From Pusillimonas sp. (GTDB taxonomy: Bacteria > Pseudomonadota > Gammaproteobacteria > Burkholderiales > Burkholderiaceae_B): a stretch of DNA of 64,000 nucleotides. The first letter of the stretch is position 1, and every line of letters begins with the position of its first letter. Positions 1-64,000 of this stretch are shown in pieces. Below the pieces are notes generated by a model, which saw only the letters and a program-made list of their open reading frames with translations, searched no databases and was not told the origin of the DNA. The stretch is from NCBI RefSeq assembly GCF_029263785.1, contig NZ_JAJUFE010000010.1, forward strand, positions 1-64,000, given 5' to 3'. The position numbers and the translations under genes are program-made.

Positions 1-1
1 G

Positions 2-577
2 CCCCGGACGGATACCAAGTCTGATTATCTTGTTGGAGCTACCGCCGCGCTGACTGACAAACTTGATCTACGGTTCGACGCACAGTTCAATCCGGAATCA
101 CGAGACCGCAACCGCATGTCTGCCGGTGTGCGGTGGCGGCCCCAGCGCCTGGCGATGCTTGCGGCGAATTACCGCTATGAACGCGACCCCAGCCAGATCA
201 TCAACCCTGACATCGTTCATTCGCCGACGTACATTGATCGAAGCAAAGAGCAGGTGTCGGTGTATGGTCAATGGCCACTGCATAAAAAGCTCTATGCCTT
301 GGGCCGGCTGGATTATTCATTGCAGGAAAAGCGCTCTACCCAGTCGATATGGGGACTGGAATACCGGGGAGATTGCTGTTGGGCCGCGCGGGTTGTTTAC
401 CAACGCTATGCCGTATCACAACAAGACACCAACACTGCTGTTTTCTTCCAGCTTGAATTAAGCGGGTTGGGCTCGTTGGGCACCGACCCGATGGGAACCT
501 TGTCGCGAAATATTTATGGCTATCAGCCGGTATCCCAACCCATACCCGAAAAAACCACCTTCGAGAGGTACGAATAA
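2..577 (+). CDS. lptD: LPS-assembly protein LptD, C-terminal part (5' end outside window)
   Basis: This is the last 191 codons of an outer-membrane beta-barrel protein. LptD, with the lipoprotein LptE, inserts lipopolysaccharide into the outer leaflet of the outer membrane. The visible part shows alternating amphipathic strands typical of the barrel, such as DLRFDAQFNPESRDR, MLAANYRYERDP and KLYALGRLDYSL, and a conserved late segment IWGLEYRGDCCWAARVVYQR whose paired Cys matches the C-terminal cysteines of LptD. Its TAA stop overlaps the surA ATG by one base (TAATG), so the two are translationally linked, as expected because SurA chaperones LptD folding. The identity rests on sequence pattern plus the lptD-surA order. 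Confidence 0.93.
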   Translation, partial: PRTDTKSDYLVGATAALTDKLDLRFDAQFNPESRDRNRMSAGVRWRPQRLAMLAANYRYERDPSQIINPDIVHSPTYIDRSKEQVSVYGQWPLHKKLYALGRLDYSLQEKRSTQSIWGLEYRGDCCWAARVVYQRYAVSQQDTNTAVFFQLELSGLGSLGTDPMGTLSRNIYGYQPVSQPIPEKTTFERYE

Positions 578-2031
578 TGCGTAGTCAGCACATTGCCCGC
601 CGGCTCGCGTCCTTGCTGCTTGTGTTTGGCATGGCGTCTCCGGTTGCCGCGCAACCCCGTTCGGGCGCCCAGTCCCCGTCTGATGCCCCCGCATCGCAGG
701 TCGTGGACGGTATTGCAGCCGTGGTCAATAATCAGGTCATTACCTTGCGTCAGGTGGATGCGGAAGCCAAGCTAGCGCAGCAGCAGCTTGAGCGTCAGAA
801 AATAGCGGTACCCGATTCAGACGTATTGCGCAGGCAAGTGCTGCAACGGATGATCATGGACGAATTGTTGCGCCAGGAAGCCAAGCGGCTAAACATCGAA
901 GTCACCGAAGCCACTGCGCGGCAGGCTGCCCAGACGATTGCCCAGCGCAACAATATAAGCGTCGACCAATTGCGCGCCGAAATTGAGCGGTCCGGTGTGC
1001 CGTGGTCCGTTTACCTCAAAGAGCTGCGGCATGAAGTGCTGGTCGATCAAATCCGCCAGCGAACGGTAGATCGCAATATCTTCATCTCTGATGCCGATGT
1101 GGATGCCTTCCTCAAGACGCAACAGCGCCAATCAGGCTTGTCATCCCTGGCGCAGCCCAGCCAGACGCAACAGTCTGCGCCGCGCGTGCTGGGTCTGGCG
1201 CAGATCCTGGTCGCGGTGCCCGAAGGAGCGCCAAGTTCCGAGGTTCAGCGCCTCAGAGCCAAGGCAGAGGAGATTCTGTCGCGCCTGCGAGGTGGTGCTG
1301 ACTTTGCTGCTGTTGCTGCAGCTTCGTCGGATGCCCCGGAAGCGCTTCAGGGCGGAGAGTTGGGAGTGCGTCCCCCCGAAGGATGGCCCGACCTGTTTTT
1401 GACTGCAACGCAGAACGTACCGACGGGTGGTATCAGTGACATCATCCAAAGCGGCAACGGCTTCCACATCCTGAGGGTGCTGACCCGCGGTGAGGAACAA
1501 CAACCCGCGGCACAAAGGCCTGCACCGGATCCACGTCAGGCTTCCCCAATGCCCGACGGTCCGATGATGGTGACTCAGACGCGCGCCAGCCACATCCTTC
1601 TCAAGATCACGCCGGCCATGACCGAGGAGCGTGGTCTGGAACGCATGCGGCAACTGCGTCAGCGCATTGAAATGGGCGAGAGCTTCGAAGAACTGGCACG
1701 ACTTTATTCGGAAGACGTCACGGCGCCCCAGGGCGGCGATCTGGGCTGGTTGAGCCCGGGCGAGACGGTACCGGCATTCGAGCAGGCCATGAATGCTTTG
1801 CAGCCTGGCCAAGTCAGTGAACCGGTGTTGTCGCAGTTCGGATGGCATTTGATTCGCGTGGACGAACGACGTGAGAAGGACATGGAAGATGAGTACCGGC
1901 GCATGCAGGCGCGTCAGATTCTATTCCAGCGTCGTGTCGAGCCCGCGTTCGAAGACTGGCTCAATCAGCTACGGGGTCAGGCTTATATCGACAACAGGCT
2001 GGATCCGCAGTCCAGTCGTCGCCCGCGTTAG
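577..2031 (+). CDS. surA: Periplasmic chaperone and peptidyl-prolyl isomerase SurA
   Basis: A 484-residue periplasmic chaperone that escorts unfolded outer-membrane proteins to the BAM complex. It begins with a Sec signal peptide (about residues 1-26, cleaved after VAA), followed by the SurA N-terminal domain ([15 protein letters not shown] onward). Two parvulin domains follow, at about residues 204-301 ([11 protein letters not shown]...GFHILRVL) and 333-432 ([11 protein letters not shown]...[11 protein letters not shown]). It is about 50 residues longer than the E. coli protein, because of a Pro/Gln-rich linker between the two parvulin domains and an insertion before the first. The first parvulin domain is divergent and may be inactive as an isomerase, as in E. 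coli. It overlaps lptD by one base and precedes rsmA by 7 nt; pdxA, which lies between surA and rsmA in enterics, is absent. Confidence 0.97.
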
Positions 2032-2038
2032 GATCTTC

Positions 2039-2818
2039 ATGGCGCACCATCACGCTCGCAAGCGTTTCGGTCAACACTTTCTGGTCGATGAAGGAGTGAT
2101 CGACGCCATCGTCAGAGCCATATCACCAAAACGCGCCGATAACGTTGTCGAGATTGGTCCGGGTCTGTCGGCCCTGACCAGACCCTTGCTGAACGCCCTG
2201 GACCATCTGACTGTCGTCGAAATTGATCGCGACCTGGTGGCGCGCTTGCGTAACACCTATAGTTCCCAGCGCCTCACCGTTGTAGAGTCCGACGTGCTGG
2301 AAGTGGATTTTTCGACGCTGGGTGCCGGCTTGCGAGTCGTAGGAAACCTGCCCTACAACATATCCAGCCCCTTGCTGTTTCACTTGATGCCGTGGGCCGA
2401 TCAGGTGATTGATCAGCACTTCATGCTTCAGCGCGAAGTGATCGACCGCATGGTGGCAAAGCCATCTACCTCGGAGTACGGACGTCTTTCTGTGATGCTG
2501 CAGTCCCGGTATGACATGGAAAAATTGTTCGATGTGCCGCCCGAGGCGTTTGATCCCCCGCCAAGAGTCGTGTCAGCCGTGGTTCGAATGATCCCGCTTC
2601 CCGCTGACCGGGCGCGTGCGCACGATGAGGCGTTTTTCTCACAAGTCGTTGCCAGGGCTTTCGCCCAGCGCCGAAAAATGCTTCGCAAAGGCTTGGGCGA
2701 TTGGGCCAGGCACGTCGACTGGGATGTTGTCGGCATCCCGGAAACTGCTCGTGCCGAAGAGCTGTCCGTGGCGCAGTTCATTGCGCTGTCAGACTGCCTG
2801 GGCGCAGCCGCTCTTTAG
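2039..2818 (+). CDS. rsmA: 16S rRNA (adenine1518-N6/adenine1519-N6)-dimethyltransferase RsmA (KsgA)
   Basis: A 259-residue S-adenosylmethionine-dependent enzyme that dimethylates two adjacent adenines in the 3' hairpin of 16S rRNA late in 30S assembly. Motifs seen are the N-terminal [11 protein letters not shown] motif I ([10 protein letters not shown]), the acidic loop VVEIDRDL, and the catalytic motif NLPYN. The C-terminal RRKMLRKGL helix is typical of the family. I chose the ATG at 2039, 7 nt after the surA stop. The open frame extends further upstream, but that part would be read inside surA and has no family similarity. The stop codon lies inside the end of the convergent gene (2815-4044), with a 4-nt overlap. 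Confidence 0.97.
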
Positions 2819-4044
2819 CCAAAAAACCAGTAGCACACGCCGATAGCTGCCAGGATGCCGGCCAGATCACTCAACAATGCGCATCCGACGGCATGGCGCG
2901 CACGTTGAATGCCGACGGCGCCAAAATATACCGCCAAGACATAAAAAGTGGTCTCGGTACTGCCTTGCACGGTTGCGGCGAGCAGGGCAGGGAAGCTGTC
3001 CACGCCGAAATGCTGCATGGTTTCGATGAGCATGGCGCGCGCTGCGCTACCTGAAAATGGTTTGGTCAGCGCCGTTGGCATGGCGTCCACGAACCGGGTG
3101 TCGAGTCCGCTTGACGATGCAGCCCAGCGCAAGACATCAAGCAGGGCATCCAGCGCTCCCGAGGCACGCAGCACGCCGATCGCGCATAGCATGGCAACAA
3201 GATAGGGCAGCAGATTCTTCGAAATATCGAAGCCCTCTTTGGCTCCTTCGATGAAGGCCTCATATACCGGGACCTTCTTCCAGTATCCCACCATCAGGAA
3301 TACGGCAATAATGCCAAAAAGCGTGAGATTGCCCATCAGCGAGGACAGGGTGCTGATGGCGGCTGTAGACAATGTTGCCAGCAGTGCCATGAAGCTGCCC
3401 AGAAGCACGACGGCGCCACCCACCCAGGCCAGCACGACCGGATCATGAAGCTTGAGTCGCTGCATGAAGGCGACCGACAGCAGTCCGACTAGCGTTGAGG
3501 CAGATGTGGCAAGAAGAATCGGAAGAAAGACCATGGCAGGGTCGGGGGCGCCCTGTTGAGCCCGATACATGAATATGGTTACAGGCAACAGGGTAAGCGA
3601 CGACGCGTTCAGGACCAGAAACAGGATTTGTGCGTTGGTGGCCGTGCGGGGCTCCGGATTGAGCGTTTGCAAGGAATGCATGGCTCGCAAACCGATGGGG
3701 GTGGCAGCGTTATCTAGTCCCAGGCCATTGGCCGCAAAGTTCAGCGTTATCAATCCTATCGACTCATGTCCTGCCGGTACGCCCGGCATCAGTCGCCGAA
3801 ATAGCGGAGAAAGTATTCTCGACAGTAATTGAATCAGGCCCGCGCCTTCCGCGATGCGCAGAAAACCCAGCCAAAGGGTAAGCGTGCCAAAAAGCAGGAT
3901 CATCAGCTCGACAGACAGCTCGGCCATGTCGAACAGGCTGCCTACGATGCGCGTGAAGACTTCGGGGTCGTTCAGGAAAATCCACTGGTACAGGCCCGCG
4001 ACCAGCGCGATGATGAAGAATGCGAACCACAGTGTATTTAGCAT
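2815..4044 (-). CDS. Nucleoside recognition (Gate) domain membrane protein, fused SpmA-SpmB type
   Basis: A 409-residue polytopic membrane protein that corresponds to the Bacillus spore-maturation proteins SpmA and SpmB joined in one chain. The N-terminal half carries [22 protein letters not shown], a hallmark of the SpmA-like half. The C-terminal half carries [16 protein letters not shown] and [20 protein letters not shown], the SpmB-like half. Each half has several predicted transmembrane helices. The Gate/nucleoside-recognition family name comes from related nucleoside transporters; the substrate in non-sporulating Proteobacteria is not known, so none is assigned. It converges on rsmA with a 4-nt stop-stop overlap, and diverges from the acyl-CoA dehydrogenase gene across 132 bp. 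Confidence 0.85.
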
Positions 4045-4176
4045 GAGTCAGGGGCCATCGTGACTGGTGAATGAGCAGTGAAATAACTGGATTGTCGCAG
4101 ACTACGCCTTGTCAGGCATCTTTATGGCGATGGTATTGTTGGATAATGGCTCATACGCTTTTAGTCGAGGTGCTTC

Positions 4177-6399
4177 ATGGATTTGGACTGGAAACACTGG
4201 CGTCGCAGGTGGTTGTCAGATCCCTTGTTCCGCATGGCACAAAAAGCCATGCCCAGGCTTTCTGTCACAGAACAAGAGGCCATCCAGGCCGGCGATGTCT
4301 GGTGGGACGCTGAGCTCTTTTCAGGCTGCCCTGACTGGCAACGCTTCATGGCCATCCCTCCCGCTCGCTTGTCGGACGAAGAGCAGAGTTTTATTGAAGG
4401 TCCTGTGGCACAGCTGTGTGCCATGATCGATGACTGGGATATCTCCTGGAACCGCTACGATCTGCCGCCGGATGTCTGGAGCTTTCTCAAGGAGCATGGT
4501 TTTTTCGGGATGATTATCCCCAAGCAGTATGGGGGTTTGGGCTTTTCTGCATATGCGCATTCCGAAGTGGTTCGCCGGATCTCAGTGCAATCGGTAACCG
4601 TCGCGGTCACGGTTATGGTGCCCAACTCCTTGGGGCCGGGCGAATTGCTGCTGCAGTTCGGAACCAGGGCCCAGCGTGATTACTGGTTGCCGCGATTGGC
4701 TTCGGGCCAGGAAATCCCGTGCTTTGGGCTTACCAGCGCCGAGGCCGGCTCAGATGCCGCCGCCATGACCGATACCGGCATCATCTGCAGGCGCGAAGTG
4801 GATGGTGTCGAGCAACTCGGGATACTGCTCAATTGGCGCAAGCGCTACATAACCTTGAGTCCTGTCGCCACGGTGCTGGGCTTGGCATTCAAGCTCTATG
4901 ACCCAGACCATCTGGTGGGAAAGCGAACAGACCTGGGCATATCGGTAGCATTGGTGCCGACGAGTCTGCCGGGTATCAGTATCGGCCGGCGCCATCTTCC
5001 GGCGATGCAGGCCTTTCAGAACGGTCCGAACGAAGGTCATGATGTTTTTGTACCGCTTGATGCGTTGATCGGCGGGATCGAAAGAGCCGGGCAAGGGTGG
5101 GTCATGTTGATGAGCGCACTGGCGGCCGGCAGAGGCATTTCGCTGCCGTCCCTGGCGGCAGCTGCCTGCGTGTTTTCGGCACATACTGCTGGTGCCTACG
5201 CACGCGTGCGTAGGCAGTTCGGGGTTCCCATAGGCAAGTTTGAAGGGATTCAGGAAAAGCTGGGCCGTATGGCCGCCAACGCATATCTGGTCGATGCGGC
5301 GCGCCGCTTTACATGCGCGGGTCTGGATATGGGGCACAAGCCCTCGGTCGTGTCAGCCATCATGAAACTGCATGCCACCGAGCGAATGCGCCAGTCGGTC
5401 AACGACGCCATGGACATCCATGCGGGCAAAGCCGTTATCGATGGCCCTGCCAATTATCTGGGCGGCTTATATCGCGCCTTGCCTGTTGGAATTACGGTAG
5501 AGGGCGCCAATATCGTTACGCGCAACCTTATCGTCTTCGGGCAGGGAGCCATTCGTGCCCATCCGTACCTGATGACAGAACTGCGTGCTTTGGCAGACCC
5601 CGATCGCGAAGCGGGTCAAGATGCATTTGACAGCATCATCTGGAAGCATGTTGGGCATAGCACCAAGACCTTGCTGCGCGCCCTGGGGCACGCGTGGACC
5701 GGCGCGCTGTTTGCAAGGGCTCCCCGAAATGTCGGGCGAAGTGCTGCATTCTACCGACGGATCACGCGTTACGCGGCCGCCTTTGCCGTCCTGTCCGAAA
5801 TGACGGTGCTTACGCTTGGGGGCTCTCTCAAGCGTCGTGAGATGTTGTCAGCCAGACTGGGCGACATTCTGGCCGAGTTGTACCTGCTGTCAGCGATGTT
5901 GAAGCGTTGGCACGAGGAGGGGCAGCACGAGCCCGACCTGCCTTTGGTCAAGGTATGCGCCTTCCAGGGCTTTTCGACCATAGAGAAACGGATCGACGAC
6001 ATTGTTCATAATTTCCCGGTTCGATGGTTAGGCAGAGTGCTGCGCCTCCTGATACTGCCGGGTTTTACCCGTGTCCGTCCGCCTACCGATGCAGCCTTGG
6101 CAGCGGGTGCACAGATCCTTCTGGAACCCAGCGAGGCGCGTGAACGTCTGGTGGGGGCGGTGTGGAGCCATTGCACAGGGAAGGCAGTCGAAGAACTTGA
6201 GCTGGCTTTTGATCGTGTCGTCAAAGCACAGCCTCTGATGGACAGCATCCGCCAAAGTGGTGTCAAGGATTGGCGTGTTGCCCACGCGAAAGGGGCGATC
6301 AGTGATTCCCAGGCTCAGGTCTTGGAAGAAGCCGAGCAGGCCGTGACGCAAGTGATACAGGTAGACGACTTTGCCCCCGATGCGTTTGCGCGCACATGA
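4177..6399 (+). CDS. FadE-type acyl-CoA dehydrogenase
   Basis: A 740-residue flavoenzyme of the FadE family, which catalyses the first alpha,beta-dehydrogenation of acyl-CoA in beta-oxidation. Family signatures are FGMIIPKQYGGLGFSAYAHS, MVPNSLGPGELLLQFGT and CFGLTSAEAGSDAAAM (FAD/acyl-CoA binding), QFGVPIGKFEGIQEKLG, and the C-terminal DUF1974-like part with AYLLSAMLKRWHEEGQ-like helices. E. coli FadE is about 814 residues and has an N-terminal membrane segment. This protein lacks that hydrophobic leader, starting MDLDWKHWRRRW, so it may be peripheral or cytosolic. The start has a GAGG ribosome site about 7 nt upstream. No partner thiolase or hydratase is adjacent. The name FadE is by family only; chain-length preference cannot be read. 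Confidence 0.88.
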   Translation: MDLDWKHWRRRWLSDPLFRMAQKAMPRLSVTEQEAIQAGDVWWDAELFSGCPDWQRFMAIPPARLSDEEQSFIEGPVAQLCAMIDDWDISWNRYDLPPDVWSFLKEHGFFGMIIPKQYGGLGFSAYAHSEVVRRISVQSVTVAVTVMVPNSLGPGELLLQFGTRAQRDYWLPRLASGQEIPCFGLTSAEAGSDAAAMTDTGIICRREVDGVEQLGILLNWRKRYITLSPVATVLGLAFKLYDPDHLVGKRTDLGISVALVPTSLPGISIGRRHLPAMQAFQNGPNEGHDVFVPLDALIGGIERAGQGWVMLMSALAAGRGISLPSLAAAACVFSAHTAGAYARVRRQFGVPIGKFEGIQEKLGRMAANAYLVDAARRFTCAGLDMGHKPSVVSAIMKLHATERMRQSVNDAMDIHAGKAVIDGPANYLGGLYRALPVGITVEGANIVTRNLIVFGQGAIRAHPYLMTELRALADPDREAGQDAFDSIIWKHVGHSTKTLLRALGHAWTGALFARAPRNVGRSAAFYRRITRYAAAFAVLSEMTVLTLGGSLKRREMLSARLGDILAELYLLSAMLKRWHEEGQHEPDLPLVKVCAFQGFSTIEKRIDDIVHNFPVRWLGRVLRLLILPGFTRVRPPTDAALAAGAQILLEPSEARERLVGAVWSHCTGKAVEELELAFDRVVKAQPLMDSIRQSGVKDWRVAHAKGAISDSQAQVLEEAEQAVTQVIQVDDFAPDAFART

Positions 6400-6474
6400 C
6401 GTTTCAACTCCCGACCACCTGTCTATCCCGCGAGTGATCAGGACCCGGATCGGGCCAGCATCAGATGACAAGCG

Positions 6475-6496
6475 TCGTATATAGCGGTATATTGCG
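6475..6496 (+). promoter_or_regulatory. Candidate molybdate-responsive operator or promoter of modABC
   Basis: Just before the modA ATG lies TCGTATATAGCGGTATATTG, in which a TATAT core is repeated 11 nt apart (TCGTATAT and CGGTATAT). ModE operators in enterics are built from TATAT-like half-sites, so this could be a ModE-type site. It could equally be an AT-rich -10 region. The arrangement is nearer a direct repeat than the palindrome known for ModE, and no modE gene is seen in the window, so the assignment is tentative. Confidence 0.3.
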
Positions 6497-6498
6497 GC

Positions 6499-7263
6499 AT
6501 GCGTCGTCCCTTTCCAATTCGGTCGGTCTTGGCTAGAGCAGCCCTGCTCATTGTGGGGGGGGTGTTGAGCTGCCGTGTGGCGGCCGGGGAGCTTACCGTA
6601 TCTGCAGCGGCAAGCCTCACAAACGCTTTTCGAGAACTGGCAACGCAATTTGAGGCACGGCATGCCAACATGCAGGTACAGTTGAATTTTGCGGGTTCGG
6701 GCGCGCTGGTGCAGCAAATAGCTTTAGGTGCTCCGGTAGATGTACTGGCTTGCGCAGATGAGGCCACCATGGACCGCGCGCAGCAGCAGGGTCTGATCGA
6801 TGTCACGCAACGACGTGACTTTGCGTCGAACCAGCTTGTCGTCATTGTGCCCAAAGGCGACAAGGCTCCTGGATCCCTGGACGAAATCGCACAACTTGAA
6901 CGGGTCGCCATCGCCAGGCCCGCAAGTGTGCCTGTGGGACGCTATGCGCAAATTGCCTTGGATCAGGCCGGACTCTGGAACGCAATTCAGCCGAGGGTCA
7001 TCGGCGCACAAAGCGCTCGCCAGGTGCTGGATTATGTCGCGCGTGGCGAAGTCGATGCGGGCTTCGTGTATGCCACTGATGCAGCCGCAATGAGCGACAA
7101 GGTCAGCGTGGCATTCATGGTAAGCAGTTCCGGCCCTATTCTGTATCCTGTTGCTCCGGTAAAAGGCAGCTCTGCGCGCGAGGAAGCTGCTCTTTTTATC
7201 GACTTCATTCATTCCCCCGAAGCCCGGGCCGTACTGGCCAAGCACGGCTTTGGCATGCCCTGA
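6499..7263 (+). CDS. modA: Molybdate ABC transporter substrate-binding protein ModA
   Basis: A 254-residue periplasmic binding protein that captures molybdate or tungstate for the ModBC permease. Signatures are LTVSAAASLTNAFRELA (oxyanion-binding Ser near the mature N-terminus), FAGSGALVQQI, GAPVDVLACADEATM, NQLVVIVPKGD and RPASVPVGRYAQIAL, all in the ModA order. The leader contains VLSC, which weakly resembles a lipobox, so the protein could be either a free periplasmic protein or lipid-anchored. The leader codes through a run of eight G (6555-6562). No good Shine-Dalgarno is visible before the ATG. It is followed by modB and modC on the same strand as one transcription unit. Confidence 0.95.
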   Translation: MRRPFPIRSVLARAALLIVGGVLSCRVAAGELTVSAAASLTNAFRELATQFEARHANMQVQLNFAGSGALVQQIALGAPVDVLACADEATMDRAQQQGLIDVTQRRDFASNQLVVIVPKGDKAPGSLDEIAQLERVAIARPASVPVGRYAQIALDQAGLWNAIQPRVIGAQSARQVLDYVARGEVDAGFVYATDAAAMSDKVSVAFMVSSSGPILYPVAPVKGSSAREEAALFIDFIHSPEARAVLAKHGFGMP

Positions 7264-7273
7264 CGGACTGCCC

Positions 7274-7948
7274 ATGGAACAGGCCTGGATTCCATTGGCG
7301 TTGACCCTCAAGGTCGCCGGCTGGGCGACCCTGATCACCATGGTCCTGGGCGTCGCTTTGGGCTACTTGCTGGCGCGTACACGATTTCCCGGAAGAGATC
7401 TGCTGGACGCCGTCTTGACACTTCCGATGGTGCTTCCGCCCACGGTCATCGGCTATTACCTGCTGGTGCTGGTGGGTCGAAACGGACCTGTTGGTGAATG
7501 GTTGCTTGGCACCTTTGGCATCCATCTGATCTTTACGTGGCAGGGCGCAGTATTGGCGGCAGCCATCGTAGCGTTGCCCCTGACATTCAAATCGGCCAGG
7601 GCAGCATTTGAACTGGTGGACCCTCAATATGAGCAGGCGGCGCGCGTGCTCGGAATTGGCGAAGTAGCGATCTTTTTCCGAGTTACCCTGCCCCTGGCCT
7701 GGCGTGGAATCCTTGCCGGTGTACTGCTCTCTTTTGCACGCGCCGCCGGCGAATTCGGCGCGACGCTGATGGTGGCTGGAAGTATTCCCGGTAAGACCCA
7801 GACGCTGTCCATTGCCGTTTACGAAGCGGTTCAGGCCGGTCAGGATGACCTGGCGAATTTCCTGGTGCTGATTACTTCGCTTACCTGTATTGCTGTACTT
7901 TTGGCAGCCGGAAAACTTGTGCCCGGGCGTGTCCCGGAGAGATCTTGA
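7274..7948 (+). CDS. modB: Molybdate ABC transporter permease ModB
   Basis: A 224-residue inner-membrane permease with about five transmembrane helices. The cytoplasmic coupling (EAA) loop is recognisable as EQAARVLGIGEVAIFFRVTLP, followed by RAAGEFGATLMVAGSIPGKT, which is highly conserved in ModB/CysT-type permeases. I chose the ATG at 7274 (MEQAWIPLALTLKV), 10 nt after the modA stop. A TTG at 7250 would add eight residues and overlap modA. It ends one base before the modC start, so translation is probably coupled. Confidence 0.95.
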   Translation: MEQAWIPLALTLKVAGWATLITMVLGVALGYLLARTRFPGRDLLDAVLTLPMVLPPTVIGYYLLVLVGRNGPVGEWLLGTFGIHLIFTWQGAVLAAAIVALPLTFKSARAAFELVDPQYEQAARVLGIGEVAIFFRVTLPLAWRGILAGVLLSFARAAGEFGATLMVAGSIPGKTQTLSIAVYEAVQAGQDDLANFLVLITSLTCIAVLLAAGKLVPGRVPERS

Positions 7949-7949
7949 G

Positions 7950-8648
7950 ATGGCGATGATCTGGGATGTGGATTTGCGGCACCGTTTTCCGGGAAGCACT
8001 CACAGCTTCGAGCTGGACATGCAGTTTCGCAGCAACCGCCGCAGACTGGTTCTGTTCGGCCCGTCGGGTGCGGGCAAGAGCTTGGCCTTGAAGATGATTG
8101 CGGGCCTGATGACGCCCAGCGCCGGTCACGTCCGCCTGGATGGCGATGCCTTGTTTGACAGTATCCAGGGTGTAAACCTGTCACCCCAGCGACGTGGGCT
8201 GGGATATGTGTTTCAGCATTACGCCTTGTTCCCGCATCTGACGGTCTCTCAGAATATCGCTTTCGGCCTGCACCGGGGTCTTGTGAATCCCAGGCGTTCG
8301 GTGCATCTGGACACCGTTTCTCGCTGGATAAAGGTGCTGCATCTGGAGAACGTCGCCAATCAATACCCAGAGGAGCTTTCCGGCGGTCAGCGACAGCGTA
8401 CTGCTTTGGCGCGTGTGCTGGTAACCGAGCCACGTGCGCTATTGCTGGACGAACCTTTTGCAGCGCTGGATCGGCCCTTAAGACGGCGATTGCGGGAGGA
8501 ACTGAACGAACTGCTGTCCCGCCTTGATATCCCGTTATTGCTGATTACCCATGATGAGGACGATGTCCTTACCTTGGCGGATGCAGTCATCCGTGTTGAC
8601 GGGGGGCGGGCAGGCGAGGAATTCGACCCCGCCAACCTGAGTGCGTGA
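7950..8648 (+). CDS. modC: Molybdate ABC transporter ATP-binding protein ModC, short form
   Basis: A 232-residue ABC ATPase that powers molybdate uptake. It shows Walker A GPSGAGKS, the Q-loop in GYVFQHYALFPHLTV, signature LSGGQRQR, Walker B ALLLDEPFAALD and the switch His in LLITHDEDD. E. coli ModC is about 350 residues, with a C-terminal TOBE (Mop) domain that binds molybdate and inhibits transport. This protein ends right after the ATPase core, at FDPANLSA, and nothing TOBE-like follows before gloA. Two start codons are possible, 7950 (MAMIW) and 7956 (MIWDV). The stop faces the stop of gloA, 25 nt away. Confidence 0.92.
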   Translation: MAMIWDVDLRHRFPGSTHSFELDMQFRSNRRRLVLFGPSGAGKSLALKMIAGLMTPSAGHVRLDGDALFDSIQGVNLSPQRRGLGYVFQHYALFPHLTVSQNIAFGLHRGLVNPRRSVHLDTVSRWIKVLHLENVANQYPEELSGGQRQRTALARVLVTEPRALLLDEPFAALDRPLRRRLREELNELLSRLDIPLLLITHDEDDVLTLADAVIRVDGGRAGEEFDPANLSA

Positions 8649-8673
8649 CGATAATGTGCTGATTGGAGAGGTG

Positions 8674-9069
8674 TCAGTCCACCCGACTGTTTGCCTGAAT
8701 CAGTTCTATCTTGTAGCCATCCGGGTCTTCCACGAATGCGATGACTGTCGTGCTGTGCTTCATCGGACCGGCTTCGCGAACCACGTTGCCGCCTTTCTGC
8801 TTTATCTGTTCACAGGCTTTGTACGCATCGTCGACCTCAAGGGCGATATGGCCATAGCCGTTGCCAAGGTCGTACTCGGTGGTGTCCCAGTTATGGGTCA
8901 GTTCGATGACGGCACCCTCGCTCTCGGGCTGGTAGCCGACGAAGGCCAGAGTGAATCTACCCTCGGGGTAATCCTTGCGTCGTAGCAGTTTCATGCCCAG
9001 TACTTCTGTGTAGAAGGCCAGGGATCGTTCGAGATTTCCAACGCGGATCATGGTGTGAAGCAAGCGCAT
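8674..9069 (-). CDS. gloA: Lactoylglutathione lyase (glyoxalase I) GloA
   Basis: A 131-residue metalloenzyme that isomerises the hemithioacetal of methylglyoxal and glutathione to S-lactoylglutathione. All four metal ligands of the Ni-dependent E. coli enzyme are at the same positions here: His5, Glu56, His74 and Glu122 ([27 protein letters not shown]). The start at 9069 follows a strong GGAG site (GGAGAAAAT then ATG). An upstream-extended frame read through the neighbouring gene is rejected. It is the last gene of the minus-strand run that begins at glyQ, 11 nt downstream of the YgjP-like peptidase. Confidence 0.96.
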
Positions 9070-9080
9070 ATTTTCTCCGT

Positions 9081-9959
9081 TCAAATCAGGGGCAGGGATG
9101 CCGGGTCGTGTTGGCGCAGGGCGTTGCGAGCCGATTCGAAGCCGGGCAACATTCGCCCGACTTCTTTCCAGAACTCCTTGCTGTGGTTCATTTGTCGCAG
9201 ATGGGCGATCTCGTGTACCACGACGTAGTCGATGATGTCTGGGGTGAAATGAATCAGGCGCCAGTTGAGCATGATGTTGCCGTCGCTGGTGCAGGACCCC
9301 CAACGCGTCGCTGCCGATGATAGCCGCCAGCGATTAATGGTGAGGTTGTTGGCGTTGAGGAAATGTTCAAGTCGACGACCAAACCATTCGATGGCCCGTG
9401 CCTGCAACCACGAGTGCACGGAGTCTCGTACACGCTGGTGTTCGGCATCGCGCGGCAGTGCAAGCAAAAGCTGGTCGTTATCCTGCGGTGCGAGCTCTTG
9501 GCCGGTAAAGGCATGAGCCGTGCCCGAGTGACCCAGTCCTAATAGTATACGTTTGCCCAAGTACGGGATCGAGGTGCCGTCAGACCAATCCGTGTCAGCC
9601 AGTGCAAGTTGTTCGCGGCGTTCTTGCATCCATCGGAGCTTTTTCAGAACCCACTGCGACTTTTCGCGCACGGCGTCATCAATCTGGCCAAGCGTCACCC
9701 AGTTGGGCGCAGTGACAATAAGGCCATCGTCGTTGATAGCCAGCCCGATACTCTTGCGTCTTGAACGACGCAGTACGAAGCCTATGGTCTGAGTGTCAGT
9801 ATCGACTTCGCGCCAACGAGCCAGGGGAGGAAGCGAAGGAGGGGGCGTGATGGACAGTGGCCTGAGCCTGGGCTGCTGTCTGGGCTCGGGAGGCAGGGGA
9901 GTGATGCACACATGGTCGCCCGATTCAAACAGGCTGAGTTGCCTATTCTCGAGCGGCAT
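9081..9959 (-). CDS. YgjP-like (DUF45) M48-type metallopeptidase
   Basis: About 292 residues. The zinc-peptidase motif HEIAH is followed by [11 protein letters not shown], the arrangement of the YgjP/WLM (DUF45) family, and is preceded by the family segment [20 protein letters not shown]. The N-terminal part is Pro-rich ([13 protein letters not shown]) and precedes the conserved [12 protein letters not shown] strand. E. coli YgjP (UpfP) is shorter, so the N-terminal 70 residues are extra. The start is uncertain: ATG 9959 ([11 protein letters not shown]) overlaps plsC by 17 nt, and ATG 9989 would overlap by 47 nt; neither has a strong ribosome site. The substrate is not known. Confidence 0.85.
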
Positions 9960-10674
9960 AGCGTTCGGGGTTGAGCTGTCGCATTTCATTTTCAATCCAG
10001 TCCCGCACCTGTCTGTTGACCTCCTCTGCGTCCTTCCCGGCTGTCTCGATGGGCGGTCCGATGGAAACCGTAACAAGGCCAGGCCTTTTCAGGAAGGATT
10101 TCTTTGGCCAGCACTCGCCGGCATTGTGCGCTATGGGTACCACTACTACGCCAGTCCGGGTGGCCAGCAAGGCGCCTCCCATTTTATAGCGGCCTTCTTT
10201 GCCCGGCGGAACGCGTGTTCCTTCAGGGAAAAGCAGGGGCCACCGGCCTTCATTCAGGCGCTTCTGCCCCAAGCGCACCACTTGCTCGAACGCGTCCTTT
10301 CCCTTGCTGCGGTCGATGGGAATCATGCGCAGTAATGCCAGGCCCCATCCAAAGAACGGGATGCGGTTCAGTTCCTTCTTGTAGACAAAACACACTTCGC
10401 GAGGAAGATATGCCGGCATGAACAGGGTTTCCCATGCCGACTGATGTTTGCTCAATACGATGGCAGGCGCATCGGGAAGGTTTTCTTCGCCCTTGATCTG
10501 CCAGCGTATGCCCGTAATGACCCGCGCACCCCAGATAGCCAGCCGGGCCCATCCTATGGTCAGCCGGTAGCGCAACTTGAGAGGTAGCGGAGCCCATAGC
10601 AGACACGCAAACGCGTATGGAATGACAGTAATGATCAGGAACAGTAAGTACGCGGCAGAACGAAACGCAGTCAT
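9943..10674 (-). CDS. plsC: 1-acyl-sn-glycerol-3-phosphate acyltransferase PlsC
   Basis: A 243-residue membrane-bound acyltransferase that converts lysophosphatidic acid to phosphatidic acid. It has an N-terminal hydrophobic anchor (about residues 5-30) and the acyltransferase motif I as KHQSAWET, where the usual H-x4-D reads H-x4-E, a variant found in this branch. Motif III is FPEGTRVPPGKEGRYKMG. It sits 9 nt downstream of gmhB and overlaps the start of the peptidase gene, inside the glyQ-gloA minus-strand run. Because OlsA (lyso-ornithine lipid acyltransferase) belongs to the same family, the exact acyl acceptor is assigned by context only. Confidence 0.88.
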   Translation of the reverse strand: MTAFRSAAYLLFLIITVIPYAFACLLWAPLPLKLRYRLTIGWARLAIWGARVITGIRWQIKGEENLPDAPAIVLSKHQSAWETLFMPAYLPREVCFVYKKELNRIPFFGWGLALLRMIPIDRSKGKDAFEQVVRLGQKRLNEGRWPLLFPEGTRVPPGKEGRYKMGGALLATRTGVVVVPIAHNAGECWPKKSFLKRPGLVTVSIGPPIETAGKDAEEVNRQVRDWIENEMRQLNPERYAARE

Positions 10675-10683
10675 AAGCAGGCC

Positions 10684-11220
10684 TCAGGCCTCAAGCCAGC
10701 GATCAACTATTTGCGAGAGGTCGTCAGCGATCTGGGTGCCGGGAGGCAGTTCGCCGCTGTCGCGTGTCTTGACTCCGTTGCCGGTCAGGACCAGCCAGGG
10801 CGAACAGCCGGCTTCTGCTGCAGCCTGCAGGTCACGCAGCGAATCACCCACAGCCGGAACGTTCTTGAGACTGATGTCATAACGCCGGGCGATATCGTGG
10901 AACATGCCTGGTTTGGGCTTGCGGCACTGGCAATTGTCGTCGGGACCGTGTGGACAGATGAAGATGGCATCAACGTGACCACCCAGTTGGGAGAGCTCGA
11001 GACGCATCTTGGCGTGCATGGCGTTTAACGTTTCCATGTTGAACAGGCCGCGCGCAAGCCCTGACTGGTTGCTTGCAATGACGACTCGCCATCCCGCCTG
11101 AGCAAGTCGTGCTATGGCCTCGAGGCTGCCTGGCAAGGCCACCCATTCAGCCGGGTTCTTGACGAAAGTCGGGCTGTCGTGATTGATGACGCCATCCCGG
11201 TCAAGGATTACCAGCTTCAC
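10684..11220 (-). CDS. gmhB: D-glycero-beta-D-manno-heptose-1,7-bisphosphate 7-phosphatase GmhB
   Basis: A 178-residue HAD-superfamily phosphatase of ADP-heptose biosynthesis for the LPS inner core. The nucleophile motif is DRDGVIN (Asp7, Asp9), motif II is ASNQSG, and motif III/IV is GDSLRDLQAA. A Cys/His zinc loop is visible as CPHGPDDNCQCRKPKPG, typical of GmhB. The start codon is GTG at 11220, which overlaps the glyS stop (GTGA), so translation is coupled. Location next to glyQS and plsC is usual in this family of bacteria. Confidence 0.95.
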   Translation of the reverse strand: MKLVILDRDGVINHDSPTFVKNPAEWVALPGSLEAIARLAQAGWRVVIASNQSGLARGLFNMETLNAMHAKMRLELSQLGGHVDAIFICPHGPDDNCQCRKPKPGMFHDIARRYDISLKNVPAVGDSLRDLQAAAEAGCSPWLVLTGNGVKTRDSGELPPGTQIADDLSQIVDRWLEA

Positions 11221-13352
11221 GATGCCAGCCTCGACAGATCTGCAACCCGATTCATGGTGGCGTGCAGTGCATTCAGAAGCGCCAGCCGGTTGGCCCGTAT
11301 TACAGGATCGTCGGCCATGACCATAACGTCGTTGAAGAAAGCATCGACGGCCGTGCGTGCATCGGCCAGGGTCGCCAGAGAGGCAGTAAAGTCCCCTTTG
11401 TCGAACTGGGCCTGGGCGGCCGGCCGGATTTGGTCAATGGCGTCAGCAAGTGCCCGCTCGGCCTCTTCCGTAAACTTGGATGCATCGACGGATACAGGTG
11501 TGGCGGTACTTTTCTTGAGAATATTGCCAATACGCTTGTTCGCCGCAGCGAGGCTATCGGCTTCTGGCATCCGGATGAAGCTTTCGCAGGCGTTGATTCG
11601 CACGCGAACCTCGTGCAACGGAGGAAACAGGGCAAGCACTGCATCGACGACGTGCTTGTCGTGATCCGTTCCGAACTGGTTGCGACAGCGTTCGTAAATA
11701 AACTGGCGAACCGCTTCGGGAGCATCGGCTGCGATATCGAAAGGGGTAAAGGTGGTGGCAGCGAACTCAAGAAGTTCGTCGATGGCCAGGCGGGAATCGT
11801 CGGGTACCGACAGGTAGCCGCCTGCGCTCAGCTGTTCGAATGCACTGATGATTCCCAGGGCTGCACGCCGCAAGCCGTAGGGATCACGCTCACCGGTTGG
11901 GAGCAGGCCGATACCCCAGATACCTATCAGTGTTTCGGTTCGCTCGGCGATGAAGAGGATGGCGCTGATGAGTGTGTCATCGTTGACCGCCTGCTCAAGA
12001 CGTATGCGGTACTGGTTTCGCAAGGCGTCGACCACGCGTGGGTCTTCACCGTCAGCCTGGGCGTAGTAGGCACCCATGACGCCTTGCAGCTCGGGAAACT
12101 CGGCGACCATATTGGTTACCAGGTCGGCTTTGGCCAGTTGCGCGGCGCGGTCCGCGAGGTTGGCATCGGCCTTGAGCCGATCAGCCAGATAGCGCGCAAT
12201 GGCCCGGACGCGCTCTGTGCGTTGTTGCTGTGAGCCCAGCTTGTTGTGATAGACGCTGTCTGAAAGCGCGTCGACACGTTCAGCCAGCGCTTGCTTGCGA
12301 TCCATTTCATAGAAGAACCGGGCGTCGGCCAATCGAGGGCGCACGACACGTTCGTTACCTTCAATGATGTTGCTGGGGTCTTCCACGCGCATATTGCTGA
12401 CGATAAGGAAGCGATGAGTAAGCTTGCCGGTATCGGGCTCGAACAAGGGGAAATACTTCTGATTCAAACGCATCGTAAGAATCAGGCACTCGGGCGGCAC
12501 GTCAAGGAAGCCGGGATCAAACTGTCCGGCATAAACCGTGGGATGTTCGACAAGCGCCGTAACTTCGTCAAGAAGGCTCTCGACTTCGGGGTCGTCGCCC
12601 AAGGTGGCCCCGAGACGGGATGCGTGCTCTTGCAATTGTTCGAGGATGTTTTTCCGACGGGCCTGGAACGAGGCTACGACCATCCCCTTGTTCAGAAGAA
12701 CAGACTCATAGCTTGAAGCATCGTTCAGCTCAATGGTTTGGTCGCCCATAAACCGGTGGCCGGAGGTTGTATTGCCGGCTGTCAGGCCCAGCGCCTGCAC
12801 GGGAATGACATCACTGCCCCATAGCGCGGCCAGGCCATGCGCCGGCCGCACGAACTTGACAGTGGTCACGCCGTCGGCCAATTGATATCGCATCACTTTT
12901 GGGATGGGCAGATTATCGATGGCGTAGTCCAAGGCTTCCTGAAGGCCGTCGACCAGCTTTGCGCCGGGAGCCACGCCATTGGCATAAAGGTAGTCTTGCT
13001 TTCCATCGGACTCCCGAACAAGGTCGGCAGGGGCCAGGTGTTGCAAGCCCTTGCTGGCAAGCTTCTTGAGCAATGCCGGGGTGGCTTCGCCGCTTTCGGT
13101 CATGCCCACCTTGGCGGGCATGAGCTTCTCGCTGTATTGCTCTTCCGGCGCCTGCTCGAGCACGGCATCGATCAGAACAGCCAGGCGACGCGGAGTGGCG
13201 TAGTCGATAGCCGTACACTCGGCGCTGACCAGTCGTTTTTTTTCAAGGGTATCGCGGATGCTTTGGGCAAAGGACCGGCCGAGTTTCTGCAGGGCTTTCG
13301 GGGGCAGTTCTTCGGTAAGCAGCTCGATAAGAAGTGGGCGCACCTGACTCAT
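11217..13352 (-). CDS. glyS: Glycyl-tRNA synthetase beta subunit
   Basis: A 711-residue subunit of the alpha2beta2 bacterial glycyl-tRNA synthetase, which binds tRNA and is needed for aminoacylation. It begins [19 protein letters not shown], the conserved N-terminal motif of the family. It contains FPKS-like segments such as [19 protein letters not shown], and ends with the anticodon-binding DALR-like part ([28 protein letters not shown]). Length matches the family (about 690-710). It overlaps glyQ upstream by 4 nt (ATGA) and gmhB downstream by 4 nt (GTGA). Confidence 0.97.
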
Positions 13353-14248
13353 TTCGCGCCCTCCGCCGCAAGCATGGGGAAGCCAAGTCTTTCTCGTGAA
13401 TCGTAGTACGCCTGGGCGACGCTGCGAGAAAGGTTGCGGATACGACCGATGTAGGCGGCACGCTCGGTAACGCTGATTGCGCCGCGGGCATCCAGCAGGT
13501 TAAAGGTGTGCGCAGCCTTGAGGGTTGCCTCGTAGGCCGGCAGGGCCAGTGGCACTTCGATCAGGCGTTTGGCTTCAGCCTCGTAGTCGTTGAAATGAGA
13601 AAACAGCATGGTGGTTGATGCGTATTCAAAGTTGTATGTCGACTGCTCTACCTCGTTCTGGTGGAACACGTCGCGGTAGAGAACGGGGCGACCATCTGCG
13701 TTCGAGGTCCAGACCAGGTCGTACACGCTTTCAACACCCTGAAGGTACATGGCCAGGCGCTCAAGCCCGTAGGTGATTTCGCCGGTTGCCGGAGTGCAGT
13801 CCAGACCACCCACTTGCTGGAAGTACGTGAACTGGGTGATTTCCATGCCATTTAGCCAGACTTCCCAGCCCAGGCCCCAGGCGCCAAGTGTGGGGTTTTC
13901 CCAGTCGTCTTCGACGAAGCGAATGTCGTGCTGCGCAGGGTCGATGCCCAAGGTACGCAACGATTCAATGTAGAGGTCGAGTATTTCGGGCGGCGCGGGC
14001 TTCAGCACCACCTGATACTGGTAATAATGTTGAAGGCGGTTGGGGTTTTCGCCGTACCGGCCGTCCTTGGGGCGACGCGATGGCTGCACATAGGCCGCAC
14101 GCCAGGGTTCCGGGCCGATGGACCGCAAGAAGGTGGCGGTATGGGACGTGCCCGCGCCAACCTCCATGTCGTAAGGCTGAAGCAGGGCACAACCCTGTTT
14201 GTCCCAGTATTGCTGGAGTTTCAGGATGATTTGCTGAAAGGTGAGCAT
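13349..14248 (-). CDS. glyQ: Glycyl-tRNA synthetase alpha subunit
   Basis: A 299-residue catalytic subunit that activates glycine with ATP. Family signatures are [35 protein letters not shown] at the N-terminus (first 20 residues as [20 protein letters not shown]), the [19 protein letters not shown] block, and [14 protein letters not shown] chose the ATG at 14248, where the conserved N-terminus starts. The open frame upstream has no family similarity. It is the first gene of the minus-strand operon glyQ-glyS-gmhB-plsC-peptidase-gloA. A 208-bp divergent region separates it from the enoyl-CoA hydratase gene at 14457 and probably carries both promoters. Confidence 0.97.
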
Positions 14249-14456
14249 GAATGAAAGCCAGTAAAGCGAAAATTGCGCAAAGCCGCAAAATTCTTCAATT
14301 TTAACGTGCTTCGCCATTGCGGACTTGAGCCGGGCAGATTGATTCGATCGCGGGTTAGCGTGGAACGCATTTTGGCGACAGAAGCATTGGTCGTATGATA
14401 CTGGGTTATCGTCCACTACCGTTTCAGCCGCATTGGCGGCCACATGGAGACCCTCT

Positions 14457-15224
14457 ATGTCAGATCTAGTCAAGACAGAAAATGTCGACGGCGTACTTGT
14501 CATCACGATCAATCGACCCGAAGCACGAAATGCCATCAACTACGAAACCGCTGTTGCCATGGCAGAGGTGTTCGAGCGGATGGATGAAGACAGCAGCGTA
14601 GCGCTGGGTATATTGACGGGTGCCGGCGGCACTTTCTCGTCAGGAATGGATCTCAAGGCTTTTGCAGCGACCGGCCAACGTCCGTTAGTGGGGCGCCGCG
14701 GATTTGGAGGCCTGTGCGAAAAGGGTCCGCGCAAGCCGCTCATTGCAGCGGTCGAAGGGTATGCCCTGGCGGGGGGCTGCGAACTTGCCCTGGCCTGCGA
14801 CATGATTGTTGCTGCCAGCAACGCCAATTTTGGTCTGCCCGAAACCAAGCGTGGCCTGGTGCCAAGCTCGGGAGGCATGCTGCGCCTGCCTCAGCGCATT
14901 CCCTACCATATTGCCGTCGAAGTCATTCTTACCGGTGAAATGTTTCCGGCCGAGCGCGCGCATCACTTTGGCTTGGTCAACCGCTTGGTCGAGCCCGGCA
15001 AGGCACTGGAAGGTGCGCTCGAGCTGGCTCGTATCATCGCTGCAAACGGCCCGCTGGCCGTGCAAACTGCAAAAGAGATCATTCAGGAATCCAGGGACTG
15101 GCGTCAAGCAGACATGTTTGATTTGCAGCGGCCGCGATCGAGCCCCATTTTTGAGTCGGCCGACGCCAAAGAAGGCGCGAGGGCATTTGCCGAAAAGCGC
15201 AAGCCCGTCTGGACCGGCAAATAG
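14457..15224 (+). CDS. Enoyl-CoA hydratase/isomerase family protein (crotonase)
   Basis: A 255-residue crotonase-fold protein. Both catalytic glutamates of true hydratases are present, in [12 protein letters not shown] and [12 protein letters not shown]. The oxyanion-hole segment is [12 protein letters not shown] and the N-terminal strand is [15 protein letters not shown]. This supports hydration of a trans-2-enoyl-CoA, but the substrate chain length is not readable. The ATG at 14457 has a GGAGACC ribosome site 5 nt upstream; a longer TTG-initiated reading is less likely. It is transcribed away from glyQ and followed 36 nt later by the fumarase gene. Confidence 0.88.
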
Positions 15225-15260
15225 AATTCCCGGCTTTGTTTTTCACTAACCCCAATTGTT

Positions 15261-16781
15261 ATGACGACCATCATCAAAGAAGATGACCTGATCCAGTCGA
15301 TTGCCGACGCGGTGCAGTTCATCAGCTATTACCATCCCGCGGATTACATCCAGCATCTGGCACGTGCGTACGAGCGCGAAGAAAGCCCGGCTGCGAAGGA
15401 CGCAATCGCCCAGATCCTGACAAACTCGCGCATGTGCGCAGAAGGGCGACGTCCCATCTGCCAGGACACCGGCATTGTCAATGTCTTCCTGAAGATCGGG
15501 ATGAATGTACGCCTCGATACTCAGCGTAGCCTGCAAGAGCTTTGCGACGAGGGCGTACGTCAGGGCTATTTGAACCCCGACAACCCATTGCGGGCATCGG
15601 TGCTGGCAGATCCCCTGTTTACGCGCAAGAACACACGCGATAACACGCCCTGTATCGTAAACGTCGAGCTGGTGGCGGGTGACACGGTTGACGTGCAGGT
15701 AGCCGCGAAAGGTGGTGGGTCCGAGAACAAGACCAAGTTCGTCATGTTGAACCCCAGCGATTCGCTGGTGGATTGGGTACTCGAAACGGTTCCCAAGATG
15801 GGCGCGGGCTGGTGCCCTCCCGGCATGCTGGGCATTGGCGTAGGCGGTACCGCCGAGAAGGCCATGCTGATGGCGAAACAGGCGCTGATGGAAGACATCG
15901 ACATGTACGAGCTTTTGCGCCGCGGCCCAAGCAACAAGCTCGAAGAGCTGCGCATCGAGCTTTATGAAAAGGTCAACGCCTTGGGCATCGGCGCTCAAGG
16001 TCTGGGTGGGCTGACCACAGTGCTCGATGTAAAGATTAATACTTTCCCGACGCACGCGGCATCAAAGCCGGTGGCAATGATTCCAAACTGCGCAGCGACC
16101 CGCCACGTCCATTTCGTGCTCGATGGTTCGGGCGCGGCCAATCTGACTCCACCGTCATTGTCGGAATGGCCGGATGTGAACTGGGCGCCTGACTACAACA
16201 AGTCACTGCAAGTCGATTTGAACACTCTGACAAAAGAGCAGGTTGCCAGCTGGAAACCAGGTCAGACATTGCTGCTCTCGGGCAAGATGCTGACGGGTCG
16301 GGATGCGGCCCACAAGCGGATTCAAGAGATGCTGGAGCGTGGCGAGCAGTTGCCTGTCGACTTCACGAACCGTGTCATTTATTACGTGGGGCCGGTTGAT
16401 CCGGTGCGTGATGAGGTGGTGGGTCCGGCAGGGCCGACGACAGCGACCCGCATGGACAAGTTCACGGACATGATGCTCGAGAAGACAGGTTTGATCTCCA
16501 TGATCGGAAAGGCAGAGCGCGGGCCAGTAGCGATTGAGTCGATTCGTAAGCATGGGTCGGCCTATCTGATGGCCGTGGGTGGCTCTGCGTATCTGGTGTC
16601 CAAGGCAATACGCGGAGCACGTATAGTGGCTTTCGAAGACCTGGGCATGGAAGCGATTTACGAGTTCGACGTGAAGGATATGCCGGTGACGGTGGCGGTA
16701 GATGCCAGCGGAACGTCGGTGCACGAGACCGGTCCGAAGCAGTGGCAGCGATTGGTTGAGATTCCTGTGGCTGTGCAGTAA
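15261..16781 (+). CDS. fumA: Fumarate hydratase class I (4Fe-4S, single chain)
   Basis: A 506-residue iron-sulfur fumarase that interconverts fumarate and L-malate in the TCA cycle. The N-terminal alpha domain runs to about residue 320 and includes RPICQDTGIVNVFLKIG, which supplies the first cluster Cys, and PNCAATRHVHF, the second. A third Cys is in DNTPCIVNVEL or GWCPPGMLGIG. The C-terminal beta domain starts near LLSGKMLTGRDAAHKRI and contains YYVGPVDPVRDEVVGPAGPT, a class I signature. Length agrees with the FumA/FumB type. The ATG at 15261 has no strong ribosome site. A terminator follows 25 nt after the stop. Confidence 0.93.
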   Translation: MTTIIKEDDLIQSIADAVQFISYYHPADYIQHLARAYEREESPAAKDAIAQILTNSRMCAEGRRPICQDTGIVNVFLKIGMNVRLDTQRSLQELCDEGVRQGYLNPDNPLRASVLADPLFTRKNTRDNTPCIVNVELVAGDTVDVQVAAKGGGSENKTKFVMLNPSDSLVDWVLETVPKMGAGWCPPGMLGIGVGGTAEKAMLMAKQALMEDIDMYELLRRGPSNKLEELRIELYEKVNALGIGAQGLGGLTTVLDVKINTFPTHAASKPVAMIPNCAATRHVHFVLDGSGAANLTPPSLSEWPDVNWAPDYNKSLQVDLNTLTKEQVASWKPGQTLLLSGKMLTGRDAAHKRIQEMLERGEQLPVDFTNRVIYYVGPVDPVRDEVVGPAGPTTATRMDKFTDMMLEKTGLISMIGKAERGPVAIESIRKHGSAYLMAVGGSAYLVSKAIRGARIVAFEDLGMEAIYEFDVKDMPVTVAVDASGTSVHETGPKQWQRLVEIPVAVQ

Positions 16782-16806
16782 GCAGCCGGCTGGTTTCTGC
16801 TGATTG

Positions 16807-16840
16807 AATAAGGGCTTCGAACTTCGGGCCCTTATTTTTT
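16807..16840 (+). terminator. Rho-independent terminator of the fumarase gene
   Basis: A 9-bp perfect stem AATAAGGGC/GCCCTTATT (16807-16815 with 16828-16836), with a 12-nt loop, runs into six T. It closes the plus-strand unit of enoyl-CoA hydratase and fumarase. Confidence 0.85.
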
Positions 16841-16963
16841 GCTTGTGGAGCGTCAGTCTTCCAGGGGGCAGAAAAATAAAGTGCCGAATCTGCATACCTT
16901 GTCGGGTGTGAAGCTCTGCCTTGCGAGATATTTGCCGCTGTAGCGAAATGTCCGCCGGCGCTA

Positions 16964-17479
16964 CTAATTCGCTGAGGGCAAGCGATGCAGGACCTGGTCC
17001 GCGCACAGCGCGACCCAGTCAGCACAGGGTTTGCCGTGTACATGGATGTCGGGCGTGAGGTCGAGAAGGGGTCGCAGCACGAAGGCACGCAAGTGCATTC
17101 GCGGGTGTGGAACCTCAAGTCGGGGCGAATTGATATATTGCTCGCCGTATAGCAGCAGATCCAGGTCCAGGGTGCGCGGCGCGTTTTGGTAAGGGCGTTC
17201 GCGACCGTGTAGTTGCTCGATATGCTGCAGGGTATCGAGCAGTACTTCAGGGGCGAGCAAGGTCTGGAACCTTGCGACGGCGTTGATGTAGTCCGGGCCG
17301 CTGGCGTCGATGGGGGCGCTGCAGTAAAGCGGGGAAAGCTTCAACTGGCGGATGCCCTCGACTTGGGCCAGCTGTGTCGCGGCCTGCTGAACCGCCTTGC
17401 CGGCATCACCCAGGTTTGCCCCCACGCCAACGTAGGCAGTGGTCCAATGCTTGCCGGTATGAGGGTCTGAATTGGCCAT
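16964..17479 (-). CDS. folK: 2-amino-4-hydroxy-6-hydroxymethyldihydropteridine diphosphokinase FolK
   Basis: A 171-residue pyrophosphokinase of folate synthesis, feeding dihydropteroate synthase (folP lies at 51561 in this window). Family signatures are TAYVGVGANLGDA at the N-terminus, the pterin/ATP motif RTLDLDLLLYG and HPRMHLRAFVLRPL. It lies 52 nt downstream of pcnB on the same strand and is the last gene of the hda-HAD-pcnB-folK run. The 125 bp between its stop and the fumarase terminator hold nothing recognisable. Confidence 0.96.
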   Translation of the reverse strand: MANSDPHTGKHWTTAYVGVGANLGDAGKAVQQAATQLAQVEGIRQLKLSPLYCSAPIDASGPDYINAVARFQTLLAPEVLLDTLQHIEQLHGRERPYQNAPRTLDLDLLLYGEQYINSPRLEVPHPRMHLRAFVLRPLLDLTPDIHVHGKPCADWVALCADQVLHRLPSAN

Positions 17480-17531
17480 AGGTAACGAGATTGGCAGGAT
17501 GTACGGGAGCCGAAACGGATGTCTCGATGCA

Positions 17532-18896
17532 TCAGCCCGCTGCTACGTCTTGCGTGGCAACGGGTTTGCGGCGGCGGCGACGGCGTTTTCTTGATTTTGC
17601 AACCGCCGTGCCGGTGTTCTGGCGCTGGTATTCGTCAACCATCTGGATGCGCGTGTTGCTGTCGGCGTTGGCCAGATCCATCCACCACTGTGCCTGCACG
17701 CTGTCGACCTCGCGGGCTTCGGCGCGCAGCTGAAGAAAGTCGACGGCCGCCCTGAAACGTTGGTGTTCGAGCATACGCCAGATTGCGCGCGGCGTGGCAC
17801 GCTCGAAGCGGGGCTGCATGAACCAGATCTCACGCATGTCGGCCTGGAAGCGGCGCTGGATGGCCAGGGTACGGGTCTGTTGGTCGATGACGTTGTCAGC
17901 GGCAATGACAAGGGCCTGGATGGGGTGTTCGCCATTGGCGGTGATATCGACCCATTGCTTGTTGACCAATTGCCATAGCAGGGCGGCGAATAGAAAGCTG
18001 GGGCTGACGGATTTTCCGGTGCGAACCCGCGAGTCGGTTCGTTCGAGGGCGAGGGCGATGAAGTGTTCGCCTTCGGGTTGATCGAGCAGGTCGTCGATGA
18101 CAGGCAGCAGACCCTGCAGAAGGCCCAGCTCGCGCAATTGTTGCAGGCACTTCATGGCGTGACCACATGTCAGCAGCTTGAGCATCTCGTCAAACAGACG
18201 GGAGGCCGGAACGTTTTTTATCAGTGGTGCGAGCTTGCGGATAGGAGCCGATGTCGCGGGGTCGATGGCGCCGTTCAGCTTGCAGGCAAAACGTACTGCA
18301 CGCAACATGCGGACCGGGTCTTCGCGATAGCGGGTCTCGGGGTCGCCAATCATGCGAACGACCCGGTTCTTCAGATCGGCAACGCCCCGATGGAAATCGA
18401 TGACCTCTTCCTTGATCGGATCGTAATACAGGGCGTTGATCGTGAAGTCGCGCCGCGCAGCGTCTTGCTCGTGAGTACCGAAAAGATTGTCACGCAGGAT
18501 TCGACCGTGCTCATCCGTGACCTGGTCAGCTTCGTCAGCCGGCGCGCGAAAGGTGGATGTCTCGATGATTTCCTGACCGAAGACGACATGTACCAGCTGG
18601 AAGCGGCGTCCGATGATGCGTGCCCGGCGAAACAAGGGGCGAATCTGCTCGGGTGTGGCGTTGGTGGCCACGTCGAAGTCTTTGGGTTCGAGCCCGATGA
18701 TGAGGTCACGTACTGCGCCACCGACAATATAGGCCTTGAAGCCCTTTTGCTGCAGCACTTCGCAGACTTTGATGGCGTGTCGCGACACGTTGCGACGATC
18801 TATTCCATGCTTGTCGCGCGCAAGGCGCTCTGGACCGCGTGGTGCCGGTATGGCAAAGAAGCGGCCGACAAAGTTTTTTATTGTCTCTTTCAGCAT
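17532..18896 (-). CDS. pcnB: Poly(A) polymerase I PcnB
   Basis: A 454-residue nucleotidyltransferase that adds 3' poly(A) tails to RNA and so promotes decay. The catalytic motif is YIVGGAVRDLIIG followed by EPKDFDVATNA, supplying the metal-binding Asp pair. The neck region with RIIGRRFQLVHV and the C-terminal basic tail (SRKRRRRRRKP) are typical of PcnB rather than of the CCA-adding enzyme. It begins 9 nt after the HAD phosphatase stop, and folK follows 52 nt after its stop. Confidence 0.95.
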   Translation of the reverse strand: MLKETIKNFVGRFFAIPAPRGPERLARDKHGIDRRNVSRHAIKVCEVLQQKGFKAYIVGGAVRDLIIGLEPKDFDVATNATPEQIRPLFRRARIIGRRFQLVHVVFGQEIIETSTFRAPADEADQVTDEHGRILRDNLFGTHEQDAARRDFTINALYYDPIKEEVIDFHRGVADLKNRVVRMIGDPETRYREDPVRMLRAVRFACKLNGAIDPATSAPIRKLAPLIKNVPASRLFDEMLKLLTCGHAMKCLQQLRELGLLQGLLPVIDDLLDQPEGEHFIALALERTDSRVRTGKSVSPSFLFAALLWQLVNKQWVDITANGEHPIQALVIAADNVIDQQTRTLAIQRRFQADMREIWFMQPRFERATPRAIWRMLEHQRFRAAVDFLQLRAEAREVDSVQAQWWMDLANADSNTRIQMVDEYQRQNTGTAVAKSRKRRRRRRKPVATQDVAAG

Positions 18897-18905
18897 GGGT
18901 GTATT

Positions 18906-19607
18906 TTAGGACTTTGCGTCCTGCATGTCCTTGAAAATATCGAGGATCGGCCAGCCTCGCGTCTCGGCCACCTGTCTGAGAGTCGGGCTGGGATTCGCCG
19001 CGATGGGGTGGGTTACCGCTTCAAGCAAAGGAAGGTCGTTGGTCGAGTCACTGTAAAAGTAGCTGCGCTCGAAGCTGTGCAGGCTAAGGCCTTGTGAATC
19101 CAGCCAGGCGTTTACGCGGGCGACCTTTCCTTCCTGAAAGCTGGGGACGCCCGCAATGGCACCGGTATAGCGACCGTCGCGCATTTCGGGCACGGTGGCG
19201 ATCAGATGGGGGATGTTGAAGGCGCGAGCGATCGGTGCAGTGACAAATTCGTTGGTGGCCGTGACGATGGCGCACAGATCGCCGCGCTGCAGGTGCTGGT
19301 CTACCAGCGCTCGTGCGACAGGCAGGATGTTGGGCTCGATGACGTCACGCATGAAAATCCGGTGCCATTCCATCAACTCGGAAGTCGTGGCGGCGGCAAG
19401 CAGGCCCAACATGAATTCGGCTGCTTCCTGGGCAGTCAGGTTGCCCGCGTTGTAACGCTCCATCAGTTCGTTGTTGAGACGTTGAGCTTCAACCGGGTCG
19501 CCGGCGCGGCCGGTGCGGGCCAGAAAGTCGGCCCATTGATAGTCGCTGTCCAACGGCAGCAGGGTGTGGTCCAGGTCAAACAGGGCCAGATTCTTTGGAG
19601 TGGTCAT
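18906..19607 (-). CDS. HAD-IB family hydrolase (SerB-like phosphatase)
   Basis: A 233-residue haloacid-dehalogenase-fold phosphatase. Motif I is LFDLDHTLLPLDSD, with the nucleophile Asp in FDLDHT. Motif II is IVTATNEF, and motif III/IV is YFYSDSTNDLPLLEAV. The long cap region LNNELMERYNAGNLTAQEAAEF places it in subfamily IB, with SerB and CicA-like proteins. The substrate is not known. Its ATG overlaps the hda stop (ATGA) and it lies 9 nt before pcnB, so it is co-transcribed with both. Confidence 0.88.
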   Translation of the reverse strand: MTTPKNLALFDLDHTLLPLDSDYQWADFLARTGRAGDPVEAQRLNNELMERYNAGNLTAQEAAEFMLGLLAAATTSELMEWHRIFMRDVIEPNILPVARALVDQHLQRGDLCAIVTATNEFVTAPIARAFNIPHLIATVPEMRDGRYTGAIAGVPSFQEGKVARVNAWLDSQGLSLHSFERSYFYSDSTNDLPLLEAVTHPIAANPSPTLRQVAETRGWPILDIFKDMQDAKS

Positions 19608-20305
19608 GCAGTGTCGTCGGGCGACCTGGAGGCCGCCAGCAAATCCTTTAATAGTGGCAAGGTAATGGCCCGGTGCTTTTCAAGTGAATAGCGGTCGAGC
19701 GCGTCGACCAGGGCACTAAGATGATTCATGTCGCGGGTATAGTGGGTAAGCACCCAGTTGGTGACTTCCGGTGTCAGTTGAAGGCCGCGCTCCTGGGCTT
19801 GCGCCTGCATGGCTTGTGCCCGTTCTGCGTCAGATAGCTGTTGAAGGCGATAGACAAGGTCCCAGCCAAGGCGTGTCCGAAGGTCTTCGCGCAACGGCAT
19901 GGCCATGGGTGCCCGATCGCCGGCCAGCAGCAGGGCGAAGGCCCTGGCTCCTGCGGAAGCTTCCCGCCAGCGATTGTACAGGGCAAACAGCGCCGATTGC
20001 CCCTCAGCGTCCAGAAGCTCGACTCCGTCTATGGCAATCAGGCGAAATTTCAAATCCTCGTTCTGGTTGATTTCCGCCAGTCGTGACGATACGTGATTTG
20101 CTTCAATATATAGGTTGTCGGGAGCTTCACCCAGGGCGCGAAGCAAATGGCTGCGGCCCGAGCCGGGCGACCCCCACAGATAGATGGCCCTCCCGGGCTG
20201 GCATTTCCGCAGTGCGTCGATGGCAGCTGCGTTATCGCCCACTACGAAGTTGTCCAGGGTGGGCGGTGGCGGCGGAAGAAGATCGAGGAGGAGTTGACGG
20301 GGCAT
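19604..20305 (-). CDS. hda: DnaA regulatory inactivator Hda
   Basis: A 233-residue AAA+ protein related to DnaA domain III. It acts with the DNA-loaded sliding clamp to stimulate ATP hydrolysis by DnaA and prevent re-initiation of replication. The N-terminal clamp-binding motif is QLLLDL (residues 4-9). The P-loop is GSPGSGRSH, with the Arg in place of Lys that is usual in Hda. The Walker B-like strand is LIAIDGVELLD. An arginine-rich C-terminal sensor region follows (LREDLRTRLGWDLVYRLQQL). It starts 77 bp from the divergent purM gene. Confidence 0.94.
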   Translation of the reverse strand: MPRQLLLDLLPPPPPTLDNFVVGDNAAAIDALRKCQPGRAIYLWGSPGSGRSHLLRALGEAPDNLYIEANHVSSRLAEINQNEDLKFRLIAIDGVELLDAEGQSALFALYNRWREASAGARAFALLLAGDRAPMAMPLREDLRTRLGWDLVYRLQQLSDAERAQAMQAQAQERGLQLTPEVTNWVLTHYTRDMNHLSALVDALDRYSLEKHRAITLPLLKDLLAASRSPDDTA

Positions 20306-20382
20306 TGCCGGGGGTAAAAGCGTAAAATGCGCTGAACGATTCAGTTAAACACGCAATTCTTACATATCCCACGGCTTTTCTC

Positions 20383-21432
20383 ATGACTACCAAAAATTCC
20401 GCTCCCTTGACTTACCGCGATGCCGGTGTGGACATTGACGCCGGCGAGGCGCTTGTCGACCGAATCAAGCCGCTCGCGGCTCGAACCATGCGTGCCGGCG
20501 TGATGGCCGGCATTGGTGGTTTCGGAGCGTTGTTCGAGATGCCCAAAGGCTATACCGAACCCGTGCTGGTGGCCGGAACCGACGGTGTGGGCACCAAGCT
20601 TCGCCTGGCGTTCGAGTGGCAGCGTCACGACACCGTGGGTATCGACCTGGTCGCCATGAGCGTCAACGACATCCTCGTTCAAGGCGCCGAGCCCCTGTTC
20701 TTTCTCGATTACTTCGCCTGCGGAAAATTATCTGTTGATACGGCCGCGAGCGTTGTCGGGGGCATTGCCAAAGGTTGTGAACTTGCCGGCTGTGCCCTGA
20801 TAGGTGGCGAGACTGCCGAGATGCCGGGCATGTATCCGGATGGTGAGTACGACTTGGCCGGATTTGCGGTAGGTGCCGTCGAGAAGTCCCTGATCATCGA
20901 CGGAAAATCTATTGCCGAGGGCGATGTGGTGCTGGGGCTGGCTTCCAGCGGAGCACATTCAAACGGGTTTTCGCTGCTTCGCAAGATACTTACGCATGCC
21001 AATGCGCGGCCAACGCAAGAGTTGGGCGATCGCCAGTTGGGCGATGTGATCATGGAGCCCACCCGCATCTACGTCAGGTCGGTGTTGGCCGCCTTGCAAA
21101 AGCATCGCAGTGCCATAAAAGGGCTCGCCCATATCACGGGTGGTGGCCTCCTGGACAACGTCCCCCGCATTCTGCCGTCAAATCTGGCCGCCCAGCTGCA
21201 CCGCGACGCCTGGACGATGCCCGAGCTGTTTCAGTGGCTGCAAAAAAACGGTGGCGTGGAAGACGCAGAGATGTACCGGGTGTTCAATTGCGGCATCGGT
21301 ATGGTGATTGTTGTCCCTGCCGACCAGGCTGATGCAGTATCGGATACCCTCAGCAGTCATGGCGAACAGGTCAGCCGCCTGGGAAGCATTGTTCCCCGCG
21401 TGGGCGACGCCGCTCAAACTGTCGTCATCTAG
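20383..21432 (+). CDS. purM: Phosphoribosylformylglycinamidine cyclo-ligase PurM (AIR synthetase)
   Basis: A 349-residue enzyme that closes the imidazole ring of AIR in purine synthesis, using ATP. Signatures are [55 protein letters not shown] and [20 protein letters not shown], all in the conserved order. Length matches the family. It diverges from hda, and its stop lies 82 bp from the convergent miaA stop. Confidence 0.97.
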
Positions 21433-21514
21433 GTTGTTCAGCTTTCGTGCAGGGCAACCGTCCCTGGCACGAATAGCCGGTTTGACCTGCCAGCGTGGCC
21501 GGGATCTGCGTCGT

Positions 21515-22465
21515 TCAACAAGTGGCAGACCCGGCGGACCAGATTTTGCCGGCTGATTCCACGACTTGCTGTGCAGCATCGTCTGACAGGCAATCCACCA
21601 CTATTCGATCAGGTTGCGACCTTAACCACGTCAGTTGGCGCTTGGCCAGTTGGCGGGTAGCGGCGATGGCCTGTTCTATGGCTTGGGGCAGGCTGATCTT
21701 TCCGTCAAGGTGATCCCAAAGCTGACGATAGCCCACACATCGCACTGATGGCAGGCCCGGGTGGAGGTCCGGTCGGCGATGCAAAGCGGCCACCTCATCA
21801 AGCAGGCCTTGCTCAATCATGGCCAGATACCTTTGCCGGATGCGCTCGTGAAGGATCAGCCGATCGGAGGGCTCCAGGCTGATCGTCAAGAATTGGTGTG
21901 CGGGCGCTTCCTTTGCCGGGCGTTTGTCCAGCAGCTCTGACATAGGCGTGCCGGTGAGCCGATATATTTCCAGGGCCCGCTGTATTCGTTGGCTATCATT
22001 CGGAGCAAGCCGTGCTGCTGTTTTGGGGTCTACGGCAGCAAGTTCCCGGTGCATGGCCGGCCAGCCCTGTTGCAGGGCTTCGGCATCGAGCTGAGCCCGA
22101 GTGGCCGGGTCGGCGCGCGGAAGATCATCGAGACCGTCGCGCAGGGCTTTGTAATACAGCATGGTGCCGCCACACAGCAGCGGGATGTTCCCCCGTGCCT
22201 GTATTTGGTCGATCAAGGTCAGCGCGTCCGTGCGAAAGGCAGCGGCCGAGTAGCTTTCCGCCGGGTCACGAATATCCAGCAGATGGTGAGGAATGCGCTC
22301 CCGCTCGTGGCGCGAGGGCTTGGCGGTGCCGATATCCATGCCACGGTAGATGGTGGCGGAGTCCACAGTGATGATCTCGATGGGCCAGTGTTGCGCCAGC
22401 GCCAGCGTCGAAGCGCTTTTGCCGGCCGCGGTGGGGCCTGCAATACATAAGATAGGGCTGCTCAT
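21515..22465 (-). CDS. miaA: tRNA dimethylallyltransferase MiaA
   Basis: A 316-residue enzyme that transfers dimethylallyl to adenine-37 of tRNAs that read codons starting with U. It shows the P-loop GPTAAGKS, the catalytic region [19 protein letters not shown], the family motif [14 protein letters not shown] and the [14 protein letters not shown] segment. I chose ATG 22465 ([12 protein letters not shown]), which overlaps the mutL stop by 4 nt (ATGA). The mutL-miaA pairing is common in Proteobacteria. Confidence 0.96.
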
Positions 22466-24333
22466 TGTCCACGCAGGAAGAAGCGGTCGATTTCGCCAAG
22501 CTTCCACTGTATCCACGTAGGCCTGCCATGGTTGCATTGGTCGGCACGTTCCGTGCGCTCCATCTGTCGCAACAAGGCATTCATCTCATCGAGCGTCAAC
22601 CGGCGATTGGCGCGCACTGACCCATGGCAGGCCATGGTTGACAGCAGCATGTTGCGTTGTTCCGTTAAAAGTGCAGAACTTCCGACCTGTGCAAGATCGC
22701 TTAACACGCCGCGAGCCAGTGATTCGAGATCTCCGTGGGCTAGCAGGGCGGGTACCGCCCGAATCATTATTGTGTTGGGGCCCGATGGTCGAAGCACAAG
22801 ACCCAATTCGGTCAGGCTGGTTTCGTGTTCTTCGACCAGGCCCATTTCTTTGTCGCTGACCGAAATCACGACGGGGACCAGAAGTTCCTGGCGGGGCAGG
22901 TCGCGTTCGTCCATGGCTGCTTTCAGCTGCTCGTACACAACGCGTTCATGTGCCGCATGCATATCAACCAGGATCAGCCCGTCTTTGTTTTGCGCAAGGA
23001 TGTAGATGCCATGAAGTTGCCCCAGGGCCATACCCAAGGGGAACTCGTCTTCCTGGTGGGGCGATCGGTGATCTGGCGTTGCTTGCTTTGATGCCTCCTG
23101 CACCTGCAGGGGCTGATATAGGTTGTGCCACTGCTCAGTAGAAAGCCCTCCGCGCTCGTTCAGGCGCAAGGCAGTCTGGCGAAAAAAGGGCGCATACGAA
23201 TCAGGTGCGCTGGATGCAGGGCTTGGTGAAGACATCCCCACTTCGCTGCTGCTACGGATTTCTGGCCGGGCATTATCGCGCTGGGACAGGCCCGACTCCA
23301 AGGCGTTGTCACTGAGCGGTGAAGGCCCGTTATCGATGGTGGCCCCGGCTGCATGACTTAAAGCGTGGGCGATCGCCGACGATACAAATCGATGCACAGC
23401 CCCGCTTTCGCGGAACCGGATCTCGTGCTTGGCCGGATGCACGTTGACGTCAACCGTTGCGGGGTCGACTGATAAAAAGAGGACATAAGCAGGCTGGCGG
23501 TCGCCATGCAGCACGTCAGCGTATGCCTGCCGGACCGCATGCGCGACGACTCTGTCGCGTATAAAACGGCCATTGACGTACAGGTACTGTTTATCAGCTC
23601 GGGGGCGGGCGAACGCAGGGCGTATCACGAGGCCGCGCAAGGCGATCAGTCCCGACTCCAGTTCCACGTCCAGGGATTGCTCACAGAACTCCCTGCCGAC
23701 AACGTCGAGTATTCGCTGCCGTATGGACCCCGCTCGCCAGTTCTTTTGCGGCCGGTCGTTGTGGAACAGGCGAAAATTCACCGACGGGTGCGCCAGGGCG
23801 ATGCGCTCAAGGGCATCGACACAATGCCCATATTCAGTCGCCTCCGAACGCAGGAATTTTCGGCGCGCGGGGATGTCATGGAAGATCTGCCGAATATCAA
23901 CGGTAGTGCCGATCGAGCCGGCAGCTGCTTCCGGTTTAGCGGCGTTAGGTTCAATCTGCCACGCGTGATCGTCATTTGCCGTGCGAGAGATCAAAGTCAA
24001 TCGCGAGACAGAGGCAATCGATGCCAAGGCCTCGCCCCGAAAACCCATCGATGCAACAGACTCGAGCTCGTCGAGTGATCGAATCTTGCTGGTCGCGTGT
24101 CGGGTCAGGGCTAGCGACAGTTCATCCGGCGGAATGCCGATTCCGTCGTCGTTGACGGCGATGCGCTTTATGCCGCCACCCTCCAGTCGAATCTCGATAT
24201 TGCGTGCCTTGGCGTCAAGGGCGTTTTCCAGCACCTCTTTAAGTACCGATGCAGGACGTTCGATAACTTCGCCGGCAGCAATCTGACTGACGAGAAGATC
24301 GGGCAGTGGAGCGATGGAGCGGCGTTCTGACAT
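22462..24333 (-). CDS. mutL: DNA mismatch repair protein MutL, with endonuclease motif
   Basis: A 623-residue GHKL ATPase that couples MutS mismatch recognition to strand removal. N-terminal motifs are [32 protein letters not shown] and [12 protein letters not shown]. The C-terminal domain contains [12 protein letters not shown], which matches the metal-binding endonuclease motif D-x-H-A-x2-E-x4-E, and also [12 protein letters not shown] and CNHGRPTW. These residues are lost in E. coli MutL but kept in species lacking MutH. I chose ATG 24333 ([14 protein letters not shown]), 2 nt after the stop of the ExoD-like gene. A linker rich in Ser/Pro/Gln spans about residues 340-430. Confidence 0.97.
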
Positions 24334-24335
24334 CT

Positions 24336-24953
24336 TTAGCTCAGGAGCGCGCCACCCGCTCGCCAGGCAGCATACAGCAGCGTCGAAAAATAGATTACGG
24401 TCAAAATGGTGGCAAGGTAGCCCAGCAAGATGAACAGGCCGTCGCGCTGAAGCATTCCCATGGTCAGAAACAGGATGGCGACAGCCGGTGCAGTATTTGA
24501 AAATGGTATCAGGCCAAACGGCGCCATCAGCAACAGTCCCGCAAAGATCAGGACAAGGCCATTGAAGCGCGCAAATGCCCCTGCGGAAAGCATCGGCATT
24601 CTGGGCAACACCCATGCATCAAGCCTGGACACAAAGTTTACGCCTTTGCGCAACGCGGGCAGGAGCTTGGCCGTCTCGAGCGGTCGATCAAGTATGCGCT
24701 GCGGCAGCCAGGGCAGCCGATTCATGGTGATGGCCACCGCAAGCAGGACGATGGCTGCGCCAAAAACCGTCGATACGCCGGGGATTGATACCGGAATCAG
24801 AAACGGCAGCGTGGCGATGGCGCAAAGCACCAGCAAGCCTTGTTCTCCGATGGCAGTCATCAGGTTTCGAAGGGTGACAGTTTCGCCGTGTATGCCATCG
24901 ATGGCGCGGGATAGGGTTTCGCTCAAGGGAGCACTGGTGTCGCTGAAATGCAT
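24336..24953 (-). CDS. ExoD family membrane protein
   Basis: A 205-residue protein of the exopolysaccharide synthesis ExoD family, named after a rhizobial gene. The N-terminal 35 residues are soluble and match the family start ([19 protein letters not shown]). They are followed by hydrophobic segments around residues 40-75, 130-165 and 170-195, with the conserved [20 protein letters not shown] and [16 protein letters not shown] motifs. Its biochemical function is not established. It lies 2 nt upstream of mutL on the same strand and 126 bp downstream of amiC. Confidence 0.83.
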
Positions 24954-25079
24954 CGGACTGGTCGGTGGTTGAGCCGGCCTTTATGGTAGCAGTTTTCGAC
25001 TGGCCGCCCTCGGCGGGAGGGCGGCAATATGGAGTGAAGTCAGTACATAAAAAATGGCAGACTTCGCTGACGGAATGGC

Positions 25080-26450
25080 TCAGGCACGCCTGGCCAGGCC
25101 GGGGCTGGAAGCAAAGTAGCCGTTGATGCCTGCCAGCATGGCCTGCGCGATGCGTTCCTGGTGCGCAGCACTACGAAGAAGACGCTCTTCTTCGGGGTTG
25201 CTGATGAACGCCGTCTCGACCAGTATCGATGGAATGTCGGGAGCCTTGAGTACGGCGAAGCCAGCCCGCTCCACACTTTTCTTGTGCAAGCGGTTGATCT
25301 TGCCGATTTCCGACAAGACATTGCCTCCCACCTTGATCGAATCATTTATCTGGGCAGTGGTGGAAAGCTCGAGCAGCACCTGGGCCACCTGCCTGTTATG
25401 CGAGCCCAGATTGACGCCACCGATAAGGTCGGCATCGTTTTCCTTCTTAGCAAGCAATCGTGCCGTCGTACTCGTGGCGCCGGTTTGCGACAGTGCGTAC
25501 ACCGACGAGCCACGGGCCGAGGGCTTGATCCATGCATCTGCATGAATGGAAATGAAAAGGTCCGCTTTTACCCTTCGTGCCTTTTGCACGCGTACATGCA
25601 GTGGTACGAAAAAGTCTGCATCGCGGGTCAGATAGGCGCGCATATTGGGTTGCGCGTCAATGAGCTTTTTAAGGCGTTTGGCGATGCTGAGCACAATGTC
25701 TTTTTCGCGCGTGCCGCGAGGCCCGATGGCGCCGGGGTCTTCGCCTCCATGTCCCGGATCCAGCGCAACCAGAATCGGACGCGTTGACGGAGTGGGCTTT
25801 GCGACGGCGGGTGGCGGCGAAGGCTGAACCGGCTTCTTTACCGTCGGAGGAGACTTTGGCAGGGATTGCCCCTCGACAGACGGGATGGGCGCTGCATCCG
25901 GAGCGTTCTGTGCGAGATTTTCCAGGACATCGGCCAAGGGGTCTTCGTCCTGAAACGCGTTGGCAATGGCCATGAGCGGATCTTGTGCAACCTGGGGGTA
26001 CAGGTCGAGCACAAGCCGGTATTTGTATTCGCCGATCGGTTTGAGCGTGAAGACCTGTGGCGCGATGGGCTGCTTCAGATCAAGCACCATGCGGATCACA
26101 TCCGGCCGATTTTGGCCGACCCGCACGGACGCAATGTAGGGGTCATTGGGACGCACTTTCGACACAAGGTCGTTGAGCTTGTTGCTCATGGTGAGTCCTT
26201 CAATATCAACGACCAGTCGGTGCGGATTTTCGAGCGTGAAGTGTTCTGCCTTCAGCTCGCTGTCCATTTCGAGGGTTACGCGAGTGTACTCGTCGGCCGG
26301 CCAGGTGCGCACGGCAAGGATCGTGCTTGCCATTGCCAGCCGGGGAACGACCGGCAGCACCAGCAAGGTGGCTGCAGTGGTCAGGATCCGGCGGCGGGTG
26401 AGTCCCTGGGCGGAAATTCCTGGAGGTGGGGTGCCAGTGAAGTCAGCCAT
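25080..26450 (-). CDS. amiC: N-acetylmuramoyl-L-alanine amidase, AmiC type, Tat-exported
   Basis: A 456-residue periplasmic zinc amidase that splits septal peptidoglycan during daughter-cell separation. A twin-arginine leader (LTRRRILTTAATLLVL, about residues 17-42) is followed by the AMIN targeting domain (about residues 45-160), a Pro-rich linker (about 195-225) and the Amidase_3 domain. Zinc and catalytic residues are in DPGHGGEDPGA, SIHADAW and LVETAFISN. The ATG at 26450 has AAAGGACAAAC upstream, and the Tat leader needs this start, although it lies inside the end of tsaE (70-nt overlap). The tsaE-amiC order is common. Confidence 0.95.
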   Translation of the reverse strand: MADFTGTPPPGISAQGLTRRRILTTAATLLVLPVVPRLAMASTILAVRTWPADEYTRVTLEMDSELKAEHFTLENPHRLVVDIEGLTMSNKLNDLVSKVRPNDPYIASVRVGQNRPDVIRMVLDLKQPIAPQVFTLKPIGEYKYRLVLDLYPQVAQDPLMAIANAFQDEDPLADVLENLAQNAPDAAPIPSVEGQSLPKSPPTVKKPVQPSPPPAVAKPTPSTRPILVALDPGHGGEDPGAIGPRGTREKDIVLSIAKRLKKLIDAQPNMRAYLTRDADFFVPLHVRVQKARRVKADLFISIHADAWIKPSARGSSVYALSQTGATSTTARLLAKKENDADLIGGVNLGSHNRQVAQVLLELSTTAQINDSIKVGGNVLSEIGKINRLHKKSVERAGFAVLKAPDIPSILVETAFISNPEEERLLRSAAHQERIAQAMLAGINGYFASSPGLARRA

Positions 26451-26926
26451 GTTTGTCCTTTGTTGCTATAGGCGGCCAAGCGGGCCTTTCGACCGTCGCC
26501 TTCATAGACCAGCGTTATTTCCAGGTCTGGTGCGGGCAAGAGGGAGCCCGCTTGCTCCGGCCATTCGATCAACACAACCGCTTGTTTTTGCAGGAGATCT
26601 CGGAATCCTGCGTCGATCCACTCCCTTGGGTCAGCAAATCTATAAAAATCAAGATGATAGAAGTATAAGTTAGAAACTTTATAGCTTTCAAGCAGGGCAT
26701 AGCTGGGACTTTTGATTCGACCTGTTACCCCGCAGGCCCGCAGAAGCGCTCGTGTGAAGTGAGTCTTGCCGGCCCCAAGATCGCCTTTCAGGTGGATGTG
26801 CCCGCCGCGAGCGCCGCCTTCATCGGCCTGCATGACAAGGGGGGCCAAGTATCCGGCGAGCTCGTCGGTGACGCTTTCATTCGCCAAAAAAACATCAACT
26901 TCTGCTAAAGGTGCTCTATTTTGCAT
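26381..26926 (-). CDS. tsaE: tRNA threonylcarbamoyladenosine biosynthesis ATPase TsaE
   Basis: A 181-residue P-loop ATPase that works with TsaB and TsaD to make t6A37 in tRNAs that read ANN codons. Signatures are HIHLKGDLGAGKTHFTRALLR (P-loop), KSPSYALLESY, FYHLDFYRF and VVLIEWPEQAG. It is about 20-30 residues longer than E. coli TsaE. The extra C-terminal tail (QTWLTSLAPHLQEFPPRDS) is encoded in the 70 nt shared with the start of amiC. The 242 bp upstream, to tRNA-Arg, contain no gene that I can support. Confidence 0.93.
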   Translation of the reverse strand: MQNRAPLAEVDVFLANESVTDELAGYLAPLVMQADEGGARGGHIHLKGDLGAGKTHFTRALLRACGVTGRIKSPSYALLESYKVSNLYFYHLDFYRFADPREWIDAGFRDLLQKQAVVLIEWPEQAGSLLPAPDLEITLVYEGDGRKARLAAYSNKGQTWLTSLAPHLQEFPPRDSPAAGS

Positions 26927-27079
26927 TTTTCAGTGATGGGTGAAGGTGGCAGGGATGCATGCGCGCAGAAGGGGGCTGCGCCGCATGCCCTCATGATCGG
27001 GACTGGCCTGCGCACATTATCCGGGATGAAAAAAGTGGTGCTTGAGTCTATGCCAGTCCGCGAGAAGTCTGGCGTCAAA

Positions 27080-27099
27080 CCGCAGCTTTTTTTGGCGCA
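27080..27099 (+). repeat. Copy 1 of a 20/21-nt near-identical element
   Basis: CCGCAGCTTTTTTTGGCGCA here recurs at 28174-28194 as the same sequence with one extra G (CCGCAGG...). The two lie 1.1 kb apart and flank tRNA-Arg plus the following enoyl-CoA hydratase gene. Flanking bases also partly agree (AAA or AAG before, ATAAA-like after). Origin unknown. Confidence 0.5.
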
Positions 27100-27151
27100 T
27101 AAACAACAACCAGCCGCGTACATCGCCCGGTGCCGGCTCAGGCGTGCCTGC

Positions 27152-27157
27152 TATACT
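27152..27157 (+). promoter_or_regulatory. Probable -10 element of the tRNA-Arg promoter
   Basis: TATACT lies 11 nt before the mature tRNA 5' end, the usual spacing for a tRNA promoter. No good -35 hexamer is visible 17 nt upstream, so only the -10 is marked. Confidence 0.5.
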
Positions 27158-27168
27158 TTCGCTTCTTT

Positions 27169-27243
27169 GCCCCCGTAGTTAAATGGATATAACTTTCCCC
27201 TCCTAAGGGAAGATTGTAGGTTCGATTCCTGCCGGGGGCGCCA
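27169..27243 (+). tRNA. tRNA-Arg (anticodon CCT)
   Basis: A 75-nt cloverleaf with the 3' CCA encoded. The acceptor stem is GCCCCCG/CGGGGGC with discriminator G. The anticodon stem TTCCC/GGGAA encloses loop CTCCTAA, giving anticodon CCT, which reads the rare Arg codon AGG. The T-arm is GTAGG-TTCGATT-CCTGC. It stands alone, followed 89 bp later by an enoyl-CoA hydratase gene on the same strand. Confidence 0.97.
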
Positions 27244-27332
27244 AGCCAGACAGGCCGGGGTGCCAGTCGTTCTTTAGGCTGACAGGTCACGGCAAAGGGT
27301 CTTGCTATGATCGTCTCGCACAGGGAGACATC

Positions 27333-28145
27333 ATGGCGACCGAACCGCTTCTGTACGAGAAAAAAGATCATATCGCGGCCATCACACTGAACAGGCCCGA
27401 GGCTCACAACGCCCTTACGCCAAGAATGCTGTGCCTTTTGGCCGATGCGCTCATTGATGCCCGCGACGATCCTTCAGTCCGGGCAATCCTTCTCGCAGGA
27501 TCAGGAGGCAAAGCCTTTTGCAGCGGCGGAGACCTGGGTCGTACTCTTCCACTTCTGACGGGCGATCGCCGGCCCGAAGATGCTTGGGATGAGCGTCTGC
27601 TTACCGACCCGGGGATCATGCAAGCGTCCTCCCTATGCGATCCCCAGCTACATAAACCGGTTGTGGCCGCAGTGACAGGCATATGCATGGCGGCAGGCGC
27701 CGAGCTCTTGTTGGGAACCGATATCCGGGTTGCCTCCATGGATGCCCGCTTTGCCTGGCCGGAAGTTCAGCGTGGCCTTATTCCGTTTGCCGGCTCCATG
27801 ACAAGGCTGCCGGCACAACTTCCGTTTTGCCAGGCCATGGAGCTTATGCTGACGGGCGAAGCAATCAACGCCGAAAAAGCATTACAACTGGGACTGGTGA
27901 ATTACGTGGTGCATGGGCCCGAGGTGATGGACGTTGCCCGACGGATTGCGCGACGCATCGCGGACAACGCTCCACTGGCAGTAGTCGAAATCAAGAAAAC
28001 CACTCAGGCGTCGCTAGGAGTGCCGCCGATTGAGGCGTTCGCACTTGAAAAGGAGGCCTACAGGCGGGTCATGGCGACAGAAGACGCCCGCGAGGGCCCA
28101 CGTGCGTTCATGGAGCGCAGGGCGCCCGTCTACCGCGGCCGATAG
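27333..28145 (+). CDS. Enoyl-CoA hydratase/isomerase family protein
   Basis: A 270-residue crotonase-fold protein. Both hydratase glutamates are present (MAAGAELLLGTD and FAWPEVQRGLI), with oxyanion-hole segment KAFCSGGDLGRT and N-terminal HIAAITLNRPEAHNAL. It is not a close duplicate of the crotonase at 14457: the loop after the oxyanion hole differs and is longer. The ATG at 27333 has AGGGAGA 7 nt upstream. It lies between tRNA-Arg and an SDR dehydrogenase gene 80 nt further on, a hydratase-dehydrogenase pair that could act in sequence on an acyl-CoA. That is inference from adjacency. Confidence 0.87.
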   Translation: MATEPLLYEKKDHIAAITLNRPEAHNALTPRMLCLLADALIDARDDPSVRAILLAGSGGKAFCSGGDLGRTLPLLTGDRRPEDAWDERLLTDPGIMQASSLCDPQLHKPVVAAVTGICMAAGAELLLGTDIRVASMDARFAWPEVQRGLIPFAGSMTRLPAQLPFCQAMELMLTGEAINAEKALQLGLVNYVVHGPEVMDVARRIARRIADNAPLAVVEIKKTTQASLGVPPIEAFALEKEAYRRVMATEDAREGPRAFMERRAPVYRGR

Positions 28146-28170
28146 CCAGACGTGCTATGTCAACATGCGC

Positions 28171-28188
28171 AAGCCGCAGGCTTTTTTT
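28171..28188 (+). terminator. Short terminator-like hairpin after the enoyl-CoA hydratase gene
   Basis: AAGCC-GCA-GGCTT followed by five more T. The five-base-pair stem is short, so termination may be partial. It overlaps copy 2 of the 21-nt element and lies before the SDR gene. Confidence 0.5.
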
Positions 28189-28194
28189 GGCGCA
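28174..28194 (+). repeat. Copy 2 of the 20/21-nt near-identical element
   Basis: CCGCAGGCTTTTTTTGGCGC followed by A, the same as 27080-27099 except for one additional G. It lies in the 80-nt gap between the enoyl-CoA hydratase and SDR genes and coincides with the terminator-like hairpin. Confidence 0.5.
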
Positions 28195-28225
28195 AAATAA
28201 AGATTAAAGGTTCAAGGGTGTTTGC

Positions 28226-29137
28226 ATGACAGCTATACAGCTTGATGGAAAAGTCGCTGTTGTTACGGGCAGCGGTCGCGGGGTGGGGCGCGAGATAGCA
28301 AAAGGGCTGGCGCGCGCGGGTGCCGCCGTGGTGGTAAACGACGTGGACAAGGCCGCTGCAGAAGAAGTCGTTGCGACCATACAGGCTGAAGGGGGGCAGG
28401 CGTTGGCGGAGGTCGTGGCCATAGGCTCGTCTCAGGCCGCGCAACGCTGTGTCGACAGGGCAGTGCAAGAATTCGGCCGGCTCGACATCATGTGTACCAA
28501 TGCCGGCATACTTCGTGACAAGGTTCTCTGGAACATGTCCGACGACGATTTCGATGCCGTTATCGATACGCATCTGCGTGGCACCTTCACCTGCGCGAGG
28601 GCAGCTGTCAGGGTGTTTCGCGAACAGAATGACGGCGGACGACTCCTTCTGGTGTCGTCGATAGCGGGCCAGCGGGGCAATTTCGGTCAAACCAATTACG
28701 CCGCGGCAAAGGCGGGTATCGCCGCATTTGCGCGCACCTGGGCCATTGAGTGTGCCCGAATGGGGGTGACGGTCAATGCTGTGTTGCCCATGGCATTCAC
28801 CCAGATGGTTGCCACCATTCCTTCCATGGCCCCTTATGTGGACATGATCGCTCAAGGCAAACCGTTGCCATCATCGTTGCGCTCGGGCATGGGTCTGGGC
28901 CTGCCCGAGGATGTGGCCCCCTTGTTCGTGTTCCTGGCTTCCGATGCCGCCCAAGAGATCACCGGGCAGTGCATAGGCCTGGGTGGCGACAAACTCACTT
29001 TATGGAGTCACCCTCAAGAAATTCGCAGTGCCTATCGCTCCGGCGGGTGGACGGCCGAGTCTATCGCAGAGGCATGGAAAAGTTCGGTTGGGCAGCAGTT
29101 GGAAACCTATGGCATACCCATGCCTGCGGATGAATGA
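28226..29137 (+). CDS. SDR family NAD(P)-dependent dehydrogenase
   Basis: A 303-residue short-chain dehydrogenase. The cofactor motif is VTGSGRGVGREIA, the structural motif is CTNAGIL, and the catalytic residues are in VSSIAG (Ser) and YAAAKAG (Tyr-x3-Lys). The chain is about 50 residues longer than a classical SDR. The extra tail (WTAESIAEAWKSSVGQ...) resembles the dehydrogenase part of peroxisomal multifunctional enzyme type 2, which oxidises 3-hydroxyacyl-CoA. With the hydratase upstream this suggests acyl-CoA metabolism, but the substrate is inferred. Start ATG 28226 with AAGGGTG upstream. Confidence 0.87.
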   Translation: MTAIQLDGKVAVVTGSGRGVGREIAKGLARAGAAVVVNDVDKAAAEEVVATIQAEGGQALAEVVAIGSSQAAQRCVDRAVQEFGRLDIMCTNAGILRDKVLWNMSDDDFDAVIDTHLRGTFTCARAAVRVFREQNDGGRLLLVSSIAGQRGNFGQTNYAAAKAGIAAFARTWAIECARMGVTVNAVLPMAFTQMVATIPSMAPYVDMIAQGKPLPSSLRSGMGLGLPEDVAPLFVFLASDAAQEITGQCIGLGGDKLTLWSHPQEIRSAYRSGGWTAESIAEAWKSSVGQQLETYGIPMPADE

Positions 29138-29233
29138 TTTGCTGGTGCCAATGGTGCTGTGGGGTTGGCCTGTATTGTTCGAACGCATCGGTCGACGCGT
29201 GACATCGCCAATAAGGCCAGAAGCGGTGATGCC

Positions 29234-29722
29234 TTAATGCTTGGGAATCGCGGCCTCTACCGGCCTGGCATCAAGCAGTTGGACCAGTACCGAGGGGTCG
29301 AGGCTGATCAGGTAACCGCGTCGGCCGCCATTCAGATAAATGCACGGGTAATCGAGCAAAGTCCGTTCTATCCATACCGGCATCTTCTTGCGGGTGGCAA
29401 ATGGTGACGTGCCCCCGACCAAATAGCCGGAATGGCGTTGCGCCGTAGCCGGAGCACAAGGAGCGACTTTCTTGACTCCGATCTGACGCGCCAGGTTCTT
29501 GGTGGATACTTCGCAATCCCCATGCATCAGCACGATCAGCGGACGCGCGCTCTCGTCTTCCATGACAAGCGTCTTGGCGACCCGGTTGGGATCCACCCCC
29601 AACTGGCGCGCTGATTCCATGGCACCACCATGTTCAACGTAGTCATAGGGGTGCTCGTCGAACTTCACCTTGAGACGCCGCAGCAACTGCGTTGCAGGGG
29701 TTTCGGTTATGTGTTTTGCCAT
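29234..29722 (-). CDS. ybaK: Cys-tRNA(Pro) deacylase YbaK/EbsC
   Basis: A 162-residue editing enzyme that hydrolyses Cys-tRNA(Pro) misformed by prolyl-tRNA synthetase. Signatures are DPNRVAKTLVMEDE with the catalytic Lys, VLMHGDCEVSTKNLARQIG, and GYLVGGTSPFATRKKMPVW, the YbaK-type GG-(S/T)P motif. I chose ATG 29722 (MAKHITETPA), 14 nt after the xerD stop, and read the longer upstream frame as the xerD shadow. It converges with the SDR gene across 96 bp. Confidence 0.95.
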   Translation of the reverse strand: MAKHITETPATQLLRRLKVKFDEHPYDYVEHGGAMESARQLGVDPNRVAKTLVMEDESARPLIVLMHGDCEVSTKNLARQIGVKKVAPCAPATAQRHSGYLVGGTSPFATRKKMPVWIERTLLDYPCIYLNGGRRGYLISLDPSVLVQLLDARPVEAAIPKH

Positions 29723-29736
29723 ATTGAGGTTGTGCC

Positions 29737-30636
29737 CTAGCCACGTGGATGATGCTGCGCATGCAAGGTCTTGAGGCGCTCGCGGGCGACATGAGTATAA
29801 ATCTGGGTAGTGGAAATATCCGAATGGCCCAGCAGCATCTGAACCACCCGAAGGTCCGCGCCGTGGTTGAGCAAATGCGTGGCAAAGGCGTGCCTGACCA
29901 CATGAGGTGACAAGGGCACGTGAATATCTGCCTGCAGGGCGTGCTTGCGTACGATCAGCCAAAACGATTGGCGCGTCATGGGCGCGGCCCGAGCAGTTAC
30001 GAACAATGCGTCGCAGCGTCGTGAACCCAGCAAGCGCGGCCTGGACTCGAGCATATAGCGCTCAATCCAGTGTGCGGCTTCCTGACCCAACGGGACCAGC
30101 CTGTCCTTGCCGCCTTTTCCCATGTTTACGCGCACTACGCCTTCCTGCAGGTTGACATCCAGCAGATTCAAGGCAACCAGCTCGGACACCCGCAAGCCGG
30201 TGGCGTACAAGGTTTCGAGCATCGCCCGGTCGCGCAGGCCCAGAGGTGTGGAGTCATCGGGTGCCTGCAGCAACGCATCCACCTGGTCTTCCGACAGCGT
30301 CTTGGGAAACCGGGCTGTTTGCTTGGCGGCCTTCAAGGGCAGACAAGGGTCGGCATTGACGCGACCATGTCTCATGGCCCACAAGTAAAACCGCTTCAGT
30401 GCAGCCAGGCGTCGATTGGCGGTAGTGGCCTTCGAGCTGGGGTGGCAGTGTGCAAACCAAGCTTGAATATCGGCTGTATCGGCCGCCTCGATGTCCTTCT
30501 TGTGATTTTCGAGCAGCCAGCGAGAAAACGCGCTCAGGTCGCGCCGGTAGGCAGATAGCGTATTTTCGGCCAGCCCATCTTCAAGCCAGACGGCGTCCAG
30601 AAATTCATCGATCGAGGCGGGTGCAACAAAATCCAC
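29737..30636 (-). CDS. xerD: Site-specific tyrosine recombinase XerD
   Basis: A 299-residue recombinase that with XerC resolves chromosome dimers at dif. The N-terminal SAM-like core-binding domain (SIDEFLDAVWLEDGLAENTL) is followed by the catalytic domain. Active residues are the Arg in TGLRVSELVAL, the HVVRH box in LSPHVVRHAFATHL, and the His and nucleophile Tyr in LGHSDISTTQIYTHV. The start is uncertain: GTG 30636 gives 299 residues, close to E. coli XerD (298), while TTG 30672 would add 12; neither has a clear ribosome site. It precedes ybaK by 14 nt and diverges from the addB-like gene. Confidence 0.93.
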   Translation of the reverse strand: MDFVAPASIDEFLDAVWLEDGLAENTLSAYRRDLSAFSRWLLENHKKDIEAADTADIQAWFAHCHPSSKATTANRRLAALKRFYLWAMRHGRVNADPCLPLKAAKQTARFPKTLSEDQVDALLQAPDDSTPLGLRDRAMLETLYATGLRVSELVALNLLDVNLQEGVVRVNMGKGGKDRLVPLGQEAAHWIERYMLESRPRLLGSRRCDALFVTARAAPMTRQSFWLIVRKHALQADIHVPLSPHVVRHAFATHLLNHGADLRVVQMLLGHSDISTTQIYTHVARERLKTLHAQHHPRG

Positions 30637-30724
30637 GGCGAAGCCCGAAGTACAAGTCAAGAGGGATCCCAACAGGCAATTTTACTCATACCCCCACCTG
30701 AGACAGCACGGTACACTTTGCGGC

Positions 30725-33379
30725 ATGGAAAACACCTTGCCATCCCTGACTCTTGACGACCTGGCTGCCGAAAGTGCCGATACGCTGGTGCTCACCGTCA
30801 ATAACCGATATGCCCGTCGCATCTTGGCCAGCCTCTCGGCCAGGCTCGACCAACATCGGAGGGTTATGGCCTTGCCCGCCATTGTGCCGTTTCGCAGCTG
30901 GCTCAGGCAAGCGGGCGACGAACTGTCGTTTCTGCCCCAGGCCCGGCTCGCCTCGCATGTCATCGATGTGTTCGGCTCACGAAGCTTGTGGCAGCAGGTT
31001 ATTTGCCAACTTGAAACCGAGAACCCGCTGCTCGACTCCGCACAAGCGGCAAGGTTGGCCATGGAAGCCGATCAAGTCATGTCCGAGTGGGGCGTTGCCG
31101 TGCTTCCCGAAGAAGAAACGGCCGATCACCAACGGTTCATTCAGTGGCACAACGAATACCGCAGACGGCTCGACGAACTTGATGCCGAAGACGCCACCCT
31201 TGGTTATGAACGAGTCTGCGAGGCTGTTGAGTCAGGTTTGTTGCCAAACACCTATGCACGTCTGGTTCTGGCAGGTTTTGCCGAAATCTCGCCTCGCATG
31301 CAGCGTCTTGTTTCCGCTTTCCAGCAGCAGGGCGTCGAACTCCTTACCCTTCGCGTCGACGCCACCCCGTCCACACATGTTTGTCGTGTGCCGGCTCCCG
31401 ATCCCGACACCGAGTGGCGACTTGCCGCGCAGTGGGCATCCCGGATGCTGCGTGAATATCCCAATAAGCGGTTTGCCATCATCGCTGCGCAACTCGAAGC
31501 CGACGCTGCACTGGCGCATCGAGTCCTTCGCGAAGCGCTTGCGGGCCGGCCCGGGCATTCCGCGCCGGGTTACAACATTGCCGTGGCCCGACCGTTGGCA
31601 CAGTGGCCGCTCGTCCGGGCGTCTCTGGCATGGTTGCGCCTGTTATCCCAGCTGATAAAAAAGGGGAAGTGTCGTCCCGCTGAAGCCGGCGAAGCCTTGT
31701 TGCTGGGGTACTGCATGGCACACTTGGCCGAAGCTGACGGGCGCGCACGCATTGATGCTGCTTTGCGCGCCGACGCCGTCGTCAGCCTTTCTGTTTCCGA
31801 GTTTGCGCGCCGGCTTGCGCAACTGACACCCCAACTTGCACAAGCCTGGTCGGCATGCTTCGAGCATGCTCTCGAAAACTCTTCAGCAGCAACTATCGAA
31901 ACCTGGGTGGCGCGCTTCAGATACTGGCTGCAGCAATTGGGGTTTCCCGGCGAGACCGCAATGTCCAGTCACGCCTTCCAGACCATAGAGGCGTTCGAGC
32001 GGGTGCTCGAGCGCCTGGCGCAACAGACTGTCGTCATGGGTCGCGTAGACCTCTTCGAAGCGGTAGCGGCCTTGTCGACAATCACAATGCAAACGCCGTT
32101 CCAGCCGCAGCGTGATCCGGCGGCACGACTCGACGTGCAGGGTTTTCTTGAAGCCGAGGGCGGGCAGTGGGACGGAGTGTGGATTCTGGGTCTTACCGAC
32201 GAGGTCCTGCCATCTGCTCCCAAGCCCAATCCGCTGTTACCCTTATCCGCCCTGAAGCGTGCCAACGCGCCGCGCGCAACCCCGGAACGAGAACTGCATT
32301 GGGCGCGTACCATGTTCAACTCGTTATTGTGTACTGCTCCCAGTGTATGGGTCAGTCATGCACTTCTAGAGGGCGAACGCCAACTTCGAGCCAGTCCACT
32401 CATCGCGGCGTATCCTTCCGAAACGCACTCCTGGCAATGGCCAGATGTTCACGTGGCCGTAATCGAAAGCCTCACCGACGACAAAGGCCCCGCGCTATCG
32501 CCGGACACCATTACAAAAGGGGGAATCGCCGTCATCGATACTCAGGCCCGGAATCCGCTGTGGGCGTTTGTCCGCTACCGCTTGGGTGCCAGTCAAATGA
32601 GTGACTACGCCGAAATGGCCAGTCAGAGCGCTCGTGGCATCTTCCTGCATCGAAGCATGGAACTGGTTTGCAAGAATCTGCTCAATTCCGATACGCTGCG
32701 CACCTGGCACGACCAAGGCAAGCTTGCAGACCTCATTCAAGACTCGGTCGAGTGTGCTGCAAATGAATGGCTGTTCGACTACGGGATGGCAGTGCGTGAA
32801 CTCGAGATCAATCGGGCAGCCGCCATATTGCACGATTGGTTCGAACTCGAGCGCCATCGTGGCGAATTCTCTGTTCAGGCGATTGAGCAATCGTACGAAT
32901 GGACGCGAGGGCCCTTGCGGCTCACATTGCGTCTGGATCGCATCGATCAGCTACCCGATGGTTCCCTGGCCGTCATCGATTATAAAACCGGCGGTGCAAG
33001 TATCGACCCACGTTCAGACTGGATGCGTGATCGGCCCGTGGGCTTGCAACTGCCGTTTTATGCTGCGGTGCTGGCTCAGGATCAGGCTCCGGTCAGCGCA
33101 TTGCTAATGGTGCGGCTGCATGCACGCGGAATCGAGGTCAAAGGGCTTGCTGACGGCGACTGTGGCTTTACGGGGCCGGCGCACGTACACGAGTGGCCGG
33201 CCTTCGAACACCTTGATTGGGATGGCCTGATGGCCCAATGGCGTCGGCATGTCGAACTCGTTGCTGACGAGTACGCGAGCGGCCTGGCGGCCAACTACGT
33301 GCTGCGGCCTGACGATCTCAATTATTGCGACGTAATGCCTTTCCTGCGCCTTAATGAAGAGGTCGACCATGTCATTTAA
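30725..33379 (+). CDS. AddB-like (RecB-nuclease-domain) recombination protein
   Basis: An 884-residue protein of the group often called probable DNA repair protein in Betaproteobacteria. The N-terminal part has a UvrD/AddB-like fold pattern (LTVNNRYARRILASLSARL), but no Walker A motif is visible. The C-terminal quarter is a PD-(D/E)XK RecB-type nuclease: SARGIFLHRSME, then LRLDRIDQLPDGSLAVIDYKTGG with the catalytic D-x(n)-D-Y-K, and VGLQLPFYAAVL. The four-Cys iron-sulfur arrangement of Bacillus AddB is not seen. It overlaps the AddA-like helicase gene by 11 nt, so the two probably form one complex for double-strand break processing. Confidence 0.85.
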   Translation: MENTLPSLTLDDLAAESADTLVLTVNNRYARRILASLSARLDQHRRVMALPAIVPFRSWLRQAGDELSFLPQARLASHVIDVFGSRSLWQQVICQLETENPLLDSAQAARLAMEADQVMSEWGVAVLPEEETADHQRFIQWHNEYRRRLDELDAEDATLGYERVCEAVESGLLPNTYARLVLAGFAEISPRMQRLVSAFQQQGVELLTLRVDATPSTHVCRVPAPDPDTEWRLAAQWASRMLREYPNKRFAIIAAQLEADAALAHRVLREALAGRPGHSAPGYNIAVARPLAQWPLVRASLAWLRLLSQLIKKGKCRPAEAGEALLLGYCMAHLAEADGRARIDAALRADAVVSLSVSEFARRLAQLTPQLAQAWSACFEHALENSSAATIETWVARFRYWLQQLGFPGETAMSSHAFQTIEAFERVLERLAQQTVVMGRVDLFEAVAALSTITMQTPFQPQRDPAARLDVQGFLEAEGGQWDGVWILGLTDEVLPSAPKPNPLLPLSALKRANAPRATPERELHWARTMFNSLLCTAPSVWVSHALLEGERQLRASPLIAAYPSETHSWQWPDVHVAVIESLTDDKGPALSPDTITKGGIAVIDTQARNPLWAFVRYRLGASQMSDYAEMASQSARGIFLHRSMELVCKNLLNSDTLRTWHDQGKLADLIQDSVECAANEWLFDYGMAVRELEINRAAAILHDWFELERHRGEFSVQAIEQSYEWTRGPLRLTLRLDRIDQLPDGSLAVIDYKTGGASIDPRSDWMRDRPVGLQLPFYAAVLAQDQAPVSALLMVRLHARGIEVKGLADGDCGFTGPAHVHEWPAFEHLDWDGLMAQWRRHVELVADEYASGLAANYVLRPDDLNYCDVMPFLRLNEEVDHVI

Positions 33380-36300
33380 GTCGCCATCCGATGCGGCCGT
33401 GCGCCGTCAGGCGCTGGATCCCGGTCGTTCATTTCTCATTCAGGCACCGGCGGGTTCCGGAAAAACCGAACTCCTCACTGATCGCATTCTTGCTCTGCTG
33501 GCAACAGTCGAGCGGCCCGAAGAAATTCTGGCAATAACGTTTACGCGCAAGGCTGCCTCCGAAATGCACGCGCGAGTGCTGGCCAAGCTCCAGGCCGGCC
33601 AAGGGCCAATGCCTCCAGAGCCGCACAAGCAGGCCAGCTGGCGCCTGGCTCAAAGTGCCATGGCCCGCAACACCCAGAAGCAGTGGAACTTGCTCGAATA
33701 TCCAGCAAGGTTGGGAATTCGAACCATAGACTCGTTCTGTTCGGGGCTCGTGCGCCTTACTCCCTGGCTCAGCACACTGGGCGGATTGCCAAGCGTCACG
33801 GAACAGGCCGACGAACATTATCAAGAGGCGGCCAAAGCCACGTTGGCGATGGCGGATGACGACGAGAAAGTGGCGAGGCTGATCGCCCATCTGGATGTTG
33901 ACTTGCGTGCTGCGCAGGACCTTATCGCAGCGATGCTGGCCAGCCGCGATCAGTGGTTGCCACTGCTGGGTGAGGGAAGCGATGCAGGCCGCCTGTTGCA
34001 TAATCTGATCCAGGCAGTCCAGGCTGATCTCGTTCAGCTTGCGCAATGTATGCCGCCGGGATGGTCACAGGCGTTATCTCAACCGCTGTCTGCCGCGATC
34101 GAAGCATTGCGCAACAGCGAGAAGCCCTGCAGTTTCGAAGCTTTGTCCGGATGGGATGGCACTGCGCTCGAGCCATCCTTCTCCCAGCTTTCGCGTTGGC
34201 AGGCTCTTGCCAATGCCTTGCTGACCCAGACCAATACGCTGCGACGTACGGCAGACAAGCGTTTGGGCTTCGACCCCAAATCGCCCCACAAAGACACTTT
34301 CCTGAAGTGGTTGTCCGGATGTGATCCCGACGAGCCGTGGGTTGAATGCCTTGCCCGCATTCGCACTGCGCCTTCCGGTGGCTACGATCCCGAACAGCTG
34401 GCAGTTCTGGGCGATCTCATCCACGTTTTGTGGTTGGCCACAGCACAGCTCAAGCTTCGCTTCAGCGAAAAGTCCGAGGTCGATTTCATCGAAATATCTC
34501 AAAGTGCTCTTCAGGCCCTGGGCAGTGCCGACAATCCAAGCGATCTGCTACTGAAACTCGACGCGTCCATCAAACATTTGCTGGTCGACGAGTTTCAGGA
34601 CACCAGCCAGTCTCAGATACGCCTGTTGACATCATTGACAGCGGGCTGGGAGCCCGGAGACGGCCGGACCGTGTTCCTGGTAGGTGACCCGATGCAGTCC
34701 ATTTACCGCTTTCGCAAAGCAGAAGTAGGATTATTTCTGCACGCAAAGGAAAAAGGGCTTGGCAACATAGCTCTTGAGTCGCTTAACCTCACCGACAACT
34801 TCCGGTCCCAGGCCAACATTGTCGATTGGGTGAACCGCTCGTTTCAACCCCTTTTTCCGAGCCAGGCTGATCCAGGCATGGGCGCGATTCCCTATACGCC
34901 TTCTACCGCCTACCACGACGCCCTGGGCGATGTTGGCGTCGAACTGCATCCTGTCTGGACGCATGCGTCCATCGACCCCGCCTCGGCGTCGCTAACGGCT
35001 GAATCCATCGCAGTCCGGCTTGCGCGCGATGCGCTGAAGCGTCACGCCGACAGTAATCATCCTGTCGCAATTCTGGTTCGTGCACGCAGCCATCTGCAAG
35101 AAGTCGTTCGCCGGCTTGCAGCAGAAGGCATACCCTGCCGCGCGGTCGAGCTTTCCCCCCTTAAATCCCGCCAAGTCGTAAGCGATGCTGTCCAGCTTGC
35201 CCGGGCTTTGTCGCATCCTGCTGATCGACTTGCCTGGCTGTCGGTTTTGCGCTCTCCGATGTGTGGATTGACGTTAACGTCCTTGCACGCAATCTTTGGC
35301 AGCGATCATCACACTTCGCCGCGTGAGTTGCTGATGCGCTGGCTGCAAGGCGACCTCCAGAACCAGCTCGCGCCGGACGAGGCCGAACGCCTGCGGCATG
35401 CATGCTCGGTGTTGCTGGATGCCTCCAACTCGACGGGGAGTGTGCCGTTGGCTGCATGGCTGCAGTCCTGTTGGGAGCGTCTGGGCGGGCCACAGGTTTA
35501 TCCCAGCCCCAGCGACAGGGCAGACGTCGAAAGTCTGTTTCGCCTGATCGAAAAGCTCTGGCCCTACGGAGGGCTGGATCCCGCCGAGCTCGAGCTGCGC
35601 CTTGAGCGTCTGTTCGCAGCACCCGAGGGGGCGGAGCGCTCGGTCGAGGTCATGACTATCCATAAGTCCAAAGGCCTGCAGTTCGAAACCGTGATCCTGA
35701 TGGGAATGCATCGCCGGCCCCGCGCTGACACGCAACCCCTGTTGCGACTGGAACATAGCGAGGGGCGCTTGCTGCTGGGCCCGATCAAGAACCGGGCATC
35801 GGATGATCCCGACCCTGTTTCTACCTATCTGGCCGAACGTGAAAAGCGACGCGCCGCTTACGAGGCAGACCGCTTGCTATACGTTGCGGTTACGCGCGCA
35901 TGCCAGCAATTACACCTTATCGGGGAAGTTGCTCTCGACGATGAAGGAGGCATCAAGGAACCATCGGCTTCGAGTCTTCTGGGGCGCCTGTGGCCGCATA
36001 TGCGCCAGCCTGAGCCTCCTCCTCTGGCGGAAGTGCTTGCAGGTCAAAATGTACAGCCCCCCCGGTCAACCCCACGCCCCTTGCTGCGCGTCACTGCCGA
36101 CAGGTTATCTCAGCCGTCGGCACCCGTGGGCGCAAGCGAGCCGGCATCAGTCTGGCAGTGGGCTTCCGACACTACCCACGAGGCGGCAATTGGTACTGTG
36201 GCTCATGCCTGGCTTGAACGGTTGGGACGCCAGGGCCTGGACGCGTGGTCAGAGTCACGCATACATGAGCACCTGCCGGTGATACGCAAACAATTGGGTC

Positions 36301-36677
36301 GGGCGGGGCTCCCGGTGTCCGCGCTCGACGCCGCGGCCCAGGTAGTCAGTCACACCTTGTGTGCTACCTTGGCAAGCGAGAAAGGGCGGTGGCTGTTGAA
36401 TGCTGCCAAAGCTCAACGGGAATGGTCTTTACTTGATGTCTCTGGCCGCGTCTCGGTGATTGATCTTGCGATTGCCGACGAAGAGGGTTGGCTGGTGGTT
36501 GATTACAAGACTTCCATGCCACCCGCGACAGAAGACCCTGAACAGTTCGCGGCACGCATGAGATTGCGCCACGGCGAACAGTTGAAACGGTATTGCGAGC
36601 AGGTTGCCGCGCTCGACGGCCGCCCCGCGCGCGCAGCCCTGTACTTTCCCAGAGCCGATATTTGGCTGGAGTTCTGA
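33369..36677 (+). CDS. AddA-like UvrD-family helicase-nuclease
   Basis: A 1102-residue superfamily 1A helicase with a C-terminal nuclease. The helicase motifs are: Walker A in QAPAGSGKTELLTDRIL (residues 25-41), motif Ia AITFTRKAASEMHARVL, motif II HLLVDEFQDTSQSQ, motif III LVGDPMQSIYRFRKAEV, motif V VMTIHKSKGLQFETV and motif VI LLYVAVTRACQQL. The C-terminal RecB-type nuclease carries VSVIDLAIADEEGWLVVDYKTS and LKRYCEQVAAL. It is shorter than Bacillus AddA (about 1230). I chose ATG 33369 because GAGG lies 6 nt upstream; ATG 33354 would add five residues. No recBCD gene is in the window. The stop lies 29 nt before the 4.5S RNA. Confidence 0.9.
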   Translation: MSFKSPSDAAVRRQALDPGRSFLIQAPAGSGKTELLTDRILALLATVERPEEILAITFTRKAASEMHARVLAKLQAGQGPMPPEPHKQASWRLAQSAMARNTQKQWNLLEYPARLGIRTIDSFCSGLVRLTPWLSTLGGLPSVTEQADEHYQEAAKATLAMADDDEKVARLIAHLDVDLRAAQDLIAAMLASRDQWLPLLGEGSDAGRLLHNLIQAVQADLVQLAQCMPPGWSQALSQPLSAAIEALRNSEKPCSFEALSGWDGTALEPSFSQLSRWQALANALLTQTNTLRRTADKRLGFDPKSPHKDTFLKWLSGCDPDEPWVECLARIRTAPSGGYDPEQLAVLGDLIHVLWLATAQLKLRFSEKSEVDFIEISQSALQALGSADNPSDLLLKLDASIKHLLVDEFQDTSQSQIRLLTSLTAGWEPGDGRTVFLVGDPMQSIYRFRKAEVGLFLHAKEKGLGNIALESLNLTDNFRSQANIVDWVNRSFQPLFPSQADPGMGAIPYTPSTAYHDALGDVGVELHPVWTHASIDPASASLTAESIAVRLARDALKRHADSNHPVAILVRARSHLQEVVRRLAAEGIPCRAVELSPLKSRQVVSDAVQLARALSHPADRLAWLSVLRSPMCGLTLTSLHAIFGSDHHTSPRELLMRWLQGDLQNQLAPDEAERLRHACSVLLDASNSTGSVPLAAWLQSCWERLGGPQVYPSPSDRADVESLFRLIEKLWPYGGLDPAELELRLERLFAAPEGAERSVEVMTIHKSKGLQFETVILMGMHRRPRADTQPLLRLEHSEGRLLLGPIKNRASDDPDPVSTYLAEREKRRAAYEADRLLYVAVTRACQQLHLIGEVALDDEGGIKEPSASSLLGRLWPHMRQPEPPPLAEVLAGQNVQPPRSTPRPLLRVTADRLSQPSAPVGASEPASVWQWASDTTHEAAIGTVAHAWLERLGRQGLDAWSESRIHEHLPVIRKQLGRAGLPVSALDAAAQVVSHTLCATLASEKGRWLLNAAKAQREWSLLDVSGRVSVIDLAIADEEGWLVVDYKTSMPPATEDPEQFAARMRLRHGEQLKRYCEQVAALDGRPARAALYFPRADIWLEF

Positions 36678-36706
36678 AGATTCGTGCGACTCCTGTTAAA
36701 CTTCGT

Positions 36707-36808
36707 GGTGGCGGGCCCCTTCGCATGGTCCGGCGGCAAACCTGGTCAGGTCGGGAACGAAGCAGCCATAGTCGCTAAGGGTCAGTGCCGAAGTCAGGCT
36801 CGCCGCCC
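36707..36808 (+). ncRNA. ffs: 4.5S RNA of the signal recognition particle
   Basis: The conserved SRP RNA core, CCTGGTCAGGTCGGGAACGA followed by AGCAGCC, lies at 36741-36767 and contains the GGAA-class tetraloop region and Ffh-binding symmetric loop. The ends pair perfectly: 36707-36717 with 36797-36807 (GGTGGCGGGCC with GGCTCGCCGCC, allowing G-U). This gives one long hairpin of about 102 nt. It sits between the AddA-like gene and dnaX, the usual place of ffs in related species. The exact ends are inferred from base pairing. Confidence 0.92.
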
Positions 36809-36904
36809 CATTTTCAGTGGTTCCACGCCTGCACCTCAAGCCGTTCCGAATCCGGTACACTTTTCCTTTGTCCTCCGATTGCCTTCTGGTACGGGTCTTC
36901 CTGC

Positions 36905-39163
36905 ATGACATATCTGGTGCTGGCACGCAAATGGCGTCCGCGTTCATTCGACACTCTGGTTGGCCAAGACCACGTGGTCCGCGCGCTGACCCACGCTCTG
37001 GACACCCAACGCCTGCATCATGCATGGCTGTTTACGGGTACTCGCGGGGTAGGTAAGACCACGCTTTCTCGTATTCTCGCCAAATCGCTGAATTGCGAAC
37101 ACGGCATCACGGCAAAGCCGTGCGATGCCTGCCGGGCCTGCGTTGAAATCGATGCCGGACGTTTTGTGGACTATGTCGAGCTCGATGCGGCATCGAATCG
37201 TGGTGTCGACGAAATGACGCAGTTGCTTGAACAGGCTGTTTATGCGCCCAGTTCCGGTCGCTTCAAGGTCTACATGATCGACGAGGTGCACATGCTTACC
37301 GGGCATGCGTTCAACGCCATGCTCAAGACCCTCGAAGAGCCCCCCCCACACGTCAAGTTCATTCTTGCCACGACAGACCCGCAAAAAATTCCTGTCACGG
37401 TGCTATCCAGATGTCTGCAGTTCAATCTCAAGCAAATGACCGCCGAGTCGATCGTCACTCATTTGCAGGAGGTTCTGGCGCAGGAAGACATTCCGTTTGA
37501 AGTGCCTGCGCTGCGTCTGATCGCTCAGGCCGCGTCAGGTTCGATGCGTGACGCCTTGTCTCTTACGGACCAGGCCATTGCCTACAGCGCCGGCAACCTT
37601 ACCGTGGAAGCCATGCAGGGAATGCTTGGCACGATCGATCAGCGCTATCTGGTGCGCTTGCTGCAGGCCTTGGCCGCCGGCAAGGCTACCGAAGTGTTGG
37701 GCGTTGCAGATGAGTTGGCCACCCGTGGCTTGTCGTATTCAGGAGCTCTGGGAGACCTTGCGGTATTGCTTTCCAAAATAGCCATTCAGCAGCGCATACC
37801 CGGGGCACTAGGTTCCGAAGAGCCATTGATCGAAGAAGTGGTCGGACTGGCCGCAATGATGCACCCGGATCTCGTGCAGCTGTTTTACTCCGTAGCAGTA
37901 CATAGTCGAAACGAGCTGTCACTGGCTCCCGACGAGTACGCAGGTTTTGTCATGGCCTGTCTGCGTATGTTGGCGCTTGCACCCGAAGCTGATTCTGCCG
38001 GCACAGGAAGCGGGGGCTCGGCAACGGGCTCGGGTTCAGATAGTACGATTGATGACAGGGCGGTGTCGCAAAGTGCGGCGGCACCTTCCAGCGATCCGTC
38101 GGGCGCCGTTGCCGAGCCGGGAACGAACGCAGCACAAGGCTCCGAAGAGGGTAAAAGACCTGCGGAACGCGAAGATAGCCGGCCTGAACCTTCCAATGCC
38201 ACTTCGTCCGAGCCCGCTGATTCCTCGGCCGGCTCCGGCGCGGCTTCCAGGGTCATGGAGGCATCGGTGGCTTCTGTTCGGCCTGTCTCCCCATCAATCG
38301 TTGGCGTCGAACCAGCCAACGGCGCGGAGGCAGCCAATGACGTTGACGCAGCCAGTGACGTTGAAGCGCTCAGTGGCGTTAAAGCAGCCAATGACGTTGA
38401 CGCAGTCAGTGACGTTGAAGCAGCCAGTGACGTTGAAGTGGCCAGGGATGTTGAAGCAGTCAGTAACGTTGAAGTAGCCGATGTCATTGAAACAGCGAAT
38501 AGCGCTGAAATAGCTTCACAAACGAATTTCGATCCCGCCGCTGCAGATTCGGCTGATGGCGATATTCCGGCTTGGGAAGACATTCCCATCGACGCCGACT
38601 TTGGCAATTACGAGCCGTATCAGGATTCGGCTGATCCGGGTCCTGAAGCCTCTTTTGACCTGCCCGATGATGGTGCCGAGATTGGAATGGAAGCGGCCGC
38701 CCCCGACTCTGCAGGGGTGGCGCTTTTTGCAACTCGGCCTGCCAGGATCCGCTCACCCAAACTGGAGAGGATGAATGCCAGCGACTGGCCGGCGCTGGCA
38801 GCGAAATTGCCGGTTACGGGCCTGGCAGCCGAATTGGCGCGCCAAAGCGAGTGGCTTGGGGTCGAAGGCGATCTCATCCGATTGCGCGTGGCGGTTCGTA
38901 CCTTGGCCGCCACCGCAGGCAAGGCCCGGCTGCGTACCGTGCTTTCCGAACATTTTGGCAAGGTCGTGCAGCTGGAAGTCGAGTTTGGTGCCACGGGCGA
39001 CGAAACCGCGCACGCTGTGGCTCAGGCCGAACGAGCCGCCCGTCAAAAACAGGCCGAACATGACGTGCAGGCCGATCCGGTTGTTCGCGCGCTAATCAAT
39101 GATTTCGGCGCTCATATTGTCCCGGGATCAGTTCGTGCCGTCACGAACGATCACAGGGCATGA
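36905..39163 (+). CDS. dnaX: DNA polymerase III subunits gamma and tau (DnaX)
   Basis: A 752-residue clamp-loader ATPase. The AAA+ domain shows LARKWRPRSFDTLVGQDHVV, Walker A GTRGVGKTTLSRIL, a four-Cys zinc module (NCEHGITAKPCDACRACVEI), Walker B VYMIDEVHML and the SRC motif LSRCLQF. From about residue 365 the chain is low-complexity and acidic (Ser/Ala/Glu/Asp), including an 18-bp tandem repeat at residues 470-535. A folded C-terminal tau-type domain resumes at about residue 610 (ERMNASDWPALAAKLPVTG). I chose ATG 36905 (MTYLVLARKWRPRSF). A run of eight C at 37340-37347 codes for the conserved EEPPPH. No A-rich frameshift signal like that of E. coli was seen. Followed by ybaB and recR as usual. 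Confidence 0.97.
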   Translation: MTYLVLARKWRPRSFDTLVGQDHVVRALTHALDTQRLHHAWLFTGTRGVGKTTLSRILAKSLNCEHGITAKPCDACRACVEIDAGRFVDYVELDAASNRGVDEMTQLLEQAVYAPSSGRFKVYMIDEVHMLTGHAFNAMLKTLEEPPPHVKFILATTDPQKIPVTVLSRCLQFNLKQMTAESIVTHLQEVLAQEDIPFEVPALRLIAQAASGSMRDALSLTDQAIAYSAGNLTVEAMQGMLGTIDQRYLVRLLQALAAGKATEVLGVADELATRGLSYSGALGDLAVLLSKIAIQQRIPGALGSEEPLIEEVVGLAAMMHPDLVQLFYSVAVHSRNELSLAPDEYAGFVMACLRMLALAPEADSAGTGSGGSATGSGSDSTIDDRAVSQSAAAPSSDPSGAVAEPGTNAAQGSEEGKRPAEREDSRPEPSNATSSEPADSSAGSGAASRVMEASVASVRPVSPSIVGVEPANGAEAANDVDAASDVEALSGVKAANDVDAVSDVEAASDVEVARDVEAVSNVEVADVIETANSAEIASQTNFDPAAADSADGDIPAWEDIPIDADFGNYEPYQDSADPGPEASFDLPDDGAEIGMEAAAPDSAGVALFATRPARIRSPKLERMNASDWPALAAKLPVTGLAAELARQSEWLGVEGDLIRLRVAVRTLAATAGKARLRTVLSEHFGKVVQLEVEFGATGDETAHAVAQAERAARQKQAEHDVQADPVVRALINDFGAHIVPGSVRAVTNDHRA
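38312..38509 (+). repeat. 18-bp imperfect in-frame tandem repeat inside dnaX
   Basis: Eleven consecutive 18-bp units with consensus GCAGCCAGTGACGTTGAA, coding the hexapeptide A-A-S-D-V-E. The units read PANGAE, AANDVD, AASDVE, ALSGVK, AANDVD, AVSDVE, AASDVE, VARDVE, AVSNVE, VADVIE and TANSAE. Units 2 and 5 are identical at the DNA level (38330-38347 and 38384-38401), as are units 3 and 7 (38348-38365 and 38420-38437). The edges are the most degenerate, the pattern expected from repeat expansion by slippage or unequal exchange. It lies in the unstructured linker of tau. Confidence 0.93.
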
Positions 39164-39190
39164 TTTTTTAATTTGAATGGAACCACGAAC

Positions 39191-39517
39191 ATGATGAAAG
39201 GACAGATTGCCGGGCTGATGCGCCAGGCGCAGCAAATGCAGGAAAACATGAAGAAGGCTCAGGAAGCCTTGGCTGACATCCTGGTCGAGGGTGCGGCCGG
39301 AGGCGGCCTGGTCAAAGTCACCATGACCTGCCGTAACGACGTCAAGCGAGTCTCGATCGATCCGTCATTGCTCGAAGAAGACAAAGAGATGCTGGAAGAC
39401 CTGCTGGGTGCGGCCGTCAACGACGCCTTGCGCAAAGCCGAAGCCACTGCGCAAGAGAAGATGTCTTCCGTCACGGCAGGCCTGCCGCTTCCTCCTGGAA
39501 TGAAGCTGCCTTTCTAA
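39191..39517 (+). CDS. ybaB: Nucleoid-associated protein YbaB/EbfC
   Basis: A 108-residue small DNA-binding protein, dimeric in its family, encoded between dnaX and recR in most Proteobacteria. It matches the family over its length: [18 protein letters not shown] (N-terminal helix), [20 protein letters not shown] (beta part) and [20 protein letters not shown] (C-terminal helix). I chose ATG 39191 ([10 protein letters not shown]). A TTG at 39173 would add six residues that fit the family less well. Confidence 0.94.
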
Positions 39518-39524
39518 GTCCTCC

Positions 39525-40133
39525 ATGTCGTCATCATTGCCGGAACCCGAGCCGCTCAAAGCGCTGATCGACGCCCTGCGCCGACTGCCGGGCGTCGGGG
39601 TGCGTTCGGCTCGGCGAATGGCGTATCACATGCTTCAACACGATCTGCCGGGCGCCGACCGTCTGGCGCGGGCGCTCAGCGATGCGGTGCGAAATTTGCG
39701 ACATTGCGAGCGGTGCAACGGGTTCTCTGACGAAGCGATCTGCCCTGTATGCGCCAACCCCAAGCGTGATGCGTCTTTGCTATGTGTGGTTGAGACTCCC
39801 GCTGATCAGAACATGATCGAATCCAGTCACGGCTATCGGGGTTTGTATTATGTGCTGATGGGACGGTTGGCACCGCTTGAAGGCGTGGGGCCCGCCGAAC
39901 TGCATTTTGATCGCCTGATTCAGCGGGCCACTGATGGCGAAGTGCGCGAGGTGATCCTTGCGACCAACTTCACGGCCGAAGGCGAAACCACCGCTCATTA
40001 TCTGGCCGAAGCCCTGCGTTCGCATGGCTTGTCAGTAAGCAGGCTGGCCCGCGGTGTACCTGCGGGCAGCGAGCTCGAGTATGTGGACGCCGGAACGATC
40101 GCGTGGGCGCTCATGGAGCGACGAAGCTCGTAA
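39525..40133 (+). CDS. recR: Recombination protein RecR
   Basis: A 202-residue RecFOR-pathway protein that with RecO/RecF loads RecA at gaps. It has an N-terminal helix-hairpin-helix ([24 protein letters not shown]), a four-Cys zinc finger ([20 protein letters not shown]), and a Toprim domain ([41 protein letters not shown]). Length is the usual one. It follows ybaB by 7 nt and ends 43 bp from the convergent tal gene. Confidence 0.97.
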
Positions 40134-40148
40134 ATAATCCGGGCTGCC

Positions 40149-40166
40149 TGCATCGCCCTCGATGCA
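40149..40166. terminator. Hairpin between convergent recR and tal
   Basis: A 7-bp perfect stem TGCATCG/CGATGCA with loop CCCT fills most of the 43-bp gap between the stops of recR and tal. No T-run follows on either strand, so it may serve as an mRNA end stabiliser or weak terminator. Confidence 0.35.
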
Positions 40167-40176
40167 TCCGGCCAGG

Positions 40177-41154
40177 TCAGACCGTGTTGGCCGGGACTCC
40201 TGCTCGCAATTGTTCAATGAGCGCATCAAGTTTGGCTGCATCGGCGGCGAAGATACGTATGCCTTCTGCGAGCTTGTCGCTGGCCATGGCATCCATATTG
40301 AGTGATGTGCGGAATTTAACTTCGTCCATCTGAATTTGCTCTGGCGGGTTTTGCACGGCTTTGACGGGATCAAGCTGGCGCGTGAGCGGTTCGGTGCTTT
40401 GGGCCAGTTCGGCCAGCAAGTCGGGGCTGATGGTAAGTAGGTCGCAGCCCGCCAAGGCACGAATCTGATCAATGTTTCGGAAACTGGCCCCCATGATTTC
40501 GGTGGGAATTCCGTAGGCCTTGTAGTAGCGATAAATATTACGAACCGACTTCACGCCTGGATCGTTTGCGCCGGCATTGGCGACTTCGTCCCAATCCGGG
40601 CCGGCCGATTTCTTGTACCAGTCGTAGATTCGACCCACAAACGGCGAAATAAGCTGGACCTTGGCCTGGGCGCAGGCCACGGCCTGCGTGAGGCTGAACA
40701 GCAAGGTCAGGTTGCACGCAATGCCTTCTGCCTGCAAGGCCTTTGCAGCCTGGATGCCTTCCCAGGTGGAGGCGATCTTGATGAGCACCCGATCTCGAGA
40801 AATTCCTGCGAGCCGGTAAAGTTCAATGATCTGTCGAGCCCTGATGATGGTGGCCTGGGTGTCGAATGACAGTCGGGCATCGACTTCGGTTGAGACCCGG
40901 CCCGGCACGATCTGCAGGATTTCGCGTCCGAATGCGACCAACAGGCGGTCTACCAGTTCTTGAACAGGCGCGCCAGGGTGGTCGGCCACCGTTCGCTCGA
41001 GCAAGGGGCGGTAGGCGTCCTTTTGCACAGCCTTCAGGATCAGCGACGGGTTGGTGGTCGCATCTGTCGGACGATGGGCCTTCATGGCTTCGAAATCGCC
41101 GGTATCGGCGACAACCGTGGTGAATTGGCGCAGAGCTTCGAGTTGATTGGTCAT
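40177..41154 (-). CDS. tal: Transaldolase
   Basis: A 325-residue class I transaldolase of the non-oxidative pentose phosphate pathway, which transfers a dihydroxyacetone unit through a Schiff base. Signatures are [12 protein letters not shown] (family signature 1), [12 protein letters not shown] and [16 protein letters not shown], whose Lys is the Schiff-base residue, then [12 protein letters not shown] and ILGASFRN-like [14 protein letters not shown] chose ATG 41154 ([12 protein letters not shown]). It is divergent from carA across 165 bp. Confidence 0.96.
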
Positions 41155-41273
41155 GTTCAGAGTTTCTGTAAGCGTACAAGCATCCCTACAGTATAGGGGC
41201 AAAGTCGGCTTTACCTCATAAGGCGTGTGGTTGCGTATTGCCTGCGTGGTCAGGGAGGAGTCGCATCTCAAGG

Positions 41274-41279
41274 TATAAT
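41274..41279 (+). promoter_or_regulatory. Probable -10 element of the carAB promoter
   Basis: A perfect TATAAT lies 40 nt before the carA start codon, predicting a transcript start near 41286 and a leader of about 34 nt. The position 17 nt upstream reads CAGGGA, a poor -35, so an activator or extended contacts may be needed. Confidence 0.5.
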
Positions 41280-41319
41280 TGGAGGGTTTACTTACTGACT
41301 TTATAACCGGGGTTTAGCG

Positions 41320-42474
41320 TTGCTGCCGTCATTACTTCCAGAGGGGTGCGAATCCACTCCTACCGCAATCCTGGCCTTGGCGGACGGTACTATCTTCAGG
41401 GGCGTCTCGATCGGCGCTGAAGGGCATACTGTCGCCGAGGTCGTCTTCAATACATCCATGACGGGCTATCAAGAGATCATTACCGATCCCAGCTATAGCG
41501 GCCAGATAGTCACCCTCACATATCCGCATATCGGCAACACCGGCATCAACGCTGAAGATGTCGAATCTACCCGCATCCATGCGGCAGGTCTGGTTGTTCG
41601 CGATTGTTCTTTGCGTGTTTCCAGCTTCCGGGCCACGATGTCCCTGCCTGCTTACTTGAAGCAGCAGGGCGTGGTGGCCATTTCAGGCGTCGATACTCGC
41701 AAGCTTACCCGGATCTTGCGCGACAGCGGTGCCCAGGGCGCCTGTATTCTGGTCGGGGAAGACGAGGCGAAAGCCGTCGAGCTGGCTCGCAGCTTCCCGG
41801 GTATGGCCGGCCAGGATCTGGCTCGTACCGTGTCCACAAAAAGCATCGCGTCCTGGAACGAAGGTACCTGGAAGCTTGGCTCCGGCTTCCGCCAGATCGG
41901 CGAGGGTGCTCATCATGTCGTCGCGTACGATTTTGGCATCAAGTCGAATATTCTCCGTTTGCTGGCCGATCGCAACTGCCGGATTACCGTAGTGCCGGCA
42001 CAAACTCCGGTCGAAGATGTGCTCGCTCTCAAGCCTGATGGCATCTTTTTATCGAATGGTCCCGGCGACCCCGAACCTTGTGACTATGCCGTCGAGACAG
42101 CCCGTGCCGCCATCAGCCGAAAGATCCCGTTGTTCGGGATCTGCCTGGGCCAACAGATCATCGGTCTTGCAGTCGGGGCCAAAACCGTCAAGATGAAGGC
42201 GGGGCACCATGGTGCCAACCATCCGGTCCACGAGCTCAATTCGGGCCGGGTTTTCATCACCAGCCAGAACCACGGGTTTAATGTCGATGCCGACACCTTG
42301 CCGGCAAACGCCCGCGTCACCCATGTGTCGTTGTTCGACGGTACGTTGCAGGGCTTCGAACTAACCGACGCACCCGTTTTCTGCTTTCAGGGTCATCCCG
42401 AGGCCAGTCCGGGTCCTCACGACATCGTCGTGCTTTTCGACAAATTCATCAGCCTCATGGCCCAGAACACCTAA
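41320..42474 (+). CDS. carA: Carbamoyl-phosphate synthase small subunit CarA
   Basis: A 384-residue glutamine amidotransferase subunit that supplies ammonia to CarB for carbamoyl phosphate, the precursor of arginine and pyrimidines. Signatures are [41 protein letters not shown] and the class I GATase triad: Cys in FGICLGQQ, His and Glu in [13 protein letters not shown]. The most likely start is TTG 41320 (read LLPSLLPEG), since the conserved region starts within 20 residues and no ATG is available before ADGTIF. Length supports this. carB follows 8 nt after the stop. Confidence 0.95.
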
Positions 42475-42482
42475 TCAGCACC

Positions 42483-45400
42483 ATGGCAAAGCGTACAGAC
42501 ATAAAAAGCATACTCATCATCGGCGCGGGCCCGATCGTAATCGGTCAGGCCTGTGAATTCGACTATTCCGGCGCCCAGGCTTGCAAGGCGCTCAAGGCCG
42601 AGGGGTATCGAACCGTTCTGGTCAACAGCAATCCGGCCACCATCATGACCGACCCGGAAACGGCGGACGTCACCTACATCGAGCCCATTACATGGCAGGC
42701 AGTCGAAAAAATCATCGAGCGCGAAAAGCCCGACGCCCTGCTGCCCACCATGGGTGGACAAACCGCGCTTAACTGTGCCCTGGATCTTGCACGCCATGGC
42801 GTGCTCGAGAAGCATGGCGTCGAGATGATTGGTGCCAATGCCGTGGCCATTGACAAGGCCGAGGATCGCCAGAAATTCAAAGAGGCCATGACCGCGATTG
42901 GTCTGGAATCCGCCAAGTCGGGCGTCGCACATTCCATGGACGAAGCCTGGGCGGTTCAAAAGCGCATTGCCGAAGAAACCGGTTCGGCCGGCTTCCCCGT
43001 GGTGATCCGGCCCAGCTTCACCTTGGGCGGCACTGGTGGTGGTATTGCCTACAACCAGGAAGAGTTCGAAGTCATTTGCCGGCGTGGTCTCGAAGCTTCG
43101 CCTACCAACGAACTGCTTATTGAAGAATCGTTGTTGGGCTGGAAAGAGTACGAGATGGAGGTTGTCCGCGACTGCGTCGACAATTGCATTATCGTGTGCT
43201 CGATCGAAAACCTTGACCCCATGGGTGTACATACGGGCGACTCGATCACGGTTGCCCCGGCGCAGACCCTTACCGATAAAGAATATCAAATCATGCGAGA
43301 CGCCTCGATCGCAGTATTACGCGAGATCGGCGTCGATACTGGCGGTTCGAACGTCCAGTTTGCCGTCAATCCTGCGAACGGGCGCATGATCGTAATCGAG
43401 ATGAACCCACGTGTGTCGCGTTCATCGGCCCTGGCATCAAAGGCCACCGGCTTCCCTATTGCCAAAGTCGCTGCTCGCCTGGCGGTTGGCTATACGCTGG
43501 ACGAGCTCAAGAACGAGATCACCGGCGGTGCCACGCCCGCGTCGTTCGAGCCCACCATCGACTATGTCGTGACCAAGGTGCCGCGTTTCGCATTCGAGAA
43601 ATTCCCGCAGGTCGATTCCCGCCTTACCACTCAAATGAAATCGGTGGGCGAGGTCATGGCCATTGGCCGTACCTTCCAGGAGTCTTTCCAGAAAGCGCTT
43701 CGCGGACTCGAAGTGGGTGTCGATGGGCTTAACCAGAAGACGACTGATCGCGAAAAACTGCAGGTTGAACTGGCTGAACCCGGCCCAGAGCGCATCTGGT
43801 ATGTGGGCGATGCGTTCGCACAGGGCTTCAGCCTCGAAGAAGTGCATGCCCTCACGCATATCGATCCCTGGTTCCTGGCCCAAATCAAGGAAATCGTCGA
43901 TATCGAGCTGGCGCTCGAGCAAAAGACCCTGGCTGATCTTGACCGCGACACGGTCTGGCAACTGAAGCGTCGTGGCTTCTCAGACCGCCGCCTGGCTTTC
44001 CTGCTGGACACGTCCGAGACCGAGTTCCGGAAGCTGCGTCATCAAATGGGGGTGCGCCCGGTGTACAAGCGCGTCGATACCTGCGCAGCCGAGTTCCCCA
44101 CCAAAACCGCCTACATGTACTCTACCTACGAGGACGAATGCGAAGCGGCACCCACTGATCGCAAGAAGATCATCGTTCTTGGCGGTGGCCCCAACCGCAT
44201 CGGGCAAGGGATTGAGTTCGACTATTGCTGTGTCCACGCGGCGCTTGCACTGAGCGAAGATGGTTTCGAGACCATCATGATCAACTGTAATCCCGAGACA
44301 GTATCCACCGACTACGACACCTCCGACCGGCTTTATTTTGAGCCGCTGACGCTCGAGGATGTCCTCGAAATCGTGCACAAGGAAAACCCCGCAGGCATGA
44401 TCGTTCAGTACGGCGGTCAGACGCCCCTGAAGCTGGCGCGTGCGCTCGAGGCCAATGGCGTGCCCATCATCGGCACGAGTCCGGAATCCATTGACGTTGC
44501 CGAGGATCGCGAGCGCTTCCAGAAACTGCTCAACAAGCTGGGCTTGCGTCAGCCGCCCAACCGCACGGCCCGCACCGAGGGCGAAGCCATGGCCCATGCC
44601 GCAGAAATCGGCTATCCGCTGGTGGTCCGGCCCAGCTACGTGCTTGGTGGCCGTGCCATGGAGATCGTTCACGAACCCCAAGACCTCGAACGCTATATGC
44701 GTGAGGCTGTCAAGGTCAGCAACGATTCGCCGGTGCTGCTGGATCACTTTCTGAACAACGCCACCGAAGTTGACGTCGACTGCATTGCCGACGGCGAAGT
44801 TGTATTTATTGGTGGTGTCATGGAACACATCGAGCAGGCGGGGGTTCACTCGGGAGACTCGGCATGCAGCCTGCCACCCTATTCGCTTTCCGGTGAAACC
44901 ATTGCCGAAATTGAGCGTCAGACGGCACTCATGGCTCGTGCCCTTAACGTCAAGGGGCTGATGAACGTGCAGTTTGCCATACAGAACGGCGATGTTTACG
45001 TTTTGGAAGTCAACCCGCGTGCTTCGCGTACCGTCCCCTTTGTTTCCAAGGCGACGGGATTGCAACTGGCCAAGATTGCGGCCAGGGCCATGGCCGACCG
45101 CTCCCTGGCTTCGCAAGGCATTACCAAGCAAGTGGTGCCTACGTATTTTTCCGTGAAGGAGGCCGTCTTCCCGTTTGTGAAGTTCCCCGGCGTCGACACC
45201 ATTCTTGGTCCGGAAATGAAATCGACGGGCGAAGTGATGGGAGTAGGTGAAAGTTTTGGTGAAGCTTTTGTCAAGTCGCAGCTGGCCGCGGGTGTTGCGT
45301 TGCCAGAGTCGGGCGTCGCATTTATCAGCGTGCGCGACCAGGACAAGCCTCGCGCGGTCGAAGTGGCGCGAGGCCTTATCGACCTTGGCTTCAAAGTGGT

Positions 45401-45719
45401 TGCCACGCGCGGGACTGCGGCCGCCATCGAAGCCGAAGGCCTGCCCGTGCAAGTTGTGAACAAAGTGACCGAAAGCCGGCCGCATATCGTCGACATGATC
45501 AAGAACCAGGAAATCTCACTGGTAATCAACACCGTCGAAGAACGTCGCAATGCCATCGCGGATTCCCGCATGATTCGCACCAATGCGCTGCAGGCTCGAC
45601 TGGCTTTCTTTACCACCATAGCGGGTGCCCGCGCTGCCGTCGAAGGTTTGCAATACTTGCGCCATGGCGGTGGCCTCAAAGTGTATCCCTTGCAGGAGCT
45701 GCACGCCGGCTTGCAGTAA
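42483..45719 (+). CDS. carB: Carbamoyl-phosphate synthase large subunit CarB
   Basis: A 1078-residue enzyme with two homologous ATP-grasp halves. The first makes carboxyphosphate and carbamate, and the second phosphorylates carbamate. Duplicated motifs are [20 protein letters not shown] with [35 protein letters not shown] with [15 protein letters not shown], and [20 protein letters not shown] with [18 protein letters not shown]. The C-terminal MGS-like allosteric domain begins near [20 protein letters not shown]. The length is that of E. coli CarB (1073). A long hairpin 85 nt downstream probably ends the carAB transcript. Confidence 0.98.
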
Positions 45720-45804
45720 GGCGCCAGCGGCACCAACTACGGGCGTCGCAGCCTGGCAAGGTCAGCCACTTTGGGCAAGCGGCTGATTGCGAACAAGGAC
45801 TAAT

Positions 45805-45838
45805 AAGGGGCAGTGACACAAGTCGCTGTCCCTTCTTG
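45805..45838 (+). terminator. Terminator-like hairpin after carAB
   Basis: A 13-bp stem (AAGGGGCAGTGAC at 45805-45817 with GTCGCTGTCCCTT at 45822-45834, two G-U pairs) has a 4-nt loop ACAA and runs into CTTGTTT. A second GC-rich hairpin (CTGCCGGC...GCCGGCC...GCAG, about 45870-45898), followed by five T, lies 30 nt further on. Together they fill most of the 261 bp between carB and the permease gene. Confidence 0.65.
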
Positions 45839-45980
45839 TTTCGCGAAAGAGGCGAAGCCGTCAACGAGCTGCCGGCTTTCTCTGCCGGCCTTGCAGTTTT
45901 TCATGCCCTACGCGTAAACTCTTGCCCCAGCATTGCCCCTTTCCATAATCCACAAGGCATAAAGAAAAGGCATACAGAAA

Positions 45981-47297
45981 ATGTCGCAATCCTACTTCCC
46001 CCGCTGGAAACCCGTTATCAATCGGTCTGACGACATGGTGGTGCAGCCTGACGAGTATCTGCCTGCGCCGCAAAGCGTTGCCATGGGCGCCCAGCATGTC
46101 GTCGCCATGTTCGGCTCGACCATCCTGGCACCGCTACTGATGGGTTTTGACCCCAACGTTGCCATCCTCATGTCCGGTATTGGCACGCTCATTTTCTTCC
46201 TGTTTGTCGGGGGAAGGGTACCAAGCTATCTGGGCTCAAGTTTCGCCTTCATTGGCGGAGTGATTGCTGTTACCGGCTACGCAGGTTCGGGGCCCAACGC
46301 CAACATCGGTCTGGCGCTGGGTGCGATCATTATCTGTGGCCTTGTCTACACCCTGATCGGCCTCATAGTGTGGTGGATCAACGCGCGATCGGGCGATGGC
46401 GCGCAATGGATCGACCGCCTCATGCCGCCTGTCGTGACAGGTTCCATCGTGGCCATAATCGGTCTGAATCTGGCCCCGATTGCAGCCAAGGGGGCAATGG
46501 GTGGAAGCACATTCGAAGCGCTCATGGCCTTGGTTACCGTCCTGTGTGTGGGTGGCATCGGCGTGTATACGCGCGGTACCACGCAGCGTTTGCTGATTCT
46601 GGTGGGCTTGCTGCTGTCCTGCGTGATTTATGGGGTGCTGACCAATGGACTGGGATTGGGGGCGCCGCTTGATTTCAGTGGCGTAGCGAATGCGGCCTGG
46701 TTCGGTTTGCCAAGCTTTTCCAGCCCCGTGTTTGATTTTCATGCCATCAGCATTATCGCGCCGGTAGCTATTATTCTCGTCGCTGAAAACCTGGGGCACA
46801 TCAAGGCGGTCAGTGCCATGACAGGTCGGAACCTGGATATATATCTGGGTCGCGCCTTTGTGGGTGACGGTGTGGCGACCATGGTTTCGGGTGCTGTCGG
46901 CGGTACCGGTGTTACCACATACGCCGAAAATATCGGTGTTATGGCCGTGACCCGGATTTACTCATCGCTGGTGTTTGTCATCGCCGCCGGCATCGCCATC
47001 TTGCTGGGTTTCTCTCCGAAATTTGGCGCTCTGATCCAGCTTATCCCGGGCCCTGTTCTGGGCGGTATGTCGGTAGTGGTCTTCGGCCTGATTGCCGTAG
47101 CCGGAGCCCGGATTTGGGTGGTCAACCAGGTAGACTTCAGCAACAACAAGAATCTGATCGTTGCTGCCGTCACGTTGGTGCTTGGCGCCGGCAACTTCTC
47201 GATAGCGTTCGGTGCTTTCAAGCTTGACGGCATTGGCACCGCCACGTTCGGTGCAATCATCCTGCATGCCCTGCTGAGCCTCCGCCAAAAGTCCTGA
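45981..47297 (+). CDS. NCS2 family uracil/xanthine-type permease (UraA/RutG-like)
   Basis: A 438-residue inner-membrane transporter with about 14 hydrophobic segments. NCS2 features are [58 protein letters not shown], the central [18 protein letters not shown] and [19 protein letters not shown], which holds the family's substrate-site Glu. The [11 protein letters not shown] sequence fits UraA/RutG (pyrimidine) members better than purine members. Position just after carAB supports uracil salvage, but this is inference. Its ATG has AAAAGG 10 nt upstream. Confidence 0.88.
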
Positions 47298-47326
47298 AGG
47301 CAGATTTGCAGCGCCTGCAAGGGGGC

Positions 47327-47355
47327 TTGCAATTTGCAGGGATTTTGCGCACAAT
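47327..47355 (+). promoter_or_regulatory. Predicted greA promoter (-35 and -10)
   Basis: TTGCAA (47327-47332), a 17-nt spacer and CACAAT (47350-47355) match four of six bases in each hexamer of a sigma-70 promoter. They predict transcription from about 47362, giving a greA leader of about 190 nt that starts at the first hairpin. Confidence 0.45.
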
Positions 47356-47366
47356 AACTCGTACAT

Positions 47367-47393
47367 CCCCGGTTCCAGGAGAGCCGGGGTTTT
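47367..47393 (+). terminator. First greA-leader hairpin, or terminator of the permease gene
   Basis: A 9-bp stem CCCCGGTTC/GAGCCGGGG (47367-47375 with 47381-47389; one G-U pair) with loop CAGGA runs directly into TTTT. It could terminate the permease mRNA or act inside the greA leader. Its right arm can pair instead with two downstream segments: 47382-47391 with 47469-47478 (10 perfect pairs), or 47384-47393 with 47406-47414 (one bulged G). Confidence 0.7.
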
Positions 47394-47505
47394 GCATTAC
47401 GTCGAAAAACCCGGCGTGTAAAGCAAAGCCACAACAACAACTCAAGACCCAATCTTGTAAAACATATCAACCCCGGCTGCGGTCTGTCGCCAGGGTTCAC
47501 CATCA

Positions 47506-47535
47506 GAGGCGCTCCCTCGTTGCGGAGCGTCTTTT
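47506..47535 (+). terminator. Second greA-leader hairpin, terminator-like attenuator
   Basis: A 10-bp stem (47506-47515 with 47524-47533, GAGGCGCTCC with GGAGCGTCTT, two G-U/T-type pairs) with an 8-nt loop, followed by a T-rich stretch (TTTTACTTT). It ends about 20 nt before the greA ATG and just upstream of its AGGA ribosome site. It is placed to abort transcription or limit translation of greA. Confidence 0.6.
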
Positions 47536-47554
47536 ACTTTCATTCAGGAACACC

Positions 47555-48031
47555 ATGGCTGCCATACCATTGACAGCAAGCGGCGCTGAACGCTTGCAAC
47601 AAGAACTGCATCGCTTGAAAACCATCGAGCGTCCCGAGGTCATCAACGCCATTGCCGAAGCACGTGCCCAGGGCGATCTGTCCGAAAATGCCGAGTACGA
47701 TGCTGCGCGTGAGCGTCAGGCATTTGTCGAGGGACGCATTCAGGAACTCGAAGGTACCTTGTCAAACGCCCAGATCATCGATCCGACGACGCTCGACGTC
47801 GAGGGCACAGCCGTCTTCGGTGCAACAGTCGAAATCGAAGATCTTGAAACCGGCCAGAGGCTCTCGTACCAGATCGTTGGTGACGCCGAAGCGGATATCC
47901 GCTCGAACCGCATTTCGGTTTCCAGCCCTGTGGCGCGGGCCCTCATCGGCAAATCCGAAGGAGACGTCGTCGAGGTCCAGGCCCCCGGCGGCGTGCGCGA
48001 ATACGAAATCGTCAATATCAGCTATATCTAA
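47555..48031 (+). CDS. greA: Transcription elongation factor GreA
   Basis: A 158-residue factor that enters the RNA polymerase secondary channel and stimulates cleavage of backtracked RNA. The N-terminal coiled coil (about residues 8-75) has the catalytic acidic tip in [22 protein letters not shown] (Asp and Glu of GDLSENAEY). The C-terminal FKBP-like domain includes [14 protein letters not shown] and [19 protein letters not shown] chose ATG 47555 ([15 protein letters not shown]) with AGGA upstream. The carAB-permease-greA order resembles the carAB-greA linkage of many Proteobacteria. Confidence 0.97.
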
Positions 48032-48337
48032 GTGGCGCGCCTGGGCCGATGCCGGCGTCCCGCCCCGGCCGTCATTGAGTTGCGTCGCCCGCACACGTCG
48101 GCGAATCCCGGGAATCCGGGCGCGACATGTAGTCGACAGATTTCAGCGTAAAATGACGAATTCGCGCTTTTATTGATGCGTTGCCCAGGTGCGCAGCAAA
48201 AAAAGGCCCCCAGCTTTGGGGGCGTTTTGTTTTTGTTTGCATGGCTCGTTCTGGAAACCGTGCGTTGTAGTTGATTTTTGTGTTTTGGGCAGGGGTGGCG
48301 AGCGTTGCCGCTACGTGGCGTTGGGTGGCAAGCCGCC
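48032..48337. other. 306-bp gap between greA and yhbY stops
   Basis: No gene can be supported here. The stretch holds short GC-rich inverted repeats near 48100-48120 (CCCGGGAATCCGGG) and the strong bidirectional terminator at 48198-48236. Base composition shifts to T-rich after the terminator (48224-48290). Confidence 0.7.
48198..48236. terminator. Bidirectional terminator between greA and yhbY
   Basis: GCCCCC/GGGGGC (48206-48211 with 48218-48223), plus one A-T pair, has seven A on the left and TTTTGTTTTT on the right. It can end transcripts from both the convergent genes greA (plus) and yhbY (minus). Confidence 0.85.
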
Positions 48338-48883
48338 TCAGCCCGAGCGCTTTCGTCCGGCTGGCGACGCGCTGCGGCGCATCCCGGCACGCAATGTCAG
48401 GGAGCTTCCGCTGCGGCGTGGAATTCCATGGGCAGGTGTAGTGGCACGGCGGGAGACAGGAGCGGACGCCTTGCCGGCTGCCTTGCGAGCGGTCTTGCGC
48501 GCGGGTTTTACACCAGCGGCGGCCGCTTTCTTGGGGATGTAGGGGTCTGAAGGCTTGCGCTGAGCGCGCGTGGTATTGCGGGCTTCTTCCTCGGCTTTAA
48601 GTTTGGCCGCATCGGGCCGGTACAGGACCAGCGTCTTGCCCAGATGATGCACGGCGGCGCAAGAGAGCTCCTCGCAAATGGTTTCAAGCGTAAGGTCGCG
48701 TTCGGCGCGCTCTTGGCCGTTAACCCTTACCTTGATCAATTGGTGAGCGTTCAGATTGAGATCAATTTCTTTCAGAACGGCGGGAGTCAGCCCCTTGTCG
48801 CCAATCAGGACGACCGGGTTCAATGGGTGGGCAGCAGCGCGTAGCGCACTGCGCTCTTGAGATGTAATGTCGAGTTTGGGCAT
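48338..48883 (-). CDS. yhbY: YhbY-type CRM-domain RNA-binding protein with basic C-terminal extension
   Basis: A 181-residue protein whose first 97 residues match YhbY, a CRM-fold protein linked to 50S ribosome assembly. It shows LTSQERSALRAAAHPL-like LDITSQERSALRAAAH, the loop VLIGDKGLT (GxxG-type), LIKVRVNG and CAAVHHLGKTLVLYRP. E. coli YhbY stops there (97 residues). Here about 84 more residues follow, rich in Lys, Arg, Ala and Ser (KPARKTARKAAGKASAP, RRSGSSLTLRAGMRRS), predicted to be disordered and RNA-binding. It diverges from rlmE with only 17 bp between start codons. Confidence 0.9.
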   Translation of the reverse strand: MPKLDITSQERSALRAAAHPLNPVVLIGDKGLTPAVLKEIDLNLNAHQLIKVRVNGQERAERDLTLETICEELSCAAVHHLGKTLVLYRPDAAKLKAEEEARNTTRAQRKPSDPYIPKKAAAAGVKPARKTARKAAGKASAPVSRRATTPAHGIPRRSGSSLTLRAGMRRSASPAGRKRSG

Positions 48884-48900
48884 AGTGGAATTGTACGGGA

Positions 48901-49575
48901 ATGGCCAAAAAAAAATTCTCTAAAAACTGGGTTCACCAGCACATCAACGACCCATATGTGAAAATGGCGCAACAAAAGGGCTACCGTGCTCGTGCCGCCT
49001 TCAAGCTGATTGAAATCCTCGACTCCGAAAAGTTGATGCGCAAAGGCGACATTGTGGTCGATCTTGGCTCCGCGCCCGGCAGTTGGTCTCAAGTCGCGCG
49101 TGAGCGCCTGGCCGGGCCCGGTGGAGTGGTTCAGGGCCGGATCATTGCCCTCGACATGCTTCCCATGGAGCCCGTCGCCGGTGTGGAATTCATACAGGGC
49201 GATTTTCGCGACGACACTGTGCTCGAGCAGTTGAAACAGATTGTGGGCGATTCGCCGGTAGATCTTGTGATTTCCGATATGGCCCCCAATTTATCTGGTG
49301 TGGAGTCAGCCGATTCGGCGCGCATCCAGCATGTATGCGAACTGGCGCTCGATTTTGCCTGTCGCCACCTGCAACCTGACGGCGCGCTTATTGTCAAAGC
49401 TTTTCATGGAAGTGGTTTCTCGCAAATTGTCGAAACCTTCAAGAAGCATTTTCGACGCGTCGTCGAGCGCAAGCCCAAGGCGTCGCGCGATAAATCATCT
49501 GAAACATTTTTAGTGGCCCGGGGCCTGAAAGCCGGGGCGAAACACAGCGATATTCGTTCTGACGGGTTAGAATGA
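48901..49575 (+). CDS. rlmE: 23S rRNA (uridine2552-2'-O)-methyltransferase RlmE (FtsJ/RrmJ)
   Basis: A 224-residue methyltransferase that modifies U2552 in the ribosomal A-loop. The K-D-K-E tetrad lies in [32 protein letters not shown] and [13 protein letters not shown] motif I is [15 protein letters not shown]. The third to fifth codons are a run of nine A (MAKKKF). It precedes ftsH by 74 nt, the classical rlmE-ftsH pair, and diverges from yhbY. Confidence 0.97.
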
Positions 49576-49649
49576 ATCATTCGAGCATCTGATCGCTTGC
49601 CAACGACGCGGGGCGGCTTGTCAGATACAGGTTATGTAGGAGGTTGGCG

Positions 49650-51542
49650 TTGAACAACTCATTTTCCAAGGTCGCCATATGGATGGTGATCGCGCTGGTA
49701 CTTTTTACTGTTTTCAAACAGTTTGACGGCCGCGTTGCATCTACCGATACGGTTACCTACACCCAATTCATGTCCGACGCGCAGGCTGGCAAGATCAGCA
49801 AGGTCGATATTCAGGGCGACACCATTTACGTCACGCCAGATTCCGGTCGTCCCTACAGCCTGACTTCCCCGGGCGATCTCTGGATGGTGCCTGAACTGGT
49901 CAAGGCAGGCGTCGAGGTCTCGGGCAAGGCGCGCGAAGAGCCTTCTTTCCTCACCAGCCTGTTCATCTCCTGGTTCCCCATGTTGTTGCTGATCGGCGTC
50001 TGGATTTTCTTCATGCGCCAGATGCAAGGCGGAGGCAAGGGAGGTGCGTTCAGCTTCGGAAAGTCACGCGCCCGCATGATGGACGAAAACACCAATAACA
50101 TCACCTTCGCCGATGTGGCGGGCTGCGACGAAGCCAAAGAAGACGTCACCGAACTGGTCGATTTTCTTCGCGATCCCACCAAGTTCCAGCGGCTTGGCGG
50201 CCGCATTCCGCGAGGCGTATTGCTGGTTGGTCCTCCCGGAACGGGCAAGACGCTGTTGGCCAAGGCAATCGCCGGCGAAGCCAAGGTTCCCTTCTTCAGC
50301 ATCTCGGGCTCCGACTTCGTCGAGATGTTTGTCGGGGTGGGTGCTGCACGCGTTCGCGACATGTTCGAAAACGCCAAGAAGCAGGCTCCCTGCATTATCT
50401 TCATTGACGAGATCGACGCCGTAGGACGTCAACGCGGCGCCGGTCTTGGCGGTGGTAACGACGAACGCGAGCAAACGCTCAACCAGTTGCTGGTCGAAAT
50501 GGACGGTTTTGAAACCGGCCAGGGCGTCCTGGTCATTGCCGCCACCAACCGTCCTGATGTACTTGATCCGGCGCTTTTGCGTCCTGGTCGCTTCGACCGC
50601 CAGGTGGTGGTGTCCCTGCCCGATATTCGCGGTCGCGAGCAGATTCTCAAGGTGCATATGCGCAAGGTGCCTCTTGCGCCCAATGTCGATCCGCTCATCC
50701 TGGCGCGCGGCACGCCGGGCTTCTCGGGTGCCGACCTCGCCAACCTGGTCAACGAAGCCGCATTGTTTGCCGCCCGGCGCAATGGCCGCACCGTCGACAT
50801 GAGCGATTTCGAAAAGGCCAAGGACAAGATCATCATGGGCGCCGAGCGCCGTACCCTGGTCATGCCCGAAGAAGAACGTCGCAATACGGCGTATCACGAA
50901 TCTGGGCATGCCCTTGTGGCGCGCAGTCTGCCCAAGACCGATCCGGTTCACAAGGTCACCATCATTCCGCGAGGCCGTGCGTTGGGTGTCACCATGCAGT
51001 TGCCCGAAGGTGATCGCTACAGCATGGACAAAGAGCGCCTGCTCAACATGATCGCCGTACTGTTTGGCGGACGTATCGCCGAAGAGGTGTTCATGAACCA
51101 GATGACCACCGGTGCTTCGAACGACTTCGAGCGGGCTACGGCCATTGCGCGCGATATCGTCACGCGCTACGGCATGACCGACTCTCTGGGCCCGGTTGTG
51201 TACGCCGAAAACGAAGGCGAGGTCTTTCTTGGACGCAGCGTCACGAAAACGACGCATGTCTCTGAGTCCACCATGCAGAAGGTCGATCAGGAAATTCGCA
51301 AGATCATCGACGAGCAATATAAGGTTGCCCGCGACATCATCGAAAACAACCGTGACAAGATGGAAGCCATGGCAGCCGCGCTGCTCGAATGGGAAACCAT
51401 CGACTCCGACCAGATCGACGACATCATGGAAGGTCGGCCACCACGTCCACCCAAGAACCTGGACGCGCCCGATTCCTCTTCAACCCCGTCGTCCGGTGCG
51501 CCGGCAGTCGGGGGCGGTAATGCGGCCGCTACGCCGGTGTAA
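49650..51542 (+). CDS. ftsH: ATP-dependent zinc metalloprotease FtsH
   Basis: A 630-residue membrane-anchored AAA+ protease, hexameric in its family, that degrades misassembled membrane proteins and short-lived regulators such as LpxC and sigma-32 in E. coli. Two transmembrane helices lie at about residues 5-23 and 98-118 around a periplasmic domain. The AAA domain shows [20 protein letters not shown], Walker [12 protein letters not shown] and the [23 protein letters not shown]. The zinc site is HESGH. The pore-loop MFVGVGA is intact. I chose TTG 49650 (read [12 protein letters not shown]), because TAGGAGG lies 6 nt before it. TTG 49644 is the alternative. Confidence 0.97.
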
Positions 51543-51560
51543 ATTAACCGTATTTCCTTC

Positions 51561-52400
51561 ATGAGCGCCAAGTTGCTCTGCGGGCGGTTCGAGCTCTCTC
51601 TCGAACGCCCGCTGGTCATGGGAATTCTTAACGTGACCCCGGATTCGTTCTCCGACGGATCCCGCCATCTTGAAACGGATAAGGCCATTGCCCATGGTCG
51701 CAACATGGTGGCTGAGGGCGCCGACATCATTGATATCGGTGCCGAATCCACTCGCCCCGGTGCAACCCCGGTTCAGCTACAAGAAGAACTCGAACGGCTG
51801 CTGCCCGTGATAGAAGGCTTGCGCGAAGTGGGTGTGGCCTTGTCCGTCGATACGTTCAAGCCCCAAGTCATGCGACGCGTCCTGGACGCAGGCGCCGACA
51901 TGATCAACGATATTTACGGCTTTCGCATGCCCGGTGCGCTGGATGCAGTGGCGACATCGCATTGCGGACTATGTGTCATGCACATGCAGGGCGAGCCTCG
52001 CACCATGCAGCAGGCCCCCCAATATGACGATGTCGTTGCCGAGGTGCGCGACTTCCTTCGCGAGCGTGTGGCCACACTCCAGGCGCAAGGGGTTCACCCT
52101 CAGCGAGTTCTCTTGGATCCGGGCTTTGGCTTTGGTAAAAACGCTCAGCATAACTACGAATTGCTGGGTCGATTGGAAGATCTTTTTTTCGATGACTATC
52201 CCTTGCTGGTGGCACTGTCTCGCAAGACGATGATCGGCCATGTCACGGGTCGTGAACCCGGAGAGCGTCTGGGCGGCAGCATCGCGGGAGCGCTTGCGGG
52301 TATCGCTCGCGGCGCGGCCATGGTGCGCGTTCACGATGTTGCCCAGACAGTAGACGCCATCAAGGTGTGGCAAGCAGTACAACACGGAGTATCTGCATGA
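51561..52400 (+). CDS. folP: Dihydropteroate synthase FolP
   Basis: A 279-residue TIM-barrel enzyme joining 6-hydroxymethyl-dihydropterin diphosphate (product of FolK, at 16964) to p-aminobenzoate; it is the sulfonamide target. Signatures are [52 protein letters not shown] and ALSRKTMIG. It starts 18 nt after the ftsH stop, and its TGA overlaps the glmM ATG (ATGA), so ftsH-folP-glmM form one operon. Confidence 0.97.
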
Positions 52401-53746
52401 GCGATCGCAAGTATTTTGGCACTGACGGGGTGCGCGGCGTGGTGGGTGGACCCATCATCAATCCGGAATTCACATTGCGGCTTGGCTATGCTGCCGGTCA
52501 GGTCCTTGCACAGCATCACAATCCTGTACGCGGTCGCCCCACCGTGGTCATTGGCAAAGACACCCGGATTTCGGGCTATATGCTCGAATCCGCATTAGAG
52601 GCCGGTCTTTCGGCCGCAGGCGTTGATGTGCTGCTGGCCGGTCCGGTACCCACTCCCGCCATTGCTTATCTGACCCGCGCCTTGCGTCTGGCGGCCGGCG
52701 TGGTCATAAGCGCTTCGCATAACCCCTACCAAGATAACGGCATCAAGTTTTTTTCGGCGCAGGGCATGAAGCTGGCCGATGAGATCGAAGAGCGTATCGA
52801 AGCGGTGATCGATCAGCCCCTGGGCTGCGCCGATTCCGAGCACCTGGGCAGGGCTCGGCGCATTGACGATGCCTCGGGTCGCTACATTGAGTTTTGCAAA
52901 AGCACCTTCCCCAACGAGCTTGATCTGTCGGGGATGAAGATTGTGGTAGATGCTGCTCACGGTGCTGCCTACCAGATTGCTCCCCATGTCTTCCGCGAAC
53001 TGGGTGCCGAGGTTTTTCCCATCGGCTGTCAGCCGGACGGCTTCAATATCAATGAGGGTGTCGGCGCATTGCATCCCGAGGCAATGGCGGCTGAAGTCAG
53101 AGCGCGCGGTGCTCATGTGGGTATTGCTCTGGACGGCGACGCCGACCGCTTGCTGATGGTCGATGAAACCGGTCGCATCTACAATGGCGACGAGCTCCTG
53201 TACGCCATCGTGCGCGACAGGCACGCCCAGAGCAAGGTGCAGGGTGTAGTGGGTACGCTCATGACCAACTTCGGCTTCGAGAAAGCCATGAACGCATTGG
53301 GCATTGAGTTCGAGCGCGCCAAGGTTGGTGATCGGTACGTGCTTGAAAGCCTCGTGCGCAAGGGGTGGCTCTTTGGTGGCGAGAGCTCCGGCCATTTGTT
53401 GTGTCTCGACCGTCATACTACTGGCGATGGCATTATTGCCGCCCTGCAGGTCTTGACTGCCATGCGGCGCAACGGGCTGAGCCTGTCCGAGGCGGTAGGA
53501 GATCTGCAAATGTACCCTCAGGAAATGGTCAATGTTCCCTTGCAACCAAACACTGCCTGGCAAGATCATCCAGGGCTGATTCAGGCTCGCGAGCGGGTCG
53601 AGCGCGAACTGAACGGGCGGGGCAGGGTGTTGATCCGTGCCTCGGGTACCGAGCCGAAACTTCGTCTGATGGTCGAGGCCGAAGACCTTGAGCTGGCGCG
53701 GCAAAGTGTGCGGGAATTGGTTGCAGTCGACTTAACAAAGCGGTAA
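52397..53746 (+). CDS. glmM: Phosphoglucosamine mutase GlmM
   Basis: A 449-residue phosphohexomutase converting glucosamine-6-phosphate to glucosamine-1-phosphate for UDP-GlcNAc, peptidoglycan and LPS. Ser107 in ISASHNP (residues 104-110) is the phosphorylated catalytic serine. The metal loop is [13 protein letters not shown], the sugar-binding loop is GGESSGHLL, and the phosphate-binding loop near the C-terminus is [15 protein letters not shown] chose ATG 52397 ([14 protein letters not shown]), overlapping folP by 4 nt. Confidence 0.97.
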
Positions 53747-53765
53747 CGTAGCCATCAAATACTTG

Positions 53766-53797
53766 AAACATTCTGCGGCCATAATGTCGCAATGTTT
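53766..53797. other. Inverted repeat before the GNAT acyltransferase gene
   Basis: AAACAT...TGCG pairs with CGCA...ATGTTT (53766-53771 and 53774-53777 with 53788-53791 and 53792-53797), with two unpaired bases in the left arm and a 10-nt centre. It ends 14 nt before the ATG at 53812. It could be an operator or an mRNA hairpin; no T-run follows. Confidence 0.35.
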
Positions 53798-53811
53798 GTG
53801 GAGCGATATCT

Positions 53812-54594
53812 ATGTTAGAGCTTGCGCGAGTCAACGGCGAACCTGAAGTCGGAGTTGCATGGTCCGACCGATCGGCCGGGGGGTTGGTACTGGGCCTGGC
53901 CCGAACCAACGAAGAGCTCGAGTCGATTCAGCGTTTGCGTTACGACGTGTTCACCAAAGAAATGAACGCCGTTTTTCCGGATGCGGTGGACGGCCTGGAT
54001 TCTGACCGTTTCGACCCCTGGTGCGAACATTTCATGGTGACGGAAGCCGGCACGGGCCAGGTGGTGGGCACCTATCGATTGCTTACTCCCGCCAATGCCA
54101 TCAAGGCCGGTGGCTATTATTCCGAATCAGAGTTTGATATTTCATCGCTTGATGGCATCCGTTCGTCACTGGCCGAGGTGGGCCGTTCCTGCATTCATCC
54201 GGATTACCGTCGCGGTTCGGTCATTATGCTGCTTTGGTCGGGCATTGCGGCCCTCATGCAACAGGGCGGGTATCAGTACGTTCTCGGGTGCGCCAGCGTC
54301 AGCTTGCGCGACGATGGAGTCACGGCCGCCGAGGTATGGCGAGCTGCCAAGAAAAGCATGGCCTCGGGCCGCAGTCCGCATCGGGTAGCGCCGCTGCACC
54401 GGTATCCGGTCGAACGCCTCAACAGCCAACTTCCGGCCCGCGTGCCTCCGCTGATCAAAGGATATTTGGCCCTGGGGGCTACCATTTGCGGCGAACCCGC
54501 CTGGGATCCAGACTTCAATACTGCCGATTTTCCAGTATTGCTTGATATTGCCCAGGTCGATCCGCGCTATCGCAAGCATTTCGGACTCGACTAA
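53812..54594 (+). CDS. GNAT-family acyltransferase, OlsB/hemolysin-like
   Basis: A 260-residue protein of the acyl-ACP-using GNAT group that includes OlsB (L-ornithine N-acyltransferase) and is related in fold to acyl-homoserine-lactone synthases. Family segments are LRYDVFTKEMNAVFPDA, DRFDPWCEHFMV, VVGTYRLLTPANA, the central LAEVGRSCIHPDYRRGSVI (acyl-carrier binding region) and PPLIKGYLALGATICGEPAWD. OlsB starts ornithine lipid synthesis, a phosphate-free membrane lipid pathway, which would suit the neighbouring phosphate genes. No olsA is adjacent and no clear Pho box precedes it, so the substrate is unproven. A terminator follows. Confidence 0.8.
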   Translation: MLELARVNGEPEVGVAWSDRSAGGLVLGLARTNEELESIQRLRYDVFTKEMNAVFPDAVDGLDSDRFDPWCEHFMVTEAGTGQVVGTYRLLTPANAIKAGGYYSESEFDISSLDGIRSSLAEVGRSCIHPDYRRGSVIMLLWSGIAALMQQGGYQYVLGCASVSLRDDGVTAAEVWRAAKKSMASGRSPHRVAPLHRYPVERLNSQLPARVPPLIKGYLALGATICGEPAWDPDFNTADFPVLLDIAQVDPRYRKHFGLD

Positions 54595-54626
54595 AAACCG
54601 CAGTCGAACGAGCCCGAAAATGAAAT

Positions 54627-54650
54627 GCCCCGGCCTTGACCGGGGCTTTC
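54627..54650 (+). terminator. Terminator after the GNAT gene
   Basis: A 7-bp perfect stem GCCCCGG/CCGGGGC (54627-54633 with 54640-54646) runs into TTTCTC. It lies between the GNAT stop and the convergent ppx stop. Confidence 0.75.
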
Positions 54651-54668
54651 TCATAAAAAGAACCTGCC

Positions 54669-56156
54669 TTACCTTTCGATCAGTTGCAGGTCCAGGCCAG
54701 TCTTGCTCCAATCGGCGGCCTCGCGCTGCAATGAGTACTCGGACAAGGGGTGGGTCTCGAGCCAGGCCTTGTCGGCGATTGCCCTGACCATGGATCCCCT
54801 GGATTCCAGTGCTATGGGCAGCTCGGGAAGGTCTTCGCGTCGCCGGCATAACAAGGTGGCGAGTCGCAGGCAAAGCAGGGCACGCCACTGCATGGCAGTG
54901 GCAGGAAACCCGTTCTTTTTGCTTAGTTTTCCTTGCAGGCCCAAAGCAAGCCAGGCCAGCAGAGACTGGTCATCGTTTGAAAAGCCGGGCATGTCGGCAT
55001 GCTGCAGGATATAGGCGCTGTGGCGATGAAAGTTTGCCTGCGTAATGGATAATCCAACTTCGTGCAAGCTTGCCGCCCAGCCAAGAGCCAGAGCCGTTTC
55101 TTCTTTTTCGTCCCCCGATGTCACCAGCTGGTCAAAGAGCTTAAGCGCAATGTCGCGTACACGGTCGGCCTGCTTTACATCGAGCAAATAGCGCTTCTGA
55201 TAAAGCGCTACGGTTTCATCCCGCTTGTCGTGATCGGAATCGCGGCCCAGCAAATCGTACAGTACACCGACTCGAAGCGCGCCCTCACCGGGCAGCATGA
55301 GATCGATCTTGAGTTCCTGGAAGGCCGCCATCATGATGGCAAGGCCGCCGGGCAACACGGGCGCACGCGTCGCCTTGATGCCGGGCAGGTTCTGCATGAT
55401 GACCTTGCCGTCCTTTATCAGCTTGGCCTTGAGCTTTTCCATGCCCTCCAGAGTGATGCCCTTGGAGGACATGCCGCCTTCAGCGAGGATGGCCAGCAGG
55501 CCTTTTGCGGTTCCGGAGGAACCGTAGGCCTGTTTCCAGCCCGTTTTGCGATAAAGGCGCGAAATGCCTTGCAGTTCGCCCCGCGCAGCCAACTGAGCCT
55601 GTTCCATACGTTGCGCGGTGACACGGCCCTCTGGAAAAAATCGGCGGCTGAAACTTGCACAGCCCATATTGAGCGAGGCCAGATGTATGGGCTCGTGCCC
55701 CCGCCCAAGAATGACTTCGGTCGATCCGCCTCCAATGTCAATCACAAGCCGGCGATGCGAAGAAGGGGCCAATTCGTTCGCGACCCCGGAATAGATCAGA
55801 CGGGCTTCCTCGGCTCCGGAAATGACTTCTATGGGGAAACCCAGTGCGGCTTCGGCGCGCGGGAGAATATCCGCAGCGTTGCGGGCGACGCGAAACGTGT
55901 TGGTCGCAACTGCCCGTACCCGATTGGGATGAAAGCCCTGCAGCCTTTCTCCGTAACGCTTGAGCACTGCCAGGGCGCGTTCAATAGCGGGTTCGTCAAG
56001 GATCTGATGGGAATCGAGCCCGGCAGCCAGCTGAACTGACTCTTTCAACCTGTCAACGGCGTAAATCTGTGCTTTGCCATTGTTTTGTACGACGCGGCCG
56101 ATGGAAAGTCGAAAACTGTTCGAACCCAGATCGACGGCTGCAAGTAGATAGTCCAT
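54669..56156 (-). CDS. ppx: Exopolyphosphatase Ppx
   Basis: A 495-residue enzyme of the Ppx/GppA family in the ASKHA fold, which releases phosphate from polyphosphate ends. Motifs are AAVDLGSNSFRLSIGRV (phosphate 1), ISGAEEARLIYSGV, LVIDIGGGSTEVILG (phosphate 2) and GSSGTAKGLLAI. The C-terminal HD-like region includes LGWAASLHEVGLSI and HSAYILQHADMPGF. GppA-type pppGpp hydrolysis cannot be excluded from sequence. It diverges from ppk across 156 bp holding a Pho box. Confidence 0.94.
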   Translation of the reverse strand: MDYLLAAVDLGSNSFRLSIGRVVQNNGKAQIYAVDRLKESVQLAAGLDSHQILDEPAIERALAVLKRYGERLQGFHPNRVRAVATNTFRVARNAADILPRAEAALGFPIEVISGAEEARLIYSGVANELAPSSHRRLVIDIGGGSTEVILGRGHEPIHLASLNMGCASFSRRFFPEGRVTAQRMEQAQLAARGELQGISRLYRKTGWKQAYGSSGTAKGLLAILAEGGMSSKGITLEGMEKLKAKLIKDGKVIMQNLPGIKATRAPVLPGGLAIMMAAFQELKIDLMLPGEGALRVGVLYDLLGRDSDHDKRDETVALYQKRYLLDVKQADRVRDIALKLFDQLVTSGDEKEETALALGWAASLHEVGLSITQANFHRHSAYILQHADMPGFSNDDQSLLAWLALGLQGKLSKKNGFPATAMQWRALLCLRLATLLCRRREDLPELPIALESRGSMVRAIADKAWLETHPLSEYSLQREAADWSKTGLDLQLIER

Positions 56157-56253
56157 AGAGGCATCATGTGGGCGGCGATGCTGGGATTATAAGAAGTTAT
56201 TCCGCGGCGCGTGCGATCAGGCCCGGGTGGCGTCTTGCGGGGGACAATGCCCA

Positions 56254-56298
56254 CTGTCATGATAATGTCATCAAACTGCAGTAAAAGACCGGTACCAT
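56254..56298 (+). promoter_or_regulatory. Pho box and -10 element of the ppk promoter
   Basis: Three PhoB heptamers in an 11-nt rhythm: CTGTCAT (56254-56260), ATGTCAT (56265-56271) and a degenerate CTGCAGT (56276-56282). The consensus is CTGTCAT with 4-nt spacers. A -10-like TACCAT (56293-56298) follows after 10 nt, as expected for PhoB-activated promoters. The ppk ATG is 15 nt further on. The same region could also influence the divergent ppx gene. Confidence 0.8.
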
Positions 56299-56312
56299 TT
56301 ACAGGAGCACGA

Positions 56313-58379
56313 ATGTCATCCGATTACTCCAGCGTCACGCCCAGGCTGCTCAACCGAGAACTGTCTCTCTTGAAGTTCAACGAGAGGGTGCTGGCCATGG
56401 CCGAGTACCCGGACACGCCGTTGCTCGAAAGGCTCCGTTATCTGTGCATTGTCAGCTCCAACCTGGATGAGTTCTTCGAGATTCGCATATCGAGCCTGAA
56501 AGAGCAGCTTGCCCAGCACGCCAATATTCCCGCCGAAGACGGCTTTACTCCTGCCGAAGCCTTTGAGCAGGTGCAAGAGGCCACACATGCGCTGATAGAG
56601 CGTCAGCATTATCTTCTGAACGAAGAGGTGTTGCCGCTACTGGCGCTGGAAGGTATCGTTTTGCTCGATCCCGAAGATTGGGACGAGGCTCAGCTTGAGT
56701 GGGCCCGCTCTGTTTTTCGAAGCGAGGTCATTCCTATGCTGACTCCCATAGGTCTTGACCCGGCACACCCGTTTCCGCGGGTCTACAACAAAAGCCTGAA
56801 CTTCATGGTGGCTTTGGCGGGTGTCGATGCATTTGGCCGCCGGGCTTCCATTGCAGTCGTGCAGGCGCCTCGCGCCTTGCCCCGACTGATGCTGGTTCCC
56901 CCGGAGATATCCGGTGTAGAACACGGCTACATCATTCTTACTTCGTTGATCAGCCACTTCGTGGCAGAGCTGTTTCCGGGCCTGGAGGTCAAGGGTTGTT
57001 ATCAGTGGCGGGTCACGCGAAACAGTGATCTGTTTGTCGACGAAGAAGAAATCACAAACCTGCGCCTGGCCTTGCAGGGTGAGCTCTCCCAGCGGAACTT
57101 TGGCGCCGCGGTAAGGCTTGAGATCGATCACGAGATGCCGGCCCATCTTGAGCGATACCTGCAGAAGGAGTTCGCCCTGCAGCCGCACGACACCTATCGG
57201 GTCGATGGGCCCGTAAATCTTTCGCGGCTGATGCAGCTTTGTAATGCGGTCAACCGCCCGGATCTGTTGTTCCCCGATTATCGTCCGCAGGTGCCCGCAC
57301 CGTTCGACATGATCGGTGACGACCCTCAGGCCATGTTCGACGCCATCGCCGAGCGCGACCGGTTGTTGCATCACCCCTACCAGTCATTCGAGCCTGTCCT
57401 GGCGTTCCTGTCGGCAGCTTCAAAAGACCCGTCGGTTGTCGCCATCAAGCAGACCATTTACCGTACGGGAGAAGACTCCGAGCTGATGAGTCTTCTGTTG
57501 TCGGCGGCGCGGGCCGGCAAAGAGGTCACGGTCATCGTCGAGTTGATGGCTCGATTTGATGAGCAGACCAATATCGGTTGGGCAGCCAAGCTTGAAGAAG
57601 TCGGCGCGCATGTCAGTTACGGAGTGGTGGGTCATAAGACACATGCCAAGATGGCGCTGGTACTTCGGCGAGAGGGCGGGCGTATCCGACGCTACGGACA
57701 TCTGGGAACTGGAAACTACCATTCCCGCACCGCCCGGCAGTACACCGACTTCGGCCTGCTGACCGCCGACCCGGCGATCTGCGCCGATATGGACAAGGTC
57801 TTTTCCCTGTTGACGGGTCTGGGCGCGCGGCCGTCACTGAAAGCATTGCTGCAGGCCCCGTTTACCTTGCACGACACGATGGTCGAGCTGATACGCAATG
57901 AGGCACAGGCCGCGTCGGAGGGCAAGAAAGCACGCATCATGGCCAAGATGAACTCCCTGCTCGAGCCCATCATCATCGACGAACTGTACAAGGCAAGTCA
58001 GGCAGGGGTTCGAATCGACCTCATTGTTCGCGGCGCGTGTGCCCTGCGAGCAGGGGTGCCTGGCTTATCGGCAAACATACGTGTCCGGTCAATCGTGGGT
58101 CGCTTCCTGGAGCACTCCCGTGTCTTCTATTTTTATGCAGGCGGTGAGGAAAAGGTGTATTTGTCGTCGGCAGACTGGATGGACCGGAATTTCTTCCGCC
58201 GGGTCGAGCTGGGCTGTCCGGTCAAGGACCCGGCCTTGAAAAAACGTGTAATAAAAGAGGCTTTCATGTATGCGTTGCGGGATAATCAACTCGCTTGGCG
58301 TGCGTTGCCCAACGGTGATTACGTCAAGGTCAGGGCCAGAGGAAAGCCTTTCAACATCCAGAAGCAGCTTATGGAATGA
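56313..58379 (+). CDS. ppk: Polyphosphate kinase 1
   Basis: A 688-residue enzyme that reversibly makes long-chain polyphosphate from ATP, peripheral on the inner membrane in E. coli. Family marks are LLNRELSLLKFNERVLAMA and SSNLDEFFEIRISSL (N-terminal domain), and TIYRTGEDSELMSLLLSA. The active-site His region is VVGHKTHAKMALVLRR, followed by YGHLGTGNYHSRTARQYTDFG. The second phospholipase-D-like His is in VRGACALRAGVPGLSANI and FLEHSRVFYF. I chose ATG 56313 (MSSDYSSVTPRLLNR) with CAGGAG upstream. Pho-box control is predicted. Confidence 0.97.
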   Translation: MSSDYSSVTPRLLNRELSLLKFNERVLAMAEYPDTPLLERLRYLCIVSSNLDEFFEIRISSLKEQLAQHANIPAEDGFTPAEAFEQVQEATHALIERQHYLLNEEVLPLLALEGIVLLDPEDWDEAQLEWARSVFRSEVIPMLTPIGLDPAHPFPRVYNKSLNFMVALAGVDAFGRRASIAVVQAPRALPRLMLVPPEISGVEHGYIILTSLISHFVAELFPGLEVKGCYQWRVTRNSDLFVDEEEITNLRLALQGELSQRNFGAAVRLEIDHEMPAHLERYLQKEFALQPHDTYRVDGPVNLSRLMQLCNAVNRPDLLFPDYRPQVPAPFDMIGDDPQAMFDAIAERDRLLHHPYQSFEPVLAFLSAASKDPSVVAIKQTIYRTGEDSELMSLLLSAARAGKEVTVIVELMARFDEQTNIGWAAKLEEVGAHVSYGVVGHKTHAKMALVLRREGGRIRRYGHLGTGNYHSRTARQYTDFGLLTADPAICADMDKVFSLLTGLGARPSLKALLQAPFTLHDTMVELIRNEAQAASEGKKARIMAKMNSLLEPIIIDELYKASQAGVRIDLIVRGACALRAGVPGLSANIRVRSIVGRFLEHSRVFYFYAGGEEKVYLSSADWMDRNFFRRVELGCPVKDPALKKRVIKEAFMYALRDNQLAWRALPNGDYVKVRARGKPFNIQKQLME

Positions 58380-58401
58380 CTGCTGTTGGCGCCGGGCGAA
58401 T

Positions 58402-58435
58402 ATGTCATTAACCTGTAATATTGGTTAACTATCAT
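58402..58435 (+). promoter_or_regulatory. Pho box and -10 element of the pstSCAB promoter
   Basis: ATGTCAT (58402-58408), spacer TAAC, and CTGTAAT (58413-58419) form a two-heptamer Pho box. TATCAT (58430-58435) follows after exactly 10 nt as the -10, with the same geometry as at ppk. The pstS ATG is 57 nt downstream. Confidence 0.85.
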
Positions 58436-58491
58436 TCAGTCCGTACAGGTAATCGCCTGTTCATTTGACCAAAAATCAAGAGGATTGTTCG

Positions 58492-59535
58492 ATGTTCAAA
58501 CGCGTAATTTTGCAAGCCGCAGTCGGTATCGCCTTCGGCGCCGCCTCTCTGGCAGCCCAAGCCGTCGACATCACGGGTGCCGGCGCGTCGTTCCCTTACC
58601 CCATTTACGCAAAATGGGCGGCTCAATATCAGCAGGAAACTGGCAACCGGATCAACTATCAGTCGATCGGTTCGGGTGGTGGCCAGCAGCAGATTATCGC
58701 CAAGACAGTCGATTTCGGAGCGTCGGACGATCCGATGAAGGCAGAAGACCTTGAAAAGAACAATCTGCTGCAGTTTCCCGCCATCGTCGGCGGAACGGTA
58801 CCGGTCGTCAATATCGACGGTATCAAGCCAGGTGAGCTGAAACTCTCTGGCCCTATTGTGGCCGACATCTTCCTGGCCAAGATCAAAAAGTGGAACGATC
58901 CCGCCATTCAGGAAATCAACCCCGATCTCAAGCTTCCCAATGCTGACATTGTCGTGGTTCACCGTTCCGACGGTTCGGGCACAACCTTTGGCTGGACCAA
59001 CTACCTGTCCAAGGTTTCGCCTGCGTGGAAAGAAACTGTCGGTGAAGGCAAAGCCGTGAAGTGGCCTACCGGTCAGGGCGGCAAAGGCAACGAAGGAGTA
59101 GCCGCCTACGTTCGTCAATTGCGCAACTCGATCGGCTATGTCGAATATGCCTACGCCAAGCAGAATCAGCTGTCCTGGACTCAGCTTCAGAACCAGGAAG
59201 GCAAGTTTGTACAGCCTTCGCAAGAAGCGTTTGCTGCTGCTGCCGCCAATGCCGACTGGAAGGGTGCTCCCGGCATGGGCGTAGTCCTTACCAACGAGCC
59301 GGGCGCCGAATCGTGGCCCGTGACGGCTGCATCTTTTATTCTGATGCAGAAGGTTCAGGACAAGCCTGAAAACGGCAAAGAGGTACTATCCTTCTTTGAC
59401 TGGGCTTTCAAGAACGGGGCAGATATGGCTGTAGAGCTTGACTACGTGCCTCTTCCCGACACCGTAACTGATCAGATCCGCGCCGTGTGGGCTGAAGAGA
59501 TCAAGGCGGCCGACGGTTCTGCCGTGTGGAAGTAA
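58492..59535 (+). CDS. pstS: Phosphate ABC transporter substrate-binding protein PstS
   Basis: A 347-residue periplasmic phosphate-binding protein. A Sec signal peptide (MFKRVILQAAVGIAFGAASL..., about residues 1-24, cleaved after AQA) precedes the mature start VDITGAGASFPYPIYAKWA. Ligand residues are in GAGASFPYP, DFGASDDPM and HRSDGSGTTFGWTNYLS, the phosphate loop. The later conserved GNEGVAAYVRQLRNSIGYVEY is present. I chose ATG 58492 with AAGAGGA about 9 nt upstream. It follows ppk by 112 bp with its own Pho promoter. Confidence 0.97.
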   Translation: MFKRVILQAAVGIAFGAASLAAQAVDITGAGASFPYPIYAKWAAQYQQETGNRINYQSIGSGGGQQQIIAKTVDFGASDDPMKAEDLEKNNLLQFPAIVGGTVPVVNIDGIKPGELKLSGPIVADIFLAKIKKWNDPAIQEINPDLKLPNADIVVVHRSDGSGTTFGWTNYLSKVSPAWKETVGEGKAVKWPTGQGGKGNEGVAAYVRQLRNSIGYVEYAYAKQNQLSWTQLQNQEGKFVQPSQEAFAAAAANADWKGAPGMGVVLTNEPGAESWPVTAASFILMQKVQDKPENGKEVLSFFDWAFKNGADMAVELDYVPLPDTVTDQIRAVWAEEIKAADGSAVWK

Positions 59536-59549
59536 TCTAGTTACAATCC

Positions 59550-59607
59550 GGGTCCTGGTTAACCTGGACCCTGGCAAAGACGATGCCGTGAACATGGCAT
59601 CGTCTTT
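59550..59607 (+). other. Two hairpins between pstS and pstC, attenuator-like
   Basis: GGGTCC (59550-59555) pairs with GGACCC (59566-59571), extended by GG/CC across one mismatch. A 12-bp perfect stem AAAGACGATGCC/GGCATCGTCTTT (59576-59587 with 59596-59607) follows, with an 8-nt loop and a weak T-rich tail. Such structures after pstS usually lower pstCAB expression relative to the abundant binding protein and protect the pstS mRNA 3' end. pstC begins 115 nt after the second stem. Confidence 0.75.
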
Positions 59608-59722
59608 GTTGTGTAAAAATTACGTACTTGGCCGCGCACTCACGAACACTTTTACAGCTTGCAGCTGACCGGCTTGATCTGCCCAGGTGCAGGTCGAAAA
59701 TGATCCACCCGTACGAGCACTC

Positions 59723-60661
59723 ATGAAGAAACAGCAATCCGCCCTGATGGACGTCTTATTCAAGAATATGACGCGGACATTCGCCTTTCTGGTGTTCGTC
59801 CTGCTTGCCGCGATCATGGGCTCGTTGATTTATGGCAGCCGTGAGTCCATCGCCGAGTTCGGGATTTCTTTTCTGTGGACCAATGACTGGAACCCGGTAA
59901 CCCATAGTTATGGGGCCTTGGTGCCCATCGTCGGCACCTTGTTGTCTTCGTTGATCGCGCTGGTCATTGCCGTACCGGTTTCGTTCGGCATTGCGATGTT
60001 CCTGACCGAGCTGTCTCCTACCTGGCTGCGCCGTCCGCTGGGAACAGCCATTGAGATGCTCGCAGCAATCCCCTCCATTATCTACGGCATGTGGGGCCTG
60101 TTTGTATTTGTGCCCCTGTTTCAGCAGTATGTACAGCCAGGCCTGATCGCCCTGTTTTCGGGGGTTCCTGTTCTAAGCCAGGTCTTTTCCGGCCCGCCGT
60201 TCGGCATCGGCATCTTTACCGCGGGGCTGATCCTGTCGATCATGATCATTCCGTTCATCGCAGCCGTCATGCGCGATGTCTTCGAGATCGTGCCACCGCT
60301 GCTTAAAGAATCGGCCTATGGGCTGGGAGGCACTACCTGGGAAGTGGTATGGAAGGTGGTGTTGCCGTACACCAAGCATGGGGTCATCGGTGGCATCATG
60401 CTTGGGCTGGGCCGGGCACTAGGCGAGACCATGGCCGTTACCTTTGTGATCGGAAACGCCTTCAATCTGCCGTCGTCGATATTTTCGCCGTCAAATTCAA
60501 TCGCGTCAGCATTGGCCAACGAGTTCAACGAAGCCGGAGGCATGCAGAAATCGGCGTTGCTCGAGCTGGGACTGATCCTGTTCCTTATTACTACAGTCGT
60601 ACTGGCTTTTTCGAAGGTGCTGTTGCTGCGCCTGTCCAAGAACGAAGGCACCTCACGGTAA
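59723..60661 (+). CDS. pstC: Phosphate ABC transporter permease PstC
   Basis: A 312-residue inner-membrane permease with six predicted transmembrane helices. It contains [40 protein letters not shown] and the coupling-loop region [20 protein letters not shown], then [18 protein letters not shown], all diagnostic of PstC. I chose ATG 59723 ([13 protein letters not shown]). A GTG at 59687 would add 12 hydrophilic residues. pstA begins 7 nt after the stop. Confidence 0.96.
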
Positions 60662-60668
60662 TCGCATC

Positions 60669-61529
60669 ATGTTCAATCCCGATTCCATCGTTTCGCTCGA
60701 CAACAAGGTCTACAAAAAGCGTCAGCGCGTCAACCGCCTGATGCTGACCCTGTCGTTTGCCGCCGTAGCGTTCGGTCTGTTCTGGCTGTTCTGGATAATC
60801 CTGACTCTTCTGCTCAAGGGGGGCTCATCGCTTTCCCTGGCTCTGTTTACACAAACCACGCCGCCACCCGGCGAGATGGGTGGCCTGCTCAATGCCATCG
60901 TGGGCAGTGTGATGATGGCCGCAGTAGCAACACTGATTGGTACGCCGATAGGCATATTTGCCGGCACCTATCTGGCTGAATATGGTCAACGAGGCTGGCT
61001 TGCGCCTGCTACCCGTTTTTTGAACGACGTATTGTTGTCGGCTCCGTCCATCGTCATTGGTCTGTTTATCTATGCGGTGTACGTGGCGCAAGTCGGACAT
61101 TACTCGGGCTGGGCGGGTGCCTTTGCACTGGCCATTCTGGTAATTCCGGTGGTAGTGCGTTCCACCGACAACATGCTTTCGCTCGTGCCCAATAGCCTGC
61201 GAGAAGCGGCTGCAGCCCTGGGGTGCCCGCAATGGCGGATCATCAGTTTCATCTGTTATCGGGCAGCGATTTCGGGCATTATCACCGGCGTTCTGCTGGC
61301 CGTCGCGCGCATTTCGGGCGAAACCGCACCACTATTATTTACGGCGCTCAACAATCAGTTCATGTCGTGGAACATGAGCGCGCCGATTGCCAACCTGCCT
61401 GTGGTTATTTTCCAGTACGCCGCCAGCCCGTTCTCGGACTGGAACGATCTGGCCTGGGCCGGCGCCGTACTTATCACCTTGCTCGTGCTTGGCATCAACA
61501 TCCTCGCACGTTCACTTTTTCGCAAGTAA
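60669..61529 (+). CDS. pstA: Phosphate ABC transporter permease PstA
   Basis: A 286-residue inner-membrane permease, partner of PstC. Features are [53 protein letters not shown], the coupling loop [19 protein letters not shown], and [18 protein letters not shown], characteristic of PstA. It is preceded by a 7-nt gap and followed 40 nt later by pstB. Confidence 0.96.
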
Positions 61530-61569
61530 ATGAATAACGGCTGGCGTATGCGCCTGCCGGGAACCCATC

Positions 61570-62343
61570 ATGAACACAGCTCAAACCGAACGCGTCAAGC
61601 TCGAAGTCAAGAACCTGAACTTTTACTACGGAAAATTTCAGGCCATTCATAACGTCAGCATGTCCATTCGCGAAAACAAGGTAACGGCCTTCATCGGGCC
61701 GTCGGGCTGCGGTAAGTCGACACTGCTGCGTACGTTCAACCGCATGTACGAACTGTACCCCGGCCAGCGGGCCGAAGGGGAGATCAATCTGGATGGCGAA
61801 AACCTGCTTACATCCAAGATGGATATTTCGCTGATTCGTGCCAAAGTGGGGATGGTTTTTCAAAAGCCTACCCCATTTCCCATGAGTATCTACGACAACA
61901 TTGCCTTTGGTGTTCGCTTGTTCGAGAAGCTCAGCAAAGGCGAGATGGACGAACGGGTCGAGTGGGCCCTGACCAAGGCCGCGCTATGGAATGAGGTCAA
62001 GGACAAGCTCGGACAAAGTGGAAACGGCTTGTCAGGGGGGCAGCAGCAACGTCTTTGCATTGCGCGTGGCGTTGCCATCAAGCCCGAAGTGCTTTTGCTG
62101 GATGAGCCGTGCTCGGCACTGGACCCGATCTCGACGGCCAAGATCGAAGAGCTCATCACCGAACTCAAGTCGGACTACACCGTGGTGATCGTTACGCACA
62201 ATATGCAGCAGGCCGCGCGTTGCTCCGATTACACCGCCTATATGTACCTGGGTGAGCTCATTGAATTTGGCGAGACCGACAGTATCTTCGTGAAACCGGC
62301 GCGCAAGGAAACCGAAGACTATATTACCGGCCGATTCGGTTGA
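61570..62343 (+). CDS. pstB: Phosphate ABC transporter ATP-binding protein PstB
   Basis: A 257-residue ABC ATPase energising phosphate import. It shows [19 protein letters not shown], Walker [21 protein letters not shown]-loop [18 protein letters not shown], signature [17 protein letters not shown], Walker [21 protein letters not shown] and switch [20 protein letters not shown], all PstB-specific in wording. It ends the pst operon. phoU, which usually follows pstB, is not here; a tRNA-Pro gene comes 68 bp later. Confidence 0.97.
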
Positions 62344-62370
62344 TGGTCCGAGCTTGATATTTGCTGCTAA

Positions 62371-62399
62371 TTTCAAGTCTTTCCAGTTCGTGCTAGAAT
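62371..62399 (+). promoter_or_regulatory. Predicted tRNA-Pro promoter
   Basis: TTTCAA (62371-62376), a 17-nt spacer and TAGAAT (62394-62399) lie 12 nt before the mature tRNA. The -10 is good and the -35 weak. Confidence 0.5.
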
Positions 62400-62411
62400 A
62401 GCTGTCTTTGT

Positions 62412-62488
<77 letters not shown>

Positions 62489-62496
62489 CAGTTTTT

Positions 62497-62535
62497 AAAA
62501 CGGCTTTGCAAGTTTCTTGCAAAGCCGTTTTTGCG
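62497..62535 (+). terminator. Strong terminator after tRNA-Pro
   Basis: A 16-bp perfect stem (AAAACGGCTTTGCAAG at 62497-62512 with CTTGCAAAGCCGTTTT at 62516-62531) and a TTT loop, running into a T-rich tail. It closes the tRNA-Pro transcript. Confidence 0.93.
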
Positions 62536-62862
62536 TTTTTAGACCGCAAAGCCAAGAAATTACTTACTAAAAAGTTAATGGTCTTTGTACTTTGAGTTGG
62601 TTAATGAGAGCTTGTACGTGCAAATCTAGTTAATGGGAGGCGCGTCTAAACCATTGTTACTACAGCTTTGTCTCTTTTTTGATACTAGCCGGATTATCGC
62701 GCACACATTCTAGCTGGGGTAACTACCTAGAAGCTTTAGCCGTAGCTTTTAAATACTATTGACCACATCCGAAGGTTCCGTAATTAGAAGCAAAGTTAAA
62801 TAAAAAGCGAGTTCGGCGGGCGCGCAGGCTCGCCGTTCCGGACAACCCCAAGGAGACAAATC
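62536..62862. other. AT-rich gene-free stretch after tRNA-Pro
   Basis: This 327-bp stretch has no open frame that I can support and is visibly richer in A and T than the rest of the window until about 62810. TTAATG recurs within it at 62574, 62601 and 62631 in variants of GTTAATGG/GTTAATGAG. The last 50 bp (GGCGGGCGCGCAGGCTCGCCG) return to normal GC content and carry a hairpin (GGCGGGC...GCTCGCC). They end in AAGGAGACA, the ribosome site of the next gene. Confidence 0.6.
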
Positions 62863-63870
62863 ATGCGTATCCGTCGCTATTTTCTATCAGCACTGATGGC
62901 AGTTTGCGCCAGCACTGCATCTGCCAACACCGACGTCAAGTTCGCCCTTGACTGGCGTTTTGAAGGGCCGGCCGCTCCGTATCTGGTGGCGCTGGACAAA
63001 GGCTATTACAAGGACGAGGGTCTGAACGTAACCATTGATCCGGGTGCCAGTTCCGTTGAACCCATCAACCGGGTTGCCACAGCCACCTATCACATCGGCT
63101 TTGCCGACATCAACTCGCTGATCAAGTTCCGCGATAATCCACAGAATCCGCCGGTAAAAGCGGTAATGATGGTGTACGACACGCCCGCGTTTTCCATTGT
63201 CACACTCAAGGACAAGGGCATCACCAAGCCCAAGGACCTCGAGGGCAAGATCCTGGGCGCGCCTGCTCCAGATGGCGCCTACGCGCAATGGCCGATCTTT
63301 GTTGCAGCCAACGATATCGACGCCTCAAAGGTGCGTATCGAGAACATCGGGTTTCCGGTTCGTGAGCCCATGCTGGCACAGGGAAGGGTAGACGCGATTA
63401 CAGGCTTCTGGTTCTCGTCGTTCATGAATCTCAAGGCCAACGGTGTCAAGGACGAAGACATCGTCGTCATGCTGCTTGGCGATTACGGTGTCGATTTGTA
63501 TGGCAATGCCATCATGGTCAACCCCGACTTCATGAAAAACAATCCCGAGGCTGTAAAGGGCTTTGTTCGTGCCACCATCAAGGGAATTCAGGACACCATC
63601 AAAGACCCGGAAGCCGCAATCGATCACCTCATGAAGCGCAATGCCATTGCCAACCGCGATGTCGAGTTGCAGCGTCTGAAACTTTCACTCGAGCGGAACT
63701 TCGTCAACGACGCGGTGCGCAAGAACGGCCTGGGCGATGTCGACATGCAGCGCCTTGACAAGGCAATTGATCAGATTGGTCTGACCTTTGACTATACAAA
63801 CAAGCCTAAAGCACAGGACATCTTTACGTCCGAATTCCTGCCCCCTCGTGAGCAGCGCCTGGTTGACTGA
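62863..63870 (+). CDS. ABC transporter substrate-binding protein, NMT1/THI5-SsuA-like
   Basis: A 335-residue periplasmic binding protein. A Sec signal peptide (about residues 1-21, cleaved after ASA) is followed by VKFALDWRFEGPAAPYLVAL and DKGYYKDEGLNVTID, the N-terminal signature of the NMT1/THI5 and SsuA/TauA family. Later elements are ADINSLIKFRD and PKDLEGKILGAPAPDGAYAQ. Members bind pyrimidine precursors of thiamine, sulfonates, nitrate/cyanate or riboflavin, so the ligand is not assigned. The ATG has AAGGAGA 7 nt upstream. An ATPase gene starts 14 nt after the stop. Confidence 0.88.
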   Translation: MRIRRYFLSALMAVCASTASANTDVKFALDWRFEGPAAPYLVALDKGYYKDEGLNVTIDPGASSVEPINRVATATYHIGFADINSLIKFRDNPQNPPVKAVMMVYDTPAFSIVTLKDKGITKPKDLEGKILGAPAPDGAYAQWPIFVAANDIDASKVRIENIGFPVREPMLAQGRVDAITGFWFSSFMNLKANGVKDEDIVVMLLGDYGVDLYGNAIMVNPDFMKNNPEAVKGFVRATIKGIQDTIKDPEAAIDHLMKRNAIANRDVELQRLKLSLERNFVNDAVRKNGLGDVDMQRLDKAIDQIGLTFDYTNKPKAQDIFTSEFLPPREQRLVD

Positions 63871-63884
63871 AGGAGACAGCACGC

Positions 63885-64000
63885 ATGACCGAAACTCTGG
63901 TCGAACTTGACAACATCTCGATGGCGTACGGTGCCGGCGATACGGCGGTCCGAGCCATCGAAGATGTCACCTTAACCATCAGGAAGGGCGAATTCATTGC
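63885..64000 (+). CDS. ABC transporter ATP-binding protein, N-terminal fragment (runs off window)
   Basis: Only the first 38 codons are present (MTETLVELDNISMAYGAGDT, then a segment ending IRKGEFI). This is the beta-strand region that precedes the Walker A loop in SsuB/TauB/NrtD-type ATPases. AAGGAGA lies 9 nt before the ATG. With the binding protein upstream it forms an importer whose permease is expected beyond the window. Confidence 0.88.
   Translation, partial: MTETLVELDNISMAYGAGDTAVRAIEDVTLTIRKGEFI

Follow-up and report, generated by a model that had tools for sequence, protein, structure and literature searches.

The closest described counterpart of the leader examined here is that of E. 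coli greA, which contains a terminator that stops about two-thirds of transcripts and gives rise, from promoter P2, to the small RNA GraL of 37–47 nt (PMC6829880). The same paper reports that catalytically active GreA raises termination in the leader in vivo, whereas the effect was not observed in vitro and requires an unknown factor. Naville and Gautheret (2010; PMC2965389) also show clusters of greA and rnk leaders from Enterobacteria, bacilli, Pseudomonas and Yersinia, in each of which an antiterminator is clear. Our literature search, which covered mainly open-access papers, returned no description of a tandem greA leader in Alcaligenaceae.

The window, i.e., the whole 64,000-nt stretch of DNA analysed, carries the gene set carB, a RutG/NCS2-like permease gene (45981–47297), greA and rlmE. 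The greA gene occupies 47555–48031 on the forward strand, encodes the transcription elongation factor GreA of 158 amino acids (NCBIfam NF001264, 244.8 bits against a cut-off of 180), and has a Shine-Dalgarno sequence, AGGAA, read from the sequence at 47546–47550 on the same strand. Between permease and greA lie, in 5' to 3' order, a promoter-like site, a hairpin (H1) followed by TTTT, a variable middle stretch, a second hairpin (H2) followed by a T-rich tract, and AGGAA. The whole leader has a folding energy of -67.8 versus a shuffle mean of -50.9 (z -3.8), and 1 of 200 shuffles folds equally well. An Rfam search of the leader gave zero matches at the gathering score, the initial matches lying far below the gathering scores, so a known Rfam leader or riboswitch was dropped as its identity. 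At other positions, the window holds a bacterial small SRP RNA (36710–36807) and two tRNAs (27169–27240 and 62412–62485).

Promoter and paired hairpins ahead of greA

The predicted greA promoter (TTGCAA, 17 nt, CACAAT; 47327–47355, forward strand) outscores, at 17.9, every other such site on either strand of the window and is the only one there to reach 17.4; its -35 hexamer lies 29 nt past the permease stop codon. By the general rule of about 7 nt past the -10, the RNA is predicted to start near 47362–47363. A search of the window's own genome with the promoter pattern returned one exact match, and the combined promoter–H1 pattern occurs once per genome in all three genomes of the genus.

To place these features in their family, greA upstream regions were compared at 140 same-family loci chosen from 248 genomes with a match, a non-random set made up of 30 best hits, 30 loci for otherwise missing genera and 80 picked by hand. 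A near-start hairpin, defined as one of at most -10 kcal/mol with a T-tract and an end at -60 to -12, is present at 123 of the 140 greA loci versus 14 of 204 control genes, which were called simply as open frames, their start codons being guessed. The rule for promoter plus H1, the latter a C-rich/G-rich hairpin with a T-tract, is satisfied by 121 of the 140 loci; these are the loci with a promoter score of at least 16, minus nine removed by hand because a hairpin other than H1 had been picked there. The CCCCG...CGGGG hairpin is retained by at least five of the loci so removed or overlooked (L090, L093, L121, L135 and L166), while L132 was kept among the H1 loci yet holds an H2-type hairpin instead. 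Within the 420 nt searched, the CCCCG...CGGGG hairpin was not found at L118, L120, L129, L130, L136 and L141, and at L151 it stands at the far end. In the 300 nt before greA of L151, a 40-nt GC-rich element repeats, as judged by eye, between an H2-like sequence and greA, and these repeats push the hairpin away from the gene.

The promoter is strongly constrained among these loci: its spacer is 17 nt long in 119 of the 121, and 114 distinct family promoters all share TTG, a T at position 18 and A.AAT. The spacer (promoter region 47326–47355 in the window) is also unusually constant in sequence, with TTTGCC before the -10, as is GGC ahead of the -35; this constancy could mark a regulator site.

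H1 (47367–47389, forward strand) is a GC-rich hairpin of nine pairs, one of them G-U, followed by TTTT at 47390–47393. It qualifies as terminator-like, has an energy of -16.4 kcal/mol in our own hairpin scan, and begins 11 nt past the end of the promoter, whose position is itself predicted from sequence. In the family, the distance from the -10 to the start of H1 is 7–16 nt in 120 of 121 loci and 26 nt in the remaining one, whereas that from H1 to the ATG ranges from 47 to 325 nt. The T-tract behind H1 averages 6.53 T of 8 across the family, versus 0.23 T in the middle stretch, and is conserved although it is mostly distant from the ribosome-binding site. In the window, this tract (TTTTGCAT) is weaker than most, with a T score of 3.02, the 16th lowest of 121, where the median is 3.9. 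The open reading frame preceding H1 varies by locus, being a permease-like end, a carB-like end or neither as judged by eye; H1 thus tracks the promoter and greA, not the upstream gene.

H2 (47505–47542 with its T-rich tract, forward strand; core arms 47508–47515 and 47524–47531) is delimited by the terminator scan at 47505–47534, sits 20 nt ahead of the greA start and has the same energy as H1 in our scan. An H2-type hairpin is present at 107 of the 140 loci, where its end lies 19–40 nt from the ATG and in 100 of the 107 cases at -28 to -20; the H2 position is anchored to greA. The H2 pattern occurs once in the window's own genome. Both hairpins are present at 95 loci, 7 to 257 nt apart. H1 thus keeps its place relative to the promoter and H2 relative to the gene, since their spacings are fixed to the -10 and the ATG, respectively, and the middle is variable. 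The earlier note had described two terminator-like hairpins in this leader, and both are borne out.

Covariation analysis supports both stems. Compensatory changes on both sides are seen in six of eight H1 pairs (17 cells) and five of nine H2 pairs (25 cells). The covariation of H1 is 0.301 versus 0.161 in shuffles and that of H2 is 0.373 versus 0.252, each matched by 0 of 500 shuffles; for H2, 8 of 500 shuffles equal the count of both-sided pairs and 25 of 500 equal the pair-type count. The aligned stems pair in 95–96% of cells and slid versions in 33–68%, figures to be read with the rows having been pre-picked as folding hairpins, which inflates paired percentages and favours paired cells. 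Alignment A1 used 36 of 40 picks (L132, L123, L124 and L210 dropped) and alignment A2 used 35 of 40 (L173, L134, L107, L199 and L125 dropped). Promoter, hairpins, T-tracts, conservation, covariation and fixed anchoring are what the sequences themselves show. Collectively, the greA leader in this family is a real, conserved regulatory leader with predicted terminators, of a known kind but in tandem form.

Proposed tandem termination and competing readings

By sequence and by analogy with E. coli, we consider it fairly likely that the window carries an attenuated GraL-type greA leader with two terminators in tandem. From the features above we infer a transcription start, termination, a short RNA and control by GreA, as follows. 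Transcription would start about 5 nt ahead of H1, and H1, a predicted promoter-proximal intrinsic terminator, would together with its T-tract release part of the transcripts as RNAs of roughly 31–36 nt; in the E. coli precedent, a terminator equally near the promoter does work. Surviving transcripts would traverse the variable middle and reach H2, predicted to be a further intrinsic terminator immediately ahead of the Shine-Dalgarno sequence, so that greA mRNA would result from only a fraction of initiations. Such a design would make an antiterminator fold unnecessary: it would provide a fixed leak, which factors that influence RNA polymerase at the T-tract could adjust. Judging from E. coli, GreA would be the most plausible factor, since its cleavage of backtracked RNA could put the polymerase back in register for hairpin release and thereby create negative feedback. 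This GreA step is the weakest link of the explanation because the corresponding E. coli effect was not reproduced in vitro and requires an unknown factor (PMC6829880). Counting against tandem termination as a whole are the comparatively weak T-tract of the window, competition from a middle hairpin, the pre-selection of aligned rows as folding hairpins and the fact that the design is not general in the class.

A more specific version, in which the leader is a GreA-sensing tandem terminator independent of E. coli GraL, is put forward tentatively; here H1 would make a 30–40 nt RNA that reports GreA cleavage at the T-tract, and H2 would act as a second gate.

The same elements might instead serve mRNA architecture, with H1, as a 5'-terminal stem-loop, protecting greA mRNA from 5'-end-dependent decay, H2 and its U-rich tract forming a spacer and a landing site for the ribosome (S1) that aids translation, and little termination taking place. 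In line with this, almost all loci have H1 starting no more than about ten nt from where the RNA is predicted to begin, and a T-rich tract abuts the Shine-Dalgarno sequence both in leaders with H2 generally and in the 11 family loci that have an H1-type hairpin alone, immediately before the start codon. However, the T-tract that H1 retains would be superfluous in a 5' protector, and both hairpins qualify as terminator-like. We regard this reading as unlikely and favour termination over mere mRNA protection because the H1 T-tract is conserved mostly far from the ribosome-binding site.

Still less probable, in our estimate, is an insulator function, whereby the hairpins would block transcription arriving from upstream pyrimidine genes (carAB, permease) and any effect on greA's own transcripts would be secondary. 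The close precedence of carB or the permease, which in the window ends just ahead of the -35, would suit such a role, as would the hairpins found before greA in a wider betaproteobacterial set (below). H1, however, stands downstream of greA's own promoter at a fixed spacing, where an insulator would be misplaced, and it persists where the upstream gene differs. A terminator belonging to the upstream gene was rejected on the latter ground.

Alternative pairing and the middle stretch

The earlier note had also proposed that mutually exclusive folds make this leader an attenuator, the right arm of H1 (AGCCGGGGTT, 47382–47391) pairing alternatively with 47469–47478 (AACCCCGGCT) or with 47406–47414 (AAAACCCGG) and so toggling termination. 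The first match does exist in the window: it is a perfect 10-nt complement on the forward strand, its distal partner lies within a local hairpin at 47469–47497, and when the middle stretch is dinucleotide-shuffled, 0 of 200 versions reach a run of 10 nt. For the second, pairing is possible by eye with one bulged G, but the longest ungapped run is only 6.

The first pairing is, however, not conserved. By the refuting test that the earlier note itself had set, the proposal fails on covariation: a complementary run of at least 10 was found in 1 of 91 loci, namely this window, and the two same-genus genomes have longest runs of 5 and lack the pairing. At p<=0.05 the pairing is detected in 4 of 91 loci, where about 4.6 are expected by chance. 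Folding points the same way, as forcing the pairing costs 3.7 kcal/mol (-68.3 versus -72.0) and its top pair probability is 0.017. Moreover, RNA polymerase would already be past the H1 decision point because transcription reaches 47469–47478 only some 75 nt beyond the H1 T-tract, and neither H2 arm is involved. No leader ORF shared with the congeners was found, the window having a 9-codon TTG frame and the congeners none or an unrelated one; a leader-peptide attenuator was rejected for want of a counterpart to this frame. A classical attenuator with antiterminator was likewise rejected, there being no conserved mutually exclusive pairing. Sequence comparison thus indicates that fold switching in the greA leader is not conserved and probably reflects chance, and as a mechanism for this leader we hold it to be very improbable.

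A stronger competitor of H1 in the window, according to the folding model, is the middle hairpin at 47391–47427 (forward strand), a species-specific element of the minimum free energy fold that can also absorb the H1 base together with the T-tract. In the full leader, the outer pair of H1 has a probability of 0.10, the middle hairpin competing for the H1 base. Congeners L083 and L084 did not show the same fold. This hairpin, too, is made after the H1 decision point; were polymerase to pause for long, it could conceivably play a part. In 13 family loci (L088, L091, L092, L095, L098, L100, L101, L103, L106, L108, L109, L146 and L150), a hairpin between H1 and H2 bears the loop motif ACAGC[TC]A[TA]AA, which is absent from the window, and its stem changes seem compensatory by eye.

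That the hairpins arose by chance and have no role is barely credible: hairpins of -10 kcal/mol or better with terminator-like features do occur in the window at about 0.8–0.95 per kb on each strand, but the conservation across the family, fixed anchoring and covariation speak against it.

Comparison with other greA leaders

A wider betaproteobacterial set, largely from outside the Alcaligenaceae but with three records labelled Alcaligenaceae or Bordetella among them, has a near-start hairpin at 40 of 79 greA loci. A -10-like hexamer stands just before the hairpin in 12 of the 38 non-Alcaligenaceae loci having one, where 1.1 are expected. At ten loci (L021, L031, L034, L037, L039, L042, L050, L052, L069 and L075), GCATAAT is followed 9–16 nt on by a hairpin with a T-tract right before greA; these leaders are possibly a one-hairpin version of the same idea. 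Leaders of the Comamonadaceae type in the greater Burkholderiales resemble those of the family in having CATAAT (10 of 12) and then a hairpin and T-tract before greA, but they differ in having a single hairpin, distinct in sequence and, in the examples examined, immediately following carB.

Among 80 other families of the class, sampled out of 109 genomes with a match, a greA hairpin ending at -60 to -12 is present in 4, with a shuffle average of 1.4; for ends at -200 to -12 the count is 7 of 80, compared with 5.3 in shuffles and 12 of 80 for an equal interval further upstream. A class-wide greA terminator was rejected, as hairpins near greA are no commoner than in controls. Few intermediates between the E. 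coli and family leaders appear in the class sample. An origin independent of E. coli GraL is likely because only 4 of the 80 sampled families have a greA-near hairpin; the design is lineage-bound and, counting E. coli, such leaders probably arose more than once.

The E. coli system poses a puzzle, in that termination raised by GreA in the protein's own leader is reported as seen in vivo, not in vitro (PMC6829880). The family leader, a seemingly separate solution from another lineage and a better conserved one, offers a minimal natural test bed for whether GreA senses itself via promoter-close terminators; at its simplest it comprises just a promoter, a hairpin, a T-tract and a start codon. Its consensus, backed by covariation, can also serve to annotate greA leaders of this family, where Rfam models gave no match. 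Should the GreA-sensing reading be true, unrelated lineages would have converged on an intrinsic terminator immediately behind the greA promoter as an inbuilt gauge of transcript-cleavage capacity.

Set against the described leaders, those shown by Naville and Gautheret (PMC2965389) have antiterminators, whereas none is conserved in the family leader by the complement test. The comparison with E. coli GraL that the earlier note had made is supported by greA's own predicted promoter and the two terminator-like hairpins; a terminator-like hairpin with a T-tract in the greA leader, the mark of the GraL type, is found in the window and the family alike. The two systems share the gene and the lack of a simple antiterminator switch (PMC6829880), and the intrinsic terminator near the promoter in the E. 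coli leader has a predicted counterpart in H1. The short RNA is 37–47 nt for P2-derived GraL versus a predicted 31–36 nt or so here, and both it and the GreA response are reported for E. coli and proposed by analogy for the family leader. The hairpin sequences differ by eye, and the family leader is set apart from E. coli GraL by a single, strongly conserved promoter type and by a second terminator-like hairpin before the Shine-Dalgarno sequence.
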